Source: an uncultured Pelagibacteraceae bacterium (GTDB lineage: Bacteria > Pseudomonadota > Alphaproteobacteria > Pelagibacterales > Pelagibacteraceae). Taken from it: DNA of 39,984 nt. Positions 1 through 39,984 of this stretch are shown here, one piece after another (the stretch's first letter is position 1; every line of letters begins with the position of its first letter). The stretch covers positions 1-39,984 of the forward strand of contig CACCIT010000006.1 of assembly GCA_902546145.1 (NCBI GenBank), written 5' to 3'. The notes beneath the pieces are model-generated. The model worked only from the letters and a program-made list of their open reading frames with translations. It was not told the DNA's origin and made no database searches. Both the position numbers and the translations under genes were made by a program.

Positions 1-191
1 GATGCACTTTTTAACAAACCAGCTTTTGTTAAAGCTTCTCCAGTACCTCTAGCAGTTCCATCCCAACCACCACCAGCACCACCACCGATCACAAAGTGCA
101 ATTTTTCATGCGCTACTGAGCTAGTAGTTGTTGCTGAGAATAATAGGATTGCTGAGAATAATACTGAAAATAGTTTTTTTATGTTTTTCAT
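1..191 (-). CDS. tctC: TctC-family solute-binding protein of a tripartite tricarboxylate transporter (N-terminal part only)
   Basis: The first 63 codons of a gene that runs off the left edge. The product starts with a lysine-rich signal peptide and a hydrophobic core (about residues 1-26). It is followed by the glycine-rich segment VIGGGAGGGWDGTARGTGEA, typical of the first strand and ligand loop of TctC/Bug periplasmic binding proteins, which capture carboxylates for TctAB permeases. The ATG at 189-191 is preceded by a good GAGGGA ribosome site. The gene is divergent from an IclR regulator, with twin operators between them, so it is probably the regulated target; tctB and tctA would be expected beyond the left edge. 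The substrate cannot be read from this fragment. Confidence 0.85.
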   Translation of the reverse strand, partial: MKNIKKLFSVLFSAILLFSATTTSSVAHEKLHFVIGGGAGGGWDGTARGTGEALTKAGLLKSA

Positions 192-265
192 TATTTTCCC
201 TCTCTATTTAGTTAAATTGGATTTAATTTATTTTAAACACCTTTGTCTAAATAAATAAATATGAC

Positions 266-306
266 TGTTCTATTGAATAGAACAATATATTCTATTAAAT
301 AGAATA
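266..306. promoter_or_regulatory. Twin palindromic operators for the adjacent IclR regulator
   Basis: Two perfect 19-bp palindromes, each with 9-bp arms around one central base: TGTTCTATT-G-AATAGAACA at 266-284 and TATTCTATT-A-AATAGAATA at 288-306. They share the 15-bp core TTCTATTnAATAGAA, and their centres are 22 bp apart, about two helical turns. This fits two dimers or a tetramer of an IclR-type regulator binding one DNA face. The right-hand site ends 2 bp before the regulator's start codon, so binding would block its own expression and could control the divergent tctC gene. Confidence 0.8.
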
Positions 307-308
307 AT

Positions 309-1007
309 ATGAAAACTAATAAAAAAATTATTGGTGTAGATGCAGTAAATAAAGCTTTGGAAATCCTAAATTGTTTTACTGAAAAAAATGAAGCTTTAAC
401 GATAACAAAAATAGCTAATATTACAGGAGATCATAAAAGTAGAATTTCAAGAATATCAAAATCACTTGAGAATTTTGGATACATTAGAAAAATAAAAAGT
501 GGTGAATTTAAAATTGGTCATACAATCCCAAGATTATTTGAAATTTATGAAAGTAGTTTTAATTTAAAAAATTCTATTAAAGCTGAATTAGATTTCATAT
601 CATCCAAAACAAAAGAGACAGCAAGTTTTTTTGTTAAACAAAATAATGTAAGAGTATGTATCCAATCAAGTTCACCTAACAAATCAATAAGACACCAAGA
701 AGTCATTGGAGGTAAAAAACCTTTAAACAAAGGATCAAGTGGTCATGTTTTGTCAGCTTATAATAATTTAGAAATCAAAGATAAGGATGATGTTTTAAAA
801 AAAGGATATGCTATGACTTTTGGAGAAAGAGATTCAGAAATGGCATCTATATCAGTTCCAATCTTTAGAAAAAAAAATCAAATTCTTGGTGCATTAACTG
901 TTGCAGGTCATATTTCTAATTTTAATAAAAAAAACTGTATTAGCTTTCTAAATGTTCTTAGATCCTCTAGAGTAAAAATTGAAAAGAATTTAATTCAAAC
1001 TCGATAA
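309..1007 (+). CDS. IclR-family transcriptional regulator
   Basis: A 232-residue protein of usual IclR length. Residues 8-70 form the N-terminal winged helix-turn-helix (opening GVDAVNKALEILNCF, then ITKIANITGDHKSRISRISK, then the wing with YIRKIKSGEFKIG). Residues from about 85 to the end form the GAF-like effector domain, with the late SVPIFRKKNQILGALTVAG strand typical of the family. ATG at 309 is the first possible start, because an in-frame stop lies at 300-302. No ribosome site exists upstream, since the operator occupies that space, so the message may be leaderless or nearly so. The stop overlaps the next gene's start (TAATG). It probably controls the TctC-type uptake genes and the AbrB-family protein in response to a carboxylate; the effector is unknown. 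Confidence 0.88.
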   Translation: MKTNKKIIGVDAVNKALEILNCFTEKNEALTITKIANITGDHKSRISRISKSLENFGYIRKIKSGEFKIGHTIPRLFEIYESSFNLKNSIKAELDFISSKTKETASFFVKQNNVRVCIQSSSPNKSIRHQEVIGGKKPLNKGSSGHVLSAYNNLEIKDKDDVLKKGYAMTFGERDSEMASISVPIFRKKNQILGALTVAGHISNFNKKNCISFLNVLRSSRVKIEKNLIQTR

Positions 1008-2059
1008 TGCTTAAACAGATTAATCAAATTTTCACATTAAAATTTATTTCTGTTTTAATAATTTCTTTTCCTAGTGCTATTGTTGCTGAATATCTGAATA
1101 TACCTTTAGCTTGGTTTTTAGGACCAATGATTATTACATCAATTGCTGCATTGTCAGGTCTGAAAATCATCATGCCTAAAATTGTATTAAGTTTTATCTT
1201 GATAATTTTAGGTTTGCATATTGGAAATTACATAGATCAAAATCTATTTAATCAAATGTTTGATTGGATTTGGACTTCGCTAATTATGCTAATCTACATA
1301 ATAATTTGTATTTTAGTTGTTGCTAAATACCTTCAAAAATTTGCAAGTTATGGAGAAAAAGCTTCCATCTTTTCGGCAGCTCCTGGTGCACTGGGTCCTT
1401 TAATGATTTTAGCTGAAAATGAAAAAACGGATTTATCTCAAGTTGCAACCTCTCACTTAATAAGATTAATCATCATAATTACTGTCATTCCATTTATTAT
1501 AGTTAATAATACTGAAAACAATGTTTTGTTAAATGATAATTTCAATTATTTAGCTCAAAATCATTTAAATTTAATTTTACTTATTATTGCATCTTTATTT
1601 TTTATTTTTGTTTTTGATAAAATTAGAATTCCTGCTGCTTTATTATCTGGAACATTATTTGCGAGTGGTTTATTACAAGTTACAGATATAGCCTCATACA
1701 AATTACCAGATGAAACAGTAAATTTTTGTCTGCTAATTCTTGGCTCTTCTGTTGGATGTAGGTTTGCTGAAAAAACTGTTAAAGAGATAGCCAATAATTC
1801 TCTTCATAGTATTGTGGCTACCATTATTTTGGTAGTATTAGGTTTGGTTGCATCCTATGTTGCGACATTCTTTGTTGATACAAATATTTTAACTTTAATA
1901 TTATCTTTTAGTCCTGGAGGAATTTATGAAGTAGCAGTTATAGCAATTGCTTTTGATTTAGACCCAGATTTTGTTGCTTTTCATCATATTATAAGATTAC
2001 TTTTTATCCTTTTCACAGTTCCAATATTTTTAAGAGTTTTAGAAAAAATTAAGAAATAA
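1007..2059 (+). CDS. AbrB-family (COG3180-type) integral membrane protein, putative transporter or regulator
   Basis: A 350-residue, very hydrophobic protein with about ten membrane segments. It is arranged as two similar halves, each with a glycine/proline-rich FSAAPGALGP or FSPGGIYEV element (about residues 121-131 and 301-308), which marks the AbrB family once annotated as 'ammonia monooxygenase'. These proteins often sit beside tripartite tricarboxylate transporter genes, as here. The start overlaps the IclR stop by one base, implying translational coupling. The 3' end overlaps the convergent glycosyltransferase gene by 11 bp. The molecular function of the family is poorly settled; transport of a small carboxylate or a regulatory membrane role are both possible. 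Confidence 0.75.
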   Translation: MLKQINQIFTLKFISVLIISFPSAIVAEYLNIPLAWFLGPMIITSIAALSGLKIIMPKIVLSFILIILGLHIGNYIDQNLFNQMFDWIWTSLIMLIYIIICILVVAKYLQKFASYGEKASIFSAAPGALGPLMILAENEKTDLSQVATSHLIRLIIIITVIPFIIVNNTENNVLLNDNFNYLAQNHLNLILLIIASLFFIFVFDKIRIPAALLSGTLFASGLLQVTDIASYKLPDETVNFCLLILGSSVGCRFAEKTVKEIANNSLHSIVATIILVVLGLVASYVATFFVDTNILTLILSFSPGGIYEVAVIAIAFDLDPDFVAFHHIIRLLFILFTVPIFLRVLEKIKK

Positions 2060-2990
2060 TTTCAGAAAGTCTTTCAAAAACTTTTTCTGCTGAGAGTTTT
2101 GATAATTCGGGGGCTTGTATTGCTTTAAAGTTATCTCTTTCAATGCTGACTTTAAAAGGAGTTGTGTGTGAACCAAATAAAGCAACACCCTTTGATCCTA
2201 AATGAGCCGTTATATGAGCAGGTCCAGTATCATTAGCGACCACAAATGAACTATCTTTAATTAATGAAGATAATTGTGAAATATTTAAAGCTTTACCATT
2301 ATCTAAAACACATAAAGCATTTATATTTTTTGCATCTTTAATTTCATCTGGTCCAGGTGCAGTAACCACTTTAAATTTATTTTCGAATTTTTCATTAATT
2401 AAAGAGATAAGGTCGTTGTAGTAAGGCCATTTCTTTAAATTTAAATGAGGTGAGCAAAAAGGAAAAAGTATTATGTATTTATCTAGTTCATAACTTTTTT
2501 TTATTTCTGAAATATCGACTATACTCCACGAAAAGTCTGGTTGCATTGTGTGATTAGTATTAATTCCCGAAGATTTTAACTGATGATCAAATCTTGAAAG
2601 AACAGAATCTTTATCAAAATCTTTTTTAGTTGTTCCTTTTGGTAGAGTTGTTTCTGTTGAGCACCAGATAGTTTTATCAGCTTTAGGAAATAATATATTT
2701 TTGTAAAATGATGTTCTGTTAGAATTTTGAAGATCATAAACTTTTGAGAAATTATGTTTTTTAATCTCTCTCATTAGTAAATATAAATAAATTAAGTTAA
2801 TCTTTGATAATCTCTTATCTAGAATAACATTTGAAATATGTGGGTTTTTTTTAAATAGTTCAAAATAAGGTTTGGTTGTTAATAAATGAATTTGATCTCC
2901 TTTATGATTTTCAGAAATATCTTGAACAGCCCCACATGCTTGAGCTATATCACCTAAAGATCCATGTTTAATAATTAAAATATTAGACAT
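2049..2990 (-). CDS. Glycosyltransferase family 9 / ADP-heptose:LPS heptosyltransferase-like protein
   Basis: A 313-residue GT-B fold enzyme. The N-terminus has the family's IIKHGSLGDIAQACGAV motif (about residues 5-22; compare R-x-x-xGD in heptosyltransferases). The C-terminal donor site is VVANDTGPAHITAHLGSKGV followed by LFGSHTTP (about residues 250-278). It would transfer a heptose or related sugar from a nucleotide donor to lipopolysaccharide core on the inner face of the cytoplasmic membrane. It is divergent from a DUF6165 gene only 32 bp away. The actual sugar and acceptor cannot be told. Confidence 0.8.
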   Translation of the reverse strand: MSNILIIKHGSLGDIAQACGAVQDISENHKGDQIHLLTTKPYFELFKKNPHISNVILDKRLSKINLIYLYLLMREIKKHNFSKVYDLQNSNRTSFYKNILFPKADKTIWCSTETTLPKGTTKKDFDKDSVLSRFDHQLKSSGINTNHTMQPDFSWSIVDISEIKKSYELDKYIILFPFCSPHLNLKKWPYYNDLISLINEKFENKFKVVTAPGPDEIKDAKNINALCVLDNGKALNISQLSSLIKDSSFVVANDTGPAHITAHLGSKGVALFGSHTTPFKVSIERDNFKAIQAPELSKLSAEKVFERLSEIIS

Positions 2991-3011
2991 ATTTTTAACA
3001 ACTTAACATAG

Positions 3012-3017
3012 TATAAA
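3012..3017 (+). promoter_or_regulatory. Candidate -10 box placing transcription start at the DUF6165 start codon
   Basis: TATAAA lies 5 bp before the ATG at 3023. With the usual 6-7 base spacing, transcription would start on or beside that ATG, giving a leaderless message. There is no recognisable ribosome site and only 32 bp to the divergent gene. No clear -35 was found. Confidence 0.4.
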
Positions 3018-3022
3018 GTTTT

Positions 3023-3412
3023 ATGAATAAAATTATAGTAGAGGTTTCTGTTGGAGAGCTTTTAGACAAGATTTCAATATTAGAAATCAAACAAAATAAA
3101 ATAAAAGACCCAGAAAAATTAAATTTTATAAATAACGAACACTCTATTCTTAAAAATCAGTTAGAAAAAAATGTTAAGTCTGATGAGAAGCTTGAAAAAT
3201 TATTTCAAGACTTGAAAGATATAAATGCCAAACTTTGGGTTATTGAAGATGATAAAAGAGATTGTGAAAAAAATAAAGATTTTGGAGAAAAATTCATAAA
3301 ACTTTCTAGAGATGTTCATTTTTTAAATGATGATCGTGCAAAAATAAAACTAGAAATGAATAACCATACTGGTTCAATTATTAAAGAAATTAAAGAGTAT
3401 ACTAGTTACTAA
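3023..3412 (+). CDS. DUF6165-family small protein
   Basis: 129 residues, soluble and strongly helical/charged, with a well conserved opening VEVSVGELLDKISILEIKQN that I recognise as the DUF6165 signature, then a long coiled-coil-like region (about residues 18-110). There is no signal peptide or membrane segment. Members are often found near sugar and glycosyltransferase genes. Here it lies head to head with a heptosyltransferase-like gene, suggesting a supporting role in surface polysaccharide synthesis, but no activity is known to me. The 3' end overlaps the convergent PhyH gene by 11 bp. Confidence 0.75.
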   Translation: MNKIIVEVSVGELLDKISILEIKQNKIKDPEKLNFINNEHSILKNQLEKNVKSDEKLEKLFQDLKDINAKLWVIEDDKRDCEKNKDFGEKFIKLSRDVHFLNDDRAKIKLEMNNHTGSIIKEIKEYTSY

Positions 3413-4190
3413 AAACTTTTGGGAACCAATCTTCTCTCATTTGATCTCCAGATTTTAAATTAATTCCATCAAATGGTGGTGATGTTGGACCACCTCTATC
3501 AGCAAAAGTAACATCATCACCTATAAATCTCATTGAAAACGCTCTACGAGAATGAGAACTTTGATTTCCTGTGGAACCATGAGCAGTTTTAAAATTAAAC
3601 AAAACTGCATCACCTAATTTTAAATCAGGAACTAATATATCTTTTTCAAATTCTTCTATTTTTGGAAGATTCATAAATGAGCTATCATCTTCATACCAAG
3701 GTTGATCATTAGACCATTTAGTAGGTCTTATAAGTTTTTGCCATTTGTGCGATCCTAAAATTAATTTAAGGTTATTTTCTTTATTTACCTCATCTAATGG
3801 TATCCAAAAACTTCCTGTATCGTTTCCATCAACACAATAATAAGGCATATCTTGATGCCAAGGTGTTTCTTTGTTTGTACCTGGGTCTTTTATAAAAAGA
3901 TGATCATGAAAAATTTGTATAGATTTTGAATTTGTAGCCTCAGCAACTATTTGGGCTGCGGGGGAATTGAACATACAATCTTTAAATTCTTTTATTCTTT
4001 CCCAATTGCAATAATCTTCAAAAAACCTTCCCTCATTTTCACTTACATTTTCTCTTCCATGTTGACTTGGGTTGTCTAAAACTTTTTGAAAACCACTTCT
4101 TAATGTTTCAATCCAATCTTTAAATTCACCTTTAATAATTATTGCACCAAGATTTTGATAATCATCAATCTGTTTTTGAGAAAGATACAT
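3402..4190 (-). CDS. Phytanoyl-CoA dioxygenase (PhyH) family Fe(II)/2-oxoglutarate oxygenase
   Basis: 262 residues, the usual PhyH length. Iron ligands are visible as H112-x-D114 in TPWHQDMPYY and H204 in KTAHGS, with R215/R216 (SHSRRAFSMRF) as the 2-oxoglutarate-binding arginine, so the enzyme looks intact. It would hydroxylate a small substrate using O2 and 2-oxoglutarate in the cytoplasm. It is the last gene of a run with the basic amino-acid ABC permeases, starting 1 bp after hisM-like stops, where an ATPase gene might be expected. This suggests, without proof, that it hydroxylates a compound brought in by that importer. Ectoine-hydroxylase-like or other amino-acid hydroxylase activity is possible. 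Confidence 0.8.
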   Translation of the reverse strand: MYLSQKQIDDYQNLGAIIIKGEFKDWIETLRSGFQKVLDNPSQHGRENVSENEGRFFEDYCNWERIKEFKDCMFNSPAAQIVAEATNSKSIQIFHDHLFIKDPGTNKETPWHQDMPYYCVDGNDTGSFWIPLDEVNKENNLKLILGSHKWQKLIRPTKWSNDQPWYEDDSSFMNLPKIEEFEKDILVPDLKLGDAVLFNFKTAHGSTGNQSSHSRRAFSMRFIGDDVTFADRGGPTSPPFDGINLKSGDQMREDWFPKVFSN

Positions 4191-4191
4191 T

Positions 4192-4869
4192 TTATTGTTG
4201 GAAGCTATATTTTTTTTCTAAATACTTAATCACATTATGGATAACAAAAGTCATAAATAAATATATTCCACCAGCTACAATAAATACTTCTATAGGCTTA
4301 AATGTTGTTGATATGATGTATTTTGCAACACCAGTTAAGTCCATTAGTGTTACGGTGCTTGCTAATGAAGTACCTTTCATCATTAAAATTATTTCATTTC
4401 CATAGGCAGGAAGAGATTGTCTAATAGCAATAGGTATTTGAATTTTATAAAATATAATTTTGTTTGAAATACCTAGACTTTTCCCAGCTTCGATAATTCC
4501 AGGTTTTATAGTTTGAAATGCAGATCTTAATATTTCAGACGTGTATGCGCCTGTATTTAATGTAAAAGCAATAATTGCACACCAATAAGGCTCTTTTAAA
4601 ACAACCCATAAAACTGTTGATCTTAAATATTCAATTTGTCCTAATCCAAAGTAGATAATAAAAATTTGAACTAATAAAGGAGTACCTCTGAAAACATAAG
4701 AATATCCATAAGCAAATTTATTAATAAATATATTTTTGTTTAATCTTAAGATTGCAAAAAATAATCCAAGAAATAATCCAAAAAATAAAGAAGCTGATAA
4801 AAGTTTTAAAGTAATTACAGTTGCTCCTAAAAGTTTTGGAAAACTAGTAATCATTAAATCAAAATCCAT
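4192..4869 (-). CDS. Polar amino-acid ABC transporter permease (HisM-like)
   Basis: 225 residues with about five membrane helices. The cytoplasmic EAA loop EAGKSLGISNKIIFYKIQIP (about residues 131-150) docks the ATPase in this family. The N-terminal FKLL-LSASLFFGLFLGLFF-type helix and the FRGTPLLVQIFIIYFG segment are characteristic of HisM/ArtM permeases for basic or polar amino acids. Its start overlaps the stop of the upstream permease by one base (TAATG), and the PhyH gene follows after 1 bp. No ATP-binding gene follows, so the ATPase must be encoded elsewhere. Confidence 0.88.
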   Translation of the reverse strand: MDFDLMITSFPKLLGATVITLKLLSASLFFGLFLGLFFAILRLNKNIFINKFAYGYSYVFRGTPLLVQIFIIYFGLGQIEYLRSTVLWVVLKEPYWCAIIAFTLNTGAYTSEILRSAFQTIKPGIIEAGKSLGISNKIIFYKIQIPIAIRQSLPAYGNEIILMMKGTSLASTVTLMDLTGVAKYIISTTFKPIEVFIVAGGIYLFMTFVIHNVIKYLEKKYSFQQ

Positions 4870-5561
4870 TAATAACCCCTGCTATATTTCACTTCTAATT
4901 TATTAATTAACTTCATGCTTATGTAAGTAAGCAATAAATATAAAACTGCTGCAAAAGAATAAAAAAATAATGGATCTCTTGTAGATCCTGCAGCAATATA
5001 AGATTGTCTCATGATTTCGACTAAACCAGTTACTGATATTAAAGAAGTGTCCTTTAAAGTAATTTGCCAAACATTACTTAAATTTGGAATTGCCAGTCTT
5101 AACATTTGAGGAAGAATAATTTTATAGAATTGACCAAATTTGCTTATACCTAAAACCTTTGCAGCCTCGAACTGACCCTTATCAATCGATTGAATAGCTC
5201 CTCTAAAAACTTCTGTTGAGTAAGCTCCTGAAATTATTCCAATAGCAACAGCACCAGTAATAAATGCATTGATTTCTATATATTCGTAATAACCAAATAT
5301 TGATGCAACATACATGATTGCACCACTTCCACCGAAAAATAACAAATAGATTACTAATAATTCAGGAACACCTCTTATTACTGTGGTGTAAAAATTACCT
5401 ACGAAGTTCAGTGTTTTGTATTTTGAAAGTTTGAGTGGAGTAAAAATTAAAGCAAAAAGGAAACCAACTAACATCGCTGTAACAGATACAGCAACTGTCA
5501 TTAGGGTAGCATAAAATAACTCATCACCCCAACCTGTTTTTCCAAATGCAAGAAGTTCCAT
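4869..5561 (-). CDS. Polar amino-acid ABC transporter permease (HisQ-like)
   Basis: 230 residues with about five membrane helices. The EAA loop is EAAKVLGISKFGQFYKIILP, and IRGVPELLVIYLLFFGG is a typical HisQ/OccQ segment. It forms the heterodimeric channel with the next gene product. It lies 44 bp behind the binding-protein gene, with a perfect stem-loop in between. The start ATG at 5559-5561 sits just outside that stem-loop, so RNA folding may limit its translation relative to the binding protein. Confidence 0.88.
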   Translation of the reverse strand: MELLAFGKTGWGDELFYATLMTVAVSVTAMLVGFLFALIFTPLKLSKYKTLNFVGNFYTTVIRGVPELLVIYLLFFGGSGAIMYVASIFGYYEYIEINAFITGAVAIGIISGAYSTEVFRGAIQSIDKGQFEAAKVLGISKFGQFYKIILPQMLRLAIPNLSNVWQITLKDTSLISVTGLVEIMRQSYIAAGSTRDPLFFYSFAAVLYLLLTYISMKLINKLEVKYSRGY

Positions 5562-5567
5562 ATAGAC

Positions 5568-5592
5568 TGGCGACTATATATTATAGTCGCCA
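5568..5592 (-). terminator. Intercistronic stem-loop between binding-protein and permease genes
   Basis: A perfect 11-bp inverted repeat, TGGCGACTATA (5568-5578) against TATAGTCGCCA (5582-5592), with a 3-base loop. It is markedly more GC-rich than its surroundings. No T-run follows on the transcribed strand, so it is more likely a 3' stabiliser or processing site raising the level of the binding-protein message than a full terminator. Confidence 0.75.
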
Positions 5593-5605
5593 AATCCAAA
5601 ATTAA

Positions 5606-6457
5606 TTACATAGAAGCGTCGAAACCAAAATGTTTAATTGCAAGTTTGCTAATTATTCCTTGTTTTCTAGCTTTGTTAATTGCTTTATTAAAATCTTTTA
5701 AGATTTTAGCATCTCTTTTTCCAATAGCGCTATCGCTAGCTTGTCTGATTCCAACACCAACTCCATTTCCAAATGCACCACCTGAAAAAGTTGGTCCAAC
5801 TAAAACAACTGGCTTACCAGATTTATCAGCAAAGTCTGTAAATGCTACAGCTGCAGCAAGTGCAACATCGCATCTTCCAGAAGTTAAATCTAAGTTAACC
5901 TCGTCTTGAGTTTTGTAAGTTCTAACATTCACACTCCCAACATCACCAGACTCTAAAAAGTTTTGGTGAATTGTACCTGTTTGAGTACAGACTGTTTTTC
6001 CAGCTAGAGCATCAGTTAGAGTTTTAAGTGCTTTTTTAACACTAGAACCACCTAAAGATAAATTAATACCTTCAGGTGTATCCATGCCTTCTAAGCTTGA
6101 ACCTTTCATTACAGCAAGAGATGCAACTTCATCAGCATAACCTTGTGAAAAAGTAATTGTTTTCTTTCTTTCATCAGTAATAGACATACCTGCCATGATT
6201 GCATCGAATTTTCTCATTACTAACGCAGGTATCATTCCATCCCAATCTTGCTCAACGATTGTACACTCATACTTCATAATTTTACAAAGCTCTTGAGCTA
6301 GCTCAACCTCAAATCCAATTAAATTCCCAGAAGCATCTTTTGAATTCCATGGAGGATAAGCACCTTCAGTTCCAATTTTAATTTTCTCAGCAGAAACATT
6401 TCCGATGATTAAAAAAGAAGCTAGAAGTGTTAAAATAGTTTTTTTGAATATATTCAT
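5606..6457 (-). CDS. Periplasmic polar/basic amino-acid-binding protein (SBP_bac_3, HisJ/ArgT-like)
   Basis: 283 residues. The signal peptide is residues 1-23 (cleavage after NVSA). The mature protein opens with KIKIGTEGAYPPWN, followed by LIGFEVELAQELC and the D-A-I-MAGMSITDERKKTITFS stretch that lines the amino-acid site of lysine/arginine/ornithine and histidine binding proteins. The start is supported by AAGGAG before the ATG. It heads the permease genes and lies 57 bp behind the SpeD-SpeE fusion on the same strand, so polyamine synthesis and uptake of a basic amino-acid precursor may be co-expressed. The exact ligand cannot be fixed from sequence alone. Confidence 0.87.
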   Translation of the reverse strand: MNIFKKTILTLLASFLIIGNVSAEKIKIGTEGAYPPWNSKDASGNLIGFEVELAQELCKIMKYECTIVEQDWDGMIPALVMRKFDAIMAGMSITDERKKTITFSQGYADEVASLAVMKGSSLEGMDTPEGINLSLGGSSVKKALKTLTDALAGKTVCTQTGTIHQNFLESGDVGSVNVRTYKTQDEVNLDLTSGRCDVALAAAVAFTDFADKSGKPVVLVGPTFSGGAFGNGVGVGIRQASDSAIGKRDAKILKDFNKAINKARKQGIISKLAIKHFGFDASM

Positions 6458-6514
6458 ATTTTCTCCTTTAATTGGAATAATTATTTCACAATTTTTAGAA
6501 AGAAAAAAGAAAAA

Positions 6515-7555
6515 TTAATGATTTATTGATGATGAAAAGTTCCAAGCACAATCAAAACTTGGTATGTAAACTCTAGATAATTTAGCATTACCAAAATTTT
6601 GATTAAAAACATTTAACCAACTATCAACTTGTTTAGGTTTTTTATCCTGACTTCCAACTTGAGCTGTTATCACCCCTTTTGGTTTCAATATTCTCACCAA
6701 AGAATCCATATTTTTTGCTGCTAAATCGATGCAAAACTGATCATCATTAAGGTCAACAAAAATATGATCGTAAGTATCATCAGCTACTGATTTAATACTT
6801 TCAAACGCATCTCCCCAGACACATTTAACTGAATTTTTTTCTGTAGCTTTTTTTCCAATATCACCAAGATGTTTATTGCAAACGTCTACAACTTCAGGAT
6901 CTAACTCATACCAATCAATAAAATTAAAATTTTTTGAAATACATTCTCTTGCAACTCCACCATCTCCACCTCCGATGATAGCTGCTCTTTCATTATCTTT
7001 GTTTAAATTTAAACTTGAACCAACAAATGTTGAACTGTATAAATGTTCATCTGTTGCAGCAACTTGAATTTCACCATCTATAAATAAAGATTTTCCAAAC
7101 TGCTCAAGATCTAAAATTTCAATATGTTGACCGACTTTTGATTTAAAATCTTCTAAAACATCATTTACAACATAGGATTTTTGTAAACCTGGAGAACTAT
7201 AAATGTCATGATAAAGTGATTTTGTATCTCTATTAAATTCTTTTTTAACAATTCTTGTATGTTCAAATTCTTTTTTAATTATATCAATTGCAACTGATGG
7301 ACTTACTTTTCCGCATGTAAAAAAATCAAAACTAATAATTCCTTTTTCAGGAAATGTATGAAAGCTAATATGACTTTCTGCAAGAAGAGCTAATATTGTA
7401 AATCCTTGTGGTTCAAATTTATATTTCGAAATATTTAAAATTGTAACCTTTGCAGCTTTTGAAATATCATGAATTACCTTTTCATACACTGAAGGATTAT
7501 ATTCCTTATCAGTTCCTATAATGTCTAGAGTTATATGTTCGCCTACTTTTGTCAT
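6515..7555 (-). CDS. Fused S-adenosylmethionine decarboxylase - spermidine synthase (SpeD-SpeE)
   Basis: 346 residues with two complete activities in one chain. Residues 1-115 are a bacterial AdoMet decarboxylase: E60-S61 is the self-cleavage site giving the pyruvoyl group (LLAESHISFHTFPE), with H66 and C81 (FFTCG) at the expected spacing. Residues 125-346 are an aminopropyltransferase with the nucleotide motif IIGGGDGGVARE (about 193-204), ELDPEVVD (217-224) and GDA (248-250). Together they would make decarboxylated AdoMet and transfer its aminopropyl group to putrescine, releasing methylthioadenosine. The usual DE-x-x-YH motif reads DEHLYSS, and VDSTDP reads VDLNDD, so the amine acceptor may differ from putrescine. 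Neighbouring mtnP, mtnA and apt handle the by-product. Confidence 0.9.
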   Translation of the reverse strand: MTKVGEHITLDIIGTDKEYNPSVYEKVIHDISKAAKVTILNISKYKFEPQGFTILALLAESHISFHTFPEKGIISFDFFTCGKVSPSVAIDIIKKEFEHTRIVKKEFNRDTKSLYHDIYSSPGLQKSYVVNDVLEDFKSKVGQHIEILDLEQFGKSLFIDGEIQVAATDEHLYSSTFVGSSLNLNKDNERAAIIGGGDGGVARECISKNFNFIDWYELDPEVVDVCNKHLGDIGKKATEKNSVKCVWGDAFESIKSVADDTYDHIFVDLNDDQFCIDLAAKNMDSLVRILKPKGVITAQVGSQDKKPKQVDSWLNVFNQNFGNAKLSRVYIPSFDCAWNFSSSINH

Positions 7556-7613
7556 ATTAATAATAGTTCAATCTTACTATCGCATTTTTTTCTTCTTTCA
7601 ATGAAAAAACTAT

Positions 7614-7619
7614 TATAAT
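7614..7619 (+). promoter_or_regulatory. Candidate -10 box for the aldolase-dehydrogenase gene
   Basis: A perfect TATAAT lies 20 bp before the GTG start at 7640, predicting a leader of about 13-15 bases. No convincing -35 was seen. It lies in the 84-bp gap between the divergent SpeD-SpeE and aldolase genes, where TAATAGTT and AACTATTA also form an inverted repeat around the gap. Confidence 0.5.
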
Positions 7620-7639
7620 ACTTCGCATAGGTTGAAACT

Positions 7640-9673
7640 GTGAAAAACAATTGGTCAAATTCAGAAGCACAAAAATATATTAAAAAATATAATAAACTTG
7701 GTCATTCTAAAGATATGGCGCTAAGAGTTTATACTACAAGATTATTAGGAAGAAATAGCGAGTTAGTTCTACACGGAGGTGGCAATACATCGGTAAAAAC
7801 TTCAATTAAGGACATTGATGGTAAAAATTATGATGTACTTTGTGTAAAAGGAAGTGGTTGGGATATGGCTGAAATAGAGCCAGCAGGATTGCCTGCTGTA
7901 AAACTAAATCCACTATTGGCGCTTAAAAATAAAAAATATTTAAGCGATGAAGACATGGTTGCATATCAAAAAAGAAATTTAATAGATATCAAATCTCCAA
8001 ACCCTTCAGTTGAAACTTTTTTACATGCGTTTCTACCTTTTAAGTTTGTAGATCATACTCACTCTGATGCAATAATGGATATTACTAATAGGGCAAACGG
8101 AAAAGAACTTTGTAAAAAAATTTTTGGACCAAAAGTAAGTATAGTCCCTTATGTAATGCCAGGATTTGGTTTGGCTCAAAAAATAAATGAGGTTTATAAA
8201 AAAAATCCAAACATTAATTGCTTAATTTTATTAAACCATGGAATATTTACTTTCGATGATGATGCCAAAAAATCTTATGACTTAATGATCAAATATGTAT
8301 CGATAGCTGAAAAAACTATTAAAAAATTAAAGAGAAAAAAAATTAAACAAATAAAAAATTATAATTTTAAATTTAAACCTTATGAAATTGCACCAATTTT
8401 AAGAGGATTATTATCAGAAAATAAAGATCAAAAATTTATCTTAAATTATAGATCAAATAAAAATCTAAATTATTTTATTAATGGTAAAGATGTCAAAAGA
8501 TACTCCAGTATAGGAACTGCAACACCCGATCATGTTATTAGAGTAAAACCATTTCCGCTAGTTATTAGCCCAAAAGAAAATTCTTCAATTGAAGATTTTA
8601 AAAAGCTAGCCGAGAAAAGTTTTAAAGATTACAGAAAAAAGTATGTGAGATATTTCAATACCAATAAGAAAAAAGTAAAAGGTAAGAAAACTATGCTGGA
8701 TACTTCGCCAAGAGTAATTTTGGTGCAAAATGTTGGATTGTTTAGCGTAGGAGATAGTCTTAAGGCATCTAAAATAGCTGGAGATTTAACTGAAACAAAC
8801 GCAAGAGTCATTTCATCAGTTGAGGAAACTACAAAATACAAGTTTATTACTGAAAAAGATTTATTTGATGTTGAATATTGGTCTTTAGAACAAGCTAAAA
8901 TTAAAAAAGCTAAAAAAATTCTTCAAGGAAACGTTGTTGTAATTACAGGAGGATTTGGTGCAATTGGAACAGCAACTTATAAACTTTTTAAAAGTTATGG
9001 TGCTGAAATTGTTCTATTAGATTATGACGAAAAAAAAGTTATTGAAATGCAAAGTAAAATTTCAGATCTTTGTTTGCATTGTGATGTACGAAATAAAAAT
9101 AGTGTTAAAGCTGCTTTTAAAAAAATAAACGAGATATATGGTGGTGTTGATATTCTAATTTCTAATGCAGGGACTGCAATTGGTGGGTCAATTGCTGAAG
9201 TAGATGATAAAATTTTAAGAGAAAGCTTTGAGGATAATTTCTTTTCTCACCAAAATTGTGCATCAGAAACAATTAAAATAATGAAAAAACAAAATATTCA
9301 AGGATGCTTATTATTTAATATTTCAAAACAATCAGTAAATCCTGGAAAAAATTTTGGTCCTTATGGTCTTCCAAAAACTGCTTTATTAAGTTTATGTAAA
9401 CAATATGCATTAGATTATGGTTCTCTTGGAATAAGATCAAATGGTGTAAATGCTGATAGGATTAGAAGTGGACTGCTTAATGATGGAATGATTAAATCTC
9501 GTGCAAAAGCTAGAGAAGTTTCTACTGATGAATATATGAGAGGAAACCTGCTTTTAAATGAAGTAAAGGCAGAAGATGTTGCTAAAGCATTTTTTCATTT
9601 GGCAGTTTCAAAAAAAACAACTGGTGCAGTTTTGACAGTAGATGGTGGAAATATCGCTGCTTCTCTTAGATAA
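7640..9673 (+). CDS. Fused class II aldolase / short-chain dehydrogenase (RhaD-RhaE-like bifunctional enzyme)
   Basis: 677 residues. The N-terminal part (about 20-250) is a class II sugar-phosphate aldolase: HGGGNTSVK (45-53), E125 in PSVETFLHA, and zinc histidines H139 and H141 (VDHTHSD) and H200 (LLNHGI). The C-terminal part (about 430-677) is an SDR with ITGGFGAIG for NAD(P) and Y575-x3-K579 (PYGLPK). The architecture matches bifunctional rhamnulose-1-phosphate aldolase/lactaldehyde dehydrogenases, which split a ketose-1-phosphate to DHAP plus an aldehyde and then oxidise the aldehyde. No rhamnose genes are nearby; the neighbours are SpeD-SpeE, mtnA, mtnP and apt. I infer that 5-methylthioribulose-1-phosphate or 5-deoxyribulose-1-phosphate is a plausible substrate. 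The start is GTG. The end is 1 bp from convergent mtnA. Confidence 0.85.
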   Translation: MKNNWSNSEAQKYIKKYNKLGHSKDMALRVYTTRLLGRNSELVLHGGGNTSVKTSIKDIDGKNYDVLCVKGSGWDMAEIEPAGLPAVKLNPLLALKNKKYLSDEDMVAYQKRNLIDIKSPNPSVETFLHAFLPFKFVDHTHSDAIMDITNRANGKELCKKIFGPKVSIVPYVMPGFGLAQKINEVYKKNPNINCLILLNHGIFTFDDDAKKSYDLMIKYVSIAEKTIKKLKRKKIKQIKNYNFKFKPYEIAPILRGLLSENKDQKFILNYRSNKNLNYFINGKDVKRYSSIGTATPDHVIRVKPFPLVISPKENSSIEDFKKLAEKSFKDYRKKYVRYFNTNKKKVKGKKTMLDTSPRVILVQNVGLFSVGDSLKASKIAGDLTETNARVISSVEETTKYKFITEKDLFDVEYWSLEQAKIKKAKKILQGNVVVITGGFGAIGTATYKLFKSYGAEIVLLDYDEKKVIEMQSKISDLCLHCDVRNKNSVKAAFKKINEIYGGVDILISNAGTAIGGSIAEVDDKILRESFEDNFFSHQNCASETIKIMKKQNIQGCLLFNISKQSVNPGKNFGPYGLPKTALLSLCKQYALDYGSLGIRSNGVNADRIRSGLLNDGMIKSRAKAREVSTDEYMRGNLLLNEVKAEDVAKAFFHLAVSKKTTGAVLTVDGGNIAASLR

Positions 9674-9674
9674 T

Positions 9675-10745
9675 TTATTTAAATAATTTTTTTAATCCTT
9701 CAGAAGAAGCTTTGGAAACACCTCTTTCAGTGATCAATCCAGTTACATATTTCGCAGGTGTTACATCAAAAGCTAAATTCATAGCCTTACTTTTCTTCGG
9801 GTAGATCAAAACTTTTTTAACTTCATTGTTTTCATCAACACCCTCGACATGAGATAATTCCTCAGAGTTTCTTTCCTCAATTGGAATGTCTTTTGAATCT
9901 TTAATATTCCAATCAATAGTTGAGCTTGGGAGTGCAACATAAAAAGGAACATTGTTATCATGTGCAGCTAAAGCTTTTAGATAAGTTCCAATTTTATTAC
10001 ATACATCTCCATTTGATAAAGTTCTATCTGTTCCGACTATACACATATCAACTTCACCTCTTTGCATTAAAATACCACCAGTATTATCAGCAATAATTGT
10101 GTTGGGTATTTCTTCCTCATTTAACTCATATGAAGTTAAATTTGCACCTTGATTTCTTGGTCTTGTTTCATCTATCCATACATGGACTGGAATTCCTTTT
10201 TTATGGGCATGATAAATAGGCGAAGTTGCTGTTCCCCAATTAATAGTTGCTAACCATCCTGCGTTGCAATGAGTTAAAATATTTACTGTACTTTTTTTCT
10301 TATTGTAAATTTCTTCAATTATTCTTAATCCATTAACACCTATATTTTCACAAAACTTTTCATCTTCGTCACATATTTCTTTAGCTTCATTTAAAGCTAT
10401 ATCTAAAACTTGATCACTATCTATGTCAGATAATTTTTTCATCATACGATCAACTGCCCATTTTAGATTAATTGCTGTAGGCCTTGATTGAATTAATTCT
10501 TTTGCATTTTTATTAATAAACTCTTTCTCGGTACTTTCTTGAATAGCTAATACTATCCCGTAAGCAGCAGTTCCTCCTATAAGTGGAGCGCCTCTAACTT
10601 CCATGACTTTTATTGCATTAATTGCATCTTTTACTGATTTAAGATCTTTTATTAAAAATTGATGAGGAAGTTTTGTTTGATCAATTATTTTTACTATTTT
10701 ATCCTCATACCATATTGTTCGATATTCTTTTCCTTGAATTCTCAT
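9675..10745 (-). CDS. mtnA: S-methyl-5-thioribose-1-phosphate isomerase
   Basis: 356 residues, full length. The family's RGAPLIGGTAAYG (51-63), the catalytic cysteine C160 (LTHCNAGWLA) and catalytic aspartate D240 (VGTDRTLSNGDVCNKIGTY) are in place, at the numbering known for bacterial MtnA. It turns 5-methylthioribose-1-phosphate into 5-methylthioribulose-1-phosphate in methylthioadenosine recycling. Its ATG overlaps the mtnP stop by 4 bases (ATGA), so the two are translated from one message. No mtnB, mtnC or mtnD follows; instead the convergent neighbour is the class II aldolase fusion. Confidence 0.95.
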   Translation of the reverse strand: MRIQGKEYRTIWYEDKIVKIIDQTKLPHQFLIKDLKSVKDAINAIKVMEVRGAPLIGGTAAYGIVLAIQESTEKEFINKNAKELIQSRPTAINLKWAVDRMMKKLSDIDSDQVLDIALNEAKEICDEDEKFCENIGVNGLRIIEEIYNKKKSTVNILTHCNAGWLATINWGTATSPIYHAHKKGIPVHVWIDETRPRNQGANLTSYELNEEEIPNTIIADNTGGILMQRGEVDMCIVGTDRTLSNGDVCNKIGTYLKALAAHDNNVPFYVALPSSTIDWNIKDSKDIPIEERNSEELSHVEGVDENNEVKKVLIYPKKSKAMNLAFDVTPAKYVTGLITERGVSKASSEGLKKLFK

Positions 10746-11614
10746 TTAATTAAAACTCTACCAGCAACTGTTTTTAACTTATCTATTGTTTTTTGGGTTC
10801 GTTTTTCTGGAGCTGTAATAATAGCCACATCTAAGCAACTATTAGTTGGGTCATTTGGATCTATATGGCTTTCAAAATTATCAATTAAATTTTTAATCAT
10901 AATTTTTGCTTTTTCAGCATTTCCTAACAAAACTTTAATTACTTGTTGAACATCGACGTTTTCATGATCTGGGTGCCAACAATCAAAATCTGTAACCATT
11001 GAAACTGATGCATATCTAATTTCAGCTTCTCTTGCTAGTTTTGCTTCAGGCATGTTGGTCATACCAATAACATCTGCTTTCCAAAATCTATATAAATTTG
11101 ATTCTGCTAAAGTTGAAAATTGAGGCCCTTCCATAACTACATAAGTTCCATTTCTTTGATATTCTATATTGGATTTTTTAATTGCGTCCTCACAAGCATT
11201 CATTAGTCCATTTGATGTGGGATGTGCCATTGATACATGGGCAACGATTTCATCATCAAAAAAAGTTTTTACTCTTGCAAAAGTTCTATCAATAAATTGA
11301 TCAACAATAACAAATTTTCCAGGTGGCAACTCTTCTTTCAAGGATCCTACAGCTGAAACTGAAACAATATCAGTAACACCTAATTGTTTTAACGCATCGA
11401 TGTTCGCCCTAAAATTTATATTTGAGGGAGAAACAAAATGGCCTTTACCATGTCTTGGTAAAAAATAAACTTCTTTATCATTATAATTGGTTTTTAATAT
11501 TTGATCAGATGGTTTACCCCAAGGTGTATTGATTTCTAACAATTCTCTATTAGTAAATTCTTCAATATCATAAAGACCACTACCACCAATTATTGCTAAT
11601 TTATTTGTTGTCAT
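10742..11614 (-). CDS. mtnP: S-methyl-5'-thioadenosine phosphorylase
   Basis: 290 residues, typical of MTA phosphorylase. Visible motifs are IGGSGLYD (9-16), the phosphate-binding RHGKGHF, VMEGPQFST, the ribose/base site NMPEAKLAREAEI, and TDFDCWHPDHE, where the aspartates are those that accept adenine in the MTAP branch. It cleaves methylthioadenosine with phosphate to adenine and methylthioribose-1-phosphate. It is the first gene of an mtnP-mtnA operon and is divergent from apt with only 33 bp between, so adenine release and adenine salvage are physically paired. Confidence 0.93.
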   Translation of the reverse strand: MTTNKLAIIGGSGLYDIEEFTNRELLEINTPWGKPSDQILKTNYNDKEVYFLPRHGKGHFVSPSNINFRANIDALKQLGVTDIVSVSAVGSLKEELPPGKFVIVDQFIDRTFARVKTFFDDEIVAHVSMAHPTSNGLMNACEDAIKKSNIEYQRNGTYVVMEGPQFSTLAESNLYRFWKADVIGMTNMPEAKLAREAEIRYASVSMVTDFDCWHPDHENVDVQQVIKVLLGNAEKAKIMIKNLIDNFESHIDPNDPTNSCLDVAIITAPEKRTQKTIDKLKTVAGRVLIK

Positions 11615-11633
11615 AATTTAAAATATATTTATT

Positions 11634-11639
11634 TATAAT
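11634..11639 (+). promoter_or_regulatory. Candidate -10 box giving a leaderless apt message
   Basis: A perfect TATAAT ends 8 bp before the apt ATG at 11648, so transcription is predicted to start at or within a couple of bases of the start codon. No ribosome site is visible. The gap to the divergent mtnP is 33 bp. Confidence 0.45.
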
Positions 11640-11647
11640 TAAGAATT

Positions 11648-12175
11648 ATGAATTTAAAAGATCATATTAGATCAATTCCTGATTATCCTAAAAAAGGTAT
11701 TTTATTTAGAGATATAACTACCCTTATTAAAAATGAGAAAGCTTTTGCTGAAACGATCAATCAAATTATTGAGAGATCTAAAAAATACACAATTGATAAA
11801 ATTGCTGCAATAGAATCAAGAGGTTTTGTGTTTGCTTCTGCAGTTTCTTATATCCTTAAAAAACCTTTCATAATGTTGAGAAAAAAAAATAAATTACCAG
11901 CTGAAGTACATTCTGTGGATTTTGAATTAGAGTACGGAACTGCAACAATTGAGGTTCATAAAGATTCTATATTAAAAGATGAATCTGTATTAATAATTGA
12001 TGACTTAATTGCAACTGGTGGTACTGCAGAGGCTGCTGCTAAATTAGTTGAAATGTGTGACGCAAAAGTAGCTGCATTTGTTTTTGTTATTAATTTATTT
12101 GATTTAGGTGGATCTGATAATTTGGTTAATAAAAATTACAAAGTTGAAAATTTAATTGAATTTCCAGGACATTAG
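11648..12175 (+). CDS. apt: Adenine phosphoribosyltransferase
   Basis: 175 residues, full length. It has the opening IRSIPDYPKKGILFRDITTL, the IAAIESRGFVFASAV segment and the PRPP-binding loop VLIIDDLIATGGTAEAA (about residues 114-130). It makes AMP from adenine and PRPP in the cytoplasm. Placed head to head with mtnP, it recovers the adenine freed from methylthioadenosine. The stop codon ends 1 bp before the 3' CCA of a convergent tRNA gene, leaving no room for a separate terminator. Confidence 0.95.
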   Translation: MNLKDHIRSIPDYPKKGILFRDITTLIKNEKAFAETINQIIERSKKYTIDKIAAIESRGFVFASAVSYILKKPFIMLRKKNKLPAEVHSVDFELEYGTATIEVHKDSILKDESVLIIDDLIATGGTAEAAAKLVEMCDAKVAAFVFVINLFDLGGSDNLVNKNYKVENLIEFPGH

Positions 12176-12176
12176 A

Positions 12177-12253
12177 TGGTAGCGGGAAGTGGGATCGAAC
12201 CACTGACCTCGGGCTTATGAGTCCCGCGCTCTAACCAACTGAGCTACCCCGCC
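12177..12253 (-). tRNA. tRNA with CAU anticodon (elongator tRNA-Met, or tRNA-Ile2)
   Basis: On the minus strand a 77-nt cloverleaf with encoded CCA: acceptor GGCGGGG pairing with TCCCGCT (G-U at both ends), a D arm with AGCTCAGTTGGTTAGAGC, an anticodon loop CTCATAA flanked by CGGGA/GCCCG, and a T arm GTGG-TTCGATC-CCAC. The anticodon is CAT. The initiator is unlikely, because the 1-72 pair is G-U rather than C/A mismatched and the three-G-C stack next to the loop is not present. The last anticodon-stem pair is an A-G mismatch. Elongator Met and lysidine-modified Ile2 cannot be separated safely by eye. Confidence 0.93.
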
Positions 12254-12265
12254 ATAACAAATTGG

Positions 12266-12294
12266 TGTGTAAATGGTGCGTAGCCATTTGTCAA
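12266..12294 (-). promoter_or_regulatory. Promoter of the tRNA gene
   Basis: On the minus strand a perfect -35 TTGACA (12294-12289) and a weak -10 TACACA (12271-12266) are 17 bp apart. The -10 ends 12 bases before the mature tRNA 5' end, predicting a leader of about 5 bases. The spacer holds a 6-bp inverted repeat, AAATGG/CCATTT. Confidence 0.55.
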
Positions 12295-12379
12295 TCACCT
12301 AATATAATCCCAATTTTTATAAGATATAAAGATAATATAATATTATTTAAAAAAATATAAAAAATTTTGATCAATTTAA

Positions 12380-13099
12380 GTGAAGAAATATTTTAACAAA
12401 CATTACTGGTTACGAAAAATTTTAGTTAATAAATTTACTTCAAAATTTATAAATCAAAATCTAACAAACAAATTAGTATTTAATTCCATTTATAAGTCAA
12501 ATTACTGGAATAAAAGTAAAGAATTTGATTCAAATATTCAGTCACTATCAGGACCTGGCTCTATACCAAATTCAATACAAACAAATCATTTACTTAAAGA
12601 GTTAGAAAATTTTTTTAGAAATAATAATATTATGAAAATTTTAGATGCACCATGTGGAGATTGTGCATGGATAAGTAAATTTTTTGAATCTGATATAAAT
12701 TATACTGGTATAGATATAGTTGAAGATCTTATTAAGCAAAATAAATTAAAATATGAAAAAAATAATATAAAATTTTATTGCAGAGATATTTCTCAAATTG
12801 ACCAGTTTGACAATTATGATTTTGTTTTAATGCGAGATTTTTTTATTCATTTACCCACTGAAACGATTAAAAAAATTTTAACTAATTTAAAAAATTCAAA
12901 ATGTAAATATTTTGCTTTTAACAATTATGAGGGATTAGATTTAAACAAAGATATCCCTACTGGCCAACACAGAAAAATAAATGTTTTAAAAAAACCATTT
13001 AATTTAAATGAGCCGTATCATAAGATAGTTGAATTAAAGAATTATAATTTTCCTGATAAAGATTTAAATGACAACTTTTTGTATATTTATAAAAATTAA
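12380..13099 (+). CDS. Class I SAM-dependent methyltransferase
   Basis: 239 residues. The SAM-binding core is at about residues 90-165: ILDAPCGDCAWISKFF (motif I with D-x-P-C-G-D), YTGIDIVEDLI (motif II), FYCRDIS and DFVLMRDFFIHLP (motif IV). The first 85 residues are basic and uncharacterised. It is probably cytoplasmic. It starts with GTG and has no clear ribosome site. Base composition is among the most AT-rich here, and it sits between a tRNA gene and sugar-epimerase genes, suggesting a role in surface glycan modification, but the substrate is unknown. Confidence 0.7.
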   Translation: MKKYFNKHYWLRKILVNKFTSKFINQNLTNKLVFNSIYKSNYWNKSKEFDSNIQSLSGPGSIPNSIQTNHLLKELENFFRNNNIMKILDAPCGDCAWISKFFESDINYTGIDIVEDLIKQNKLKYEKNNIKFYCRDISQIDQFDNYDFVLMRDFFIHLPTETIKKILTNLKNSKCKYFAFNNYEGLDLNKDIPTGQHRKINVLKKPFNLNEPYHKIVELKNYNFPDKDLNDNFLYIYKN

Positions 13100-13105
13100 T
13101 TTTAA

Positions 13106-15553
13106 TTAAATTTTTTTAAAATTAGATTGTTTTAATGGTTTAAATATAATTTCAGCAGAATATTTAACTTTTTCTATTTCTATTGAAATATTTCCATTCA
13201 GAAGTTCGTCATTTGAATAGTTGTTGTTTATATAACCGAAAGCAAGATTTTTTTTGAAATTAAAAGAATAATTACCCGATGTAGTTCGTCCAATGATTTT
13301 ATTGTCTTTATAAATAGGTTCGTCATGGAGTAAAAGAGGTTTTCCAGGTTCATTATTTTTAAGGACAAACATAGCAAATTTCCTATCAACTTTTTTATCT
13401 TTTATTTTTTCCAGAGCCTGTCTTCCTATAAAATTATATTCTTTTTTATAACTAATTGTAAAGTTAAGACCTGCCTGGTATTGATTTTCTTCAGGGGAAA
13501 TATCGTGACCCCAATGTAAAAAACCACTTTCCATTCTCATTGTATCTAATGAATGCATTCCACAATTAGATAAATTATATTTTTTCCCTTTTTCTATTAA
13601 TTTTTCATAAATATTTTTAGATTCTGAAGTTTTGACATAAAGCTCATAACCCAACTCACCAACAAAAGATAATCTTTGTGTCCATATTTTAGTTCCATCA
13701 ATTTCTATATATTTTGAATTCGCAAACTTAAAATTTTCATTACTAAAATCATCTTCACTTAAATCATGCATTAACAATCTGCTCTTTGGACCAAATATTC
13801 CAAACACACAATAATCATCAGTAACATCAGTTAGCTCTACACCTTCTGATAGATGCTTTTTAATATGAAATTTATCTCTTTCTCTTGTTTCTGCAGAACT
13901 AATTATTCTAAAATGATTTTGATCAATACAAACTACTGTAAGATCTGTTTCGATTCCTCCATCATTATTAAGCATATGGGTATAAGTGCATTTTCCAGGT
14001 TCCTGCTTTATATTTGATGTGCAAATTCTCTGAAGATTTTCATGAGCTTTTTTAGATTTAATTTCGAATTTAGAAAAAGGAGACAAATCATATAATCCAA
14101 CATTTGTTAGTGTATTTTTGGTTTCGTATTCAACTGATGGATACCAGTTTTGATAATTATAACTGTATTCATACTCAGCTTTTTCACCATCAAGAGCAAA
14201 CCACATTGGTCTTTCGTATCCAGCTGAAACTCCAAAGCATGCACCAAAGCTTTTTAATTCATCATGGTATGGTAATTTTTTTATATTTCTTGATGTTTTG
14301 TGTTGCTTATATGGCCAATGCATACCATATAAATCACCAAGTGACTCTGTGATACGATCTTTAATAAAATCTAAATCTGAATGAAACTTTTGAAATCTCT
14401 TTATATCATAATTAAAAATATCTTCATTGATATGTCCGGTCATTAGCCACTCTGCAGTTACTTTTCCAACTCCACCTCCACTTCCAATGCCAATGCTATT
14501 CAAACCACAACTGACAAATAAATTTTTAATCTCAGGAACTTCACCTAATAAAGAATTGGTATCGGGTGTAAAAGATTCTGGACCTGAAAAAAACTTTCTA
14601 ATTCCAGCTTGTTCTAAAACTGGAAATCTTTTCATAGATTTTTCTAAATATGGTTCAAAATGATCAAAATTTTCAGGAAATTCACCGAATGAAAAATCTT
14701 CTGGAACTTTGTTGGCATTATTAAATGCTGGAATTGATTTACCTTCAAATATTCCAATTAAGAGTTTTCCAGCATCTTCTTTGATATAAGTGCTACTATC
14801 AAAATCTCTTATCACAGGTAATGTTGGTGAAAGATTTTCAATTGGCTCTGTAATTACATAAAAATGTTCGGCGGGATATAAAGGAATACTAATTCCTATT
14901 TTTTCTCCAATTTGTCTAGACCACATTCCTGTTGCAAGAACAACATATTCACATTCAATATCTTGTCCATTAACTCTAACTCCATTCACTCTTCCATTTT
15001 TGGTTAATATTGTTTCAACAGGTGATTGCTCAAATATTTTTGCTCCACCTAATCTTGCACCTTTTGCTAACATGTGGGTAACTCCACTTGGATCTGCAGC
15101 GCCATCACCTGGCATTAATACTCCACCCTTTAAATCATCTGTATACATGATTGGATAATTTTTCTTTATCTCATCTTTGTCTAAAATTTTAATATCCACA
15201 TCATATAATTGAGCAGTGGTTGCCTGTCTTTGAAGTTCTTGCCATCTAGCATCTGTTTGAGCAATGGATAAGGCTCCATTGATTCTTAAACCTGCGGAAT
15301 GATCAACTTCTTTTTCTAATTTTTTATATAAATCTAAAGTATATTTTCTAATTTTTGTAACTGCAGCTGTTGGTCCTAACTGGCTAACTAATCCTGCTGC
15401 ATGCCAAGTTGTACCTGATGTTAATTGATCTCTTTCCAAAAGCACAACATCTTTCCAACCAAATTTTGTTAAGTGATAAGCTACAGAGCATCCAATAACT
15501 CCACCTCCAATTATAACAACTTTACATGAATGCGGAAATTTTTTATTGATCAT
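13106..15553 (-). CDS. Dimethylglycine/sarcosine dehydrogenase-like flavoprotein with folate-binding GcvT domain
   Basis: 815 residues. The N-terminal FAD-dependent amine oxidase domain has VVIIGGGVIGCSVAYHL (12-28) and H51 in TTWHAAGLV, the site of covalent flavin attachment in dimethylglycine and sarcosine dehydrogenases. A middle FAO_M-like part is followed by GcvT and GcvT C-terminal barrel domains (about 430-810), where MRMESGFLHWGHDISPEENQYQAGL is the typical signature. It should oxidatively demethylate dimethylglycine or sarcosine in the cytoplasm and hand the one-carbon unit to tetrahydrofolate. It follows a sugar epimerase gene by 9 bp on the same strand, an odd partnership. No betaine transporter or demethylase is in view. 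Confidence 0.85.
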   Translation of the reverse strand: MINKKFPHSCKVVIIGGGVIGCSVAYHLTKFGWKDVVLLERDQLTSGTTWHAAGLVSQLGPTAAVTKIRKYTLDLYKKLEKEVDHSAGLRINGALSIAQTDARWQELQRQATTAQLYDVDIKILDKDEIKKNYPIMYTDDLKGGVLMPGDGAADPSGVTHMLAKGARLGGAKIFEQSPVETILTKNGRVNGVRVNGQDIECEYVVLATGMWSRQIGEKIGISIPLYPAEHFYVITEPIENLSPTLPVIRDFDSSTYIKEDAGKLLIGIFEGKSIPAFNNANKVPEDFSFGEFPENFDHFEPYLEKSMKRFPVLEQAGIRKFFSGPESFTPDTNSLLGEVPEIKNLFVSCGLNSIGIGSGGGVGKVTAEWLMTGHINEDIFNYDIKRFQKFHSDLDFIKDRITESLGDLYGMHWPYKQHKTSRNIKKLPYHDELKSFGACFGVSAGYERPMWFALDGEKAEYEYSYNYQNWYPSVEYETKNTLTNVGLYDLSPFSKFEIKSKKAHENLQRICTSNIKQEPGKCTYTHMLNNDGGIETDLTVVCIDQNHFRIISSAETRERDKFHIKKHLSEGVELTDVTDDYCVFGIFGPKSRLLMHDLSEDDFSNENFKFANSKYIEIDGTKIWTQRLSFVGELGYELYVKTSESKNIYEKLIEKGKKYNLSNCGMHSLDTMRMESGFLHWGHDISPEENQYQAGLNFTISYKKEYNFIGRQALEKIKDKKVDRKFAMFVLKNNEPGKPLLLHDEPIYKDNKIIGRTTSGNYSFNFKKNLAFGYINNNYSNDELLNGNISIEIEKVKYSAEIIFKPLKQSNFKKI

Positions 15554-15562
15554 GAATAGAAT

Positions 15563-16633
15563 TTAATTTTTATTTTTATCATAATTATTAAATTCAAAAT
15601 CAATCATTTGTTCTAACGAAATTTTAAGAGGAATAGAAATTTTCCAATTTGGATAATCTTTAATAAATTTAGAATTATCTGATATCCACCAAATATGATC
15701 TCCGATTCTATTTTTTTTTAATATTTTGTATTTGCTCTTCTTGTTGCTTATTTTTTCTATCAATTGAATTGCCTCTACTATGGAACAACTATTAGCTCTT
15801 CCTCCTCCAAGGTTATAAACTTTTCCACCAAGTATAGGTTTTTTTATAAATTCTTCAAAAGCTCTTACAACATCAATGCTATGAATGTTGTCTCTTACTT
15901 GTTTACCTTTGTATCCAAAAACAGAATATTTTTGCTCATTAATTATAGTTTTTACCAAAAACGATAAAAAACCATGTAATTGAGCGCCAGAATGATTTTC
16001 TCCAGTCAAACAACCACCTCTAAAACAAACTGTACTCAAATTAAAATATCTTCCATATTCTTGCACTAATAAATCTGCAGATGCTTTAGATGCCCCAAAA
16101 AGTGAATGAGTTGTATGATCTAAAGACATATTTTCATCAATTCCCTTTTTAAAATATTTATGTTTTTTTTTAATTTCGTATCTAAATTTTTTTTCTTCTA
16201 GTGGTAAAAAATTAGGTCTATCTCCATAAACTTTATTTGTTGAAGTAAAAATAAATGAAGCTTCCGGACAGTATTTTCTAAAAGCTTCAAGTAAATTTAA
16301 AGTACCATTTGCATTAACATGAAAATCAGTGAAAGGTTCCTTTGCGGCCCAATCATGAGATGGTTGAGCTGCTGTATGAATTATAGCTTTTACATGTTTT
16401 GAATATTTTTTAAAAATACTAAATATTTTTTTTTTATTACGTATGTCAACATTTAGATGTGAATATAATTTATTTTCTTTTAATTTCTTTTCTTTCCATT
16501 TATTTGATCCAATTTTTCCAAAGAAATATGATCTCAAATCATTATCAATCCCAATAACTTTATAATTTTTTTTTAAAAAATAATCTGAAGTAGAAAATCC
16601 AATTAATCCTGTTGATCCTGATATAATAATCAT
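15563..16633 (-). CDS. NAD-dependent nucleotide-sugar epimerase, CDP-paratose 2-epimerase (TyvE)-like
   Basis: 356 residues, extended SDR. The NAD motif is GSTGLIGFSTSDYF (6-19), followed by HTAAQPSHDWA, the active-site serine/threonine strand FTSTNKVYGDRPN and then HSLFGASKASADLLVQEYGR. The substrate segment CFRGGCLTG-NHSGAQLHGFL and GYKGKQVRDNIHS closely resemble TyvE-type CDP-tyvelose/paratose epimerases. The usual Y-x3-K dyad reads F-x3-K (FGASK), which may be normal for this subfamily or indicate altered chemistry. It likely acts in O-antigen-type sugar synthesis. It is divergent from galE (48 bp gap) and directly upstream of the flavoprotein gene. Confidence 0.78.
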   Translation of the reverse strand: MIIISGSTGLIGFSTSDYFLKKNYKVIGIDNDLRSYFFGKIGSNKWKEKKLKENKLYSHLNVDIRNKKKIFSIFKKYSKHVKAIIHTAAQPSHDWAAKEPFTDFHVNANGTLNLLEAFRKYCPEASFIFTSTNKVYGDRPNFLPLEEKKFRYEIKKKHKYFKKGIDENMSLDHTTHSLFGASKASADLLVQEYGRYFNLSTVCFRGGCLTGENHSGAQLHGFLSFLVKTIINEQKYSVFGYKGKQVRDNIHSIDVVRAFEEFIKKPILGGKVYNLGGGRANSCSIVEAIQLIEKISNKKSKYKILKKNRIGDHIWWISDNSKFIKDYPNWKISIPLKISLEQMIDFEFNNYDKNKN

Positions 16634-16655
16634 AAAAACTTATAAATTGATGTAG

Positions 16656-16661
16656 TATAAT
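16656..16661 (+). promoter_or_regulatory. Candidate -10 box for galE
   Basis: A perfect TATAAT in the 48-bp gap between divergent epimerase genes, 20 bp before the galE ATG. It predicts a leader of about 13 bases. No good -35 was found. Confidence 0.4.
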
Positions 16662-16681
16662 AAAATATTATCAAATTAAAT

Positions 16682-17659
16682 ATGAAAAATATTCTTTTAA
16701 CAGGTGGCGCAGGGTATATTGGAAGCAGTGTTGCAAATTTTCTTTTAGATAAAGGTTTTAATGTAACAATAATAGATAGTTTGGTTACTGGAAATAAAAA
16801 ACTAGTACCAAAGAAATGTAAGTTATTTATTTGTGATATTGCAGATGTAAAAAAAGTTACAAAAATTATCCAAAATAATAATTTTGATGTTGTGATGCAT
16901 TTTGCAGGATTAGTTAGAGTTGATGAGTCGTTCAATAAACCAAAAAAATATGAAAAATATAATTTTATAAAAGCTAAAATATTCTTGTTAACTTGTATAA
17001 GACACAATTTGAATAAAGTAATTTTTTCGTCTACAGCCTCAGTATATGGAAATACAGGAAAAAATAAAATTTCTGAATTAAATAAATTAAAACCAATGAA
17101 CCCTTACGCCAAATCAAAATTCAAACTTGAAAAATTTTTAGTCAAAAATTCAAAATTAAAAAAATTTAAATTTATAATACTTCGATATTTTAATGTTGCA
17201 GGAGCTGATAACAAATTAAGGACTGGTTTAATTTCAAAGTCATCTTCAAACCTAATAAAAGTAATTTGCGAAGTAGCAACTGGCAAGAGAGAGAAATTTT
17301 TAATTAATGGCAACAACTATAATACAAAAGATGGAACGCCTATCAGAGACTTTATTAATATTAATGACTTATCTGAAATTCACTTCTTGTGTGCAAAATA
17401 TTTAATTAAACATAACAAATCTCAAATTCTTAATTGTGGTTATGGTAAAGGATATTCGGTGAAAGAAATATTGAATAACATGAATAAAATATCAAGAAAA
17501 AAAATTCCTGAAATTTATGGAAAAAGACGATTAAACGATATTGAATATTCTGTTGCTGACACAAAAAAATTTCAAAAATTATTTAGATGGAAACCAAAAT
17601 TTAAGAATATAAAAAAAACATTAATGAGTTCATTGAAATGGGAAAAAAAACTAAAATAA
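16682..17659 (+). CDS. galE: UDP-glucose 4-epimerase
   Basis: 325 residues. The Rossmann motif is LLTGGAGYIGSSVANFLL (5-22). The catalytic serine/threonine lies in FSSTASVYG (115-123), with Y142-x3-K146 in PYAKSK. The later RYFNVAGAD and GTPIRDFININDL stretches are diagnostic of GalE. It interconverts UDP-glucose and UDP-galactose for surface polysaccharide. It is divergent from the TyvE-like gene. The 3' end is separated from convergent ald by 58 bp of AT-rich sequence with no convincing terminator. Other UDP-hexose 4-epimerase specificity is possible. Confidence 0.88.
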   Translation: MKNILLTGGAGYIGSSVANFLLDKGFNVTIIDSLVTGNKKLVPKKCKLFICDIADVKKVTKIIQNNNFDVVMHFAGLVRVDESFNKPKKYEKYNFIKAKIFLLTCIRHNLNKVIFSSTASVYGNTGKNKISELNKLKPMNPYAKSKFKLEKFLVKNSKLKKFKFIILRYFNVAGADNKLRTGLISKSSSNLIKVICEVATGKREKFLINGNNYNTKDGTPIRDFININDLSEIHFLCAKYLIKHNKSQILNCGYGKGYSVKEILNNMNKISRKKIPEIYGKRRLNDIEYSVADTKKFQKLFRWKPKFKNIKKTLMSSLKWEKKLK

Positions 17660-17717
17660 TTGTAAATATTTAAAAATTAACTTAGCTCTTTTTTTAAAAC
17701 TTTAATTAGATTATAAT

Positions 17718-18836
17718 TTAATTTAAAATTGCTTTTTCTGGTTGAACAAATTCATGCTTAAAAACGTCTGCTACAGCTTTGTATGTAACCATACCTTTGT
17801 GCACGTTTAATCCAGCCAAAAAGTTTTTGTCCTCACTTAATGCTTTCTGATAGCCTTTGTTAGCTAGTTTAACTAAATAAGGTAATGTTGCATTATTTAA
17901 TGCTAAAGTAGATGTTCTTGGAACTCCGCCTGGCATATTCGCTACACAATAATGAACAACATCATCAACAATGTAAGTTGGTTCGCTGTGAGTAGTTGGT
18001 TTGCTTGTTTCAACGCATCCACCTTGGTCAATTGCAACATCAACAATAACAGAACCTCTTTTCATACTTTTGATCATATCTTTAGTCACTAATTTTGGAG
18101 CCTCTGCACCTGGAATTAGAACTCCACCAACTAACAAATCTGCTTCGGAAACTAATTTTGGAAGATCAATTTTATCACTTTGCTCTGGAATAATTTTATC
18201 TCCGAACATCTCTACTAATTGTTTTAATCTAACTTCTGATTTATCAACGATATGAACTTTTGCCTGCATGCCTGTTGCTATCACTGCTGCATTTTCTCCT
18301 ACAACACCACCACCTAAAATTACAACAGTTCCACCGGTTATTCCTGGAGCGCCTCCTAATAAAAGTCCTCTACCGTTTTGATTTTTCTCCAAACAATGGG
18401 CACCAGCCTGTACTGACATTCTACCAGCAACTGCACTCATTGGAGCTAATAACGGTAATTTTCCATTATCATCTGTTACAGTCTCGTAAGCTATATTAAC
18501 ACTCTTTGATTTAATTAACCCTTCAGTTAATTCTCTCGCTGCTGCTAAGTGAAGATAGGTGTATACGATTTGATTTTCTCTAATCATATCAACCTCAACT
18601 TTTTGAGGTTCTTTAACTTTGACAATTATATCTGCATCATTAAATATATCAGCTGCAGTACTTGCTATTTTTGCACCTGCATTTGTATATTGATCATTTT
18701 CAAATCCAGCTTCAAAACCACCATTGTTTTCAACAATAACTTCATGACCCTCTGAAACTAAAGTTTTAACACTATCTGGTGTTAAGCCTATTCTATTTTC
18801 TTGAGGTTTTATCTCCTTAGGTACGCCTATCTTCAT
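17718..18836 (-). CDS. ald: Alanine dehydrogenase
   Basis: About 372 residues. It opens with KIGVPKEIKPQENRIGLTP, has YTYLHLAAA around the catalytic histidine, the NAD fold VVILGGGVVGENAA, and AIDQGGCVETSKPTTH. It oxidises L-alanine to pyruvate, ammonium and NADH. The ATG ending at 18836 is preferred over a GTG two codons earlier, because GGAG lies 7 bases before it. It follows the aminotransferase gene on the same strand by about 30 bp. In taurine catabolism this enzyme regenerates the pyruvate used by the aminotransferase, which fits the neighbours exactly. Confidence 0.95.
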   Translation of the reverse strand: MKIGVPKEIKPQENRIGLTPDSVKTLVSEGHEVIVENNGGFEAGFENDQYTNAGAKIASTAADIFNDADIIVKVKEPQKVEVDMIRENQIVYTYLHLAAARELTEGLIKSKSVNIAYETVTDDNGKLPLLAPMSAVAGRMSVQAGAHCLEKNQNGRGLLLGGAPGITGGTVVILGGGVVGENAAVIATGMQAKVHIVDKSEVRLKQLVEMFGDKIIPEQSDKIDLPKLVSEADLLVGGVLIPGAEAPKLVTKDMIKSMKRGSVIVDVAIDQGGCVETSKPTTHSEPTYIVDDVVHYCVANMPGGVPRTSTLALNNATLPYLVKLANKGYQKALSEDKNFLAGLNVHKGMVTYKAVADVFKHEFVQPEKAILN

Positions 18837-18866
18837 AAGCACTCTCCATGTCTTTAAAAAAACTTG

Positions 18867-20213
18867 TTAGTTCTTTTGGTTTTTTTGATAGTTCGTAATA
18901 CCTGTTCTAAGTTTATCAATAATCTCGTCTATATGTTTTTCTTCACATATAAATTGAGGAGCGATAATCAAACAGTCACCAGTTGCTTTAAAGTTTACTC
19001 CTGCTTCGTAACAAGCTTTAAAACATTCATAACCTGCTTTACCTGGTTTGGTATTCATTTTCATATCAATACCACCCATCATTCCATAACCTCTTATGTT
19101 CTCAACTGACTCTAAATCTTGAAGAGAAAATAATCCTTTTTGGAAATAAGGTGCTAAATTTTTTGCTCTGTTAAAAATATCTTCTTTTTCAAAAATATCT
19201 TGAACAGCTAAACCTGCTGCTACTGCAACAGGAATTCCTGAATAAGTATAGCCATGAAATAATTCAACAGATCCCATTGGAGAAGCATCCATTACTGCAT
19301 CATAAATTTCATCTTTACATGCGACTACACCCATTGGAACAACACCATTAGTTGTTGCTTTAGCCATAGTCATCAAATCTGGAGTAACACCGAATTCATG
19401 ACTTGCAAAAGAAGAACCTGTTCTTCCCCAACCTGTGATTACTTCATCAAAAATTAAAAGAATTCTGTGCTTGTCACAAATTTCTCTTAACCTTTGTAAA
19501 TAACCTTTTGGTGGAACTAAAGTCCCAGTAGATCCAGCGATTGGTTCTACGATACAAGCTGCTATATTTTCTGGTCCAAAGTTACTTGCAATTCTCTCTA
19601 GATCATCTGCAAGATCTCCTCCTGTTTCTGGTTGACCACTAACAAATTTATGCTCTGGTAGATGTGTATGTCTCATGTGTTGAACACCTGGCATTAATAT
19701 ACTTGCAAATGTTTTAACATTGTTAATCATTCCACCAACAGAAACACATCCTATGTTCATTCCGTGATAACCTCTTTCACGTCCTACAAATCTAAATCTA
19801 TGAGCGTTTCCTTTTGCTCTGTGATAAGCAATTGCAATTTTAATTGCTGTTTCAACAGCAGTTGAACCACAAATAGTAAAAAACATTTTATTTAAATCAC
19901 CTGGAGTGTGTTTTGAAATTTTTGTAGCTAATTCAAATGAACCACCAAAACCTTGTTGGAAAGGCTGCGCGTAATCTAAAGTTTCTAATTGTTTAGTAAC
20001 TGCCTCTGTAATCTCTCTTCTTCCATGTCCTAATGGATTACAAAATAATCCTGAGCTCGCATCAATTTGAGTTTTTCCATGGTGAGTTTTTAAATAAACT
20101 CCTTTTGCTTCAGTAATTAGTCTTGGGTTTGCTTTAAAATCTTTATTCGATGTAAACGGCATCCAATGTTCATTTAATGAATTTGGAACTGAAGTTCTTG
20201 TCTCTGAGCTCAT
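18867..20213 (-). CDS. tpa: Class III aminotransferase, probably taurine:pyruvate aminotransferase
   Basis: 448 residues, PLP fold type I. Y149-H150 stacks on the cofactor, D256 lies in LLIFDEVITGWGRTG, and the Schiff-base lysine is K285 in MTMAKATTNG. Overall it matches omega-amino acid:pyruvate aminotransferases. The taurine assignment rests on context: ald follows in the same operon, and tauABC are divergent across a 203-bp regulatory gap. It would convert taurine and pyruvate to sulfoacetaldehyde and alanine in the cytoplasm. Xsc, the next enzyme, is not in the window. Beta-alanine:pyruvate or another omega-amine specificity is the alternative. Confidence 0.82.
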   Translation of the reverse strand: MSSETRTSVPNSLNEHWMPFTSNKDFKANPRLITEAKGVYLKTHHGKTQIDASSGLFCNPLGHGRREITEAVTKQLETLDYAQPFQQGFGGSFELATKISKHTPGDLNKMFFTICGSTAVETAIKIAIAYHRAKGNAHRFRFVGRERGYHGMNIGCVSVGGMINNVKTFASILMPGVQHMRHTHLPEHKFVSGQPETGGDLADDLERIASNFGPENIAACIVEPIAGSTGTLVPPKGYLQRLREICDKHRILLIFDEVITGWGRTGSSFASHEFGVTPDLMTMAKATTNGVVPMGVVACKDEIYDAVMDASPMGSVELFHGYTYSGIPVAVAAGLAVQDIFEKEDIFNRAKNLAPYFQKGLFSLQDLESVENIRGYGMMGGIDMKMNTKPGKAGYECFKACYEAGVNFKATGDCLIIAPQFICEEKHIDEIIDKLRTGITNYQKNQKN

Positions 20214-20416
20214 AAATTTTTTTTCTCTCTTTATTAACTGTTATAAATATTTCCAACTATTAGACTAAATCAATTAGTTTGCTAGAAATATTTTGACTAC
20301 CCAAAATGATGCGTCATAAGTATACAACTTTTAATTGAACTTATCTTTTTGTTTTACAACCACTCAAAATTGAATTTAAATAACGATAATTTAATTAAAT
20401 TAACATAGGGGAATAA

Positions 20417-21358
20417 ATGAAAAAAATACTAAGTTTTATTCTAGGATCTATTTTTGCTCTTAACCTTTCAATTTCAGTTGCAAACTCTGCAGCTACTGAG
20501 GTTAGAGTTGCATACTTTCTAGAATGGCCAAGTCCAAATCTAGAGGACATGCAGAAGAAAAATTTTGCAAAAGCTCTTGGTGTACCAGTTAAGTGGACAA
20601 ACTTTACTAATGGTGGAGCTATGACTGATGCAATGTTAGCAGGAGATATTGATATTTCTTACTCACAAGGTTTAGTACCTTTCATTAATGCTGTAAAATC
20701 TAATGCGCCAATCAAATTAGTTGATATCGCAATGGAATACGGAATGGGTGGAACTACTTGTGTAACATCAAATGCATCTGGAATTACAAAAGCTAACGCT
20801 ACTGAATTAGAAGGTAAAAAAGTTGCTGTTCCACTAGGAACAATGGCTGAATACGTTTTTGATGAAAGTATGAAAGTGGTTGGTGCTGACAGAGGTAAAA
20901 TGGATATCATTCAAATGGACCCAGAAGAAGGTGCTGCTGCATTAGTAAGTGGTGATGTTGTAATGGCATGTTTATTTGGTGGTAACTCTATTAAAGCAGC
21001 AACTGCAGTTGGTTCAAGATTATTAACTGTAGATGAAGCAAGAGCTGCTGGTATCTTAGGTATAGATATCACATCTGTTACAGATAAATTCATGAAAGAA
21101 AATCCAGGAATGCTAAGAACTTTCATCGAAGTAACTCACGAAGCAAACGACAGATACAGATCAGGTAAATCTGATATGAATTCTATGGCAAAAGCTTCTG
21201 AAATGAAAGTTGCTGACATGAAAGAAACTTTAAGTGGATTTAAATTCTTAACTCCAGAAGAAACAAAAGCTTCTATGGAGAGCGGAAACCTAGATGGGTT
21301 TTTAAAAGGAATGGGAACTCCATCTGGTAATGTAGATACAAGTTTCTTACCTTTATAA
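20417..21358 (+). CDS. tauA: Taurine ABC transporter periplasmic binding protein
   Basis: 313 residues. A signal peptide covers about residues 1-25 (cleavage near VANSA-A). The mature protein has VRVAYFLEWPSPN, NGGAMTDAMLAGDIDISYSQG and EGKKVAVPLGTMAEYVF, typical of TauA/SsuA-type sulfonate binding proteins. AGGGGA precedes the ATG. Codon usage is notably cleaner and less AT-extreme than in neighbours, as expected of a highly expressed binding protein. A strong stem-loop with a T-run follows before tauB, likely setting a high binding-protein to transporter ratio. Confidence 0.88.
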   Translation: MKKILSFILGSIFALNLSISVANSAATEVRVAYFLEWPSPNLEDMQKKNFAKALGVPVKWTNFTNGGAMTDAMLAGDIDISYSQGLVPFINAVKSNAPIKLVDIAMEYGMGGTTCVTSNASGITKANATELEGKKVAVPLGTMAEYVFDESMKVVGADRGKMDIIQMDPEEGAAALVSGDVVMACLFGGNSIKAATAVGSRLLTVDEARAAGILGIDITSVTDKFMKENPGMLRTFIEVTHEANDRYRSGKSDMNSMAKASEMKVADMKETLSGFKFLTPEETKASMESGNLDGFLKGMGTPSGNVDTSFLPL

Positions 21359-21380
21359 TCTTAAAGGTTTAAGACTTTTT

Positions 21381-21419
21381 AAATAGGCACTGATTTAAAA
21401 ATTAGTGCCTATTTTTTTT
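21381..21419 (+). terminator. Stem-loop with T-run between tauA and tauB
   Basis: AAATAGGCACT (21381-21391) pairs perfectly with AGTGCCTATTT (21404-21414), and the T-run extends to 21419. This looks like an intrinsic terminator, but tauB begins only 25 bp later with no clear promoter of its own. It is therefore probably a partial terminator that lets some transcripts through to tauBC. Confidence 0.85.
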
Positions 21420-21444
21420 AAAAAATTTCTAATATAAGGGCGCT

Positions 21445-22242
21445 ATGAGTGATCTTGTTTCTCAAAATCTAAATATGATTTTTAAAACTCCAAAAGGAGA
21501 AACAGTTCATGCATTAAAAGATGTTAGTTTTACTCTAAAAAAAGGTGAGTTACTTACTGTTCTTGGCCCATCCGGTTGTGGAAAAACAACTTTATTAAAT
21601 ATTACTGCAGGATTTTTAAGACCTACTTCAGGAAAAATTACTTTAAACAACAACGAAATAGATGGACCTGGTGTTGAACGAGGAATGGTATTTCAACAAG
21701 GTGCTTTGTTTGAATGGTTAACTGTTGCTGAAAACGTAAACTTTGGTCTTCGTATGAAAAGTGAAGATCCAGAAGTAACAGCAAAAAAAGTTGAAGAATG
21801 GTTAGATATAGTTGGGTTAAAAGGATTTGGTAACACTCCTACTTATCAATTATCAGGTGGTATGCAGCAAAGAGTTGCTCTTGCAAGATGCCTTATTAAT
21901 GATCCTGATTTAATTTTAATGGACGAGCCATTAGGAGCATTAGATGCATTAACTAGAGAAAAGATGCAGTCTTTGGTTTTAAAAATTTGGAAAGAAACTG
22001 GAAAAACAATTATTTTAATTACTCACTCTGTTGAAGAAGCTCTTTTACTTGGTGAAAGATTATATGTAATGGCGCCAAGACCAGGGAGAATACATAAAGA
22101 GTACAATCTTCCATTTGCTGAAATGGGTCTTACTCAAGATTTAAGAGAAATTAAAAAAAATAAAGAATTTTCATCTACTAGAGAAGAAATTTTATCCATG
22201 ATCTGGAATATGGAAGAAGAAATAATGGGGAAAGATAATTAA
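21445..22242 (+). CDS. tauB: Taurine ABC transporter ATP-binding protein
   Basis: 265 residues. Walker A is GPSGCGKTT (41-49), the signature is LSGGMQQRVALARCL (about 136-150), Walker B is LILMDEP, and the switch histidine is in LITHSVEEAL. The family is nitrate/sulfonate/taurine ATPases, with the C-terminal RPGRIHKEY element. It forms the cytoplasmic motor for TauC. Its stop overlaps the tauC start (TAATG). The short leader after the tauA terminator holds an AAGGGC ribosome site. Confidence 0.92.
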   Translation: MSDLVSQNLNMIFKTPKGETVHALKDVSFTLKKGELLTVLGPSGCGKTTLLNITAGFLRPTSGKITLNNNEIDGPGVERGMVFQQGALFEWLTVAENVNFGLRMKSEDPEVTAKKVEEWLDIVGLKGFGNTPTYQLSGGMQQRVALARCLINDPDLILMDEPLGALDALTREKMQSLVLKIWKETGKTIILITHSVEEALLLGERLYVMAPRPGRIHKEYNLPFAEMGLTQDLREIKKNKEFSSTREEILSMIWNMEEEIMGKDN

Positions 22243-24167
22243 TGTTAACCCAATTTGTAACAATACTTATTATCGTTTCAGTTATTGGATGTATTCTTTA
22301 TGGAAGAAGATTAATCAGAACTGAAAAGGTAGATGCTGTTTTTGGAAATCCAGAAAGAGCTAAAGGTGGAACACACTGGGTAATTGTTGGTAGTAGTGCA
22401 ATTCTAATGCTATGGCTTTATTATTCATGGGATATAGCAAAAGGTTTTTATCCAAAGTCAGCAAACGAATTATGTCAAGTTGCTAAAATTAATGAGTCTC
22501 TATTAGGCTTAAAATATCAGTTCCCAATTGAAGAAAGAGAATTCAAAAGCACATCAATTATTAAAATTGAAAATAAAAATCTTACAAAAATTGCAAATGA
22601 AATAAATGGATCTCCAGATCTAAATGATCAACAAAAAACAATTCTTGTAAGTTACATTGATAGAACATCTAAATTAATTCCACTGTTAACAAGTGAAGAA
22701 TTAATGGAAATGGATACCAAAATTAAACTTCAAGAAATAACAGAAGAAATAAAACTTCTAAGTTCAAACTTCCAAAAGAAAGATTATCCCTTTGAGACAG
22801 ATGCTCAAAAAGCTGAAAGGCAAAAACTTATTGATGAACAAGGTGGCTGGGGAATTACTACAATAGATTCTGGAAGTGGTTCTATTGAAAATACAATTGA
22901 AATACCAACTGCACCTCAAACAAATAAAGGTTTAAAATTTCATGCGGCTGCAGCAGAATTAAAAAAAATTGACGACAAATTTTTTAAATTAAAAAACCAT
23001 AACCCACCTTTCAAAAGCTCAATTAAACAACTTAAAGATGACATTAAAGCTTACAGAAAAGGTTTAGATGATAGTGAAGAAATAGCGTCTGACTATGCAA
23101 AAAATATTGTTAAAATTGCAAGAAGAATAGAGTTTGCAAGTATCTATCCTCCTAATGCATTAAATGAAATGCAAGCAGCAATCATAGAATTTGATGAGTT
23201 ACAAAATAAAGAACAAGCTGGATTAAGATTAATCGATATACTTTTATTTCCTGCTGGAACAATTGTTGCAAGTGGACCTACTTGTTCAGAACAAGGTTCT
23301 GGTAGATGGCTACCTAAACCATCTGATACTTTTAATAAGTTTGTATTGATGTCCAAACCAAGTGTTGGATACAAAAATGTTCCTCTTTTATGGATTGAAA
23401 TGGTTGATGTTAGTAAAATGATTGGCTTCATTTTACCAGATTGGATAGCTGATATCTTACCTGGTGAGTATCCGGTTCATACAAAAGATGGAATAGTTAA
23501 AGAGAACTTTAAAAGCAATGTATTAAAAGTTGTTACTGGTGACTTTAAATTATTTAAAGTTCCTGTTCCATACGGGCATATCTGGGACTCTTTTATGCGG
23601 GTATTTTTAGGATTAGTATTTGGAATTATCATTGGTGTTCCATTAGGATTGTTTATGGGTCTTAATAGATTTGCAAAAGGTTTCTTTGATCCATTAATTG
23701 AACTTTATAGACCTGTTCCACCTCTTGCTTGGGCTCCATTAATTATTTCTGTACTTGGAATTGATAACTCTGGAAAAATATTTTTATTATTTATGGTCTC
23801 ATTATCTATTATGATTATTTCAGCAAGAGCTGGAGCATCAGGAACTCAATTATCAAAAATTCATGCTGCCCATTCATTAGGAGCTACAAAAAAACAAATA
23901 TTGAGATATGTAATTTTCCCAAATTCTCTTCCAGAAATTTTAACTGGAATAAGAGTTGCAGTTGGTATGTGTTGGGGAACATTGGTTGCAGCAGAATTTT
24001 TAGCTGGAACAACAGGTATTGGTTTCGTTGAAAACGTTGCTAAAAAATACTTCCAGTACGAGGTTATTTGGATAACGATATTTATTATGGGTCTTCTTGG
24101 TTTGTTGTTCGATGTAACTTTAAGAAAAATAATCGATAAAACTATACCTTGGAGAGGTAAAGGTTAA
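22242..24167 (+). CDS. tauC: Taurine ABC transporter permease with large N-terminal extension
   Basis: 641 residues, more than twice the usual 250-280 of TauC. Residues about 445-641 are the normal permease core: WDSFMRVFLGLVFGIIIGVP, the EAA-type loop AHSLGATKKQILRYVIFP and WGTLVAAEFLAG. The extra part has two hydrophobic helices (about 2-20 and 45-62), then some 300 polar residues rich in Lys, Glu and Asp with coiled-coil character (about 100-330), and a CSEQGSGRW segment near 345. It is probably periplasmic. The whole frame is open and codon use is like the neighbours, so this is one protein. The extension may aid binding-protein docking; that is inference. Confidence 0.88.
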   Translation: MLTQFVTILIIVSVIGCILYGRRLIRTEKVDAVFGNPERAKGGTHWVIVGSSAILMLWLYYSWDIAKGFYPKSANELCQVAKINESLLGLKYQFPIEEREFKSTSIIKIENKNLTKIANEINGSPDLNDQQKTILVSYIDRTSKLIPLLTSEELMEMDTKIKLQEITEEIKLLSSNFQKKDYPFETDAQKAERQKLIDEQGGWGITTIDSGSGSIENTIEIPTAPQTNKGLKFHAAAAELKKIDDKFFKLKNHNPPFKSSIKQLKDDIKAYRKGLDDSEEIASDYAKNIVKIARRIEFASIYPPNALNEMQAAIIEFDELQNKEQAGLRLIDILLFPAGTIVASGPTCSEQGSGRWLPKPSDTFNKFVLMSKPSVGYKNVPLLWIEMVDVSKMIGFILPDWIADILPGEYPVHTKDGIVKENFKSNVLKVVTGDFKLFKVPVPYGHIWDSFMRVFLGLVFGIIIGVPLGLFMGLNRFAKGFFDPLIELYRPVPPLAWAPLIISVLGIDNSGKIFLLFMVSLSIMIISARAGASGTQLSKIHAAHSLGATKKQILRYVIFPNSLPEILTGIRVAVGMCWGTLVAAEFLAGTTGIGFVENVAKKYFQYEVIWITIFIMGLLGLLFDVTLRKIIDKTIPWRGKG

Positions 24168-24185
24168 TTAGCTTTTATTTAAAAT

Positions 24186-24695
24186 TTAGACTTTTTTAAT
24201 AAAACTGATCGCAGCACCAAATGCAGTTAAAAATCCAGCTAATGGCAAAATTGCAACTGCATATTTTTTAGGCATATAATTAGGTTTGAACTCAATACCT
24301 TGCATACTAATTTCAAAATACCACATTTCCCAATACTTCCCTCTCATACCCTCTACAAGTTCAATTCCATATATAATTAACACGATACCAATTATCATAA
24401 TCATAACTTTCCAGAACTGACGAATATACAAGGAAACTCTCTCAGGTAATTTTTCATATATTAAATTTAAAGCTACATGTTCATTATCTCTAGCTGTCAA
24501 AGAGAGTGCTATAAACATCAACCAAATATTACTTAATACTGTAAGTAGATCTCCCCATACAGGAGGATTATTAAAAACATATCTCATCGTAACGTTATAA
24601 AGAGTAAAGCCAACCATCGCCGCCAAAAATATTGAACACATCGCTTCAAGTATCCTATGAACAAAACGATCAATACTATTTAAAAATTTCATCAT
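24186..24695 (-). CDS. dctQ: TRAP transporter small permease (DctQ)
   Basis: 169 residues with four membrane helices and the family's typical N-terminal RILEAMCSIFLAAMVGFTLYN stretch, then RYVFNNPPVWGDLL. It pairs with DctM in the cytoplasmic membrane for sodium-driven uptake of carboxylates or similar solutes. It is the last gene of a dctP-dctM-dctQ order, the reverse of the common P-Q-M order. Its start shares one base with the DctM stop. Confidence 0.88.
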   Translation of the reverse strand: MMKFLNSIDRFVHRILEAMCSIFLAAMVGFTLYNVTMRYVFNNPPVWGDLLTVLSNIWLMFIALSLTARDNEHVALNLIYEKLPERVSLYIRQFWKVMIMIIGIVLIIYGIELVEGMRGKYWEMWYFEISMQGIEFKPNYMPKKYAVAILPLAGFLTAFGAAISFIKKV

Positions 24696-25978
24696 TAATT
24701 ACTTAATAGGTTTGGAAGAAACATAGTTAACTCTGGAACAACTAATATAAAAAATAAAAGTAAAAAAAGTCCAACTAGGTAAGGAATTAAAGCAACAGCT
24801 ACTTTTTCTAAACGCACTTGTGCTATTGTTGCAGATGTAAAGTACGCAACGCCAACTGGTGGTGTAACTGACCCAATTAAAAACCCTACTATTACAACGA
24901 TTGCAGCTTGTACCTCTGGAAAACCTGCTTGAGACATAACATTCACAAGTACGGGACCAACAATGATAATGTTTACTGCTGAGTCCATTACGGTTCCAAG
25001 AAGAAAAATAAATAATATTAATGCTAAAATAAATAATATTGGAGAATCCGCTAAACCTAAAAGCCAAGTTTCAAGGTCACCAATTGCTCCAAGAGAAGTA
25101 AGTAACCAACTAAAAGGACCAGAAGCAGCTATGATAATAAAAACCATTGCTGAATTACGGAACGCTCTACGAAAAGCACCTTTGCAATCTTTCCATTTGA
25201 TAGTTCGATAAACAAATACGCCAGTAAACAATGCAACTAAAGCAGTTATAGCACCTGCCTCAACAACCGATGCGACACCTCCCATTACCGAACCTACTAA
25301 TACTAAAGGTATTAAAAGAGCAAATGAAGAACGATACAATTCTTTACCAGCTCGACGAACTGAGAACGGCTGATCACTACGCTCGAAATTGTATTTAACT
25401 GCAAAGTAATGATTGATTACCATTATAACAACACCAATCAAAATACCTGGAACAATCCCAGCTGCAAATAAAGATGCAATTGAAATTTCAGTTGCGTTAG
25501 CAAGAACGATCATCATGATACTAGGTGGAATAATTCCTCCTATTGTCGAACTTACACCTGTGACCGCAGCTGAAAATGCAGCAGGATAGCCAGCTTTCTT
25601 CATAGCTGGTAAAACTAACGCTCCAACGGTTGCTGTATCTGCTACAACAGAACCATTCATGCCTGCAAAAAACATACTCACAAGAACATTAACTTGAGCC
25701 AACCCTCCTCTTATACGTCCAATTAATGCTCTACTTAAAGCAACTAAACGGTCAGTAATTGTTGCGCTTGTCATCAGCTCACCTGTTAACATAAAGAATG
25801 CAATGGCGGTCAATGGAACCGAGTCTATAGCGGTAAACATTTGACTAGGAATTAAAACAAGAGGAACAGCATCTGTTAATAGAATATAAACAAATGGTAT
25901 CAGTATTAAAATAAAACCAATTGGAGCTCCTAATAAAATTAGCAAAAGGAGTACTACAAGTAAAATAATACTTTCCAT
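24695..25978 (-). CDS. dctM: TRAP transporter large permease (DctM)
   Basis: 427 residues with about twelve membrane helices. Landmarks are ILLGAPIGFILILIP near the start, AIAFFMLTGELM, MNGSVVADTATVGALVLPAMKKAGY and GIIPPSIMMIVLAN, the conserved loop around the substrate and sodium sites, and a late SVTPPVGVAYF repeat. It is the transport subunit of the TRAP system. A 90-bp gap with a stem-loop separates it from the upstream dctP. Confidence 0.92.
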   Translation of the reverse strand: MESIILLVVLLLLILLGAPIGFILILIPFVYILLTDAVPLVLIPSQMFTAIDSVPLTAIAFFMLTGELMTSATITDRLVALSRALIGRIRGGLAQVNVLVSMFFAGMNGSVVADTATVGALVLPAMKKAGYPAAFSAAVTGVSSTIGGIIPPSIMMIVLANATEISIASLFAAGIVPGILIGVVIMVINHYFAVKYNFERSDQPFSVRRAGKELYRSSFALLIPLVLVGSVMGGVASVVEAGAITALVALFTGVFVYRTIKWKDCKGAFRRAFRNSAMVFIIIAASGPFSWLLTSLGAIGDLETWLLGLADSPILFILALILFIFLLGTVMDSAVNIIIVGPVLVNVMSQAGFPEVQAAIVVIVGFLIGSVTPPVGVAYFTSATIAQVRLEKVAVALIPYLVGLFLLLFFILVVPELTMFLPNLLSN

Positions 25979-26010
25979 AGATGTTTATAAGTTATGATTT
26001 TTTTTAGGTA

Positions 26011-26047
26011 AAGACCATCTAATTCTAAAATAGAACTAAATGGTCTT
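26011..26047 (-). terminator. Intercistronic stem-loop between dctP and dctM
   Basis: AAGACCAT pairs with ATGGTCTT (26011-26018 with 26040-26047). Inside is a second stem TTCTA/TAGAA around AAA, with a symmetric CTAA/CTAA internal loop. No T-run follows on the transcribed strand, so a message-stabilising or processing role after dctP is more likely than termination. Confidence 0.7.
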
Positions 26048-26068
26048 CACAAAGTTTTAATTGAAGAT

Positions 26069-27109
26069 TTATAGAGCTCCAGCTGCTTCTAACTGAGCTA
26101 CAAATCCATCCATACCTTGTTCAAGAAGCACTCTTTTAGCTACTTCTGGTTCAAAAGTACCTTTAGCATCTAACCAAGCACCGATTGCACCGGCTCTCCA
26201 CTTAGTCATTTCTGCTTCTGTTGGAACATACCACTCTTTAGCAGATGCTTTAATTGCATCTTCACCATTTTTAATCCAAGCGTTATCCAACTCGTTTACT
26301 TTTTCTCCATAAGCATCAGCTGCTTCGTGTAACCATTTTCTTTGTTGGTCAGACAATGCATTGTACTGTTTAGCATCCATCGCTAAAATATTTCCAGACC
26401 ACATTCCTCCGATCTCAGTGAAATATTTTGCAACTTCATGAAGTTTTGCTACATGCTGCCATGGACTAGCAACATACTGACCTTCAACTACACCTGATTG
26501 AAGACCCTGATATAATTGACTCCAGTCATAAGGTGTTGGTGTTGCACCCCAATTTTTAACTAGCATGAATTCAACAGGACTTTTAGTAGTTCTCCATTTA
26601 AGCCCTTTCATATCATCTGGTTCATGAACTGGTTTTGTTGCATTTCCAAGCTGTCTAAATCCTCCACTTGAATATACAGAAAGGCAAATGTGACCAGCAT
26701 TTTCAAGAGCTAGTTTACACTGTCTTTCAGCTAACCATTCATCTGATATTCTTTTAGCATCCTCTAATGATTTAAAAATAAATGGTAAATCGAAAATTGC
26801 TAATTCAGGACCAAAGTTACCATAGTTTGCAGTAGAACTAGTCCACAAAGCTATAAGACCTTGGTTAGCTTGTTCACCACATTTTTGTTCTGCGCATAAG
26901 CTCCTTTGGTAGTGAGGTTCAATTTTCATTTTACCTCCAGATGCTTTCTCCATAGCTGGTATTAAAGCCTGATCGATTGCATCACCAATTGGCATACCCA
27001 ATCTACCAGTAGTTCCAAGCTTAAGAGTTATTTCTGCATAAGCAGCTTGTGCAAAGAAAATAATCGCAACCACTTTAATAAGTGTCTTGCTTATTGTTTT
27101 AATAAACAT
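26069..27109 (-). CDS. dctP: TRAP transporter periplasmic substrate-binding protein (DctP)
   Basis: 346 residues. The signal peptide covers residues 1-25 (cleavage after AAYA). It has the DctP core with IFDLPFIF, the GLKWRTTKSPVEF arginine that binds carboxylates in this family, and PYDWSQLYQGLQSGVVEGQY. Two cysteines, LCAEQKC, lie early in the mature protein and may form a disulphide. AGGAGA precedes the ATG. It is divergent from the aldehyde dehydrogenase operon, suggesting that the imported compound is processed there. The substrate is unknown. Confidence 0.9.
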   Translation of the reverse strand: MFIKTISKTLIKVVAIIFFAQAAYAEITLKLGTTGRLGMPIGDAIDQALIPAMEKASGGKMKIEPHYQRSLCAEQKCGEQANQGLIALWTSSTANYGNFGPELAIFDLPFIFKSLEDAKRISDEWLAERQCKLALENAGHICLSVYSSGGFRQLGNATKPVHEPDDMKGLKWRTTKSPVEFMLVKNWGATPTPYDWSQLYQGLQSGVVEGQYVASPWQHVAKLHEVAKYFTEIGGMWSGNILAMDAKQYNALSDQQRKWLHEAADAYGEKVNELDNAWIKNGEDAIKASAKEWYVPTEAEMTKWRAGAIGAWLDAKGTFEPEVAKRVLLEQGMDGFVAQLEAAGAL

Positions 27110-27265
27110 TTTATTTATCTCCTCTTAGTTAGTTAAAGTATCAATTTAAATTAATTTTAGCCTAGTGAAGTTTGCAACCGAAGTATACATAAAAAAAAAT
27201 TTTTCTATTCAAAATGGGATTACAATCAAAAGTTGAATTGATAATTTATAAGTTAATCTATTTAT

Positions 27266-27292
27266 TTTAGTCTCAAGGTATCTTAGACTAAA
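27266..27292. promoter_or_regulatory. Inverted repeat in the dctP - aldehyde dehydrogenase control region
   Basis: TTTAGTCT (27266-27273) and AGACTAAA (27285-27292) form perfect 8-bp arms around an 11-bp spacer, a plausible operator for a dimeric regulator in the 221-bp divergent gap. The word TTAGACTAAAT of the right arm also occurs in the tpa-tauA gap at 20260-20270. Confidence 0.45.
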
Positions 27293-27330
27293 TTTTAGAA
27301 ATAAAATAAATACAATGTATAGGAAAATTT

Positions 27331-28818
27331 ATGAGCTCAGGTAACAAATATAAAGTAATAGCCAGTAAAATTAAATTTGAAGGAAGAGCATTTATTAATG
27401 GAAAATATGTAAATGCTATTGATGGAAAAAAATTTGAAACAATAAATCCTGCAACTGGTAAAAAACTTTGTGCTGTTGCAAAATGTAATCATAAAGATGT
27501 TGATTTGGCAGTTAAAGTTTCAAGAAAAGCTTTTAATAGTGGAGTGTGGTCTAAAAGTTCACCCGAACACAGGAAAGAAGTTTTATTAAAATTTGCTGAA
27601 TTACTTAGAAAACATGGTGATGAAAATTCAGTTTTAGAATGTATAGATACAGGTAAACTTATTGCAGATTGCATTAATGAAGTCGCAAATGATGCTCCAA
27701 TGCATTTTCAGTGGTATGGAGAATTAATCGATAAAGTATTTGGAAAAGTTGGTCCAACAGAACCATCTATTACTAGTTTAATTGTTAAAGAACCAATTGG
27801 TGTTGTTGCTGGAATTGTTCCTTGGAATTTTCCTTTAATGATGGCGGTATGGAAAATGGCACCAGCCCTTGCAGCTGGTTGTTCAGTAATAATTAAGCCA
27901 GCAGAAGATACGCCTCTTACAGCAATTAGAGTTGCTCAAATTGCAAAAGAAGCTGGTATTCCGGATGGTGTTTTAAATGTGCTTCCAGGTTATGGTGATG
28001 TTGGTGAAGCTTTAGGTCGACACAAAGATGTTGATGCGGTTTCTTTTACAGGTTCAACTGAAGTTGGAGGATACTTTTTAAAATACGCAAGTGAAAGTAA
28101 TTTAAAACCTGTTGCATTAGAAATGGGAGGAAAAAGTCCGTTTATAGTATTAGAAGATGCTAAAATTACTGATGACTTAATAGATAACGCGATGAATTCT
28201 GCATTTTGGAATGGTGGACAAAACTGTTCAGCCAATATGAGGCAGATAGTTCATAAGAAAGTTAAAGATGAATTTTTACATAAAATTATCAAAAAAGTTA
28301 AAAAGTTAAAAGTTGGAGATCCATTAGATCTTAAATCAAATATGGGATCTATGATTTCAAAAGGTCACCTACAAACTGTTGATGGTTATATTCAAACAGG
28401 TATTGATGAGGGTGCAAAACTTTTATCCGGAGGTGTTTCAAGCAAAAATCAAAAGGGTTTTTATGCAAAACCTACTTTATTTGATGGATTGAAAGAAAAT
28501 ATGAGAATCGCTCAAGAAGAAATTTTTGGACCAGTGCTTGGAGTGTTAACTGTAAAAAATGATGAAGAAGCTTTGAAAATTGCAAGTAATTCTAAATATG
28601 GATTACATGCGAGTGTGTTTACACAAGACATAAACAGAGCATTTCATTTAGCTAAAAGTTTGCCTTGTGGAACTGTGTCAGTGAATACTTTTTCTGAGGG
28701 AGATATCAAAACACCTTTTGGGGGATATAAGCAATCAGGCTCATTAAGTAGAGATCAAGGTACTGAAGCTTTAAATTCATTTCTACAAACGAAAACTATT
28801 TGGATAAGTCATAACTAA
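27331..28818 (+). CDS. NAD(P)-dependent aldehyde dehydrogenase
   Basis: 495 residues, complete. It has the opening FINGKYVNAIDGKKFETINPATG, the PWNFPLMMAVWKMAPALAAG cofactor/oxyanion region with its catalytic Asn, FTGSTEVGG, the general base Glu in LEMGGKSPF (about residue 264) and the nucleophile Cys in GGQNCSANMR (about 298). It resembles aldehyde dehydrogenases acting on gamma-glutamyl-gamma-aminobutyraldehyde, betaine aldehyde and similar substrates. It is the first gene of a three-gene operon and is divergent from the TRAP binding protein. Exact aldehyde unknown. Confidence 0.9.
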   Translation: MSSGNKYKVIASKIKFEGRAFINGKYVNAIDGKKFETINPATGKKLCAVAKCNHKDVDLAVKVSRKAFNSGVWSKSSPEHRKEVLLKFAELLRKHGDENSVLECIDTGKLIADCINEVANDAPMHFQWYGELIDKVFGKVGPTEPSITSLIVKEPIGVVAGIVPWNFPLMMAVWKMAPALAAGCSVIIKPAEDTPLTAIRVAQIAKEAGIPDGVLNVLPGYGDVGEALGRHKDVDAVSFTGSTEVGGYFLKYASESNLKPVALEMGGKSPFIVLEDAKITDDLIDNAMNSAFWNGGQNCSANMRQIVHKKVKDEFLHKIIKKVKKLKVGDPLDLKSNMGSMISKGHLQTVDGYIQTGIDEGAKLLSGGVSSKNQKGFYAKPTLFDGLKENMRIAQEEIFGPVLGVLTVKNDEEALKIASNSKYGLHASVFTQDINRAFHLAKSLPCGTVSVNTFSEGDIKTPFGGYKQSGSLSRDQGTEALNSFLQTKTIWISHN

Positions 28819-28821
28819 TTG

Positions 28822-29976
28822 ATGATCAAACCATACAAAATAAGTGTGCCTAAAAGCACGCTTAATAATATTTACAAAAAAGTAAGAGCCTATCCGTGGA
28901 ACATGATGCAAAATGTAAATGGATGGGAGTATGGAACTAATTATAATTATTTAAAAAAAATATCTCAATATTGGGCTTCAAAATATAACTGGAAGAAATT
29001 TGAAAACAAAATTAATTCTTTTAAAAACTATAAGACTAATGTGGATGGTATAAATCTGCATTTTATTGTTGAAAAAAGTAAAAATCCTAAATCAAGACCC
29101 TTGTTACTTTTGCACGGTTGGCCAGGTAGTGTAATTGAGTTTTTTGATATCATTCCGAAGCTTGCTCATCCTGAAAAATATGGTGGAAAAATTGAAGATG
29201 GTTTTGATGTAATTGTGCCCTCTTTACCAGGATTTGGTTTTTCAACTCCAATTAAAAAAGCTTTAGGTCCAAGAAAGATTGGAAAAATTTTAAATAAATT
29301 TATGGTCAAAAATTTAGGTCATAAAAATTATATTGTACAAGGTGGAGATTGGGGAGCTACTATTGCTGCATGGATTGGTCTTGATAGTGCAAAAAATTGT
29401 AAAGGAATTCATATTAATTGTTTACCAATCAGACATCCAAAAGGACCAAGAAATAATAAAGAAAAAAAATGGGAAAAAAAATTCAATTTTGATCAAATAA
29501 TGCAGGAAGGCTACAGGACTCAACAAGCAACTAAACCCCAAAGTTTGTCTTATGCAATGATAGATAGTCCGGTTGGAACAGCAGCATGGATTTTAGAAAA
29601 GTTTCATGGTTGGTCCCACCTAAACAAAGGCAAGATAGAAAAAACATTTTCAAATGATGAATTAATATCAAACATAATGATCTATATTATTACAAATAGT
29701 TTTAATACTGCTGCTTGGATTTATTTTGGAAGAAGAAAAGAAGGCGGCAGGTCTTTTCCAAAAAATTTTAAAAAAATAAATGTCCCAACAGCAATAGCAG
29801 AATTTCCAAAAGAAATGCTAGAATGGCCTCCAAAATCTTACGTAAACAGAATTTTTAATATTAAAAGATGGAAAAAATTTCCCAAAGGTGGTCATTTTGC
29901 AGCTTTAGAGGTTCCAAATTTATTAATTAATGATATTAAAAATTTTTTTAACGAAGATTTAAAAATATTCAAATAA
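28822..29976 (+). CDS. Epoxide hydrolase (EHN domain, alpha/beta hydrolase)
   Basis: 384 residues. The N-terminal EHN lid domain (about 1-105, PYKISVPKSTLNNIYKKVRA) is followed by the alpha/beta hydrolase fold with oxyanion HGWPGS (99-104), nucleophile D176 in GGDWGA and a catalytic histidine in KGGHFAALEVP near residue 358, as in microsomal-type epoxide hydrolases. It opens an epoxide to a diol. ATG at 28822 is preferred over a TTG directly before it. It starts 3 bp after the aldehyde dehydrogenase stop and is followed without any gap by the Ldh_2 gene, so it is part of that operon. Another hydrolase activity on an ester or halide is possible. Confidence 0.85.
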   Translation: MIKPYKISVPKSTLNNIYKKVRAYPWNMMQNVNGWEYGTNYNYLKKISQYWASKYNWKKFENKINSFKNYKTNVDGINLHFIVEKSKNPKSRPLLLLHGWPGSVIEFFDIIPKLAHPEKYGGKIEDGFDVIVPSLPGFGFSTPIKKALGPRKIGKILNKFMVKNLGHKNYIVQGGDWGATIAAWIGLDSAKNCKGIHINCLPIRHPKGPRNNKEKKWEKKFNFDQIMQEGYRTQQATKPQSLSYAMIDSPVGTAAWILEKFHGWSHLNKGKIEKTFSNDELISNIMIYIITNSFNTAAWIYFGRRKEGGRSFPKNFKKINVPTAIAEFPKEMLEWPPKSYVNRIFNIKRWKKFPKGGHFAALEVPNLLINDIKNFFNEDLKIFK

Positions 29977-30981
29977 GTGAAAACTCCTTTATTAAAAAAT
30001 CAAGTAATTAAAATTTTTCAAAAGTTTGGTTTAAGTAAAGATCATGCTTTAATTTCTGCTAATGCTTTAATCAATGCAGAATTAGTTGGAGCTTACGGTC
30101 ATGGTTTATCAAGACTTAAAATGTATTGTGATCGAATTTCTAAAAAAGTAATTAATCCAAAACCAAAAATAAAAATTAAAAAAATTTCATCTTCTATTTC
30201 TCATATTGATGCAAGTAACAGTATTGGATTTGTAGCTGCTGATCTTGGAATAAAAACTGCAATTAAACATGCACAAAAAACAGGAATAGGAATGGTTGCT
30301 GTAAAAAATAGTGGTCACTATGGTTTATCAGGTTATTACGCAGAACAAGCTGTTAAGAAAAATTTAATAGCAATGATTTATACAAATGCTCCTCCAGCTG
30401 TTGCTCCTCATGGCGCATTAAAAACTTTATTTGGAACTAATCCAATTTGTTTTGGAACCCCTACTGGTTCTAAAATTCCTTTTATTTTAGATACATCAAT
30501 CTCAATGATTAACAGAGGTAAAATTAGAGTTGCTGCAAGAAACAATCAAACAATTCCAGCTGGTGTAGCATTAGATAAATTTGGAAAACCAACTACTGAT
30601 GCAAAAAAAGCATTAGCAGGAGTTCAATTACCTATTGCAGGTTTTAGAGGTTCGGGACTTGCTTGGATGGTAGATATTTTAAGTGGAGTATTAACGGGAG
30701 GAAATCATGCGGGTAGAGTTAAAGATCCTTTTGATGATTTTTCAGGACCACAAAATATTGGACACTTGTTTATAACTTTTAAAGCAAACTTATTTCAAAA
30801 AAATTATAATCAAAGAATTAAAGACAATATTAAAACAATTAAAAAACTTCCTAAAATTAAAGGTGTTAAAGAAATAATGTATCCAGGACAAAATAAATTT
30901 AACCGTTACAAACAAAATCTTAAAAAAGAAATCAATATTCCAGATATTATTAAAAAAGATTTAGAAACTTTAATAAGTTAA
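29977..30981 (+). CDS. Malate/lactate (Ldh_2) family NAD(P)-dependent dehydrogenase
   Basis: 334 residues. It has the family's GAYGHGLSRLKMYCDRI, the VKNSGHYGLSGYYAEQA catalytic-histidine segment, NAPPAVAPHGALKTLFGTNP and GKPTTDAKKALAG. The usual GGHKGYGLA nicotinamide-side motif reads AGFRGSGLA here, so it belongs to a divergent branch and may act on a 2-hydroxy acid other than malate or lactate. The start is GTG directly abutting the epoxide hydrolase stop. It is the last gene of the operon. Its end overlaps the small convergent gene by 12 bp. Confidence 0.85.
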   Translation: MKTPLLKNQVIKIFQKFGLSKDHALISANALINAELVGAYGHGLSRLKMYCDRISKKVINPKPKIKIKKISSSISHIDASNSIGFVAADLGIKTAIKHAQKTGIGMVAVKNSGHYGLSGYYAEQAVKKNLIAMIYTNAPPAVAPHGALKTLFGTNPICFGTPTGSKIPFILDTSISMINRGKIRVAARNNQTIPAGVALDKFGKPTTDAKKALAGVQLPIAGFRGSGLAWMVDILSGVLTGGNHAGRVKDPFDDFSGPQNIGHLFITFKANLFQKNYNQRIKDNIKTIKKLPKIKGVKEIMYPGQNKFNRYKQNLKKEINIPDIIKKDLETLIS

Positions 30982-31167
30982 AAAAGTTAAAACTCCTAAA
31001 GAAGCAACTACAGAAGAAACGATGATTGTTCTTTTAACTTTTTCTTTTTTTTTCTCTTCAAGAAGTCTTTGCTTTAGAACATCCACATTCACTCTTTGTG
31101 AAGCTTCAATATTTTGAGAGGGGTTCTCAATTTCAACGGATGTTCTATTTAAGCTTTCTGTACTCAT
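30970..31167 (-). CDS. Small membrane-anchored protein of unknown function
   Basis: 65 residues. The first 45 are polar with a coiled-coil-like stretch (VDVLKQRLLEEKKKEKVKR), followed by one hydrophobic segment at the very C-terminus (RTIIVSSVVASLGVLTFLTY), so it is tail-anchored with the bulk in the cytoplasm. The composition is protein-like and the start faces a real divergent gap, but there is no ribosome site. I do not recognise a family. It lies divergent from a regulator gene. Confidence 0.6.
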   Translation of the reverse strand: MSTESLNRTSVEIENPSQNIEASQRVNVDVLKQRLLEEKKKEKVKRTIIVSSVVASLGVLTFLTY

Positions 31168-31225
31168 AATTTTTTAAATACAACATCATTTAATCATTAC
31201 TATTTACATTATTACATATTAGGAA

Positions 31226-31272
31226 TGTCCAAAATGGGTTGACACTTATTTATGTATTGTCCATATTGGGTT
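31226..31272 (+). promoter_or_regulatory. Promoter with twin direct-repeat operators for the two-HTH regulator gene
   Basis: TGTCCAAAATGGGTT (31226-31240) and TGTCCATATTGGGTT (31258-31272) are near-identical 15-mers, each with an inner CCA-nnn-TGG dyad and centres 32 bp apart (about three turns). A perfect -35 TTGACA (31239-31244) joins the end of the first repeat, and the position for a -10 (CATATT, 17 bp later) lies inside the second. A protein bound here would cover both promoter elements, suggesting autorepression. Confidence 0.7.
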
Positions 31273-31283
31273 TTTTTTAAATC

Positions 31284-32240
31284 ATGAGCAAACTACCGAG
31301 CATATCTGACGCACTGGATGAAAAAATGGTTACTTCGGTAATCAATAAAAAATTTAATAATTTCGTTCCAGCTTTTTATAAATTTGTATCTGAATGGATA
31401 ATTAATGCTTATTCCAATTTTAAAGACATAGAAATGTATATGGTCTTAATCTATTTGGTTAATAATGATTTCAAATTCTATAGAAAAAATGGAATTCAGG
31501 TCGATTACGAAACCTTTTATAAAGACAAAACTTTAGAAATCGAAGAAATTAAAATTATTGAAATTTCTAGAGATCTTCAAATCCCTAAAGAAAGTGTAAG
31601 AAGAAAGATTATTTATCTAGAAAAAATAGGCGTAATTAAAAGAACAAGAAAAAAAATTTTTATTGATAGATCTGCTTATGAAACAGTGCAGCCAATATCA
31701 GCATTAAAAAATATGTCGTATTTAATATCTATTTCTTCAAAAATTTTGAAACAAGAAAATGAAATTCCATACTACTTTTCATCAAATGAAATATCAGAAG
31801 GTATTAAGAAACATTTTTCTTTTTGTTGGTACGAATTTTATAAATTTATTTTTTCTTACTATTTCCGATGGAGGAAAGAGTTAGGTGATTTCGAAACATT
31901 AAGTATAGGCTTACTTTTAATATCTAATGCATCGTCAAATAAAGATTTGGTTTTACATGATATAGATATTGAAAAGTGGAGAAAGAGAATATCTTATGCA
32001 GACAAAGTTGGATTGAATTCTATGTCTATATCAGACATTACGGGTATCCCGAGACCAACTGTTGTTCGAAAAGTAAGTTCTTTAATTAAAAAAGGCTATG
32101 CTAAAATAGATCAAAAAAAATTAATTTCACTTAGTATTGAAAAAAAAGTTTTTTCAAAAACACAAAAAATACAAGAACAAACAATAAAAGAGATTTCAGA
32201 ATTAATTTATAGAATTTTAAATAAAACAACAATTAGTTAG
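31284..32240 (+). CDS. Probable transcriptional regulator with two winged helix-turn-helix regions
   Basis: 318 residues, soluble. Two HTH-like parts can be seen: residues about 91-128 (IIEISRDLQIPKESVRRKII then YLEKIGVIKRTRKKIFI) and about 246-282 (SMSISDITGIPRPTVVRKVS then SLIKKGYAKIDQKKLI). Each is a recognition helix followed by a short wing. The middle is helical and aromatic-rich and could bind a ligand or mediate dimers. I do not recognise a named family. The promoter with twin operators just upstream suggests that it represses itself. The end overlaps the convergent transporter gene by 8 bp. Confidence 0.7.
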   Translation: MSKLPSISDALDEKMVTSVINKKFNNFVPAFYKFVSEWIINAYSNFKDIEMYMVLIYLVNNDFKFYRKNGIQVDYETFYKDKTLEIEEIKIIEISRDLQIPKESVRRKIIYLEKIGVIKRTRKKIFIDRSAYETVQPISALKNMSYLISISSKILKQENEIPYYFSSNEISEGIKKHFSFCWYEFYKFIFSYYFRWRKELGDFETLSIGLLLISNASSNKDLVLHDIDIEKWRKRISYADKVGLNSMSISDITGIPRPTVVRKVSSLIKKGYAKIDQKKLISLSIEKKVFSKTQKIQEQTIKEISELIYRILNKTTIS

Positions 32241-33081
32241 ATTTTCTTAAAATATATATAAAAATAAATCCTGTAATATACATGACTAAAGCATAAGCGG
32301 CTGTTGGTATCATGTAAGCAACATCATTAAAAATTTGAGTTGCAACAAATACTGCTAAAGTTCCATTTTGAAGACCGCACTCTAAAGAAATGCATTTTCT
32401 CTGAGCAACACCAGTTGCAAAAGCTTTAGCTATATAAAATGCTAAGATCATCATCACTATATTTAAAACTAAAACTGCTATTCCAGCTTGAGCTAAATAA
32501 TTAAAAATATTTTCTCTTTCTTCAATCCAAATTGCTGCAAATACAATAACAAATAATAAACTAGTAGTTCTATTGACGATATTAATATTTGAAGAAATAA
32601 AATTTTCTGCAAATCCTCTTATAACCATTCCTATAATTACCGGAACTGTTACAACTAAAGCCATTTTTAATGCAATCCCGGTCATAGTAATCTCTGTAGA
32701 CATTTCGGTAACCCCTAGCATTCCAGCTGATGTAAAAACTATAAATGGAACTGAAATAATACTAATTAAACTTCCAACAGCTGTTAAAGAAATTGATAAA
32801 GCTACATCCCCATCTGCAAACTTAGTAAGAACATTTGATGTAACACCTCCTGGTGCTGCAGCTATAATCATTAAACCTAAAGCTATTTCAATTGGTAATC
32901 TTAAAATTAAAACTAATATGTAAGCCACAATTGGTAAAAGAATTAATTGGCAAACTATTCCAATTAAAAAGTCTTTTGGATTTCTGATTACTCTCGTAAA
33001 ATCTTTTACAGATAAACCAAGTCCTAGGCCAAGCATTATCAATGCTAAAGCTAATGGTGCTATTTTAGTTACTATTTCCAT
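32233..33081 (-). CDS. Bile acid:sodium symporter (BASS) family transporter
   Basis: 282 residues with nine or so membrane helices. Landmarks are IMLGLGLGLSVKDF near the start, then GLMIIAAAPGGVTSNVLTKFADGDVALS, the crossing-helix substrate/sodium region of this family, and SLECGLQNGTLAVFVA late in the chain. BASS members carry anionic organic solutes such as pyruvate, pantoate or sulfated and taurine-conjugated compounds with sodium. It is divergent from a phosphotransacetylase-like gene (80 bp gap), so it may feed that pathway. Substrate not determinable. Confidence 0.85.
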   Translation of the reverse strand: MEIVTKIAPLALALIMLGLGLGLSVKDFTRVIRNPKDFLIGIVCQLILLPIVAYILVLILRLPIEIALGLMIIAAAPGGVTSNVLTKFADGDVALSISLTAVGSLISIISVPFIVFTSAGMLGVTEMSTEITMTGIALKMALVVTVPVIIGMVIRGFAENFISSNINIVNRTTSLLFVIVFAAIWIEERENIFNYLAQAGIAVLVLNIVMMILAFYIAKAFATGVAQRKCISLECGLQNGTLAVFVATQIFNDVAYMIPTAAYALVMYITGFIFIYILRKSN

Positions 33082-33161
33082 AATTTAATAATGAAAGGAA
33101 CTATAACTTTTTAGTAAATAATTTCTATATACTTATTTAAATTATAATATATTTGTAAAAA

Positions 33162-34073
33162 ATGCTCTCAAACAAAGAAATTGTCTGTCCCAATAAACTA
33201 TTAGATATAGCTCATAGTAAAAAAGGAGTTAAGGTTGCAGTTGTGAATGCTGGTAAACCCCTACCCATGTTATCTGTTCAAGACGCTGTAAATGAAAATC
33301 TAATTGAACCAGTTTTTATTGGTCATGAGGTTGAAATACAAAAATGTGCTGAAGATCTTGGTTGGGATATATCAAAATACGAACTTATTCATGAGCCAGT
33401 TGAAAACAATACGGCAAAAATTGCAGCTAAACTTGCAAGTGAAGATAAAGTTAAAATAATTGTTAAAGGACATATTCATACTGACGTTCTAATGAAAGAA
33501 GTTTTAAAGCGAGAGTATAACTTATTAGGGAAAACTAGATTAAGTCATATCTGGCATATGACAGTCGAAAAAGAGGATAAACCATTAATTATAACTGATG
33601 GGGCTTTAAATGTATTGCCAAATGTTAAAACAAAAATGCATATTCTAAAAAATGTAATAAATTTTTCAAATCGTATAGGAATTCAAAGACCAAAAGTTTC
33701 TGTATTGTCTGCAACAGAAGAAGTTTTAGAGAGTGTACCAAGTTCAATTGAAGCTGCTGAAATAACAAAACTTGCTAAAGAAGAAAATTTGAACGCAGAT
33801 GTGTTTGGACCTTTAGCATTTGATAATAGTATTTCTAAAAAATCTGCTGGCATCAAAGGTATTAAAAATTTAGTTGCTGGAGAAGCTGATGTATTATTAG
33901 TTCCAAGTGTTGAAACCGGAAATGCCCTAGTTAAAATGATGATTTATTTCATGGGTGCATGTGCTGCAGGAGTTGTAGTAGGAGGAAAAGTCCCAGTTGT
34001 AATAACTAGTAGATCAGATGAAGCGCAAGCAAGATTAGCATCAATAGCTGCGGCAGTAGTAGGTTTGGACTAA
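33162..34073 (+). CDS. Phosphate acetyl/butyryltransferase (PTA_PTB) family protein
   Basis: 303 residues, a single PTA_PTB catalytic domain without the N-terminal part of long Pta proteins. Motifs include KVAVVNAGKPLPMLSVQDAV, IVKGHIHTDVLMKEVL, LSHIWHMTV, ITDGALNVLP, and the end segment GGKVPVVITSRSDEAQARLASIA. It would exchange acetyl or another acyl group between phosphate and CoA. The neighbouring HisD-type dehydrogenase suggests use on acetyl phosphate from sulfonate breakdown, which is inference. There is no clear ribosome site. Confidence 0.85.
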   Translation: MLSNKEIVCPNKLLDIAHSKKGVKVAVVNAGKPLPMLSVQDAVNENLIEPVFIGHEVEIQKCAEDLGWDISKYELIHEPVENNTAKIAAKLASEDKVKIIVKGHIHTDVLMKEVLKREYNLLGKTRLSHIWHMTVEKEDKPLIITDGALNVLPNVKTKMHILKNVINFSNRIGIQRPKVSVLSATEEVLESVPSSIEAAEITKLAKEENLNADVFGPLAFDNSISKKSAGIKGIKNLVAGEADVLLVPSVETGNALVKMMIYFMGACAAGVVVGGKVPVVITSRSDEAQARLASIAAAVVGLD

Positions 34074-34133
34074 ATGATTAATTGAATTTTATAAAAAATT
34101 AACCTAAAAAACTTTAAATTTAAAAGGAGAGAA

Positions 34134-35414
34134 ATGGCTATTACATACTTAAAAAAATCACCAAAAACATCATCAACTGACGATACAAAAACTAGAGAAA
34201 TAGTTGAAAATATTCTTAAGGATATTGAAACAAGCAAAGAAGAAGGTTGCAAAGAACTTTCTAAAAAATTTGATAAGTATGAAGGTGAAGTAGTTATCTC
34301 TAAAGAAAAAATTGAAGATATTAAAAAAAATTTAGATCAAAAAACAAAAGATGATGTCCAGTTTGCTCATGAAAGAGTGAGAAAATTTGCGGAAGCTCAA
34401 TTAAAAAATTATGGTCAAGATTTTGAAGTTGAATTGTCTGAAGGTTTATATGCGGGTCAAAGATTAATTCCTGTTAATACAGCTGGATGTTATGTACCCG
34501 CTGGAAGATATGCTCACATCGCATCTGCAGTAATGAGTGTAACAACTGCTAAAGTTGCTGGGGTTAAAAATATTTTAGTATGTAGCTCTCCAAAACCTGA
34601 TGTTGGGGTTCATCCAACTATTGTTTACACAGCTGATCTTTGTGGTGCAGATGTAATTATGAATTTAGGTGGTGTTCAAGCAATTGCTGCAATGACAAAT
34701 GGTTTATTTGGAAATGCTCCAGCCGATATATTGGTAGGTCCTGGAAACCAATTTGTTGCTGAAGCTAAAAGAATTTTATTTGGTAAAGTAGGTATCGATT
34801 TATTTGCAGGTCCGACAGAAATTGGAATTATTGCTGATGAAAACGCAGATCCAGAAATCGTTGCAGTAGATTTAGTTGGACAAGCAGAACATGGGTACAA
34901 TTCACCAGCTTGGCTTTGGACAACAAGTAAAGAATTAGCGGAAAAAGTTATTAAAAGAGTGCCTGAGCTTATTGCTGATCTTCCTGAGTTACCAAGAACT
35001 AATGCTGAAGCTGCTTGGAGAGATTACGGAGAAGTTGTTCTTTGTGATACAGACGAGGAAATGGCTACTATTAGTGATGAGTACGCACCAGAACACTTAG
35101 AAGTTCAAACTAAAAACTTAGAATGGTTTCACAAAAGATTAAAAAATTATGGTTCTTTATTTATTGGTGAAGAAACAACTGTTGCTTATGGTGATAAATG
35201 TTCAGGAACAAACCATATTCTTCCGACTAAAGGTGCTGGAAGATATACGGGTGGTTTGTTTGTTGGTAAGTTTATCAAAACTTTAAGTTTCCAAAGAATG
35301 ACTAAAGAATCTACTGAACTTGTTGGAGCAGCTGCTGCTAGACTTTCAAGATATGAAGGGATGGAAGCTCATGCAAGAACTGGTGATGTTAGATTGAAAA
35401 AATACGGTTACTAA
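34134..35414 (+). CDS. HisD-family dehydrogenase, probably sulfopropanediol 3-dehydrogenase (HpsN)-like
   Basis: 426 residues. The HisD catalytic set is intact: Q and H in VGQAEHGY, E-H in APEHLEV, D and H in GDKCSGTNHILPT, and the last metal histidine in MEAHART. Several stretches differ from biosynthetic HisD and match the paralogue group that includes HpsN: CYVPAGRYAHIASA, AWRDYGEVVLCDT, ETTVAYGDK (GDY in HisD) and the YGSLFIGEE segment. HpsN oxidises 2,3-dihydroxypropane-1-sulfonate to sulfolactate with NAD. No other his genes are nearby. AAGGAG gives a strong ribosome site. True histidinol dehydrogenase activity cannot be excluded. Confidence 0.75.
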   Translation: MAITYLKKSPKTSSTDDTKTREIVENILKDIETSKEEGCKELSKKFDKYEGEVVISKEKIEDIKKNLDQKTKDDVQFAHERVRKFAEAQLKNYGQDFEVELSEGLYAGQRLIPVNTAGCYVPAGRYAHIASAVMSVTTAKVAGVKNILVCSSPKPDVGVHPTIVYTADLCGADVIMNLGGVQAIAAMTNGLFGNAPADILVGPGNQFVAEAKRILFGKVGIDLFAGPTEIGIIADENADPEIVAVDLVGQAEHGYNSPAWLWTTSKELAEKVIKRVPELIADLPELPRTNAEAAWRDYGEVVLCDTDEEMATISDEYAPEHLEVQTKNLEWFHKRLKNYGSLFIGEETTVAYGDKCSGTNHILPTKGAGRYTGGLFVGKFIKTLSFQRMTKESTELVGAAAARLSRYEGMEAHARTGDVRLKKYGY

Positions 35415-35438
35415 ACAATTTATTAAATAGGATTTTAT

Positions 35439-35804
35439 ATGAAAAAATTTGAAGAAGTAATGAGCGTCAGCAATGAAATTGAAAACATCACTGCTGAAGA
35501 AGCAAAGAAGAAATTAAATGATCCTAATGTTCAATTTATTGATGTTAGAGATAAAGAAAGTTTTTCTAAAGGGACTATTGGAAATGCAATGCATTTAGAT
35601 AGAGGTTTGCTAGAATTTTACTTGGCTGAAGGAAGTCCTATTGAAAACGATACTTTTAAAAATAATCCTGACAAAGAATATGTTGTATTTTGTGGTTTAG
35701 GTGGTCAAGGAACTCTTGCTACAAAAACAATGAAAGAAATGGGAATTAAAAACGTTAAAAATATTACAGGCGGTATGTCTGAATGGGATAAGTTAAAAGA
35801 TTAG
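35439..35804 (+). CDS. Single-domain rhodanese-like sulfurtransferase
   Basis: 121 residues. The rhodanese fold has FIDVRDKESFSKGTIGNAMHL (CH2A-like), then the active loop VFCGLGGQGTLATKTM with the single catalytic cysteine, and the ending NITGGMSEW. It could accept sulfane sulfur or act on sulfite/thiosulfate in the cytoplasm. It follows the HisD-type gene by 24 bp on the same strand. Its 3' end overlaps the convergent SnoaL gene by 4 bp. Confidence 0.88.
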   Translation: MKKFEEVMSVSNEIENITAEEAKKKLNDPNVQFIDVRDKESFSKGTIGNAMHLDRGLLEFYLAEGSPIENDTFKNNPDKEYVVFCGLGGQGTLATKTMKEMGIKNVKNITGGMSEWDKLKD

Positions 35805-36886
35805 TCCTTAATTAAATCTAAAACATCAACACCTATTTGCTTAAGTATATGTATTAAGTCTATAGGTACCCAGTTTTCTCTAATTTTACCTTCGTGGTGA
35901 TGGTAAAAATCCATTACTCTCATAGTTACGTTTTGATTATCAGATTTGTATCCTAACCAGTCATCTGATCCATAAACTGCTTGAATGCTATGCCAGCCAG
36001 CAGTCATTGAAAAATTTCCATCACCAAGTTCACAGTAATGTCCTAGTTTCCAATAATTTCTTTCTTTAAAAGTTTTTCTAAATGGTAACTGATGATTATC
36101 AACAAATCCCTCTAGGTTTCTTCCTGTACCTATTCCACTTGGTCCATACCATATCATTTTATCATGCCAAAATTCACTTTGTGGATGATTAATTAATTTT
36201 TCTTTTAATTCTTTATCTGAATTAGTTTCCAACTCTGGCTTTATGTTCAAGCTTCTTTGCATTGTTAAAGATTGGTCTAAACTTGCTTCAGAAACTTTCA
36301 TATCTTTTTCAAAATAATTTACACCATCGGTATTAATTGGATTTAGCCAATTTCCCTCTGAACCTCTTGAAGGTTTAATTGGATTTTTTCCTGTTTGAAA
36401 TATAAAATCTAATAAATCAATTAAGATATAGCTCTCTACAATTTTATCATTTTTCAATTCATGGACTTCACAGCATTTAAGATTTACCATTTTATTAATT
36501 GGCTTTATTCCGAATATAGATTTCTTGAATGTTCCTGAAAGCATAGATACTGATCCAACTTGAACTTTGTCTCTAAATGTACCTCCAATGACTATTTGTT
36601 CTCTCCTCTCAATGTCTGGGAAAGCTTCAAATAAAGGTAGCCAAAATTTTTCTTTAAAAGTATTTGCACCCTCAAATTCATTAACAGGGTGAAAACAATT
36701 AACTTTTACATCTTTATCAAAATAATTTTCTATGTTTTGATCTAATTTAGATATTCCACCTTCTATGATTGTTTTTAAGTAGCCTCTTACTTTTGTTTTA
36801 TTATTGAAATTTTCTTCAGGTGTAATTTCTAATTTTTTTACACCTTGCTGTTCTTTTAAACCTGTATCAAATTGTTGTATTGGCAT
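35801..36886 (-). CDS. Double SnoaL-like (NTF2-fold) protein
   Basis: 361 residues containing two SnoaL-type cone folds, roughly residues 30-165 (YFDKDVKVNCFHPVNEFEG, then KCCEVHELKNDKIVESYILID) and 210-355 (FWHDKMIWYGPSGIGTGRNL, then MRVMDFYHHHEGKIRENWVPID). Such domains occur in polyketide cyclases, hydrolases and isomerases without cofactors. No signal peptide. It is divergent (49 bp) from the cupin gene, whose operon ends with another double SnoaL protein. I cannot assign a reaction. Confidence 0.75.
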   Translation of the reverse strand: MPIQQFDTGLKEQQGVKKLEITPEENFNNKTKVRGYLKTIIEGGISKLDQNIENYFDKDVKVNCFHPVNEFEGANTFKEKFWLPLFEAFPDIERREQIVIGGTFRDKVQVGSVSMLSGTFKKSIFGIKPINKMVNLKCCEVHELKNDKIVESYILIDLLDFIFQTGKNPIKPSRGSEGNWLNPINTDGVNYFEKDMKVSEASLDQSLTMQRSLNIKPELETNSDKELKEKLINHPQSEFWHDKMIWYGPSGIGTGRNLEGFVDNHQLPFRKTFKERNYWKLGHYCELGDGNFSMTAGWHSIQAVYGSDDWLGYKSDNQNVTMRVMDFYHHHEGKIRENWVPIDLIHILKQIGVDVLDLIKD

Positions 36887-36935
36887 TTATAATAATTTAA
36901 GTAGGGTTAATATCATAATTCAATTAGAAAAACAT

Positions 36936-37880
36936 ATGGAAAATAGGTTAGCAAAATTTAATGAGCTAGTTCCAAGCACACTACCCTTTGTGGAAGGAAA
37001 ACTTGAAGGTCACAAAGAAAGAAAAAATTATTCTATAGTTGGACCTGGTGTAGCTGAAGATAGCAAACAATTTATAAAAATTGCTATGCCTCATAGTTTT
37101 AATTTAGGCGCTGTGTCAGCACTTCCCCAAAATGGTTCGGGCCTACATAGTCATACAACTGCAGAAGTATTTGTTATTTATTCTGGTAGATGGAGATTTT
37201 ATTGGGGAGCAGAAGGAAAAGATGAAACAATTTTGAATGCTGGTGACATAATTTCAATGCCAACTAACATGTTTAGAGCATTTGAAAACGCAGGTGACGA
37301 AGAAGGATTAATTTTTGTTGTTTTAGGTGGAGATGATCCTGGAATTATAACTTGGGTTCCAAGTGTTTTGGAAAAAGCAAAAAAAACTGGTATGGCACTT
37401 TTAAATGATAATTCGTTAATTGATTTATCTATTAATCAAATTCCAGAGGGAAAAACAATTCTTGAGCCTATTTCTCAAGAAGAAATAAAAAAATTTGATA
37501 ACTACAAATTAGATCAACTAGAAAAATTTATATGTAAAGGTAATGAAAATTCAAAATATGAGAATAAACTAAATGAGAATATTAATTTAATTCAAATTCT
37601 TGGAAATAAATTTGAAAAGAAGGAATTCTCTCCAGTTATAAATCAAGATACAGGATTTAATCTTTCAATATTAAAATCCAGTAAAGGCCATATTGCTAAT
37701 TTAAAATTTGAAAAACCTACAATAATGTTCTCAAGAACTGGAAAATGGGAAATAATGATTGATGATTTTCAGTGTGTTTTGAATGCTAAAGATACAATTT
37801 CTATTCCAATTAATTCTAACGTTAATATTAAAATAGATGAAAATGAGGAATGTTACTTAAATTGTGTAACACAAATCTAA
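36936..37880 (+). CDS. Two-domain cupin protein with a degenerate second half
   Basis: 314 residues from the ATG at 36936. An earlier in-frame ATG would run through the divergent gene and adds non-protein-like residues. The first cupin (about 60-140) has motif 1 as G-SGLHSHTTAEVFVIYSG, with two His and one Glu metal ligands, but motif 2 reads PTNMFRAFEN, with Arg where the fourth ligand His normally lies. The second cupin (about 235-310) lacks metal histidines. The metal site is therefore probably changed or non-catalytic. The gene's stop overlaps the next start (TAATG), a tightly coupled operon. Confidence 0.75.
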   Translation: MENRLAKFNELVPSTLPFVEGKLEGHKERKNYSIVGPGVAEDSKQFIKIAMPHSFNLGAVSALPQNGSGLHSHTTAEVFVIYSGRWRFYWGAEGKDETILNAGDIISMPTNMFRAFENAGDEEGLIFVVLGGDDPGIITWVPSVLEKAKKTGMALLNDNSLIDLSINQIPEGKTILEPISQEEIKKFDNYKLDQLEKFICKGNENSKYENKLNENINLIQILGNKFEKKEFSPVINQDTGFNLSILKSSKGHIANLKFEKPTIMFSRTGKWEIMIDDFQCVLNAKDTISIPINSNVNIKIDENEECYLNCVTQI

Positions 37881-38842
37881 TGAAAGGTTTTGATCCAAAA
37901 TATAAAAACTTTCCTGATTACATACTTAAAATAACTAAACAAATTTGGGAGAACAAAGATGTTGAGTCTATTGGTCAATTTTATAGCGATAACATTCCAG
38001 TTAGATCACCTTTTGGTGTCACGTATGGAAACAAACCTGTGATTGATGCTACTTATGCGACCTTAAAAGAATTTCCTAACAGACAATTGCTTGGAGAAGA
38101 TGTGATTTGGAATGGAAATGATGATATCGGTTATCATTCATCTCATAGAATTTTAAGTAAAGGAACACATCTTGGTGATGGCTCATACGGCAAACCAACT
38201 GGTAAAGATATTTATTATAGAGTAATTGCTGATTGTGCATGTAAAAATAATCAAGTCTATGATGAATGGATTGTTCGTGATCAAGGTGCAATGGTAAGAC
38301 AAATAGGATTTACACCGAAAGATTTTGCTCAAATGCTTATAGATAAAGAAGGCGGCGTTGAAAAAGCAAAACAATTATTTAATTCAAATTCTGAGATGAA
38401 TTCAGATTACAAACAAGGCGTTGTACCTGTTGATTCTGCTGGAGGTAAATACTCCAAAATATTAAAAAATATCTTTAAAGATGATTATGATTTTTCAGAT
38501 TATGCAAGAGCTGTAACTATTTATTGGCCTGGAAACAAAATTGGGCATGGAAGAGAGGATATAATCAAATTTTGGAATGCTTTGAAAAATACTTTGAGTG
38601 ATATGAGGTTTTCTGTTGAGCACATTGGTTATTTAGAAGAACCAGACAAAAATCCTAAAGCATCAATACGATGGTTTCTGGAAGGTAAACACTCTAAAGA
38701 CACTGAAGAATTTGGAGAAAAATCAAATAAAAATATTTTTATAATGGGTATAAACCATGCAGAAATAATTGAGGGAAATGTTATAAGAGAATGGGTTTTG
38801 TTTGACGAGGTTGCAATTTGGAAACAAATTTTAATGAAATAA
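37880..38842 (+). CDS. Double SnoaL-like (NTF2-fold) protein, second copy
   Basis: 320 residues from the ATG at 37880, which overlaps the cupin stop (TAATG); an ATG ten codons earlier lies inside the cupin gene. Two SnoaL-type folds are seen: about 15-155 (IWENKDVESIGQFYSDNIPV, then VYDEWIVRDQGAMVRQIG) and 180-320 (DDYDFSDYARAVTIYWPGNK, then IIEGNVIREWVLFDEVAIW). It resembles the divergent double SnoaL protein in layout but not closely in sequence. It is followed 3 bp later by the MetE-like gene. Function unknown. Confidence 0.75.
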   Translation: MKGFDPKYKNFPDYILKITKQIWENKDVESIGQFYSDNIPVRSPFGVTYGNKPVIDATYATLKEFPNRQLLGEDVIWNGNDDIGYHSSHRILSKGTHLGDGSYGKPTGKDIYYRVIADCACKNNQVYDEWIVRDQGAMVRQIGFTPKDFAQMLIDKEGGVEKAKQLFNSNSEMNSDYKQGVVPVDSAGGKYSKILKNIFKDDYDFSDYARAVTIYWPGNKIGHGREDIIKFWNALKNTLSDMRFSVEHIGYLEEPDKNPKASIRWFLEGKHSKDTEEFGEKSNKNIFIMGINHAEIIEGNVIREWVLFDEVAIWKQILMK

Positions 38843-38845
38843 ATT

Positions 38846-39973
38846 ATGAGTAAAATTAAAACAACGCATGTAGGAAGTTTACCAAGATCAAATGAGTTAT
38901 CCGACCTGTTATTCAAAAAAGATCAAAAAAAGAAAATAGATTTAAATCAATTTGATGAAATTGTTCAAAGAGATGTAGATAATATTGTTAAAAAACAAAT
39001 AGAGGTTGGAATTGACTATATTAGTGATGGTGAAATGTCTAAGATTAGCTATGCAACTTATGTTAAAGATAGAATTGATGGCTTTTCAGGGGAGAGTGAA
39101 AGAAAAGCGCCAAAAGATTTAGATGACTTTCCATCTTTTAAAGAAAGAATTGCAAGAACAGGTGGTACTCCTACTTACACAAGACCTTGTTGTACAAGTG
39201 AATTAAAAATTAAAGATAAGACTTCTTTAACAAAAGATATAAATAATTTTAAACAAGCTTTAGAAAAAAATAATCATAAATATGCGTTCATGAATGCTGC
39301 TTCTCCAGGAGTTATTTCAGCTTTCTTGCCCAATAAATTTTATAAAAATGATGATGAATATTTAGAAAATTTATCTAACCTGATGAAAGATGAATATGAA
39401 GAAATTACATCAAATGGATTAAAGCTTCAGTTAGATTGTCCAGATTTAGCACTTGCAAGACACATGACTTTTAAGGATTTATCTGAGGATGAATTTTTAA
39501 TAAGAGCAGAAAAACAAATAGAATGTTTAAACAACGCTATTAGTAATATTGATAGCTCCAAAATAAGAATGCACATTTGCTGGGGTAATTATGAAGGACC
39601 CCATTTACACGATATTGCGCTAGAAAAAATTATGCCAATAGCTTTAAAGGCAAATATACAAACCTACTTAATTGAGTCGTCAAATCCAAGACATTCTCAT
39701 GAGTGGCAAATTTTTGAAAATTTAAAAATTCCAAAAAATAAAATAATTGCTCCTGGAGTAATCGACTCAACCACAAACTTTGTCGAACATCCCGAGGTTG
39801 TAAAAAATAGAATTGTAACTTATTCAAAAGTAATTGAGAAAGATCAACTGGTTGCTGGAACAGATTGTGGTTTTAGCACCTTTGCTGGCTTTGGAAATGT
39901 TGATGAAAATATTGTTTATAAGAAGCTAGAGTCTTTGGTACATGGCGCAGAACTTGCGTCAAAAGTGATTTAA
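38846..39973 (+). CDS. Stand-alone MetE C-terminal-like (cobalamin-independent methyltransferase) protein
   Basis: 375 residues forming the catalytic zinc barrel of MetE without its N-terminal half. It opens TTHVGSLPRSNEL, has ISDGEMSK, LQLDCPDLALARH, the zinc ligands H243-x-C245 in MHICWGN, and C341 in GTDCGFSTF. In this superfamily the zinc binds a thiol or thiolate substrate for alkyl transfer. Proteins of this size include core methionine synthases and epoxyalkane:coenzyme M transferases. The last gene of the cupin-SnoaL operon, it may transfer a methyl or other carbon group from a compound processed by its partners. The specific donor and acceptor are unknown. Confidence 0.82.
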   Translation: MSKIKTTHVGSLPRSNELSDLLFKKDQKKKIDLNQFDEIVQRDVDNIVKKQIEVGIDYISDGEMSKISYATYVKDRIDGFSGESERKAPKDLDDFPSFKERIARTGGTPTYTRPCCTSELKIKDKTSLTKDINNFKQALEKNNHKYAFMNAASPGVISAFLPNKFYKNDDEYLENLSNLMKDEYEEITSNGLKLQLDCPDLALARHMTFKDLSEDEFLIRAEKQIECLNNAISNIDSSKIRMHICWGNYEGPHLHDIALEKIMPIALKANIQTYLIESSNPRHSHEWQIFENLKIPKNKIIAPGVIDSTTNFVEHPEVVKNRIVTYSKVIEKDQLVAGTDCGFSTFAGFGNVDENIVYKKLESLVHGAELASKVI

Positions 39974-39984
39974 TTTCCTCTTTA

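Follow-up and report, generated by a model that had tools for sequence, protein, structure and literature searches.

The window, i.e., the whole stretch of 39,984 nucleotides that was analyzed, carries a set of genes around an ORF encoding a class II aldolase fused to a short-chain dehydrogenase (SDR). The ORFs and NCBIfam matches at positions 6515-12175 comprise SpeD-SpeE, the fusion, MtnA, MtnP and Apt, just as the original prediction had described them from the sequence, and in agreement with it no mtnB, mtnC or mtnD lies among the neighbors of the fusion locus. The features are as follows:

6515-7555, minus strand: speD-speE, one ORF of 346 aa (SAM decarboxylase plus aminopropyltransferase), divergent from the fusion
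7556-9664, no strand: exchanged segment, replaced in the relative G020 (locus L052) by a piece of about 0.6 kb with a stand-alone class II aldolase
7640-9673, plus strand: aldolase-SDR fusion, GTG start, 677 aa (ORF list, NCBIfam, domain matches and fold match)
7640-8323, plus strand: aldolase domain, residues ~1-228, with an Aldolase_II (PF00596) match at residues 31-224
residues ~230-425 of the fusion: middle region
8912-9670, plus strand: SDR domain, residues ~425-677, with an SDR match at residues 431-670
9675-10745, minus strand: mtnA, S-methyl-5-thioribose-1-phosphate isomerase (TIGR00512, 421.9 against a cut-off of 279), convergent with the fusion
10742-11614, minus strand: mtnP, methylthioadenosine (MTA) phosphorylase (NF006492, 444.2 against a cut-off of 437; TIGR01694 also over its cut-off)
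11648-12175, plus strand: apt, adenine phosphoribosyltransferase (NCBIfam, over the cut-off), divergent from mtnP

The end of mtnP and the start of mtnA overlap by four bases. In the speD-speE ORF the SpeD domain scored over the TIGR03330 cut-off and the SpeE matches in NCBIfam under theirs; for SpeE of SAR11, a gene fusion is mentioned in PMC8437039. By homology, speD-speE would be the source of MTA. At Rfam gathering scores a single tRNA and no riboswitch were detected in the window.

According to alignments, residue statistics and FucA-type chemistry, H139, H141 and H200 of the aldolase domain are presumably the Zn ligands, and E125, which sits in a PSVET motif, is the presumed catalytic acid. 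The SDR domain contains a TGGFGAIG motif, and D461, which we take to be the acid of an NAD-type enzyme, is invariant across 55 rows of the alignment together with N509, S562, Y575 and K579. The catalytic residues of the fusion are retained in the alignment. Over its full length the protein is a member of NF006192 (PRK08324.1-6, bifunctional aldolase/short-chain dehydrogenase; 900 bits against a cut-off of 639), a family whose name states no substrate, whereas for the fusion of the window a substrate is predicted here. A fold search with the model of residues 1-228 matched PDB 3m4r with 42% identity over 212 aligned residues (Z 32.9, rmsd 1.5), a class II aldolase domain from Thermoplasma acidophilum which is titled 'conserved protein' without a function and corresponds to the N-terminal domain only. 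No full-length fusion was among the matches listed (the best 50 of each fold search); these lists are filled by SDR matches, so that nothing follows from them about an absence of full-length fusion structures.

The architecture as such is not new, since an aldolase-SDR arrangement was already reported for RhaEW in PMC3870299 and the subfamily is already represented in NCBIfam. RhaEW (B. subtilis YuxG, Chloroflexus; TIGR02632) and the fusion share the order aldolase, middle region and SDR as well as the conserved His and SDR residues. According to PMC3870299, RhaEW acts on rhamnulose-1-P and oxidizes lactaldehyde, for which NAD+ is required and NADH gave no activity; by analogy, the fusion likely shares this coupled NAD+ step. 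The common architecture, the TIGR02632 match and 28-34% identity to RhaEW-like rows could even suggest that the fusion is itself a RhaEW, i.e., a rhamnulose-1-P (or fuculose-1-P) aldolase with a lactaldehyde dehydrogenase. However, its TIGR02632 score of 442.7 bits stays under the cut-off of 567.75, it forms a separate clade, and E125 stands against an Asp at this position in 78% of the RhaEW-like rows. Linkage to rhamnose was judged by a single family, RhaI (TIGR02629): it had no match in the order's 17 fusion genomes or in 19 others with only this fusion type (0/36), against 7 of the 9 genomes carrying RhaEW-like fusions that served as positive control, five of them over the cut-off. The two RhaEW-like genomes lacking RhaI, G431 and G339, also have the fusion type of the window. 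The absence of RhaI weakens the rhamnose alternative, and RhaEW-like fusions associate with rhaI whereas the fusion studied here associates with mtnA. Based on the TIGR02632 cut-off, RhaI and the tree, membership in RhaEW was rejected, and such a function appears extremely improbable.

Within the order Pelagibacterales, mtnA was found in 80 of 147 genomes (fragments counted). Of these 80 genomes, 17 carry the fusion and 62 a FucA-like class II aldolase that stands alone; none has both and one has neither. All 17 fusion genomes matched mtnA, G100 only partially where its contig ends, and all except G100 (16 of 17) matched mtnP. In the order's second family a match to mtnA exists in three of 53 genomes, and exactly these three carry the fusion. 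In the family of the window the fusion adjoins speD-speE in all 14 fusion loci; in L046 and L048 apt, mtnP, mtnA and the fusion follow each other on one strand.

Among the loci inspected, both aldolase types occupy the slot between speDE and mtnA. Between the window and G020 the flanks on either side are 91-92% identical and gap-free, and the difference consists of the aldolase gene only. On the mtnA tree (34 rows) the state of the slot changes nine times, with at least four changes forced by starred branches, and on the speDE tree (33 rows) eight times with at least six forced; these switches were counted on trees of the genes flanking the slot, and mtnA and speDE may themselves recombine. 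A chance neighborhood is ruled out by the order- and class-wide association together with the swap in place. Since two genes swap at the same spot, a job can be predicted for the widespread fusion enzyme: next to mtnA the fusion stands in for the stand-alone aldolase, and it accompanies mtnA across Alphaproteobacteria, and hence it most likely cleaves the product of MtnA; comparative genomics thereby lends strong support to the central idea of the original prediction. Judged from sequence and gene context, we consider it probable that the fusion and the stand-alone mtnA-linked aldolase are interchangeable, genomes switching between them by single-gene replacement, and jointly that the fusion represents the third enzyme of the DHAP shunt, an alternative methylthioribulose-/deoxyribulose-1-phosphate aldolase with a built-in aldehyde step.

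Following this scheme, MTA provided by SpeD-SpeE would, by homology, be split by MtnP into adenine, which Apt would re-use, and 5-methylthioribose-1-P, and the latter would be converted by MtnA to 5-methylthioribulose-1-P. The class II aldolase domain would cleave this compound into DHAP and 2-(methylthio)acetaldehyde, and the fused NAD-type SDR would process the aldehyde immediately, most likely by oxidation to (methylthio)acetate, in the way RhaEW treats lactaldehyde. 5'-Deoxyadenosine entering the same route would yield acetaldehyde or acetate. Rhamnulose-1-P, the substrate of the characterized relative RhaEW, has a C4 configuration unlike that of the D-ribulose-type substrate, a difference which counts against this assignment.

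In the class Alphaproteobacteria this fusion type was present in 50 of 289 genomes, and with 17 of 147 genomes in the order it is no speciality of SAR11. A match to mtnA was found in 47 of the 50 fusion genomes (G244 and G345 partial) against 86 of 239 others; the Fisher tests treat the genomes without correction for kinship. The fusion lies within 300 bp of mtnA in 24 of the 50 genomes, 23 times on the same strand; for the homolog of Magnetospirillum sp. UT-4 (L200) the distance to mtnA is 23 bp. Stand-alone genes lie within 300 bp of mtnA in 52 of 81 cases overall and in no case in fusion genomes. Altogether 127 genomes of the class with mtnA include 43 with the fusion only, 70 with the stand-alone gene only, three with both and 11 with neither. 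Some observations count against cleavage of the MtnA product: three fusion genomes also retain a stand-alone homolog, and for a third to a half of the fusions outside the order both mtnA and mtnP are missing from the stretch read (17 of 49). In a partly overlapping named set 37 of 69 loci are without mtnA and mtnP in the stretch, many of them from one Reyranella-like lineage. The tree row joining the fusions of the order most closely also speaks against it, being L133 on a long branch, from a genome (G176) without an mtnA match. The putative apt beside the Reyranella-like fusions was rejected, as in L171 this gene is scored as a xanthine phosphoribosyltransferase, and a tally in which 50 of 69 loci carried mtnA, mtnP or 'apt' was therefore discarded.

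The DHAP shunt of E. coli, R. rubrum and R. palustris comprises MtnP or MtnN/MtnK, MtnA and Ald2, and likewise mtnP, mtnA and a class II aldolase gene adjoining mtnA are present here, with a PF00596 domain in the fusion that alternates with the stand-alone gene in the slot. In contrast to the known shunt, the aldolase of the window derives from another class II lineage and is fused to an SDR. The similarity of its aldolase domain to Ald2 of E. coli S88, the Ald2 used for comparison, was not significant (BLASTP, E 0.066), and by sequence the fusion would at best be an analog of Ald2. Nor did the stand-alone gene prove to be a sequence ortholog of E. coli Ald2, 15 of 15 rows compared scoring higher with E. 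coli FucA, so that it is taken as Ald2 by context only. In PMC6079011 Arabidopsis DEP1, a fusion of a class II aldolase and a phosphatase, is reported to cleave 5-deoxyribulose-1-P. No paper tying this fusion to MTA was found in the open-licence literature searched. The fusion suggests that the aldol step of the DHAP shunt has a second enzymatic solution, provides a predicted substrate for a common enzyme family now named by its domains only and predicts which Alphaproteobacteria would dispose of MTA by an enzyme that includes the aldehyde step.

According to PMC10986504, the known shunt takes both substrates, from MTA as well as from 5'-deoxyadenosine, and DrdK, DrdI and DrdA of B. thuringiensis are described as salvaging 5-deoxyribose in PMC6079011. 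The fusion might accordingly serve mainly 5-deoxyribulose-1-P from 5'-deoxyadenosine, a waste product of radical-SAM enzymes, with acetaldehyde going to acetate and MTA being a minor substrate. We hold this to be unlikely, as the fusion stands beside the MTA source speD-speE in 14 of 14 loci of the window's family and MtnP and MtnA score as MTA enzymes. Quite improbable is a nucleoside route through MtnP and MtnA in which the fusion would split ribulose-1-P into DHAP and glycolaldehyde, with the SDR producing glycolate: a class II aldolase family of this kind exists (NF053831, which matches the stand-alone gene under its cut-off) and a broad MTAP was proposed in Prochlorococcus (PMC11698098), yet MtnP and MtnA score over the cut-offs of MTA-pathway models and the speDE linkage speaks for MTA.

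Concerning the second half of the reaction, SDRs are usually alcohol/carbonyl enzymes, and the SDR could instead act as a reductase, with the aldolase working as proposed; the product would then be 2-(methylthio)ethanol, the alcohol that the known shunt forms. In R. palustris and R. rubrum the aldehyde is the substrate of such a reduction, carried out by a putative alcohol dehydrogenase (PMC5893883). Against this, RhaEW needs NAD+ and is inactive with NADH (PMC3870299), and we regard a reductase as somewhat unlikely.

The canonical methionine salvage was judged by the families of MtnC and MtnD. The genome of the window, which at 62% completeness does not by itself establish an absence, has no MtnD match and one MtnC match under the cut-off, and across the order's 17 fusion genomes neither MtnC over the cut-off nor an MtnD match was found. 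Among 66 fusion genomes, five have MtnC over the cut-off and six a strong MtnD match (eight over the cut-off), so that the lack of the canonical route is usual, not universal, in fusion genomes. From the complete MTA loop which had been postulated, the recovery of adenine and three carbons is retained; no gene was seen that returns the methylthio sulfur to methionine. The need of SAR11 for reduced sulfur is well known, and it depends on what becomes of the methylthio group if the sulfur of MTA stays in these cells or goes to the sea water. We tentatively put forward a widespread alphaproteobacterial branch of MTA metabolism, including part of SAR11, in which a self-contained NAD-linked fusion, of RhaEW architecture and exchanged gene for gene with the stand-alone aldolase, might convert methylthioribulose-1-P to DHAP and (methylthio)acetate with no aldehyde set free in between; (methylthio)acetate might then be an unrecognized organosulfur product of abundant marine bacteria. 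Aldolase_II is matched twice in the genome of the window, by the fusion and by a PRK07044-like protein.

The positions of all five genes named in the original prediction were confirmed by ORFs:

6515-7555, - strand, speD-speE, a single ORF
7640-9673, + strand, class II aldolase-SDR fusion, 677 aa
9675-10745, - strand, mtnA
10742-11614, - strand, mtnP
11648-12175, + strand, apt

A domain search placed a class II aldolase domain at the N-terminus of the fusion and an SDR domain at its C-terminus. Among the best 25 of 210 NCBIfam models, the only one it passed was NF006192, "bifunctional aldolase/short-chain dehydrogenase" (900 versus a cut-off of 639 bits); for TIGR02632, the rhamnulose-phosphate family, it stayed with 442.7 bits under the cut-off of 567.75. 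MtnA and MtnP of the window both exceeded the cut-offs of their methylthioadenosine (MTA)-enzyme models. The AlphaFold2 model of the fusion is confident (mean pLDDT 92.7, pTM 0.91), and in a fold search residues 1-228 resembled 3m4r, a class II aldolase domain from Thermoplasma, and residues of about 425-677 resembled SDRs. His139, His141, His200, Asp461, Asn509, Ser562, Tyr575 and Lys579 are invariant across 55 aligned rows and Glu125 is nearly so; their roles we presume from general FucA and SDR chemistry.

Because the genome assembly of the window (897,822 bases, 40 contigs) is 62% complete, absences were examined in relatives. The small genomes and the SpeD-SpeE fusion point, as does the original prediction, to SAR11 (Pelagibacterales). 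Within 147 genomes of the order Pelagibacterales the fusion was found over cut-off in 17, an mtnA match in 80 (77 over cut-off), mtnP in 77 and, in 63, a separate, stand-alone class II aldolase that is FucA-like and about 214 aa long (E below 1e-50). All 17 fusion genomes carry an mtnA match, in G100 a partial one at a contig edge, as do 62 genomes with the stand-alone aldolase; the two aldolases occur together in none of the 147. In G036, which lacks an mtnA match, the stand-alone aldolase sits at a contig edge, and G144 is unique among the 80 mtnA genomes in possessing neither aldolase. At the G144 locus (L067, 8546-11202) mtnA is directly followed by a 527-aa ORF, sulfatase-like by eye, in place of either one.

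Gene neighborhoods were read at 37 loci, namely the window, 16 others with the fusion and 20 picked from mtnA genomes without it. Nineteen of these 20 have the stand-alone aldolase between speDE and mtnA, the remaining one being G144; at locus L062 additional genes separate it from mtnA. In the window's family speDE adjoins the fusion at all 14 fusion loci. The distance between fusion and mtnA is at most 300 bp at 13 of the 17 loci of the order; additional genes stand between them in G133 and G090, and the stretches read in G121 and G088 are without mtnA. In a second family of the order, whose fusion loci have no speDE, mtnA was matched in three of 53 genomes, exactly the three with the fusion. 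Two of these loci (L046, L048) read apt-mtnP-mtnA-fusion on one strand, a gene order suggestive of gain or retention of the entire unit.

Alignment of the window with the relative G020 gave gap-free matches at 1031-7555 (6525 bp, 92.5%) and 9665-12221 (2557 bp, 91.2%), and no match in G020 for 7556-9664. When the aldolase occupying the slot was mapped onto gene trees, nine changes were counted for mtnA (34 rows, at least four forced by starred branches) and eight for speDE (33 rows, at least six forced), genes which may themselves recombine. Such repeated exchange of a single gene at one site would be expected if both aldolases share the same task.

In the class, the fusion query detected 50 fusions with 45-100% identity in 50 of 289 alphaproteobacterial genomes, window's genome included, and nine further matches with 30-35% identity. 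An mtnA match was present in 47 of the 50 fusion genomes (partial in G244 and G345), compared with 86 of the remaining 239; 24 of the 50 fusions are at most 300 bp away from mtnA and 28 at most 20 kb. The stand-alone aldolase was found in 81 genomes, in 52 of them on the same strand and at most 300 bp from mtnA. The 127 mtnA genomes divide into 43 with the fusion only, 70 with the stand-alone aldolase only, three with both (G345, G267, G323) and 11 with neither (Fisher p 6e-20, not corrected for kinship). MtnD is strongly matched in two of these 11, G192 and G282.

The fusion is set apart from RhaEW, the rhamnulose-1-P aldolase/lactaldehyde dehydrogenase fusion, by the TIGR02632 cut-off and further by phylogeny, rhamnose isomerase and a residue. 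In a tree of 75 fusions nine RhaEW-like rows are separated from all others; the 17 rows of the order form one group, with a support of only 55. Closest to them joins L133, a long-branched row whose genome (G176) has no mtnA match; next come L100, L104, L107 and L112, each beside mtnA. Rhamnose isomerase (TIGR02629) was matched in seven of the nine RhaEW-like genomes (five over cut-off), the other two, G431 and G339, also having the window's fusion type; no match came from the order's 17 fusion genomes or from 19 others with this type. At position 125, presumed to be catalytic, the window's type has a fixed Glu, versus Asp in 78% of the RhaEW-like rows.

Some results count against a role in MTA breakdown. 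Among the 49 tree fusions that lie outside the order, the stretch read contained mtnA in 27, mtnP only in five and neither in 17, some of the latter on short contigs. A named set of at least 80 loci, partly from the same genomes, includes 69 with at least 1200 bp upstream; among the matches listed, mtnA lies within 300 bp in 19 of these, mtnA or mtnP in the flank of 32 and neither in 37. Many of the 37 are Reyranella-like, and 18 have a homolog of the xanthine phosphoribosyltransferase of L171. At this Reyranella soli locus (4478-8037) the transferase, a zinc alcohol dehydrogenase and the fusion follow each other closely spaced on one strand. MtnC exceeded its cut-off in five of 66 fusion genomes. 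MtnD matched strongly in six of these (eight over cut-off) and likewise in six (eight over cut-off) of 80 mtnA genomes without fusion; therefore fusion genomes outside the order avoid the canonical route no more than other mtnA genomes do. Compared with the E. coli enzymes, the stand-alone aldolase scored higher against FucA than against Ald2 in all 15 rows.

Reports on the DHAP shunt and related salvage deal with class II aldolases, Ald2 and DrdA among them (PMC10986504, PMC12632272, PMC6079011, PMC5893883, PMC6302742). Arabidopsis DEP1, with 5-deoxyribulose-1-P aldolase activity, is there a fusion of another kind, not aldolase-SDR (PMC6079011). As to the novelty proposed in the original prediction, no aldolase-SDR fusion tied to MTA was found in the literature searched, mostly open-licence papers, with these reports in part among them.

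For the aldehyde step, the main alternative is reduction to (methylthio)ethanol, for which R. palustris offers a precedent (PMC5893883). RhaEW is reported to link the aldol cleavage with an NAD+-dependent oxidation and to be inactive with NADH (PMC3870299), and by this analogy oxidation to (methylthio)acetate is favored for the fusion. The proposed route would give back adenine and DHAP; this much of the "complete loop" is retained, without the return of the methylthio product to methionine.

Several other genes were noted. L001 (G000:C11) encodes at 1471-2202 a second class II aldolase-like protein of the PRK07044 type, below cut-off, with no tie to MTA seen; it is followed by an ORF resembling, by eye, a gamma-butyrobetaine-type dioxygenase. 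In the window, 13106-15553 encodes an 815-aa protein that combines DAO, FAO_M and glycine-cleavage-T domains and that we take to be dimethylglycine/sarcosine dehydrogenase-like. Next to speDE, 4192-6457 encodes a probable ABC transporter with an SBP_bac_3 binding protein (Pfam) and, by inspection, two permease-like ORFs; homologs stand beside speDE in 28 of the 33 loci read of the window's family, with either aldolase.
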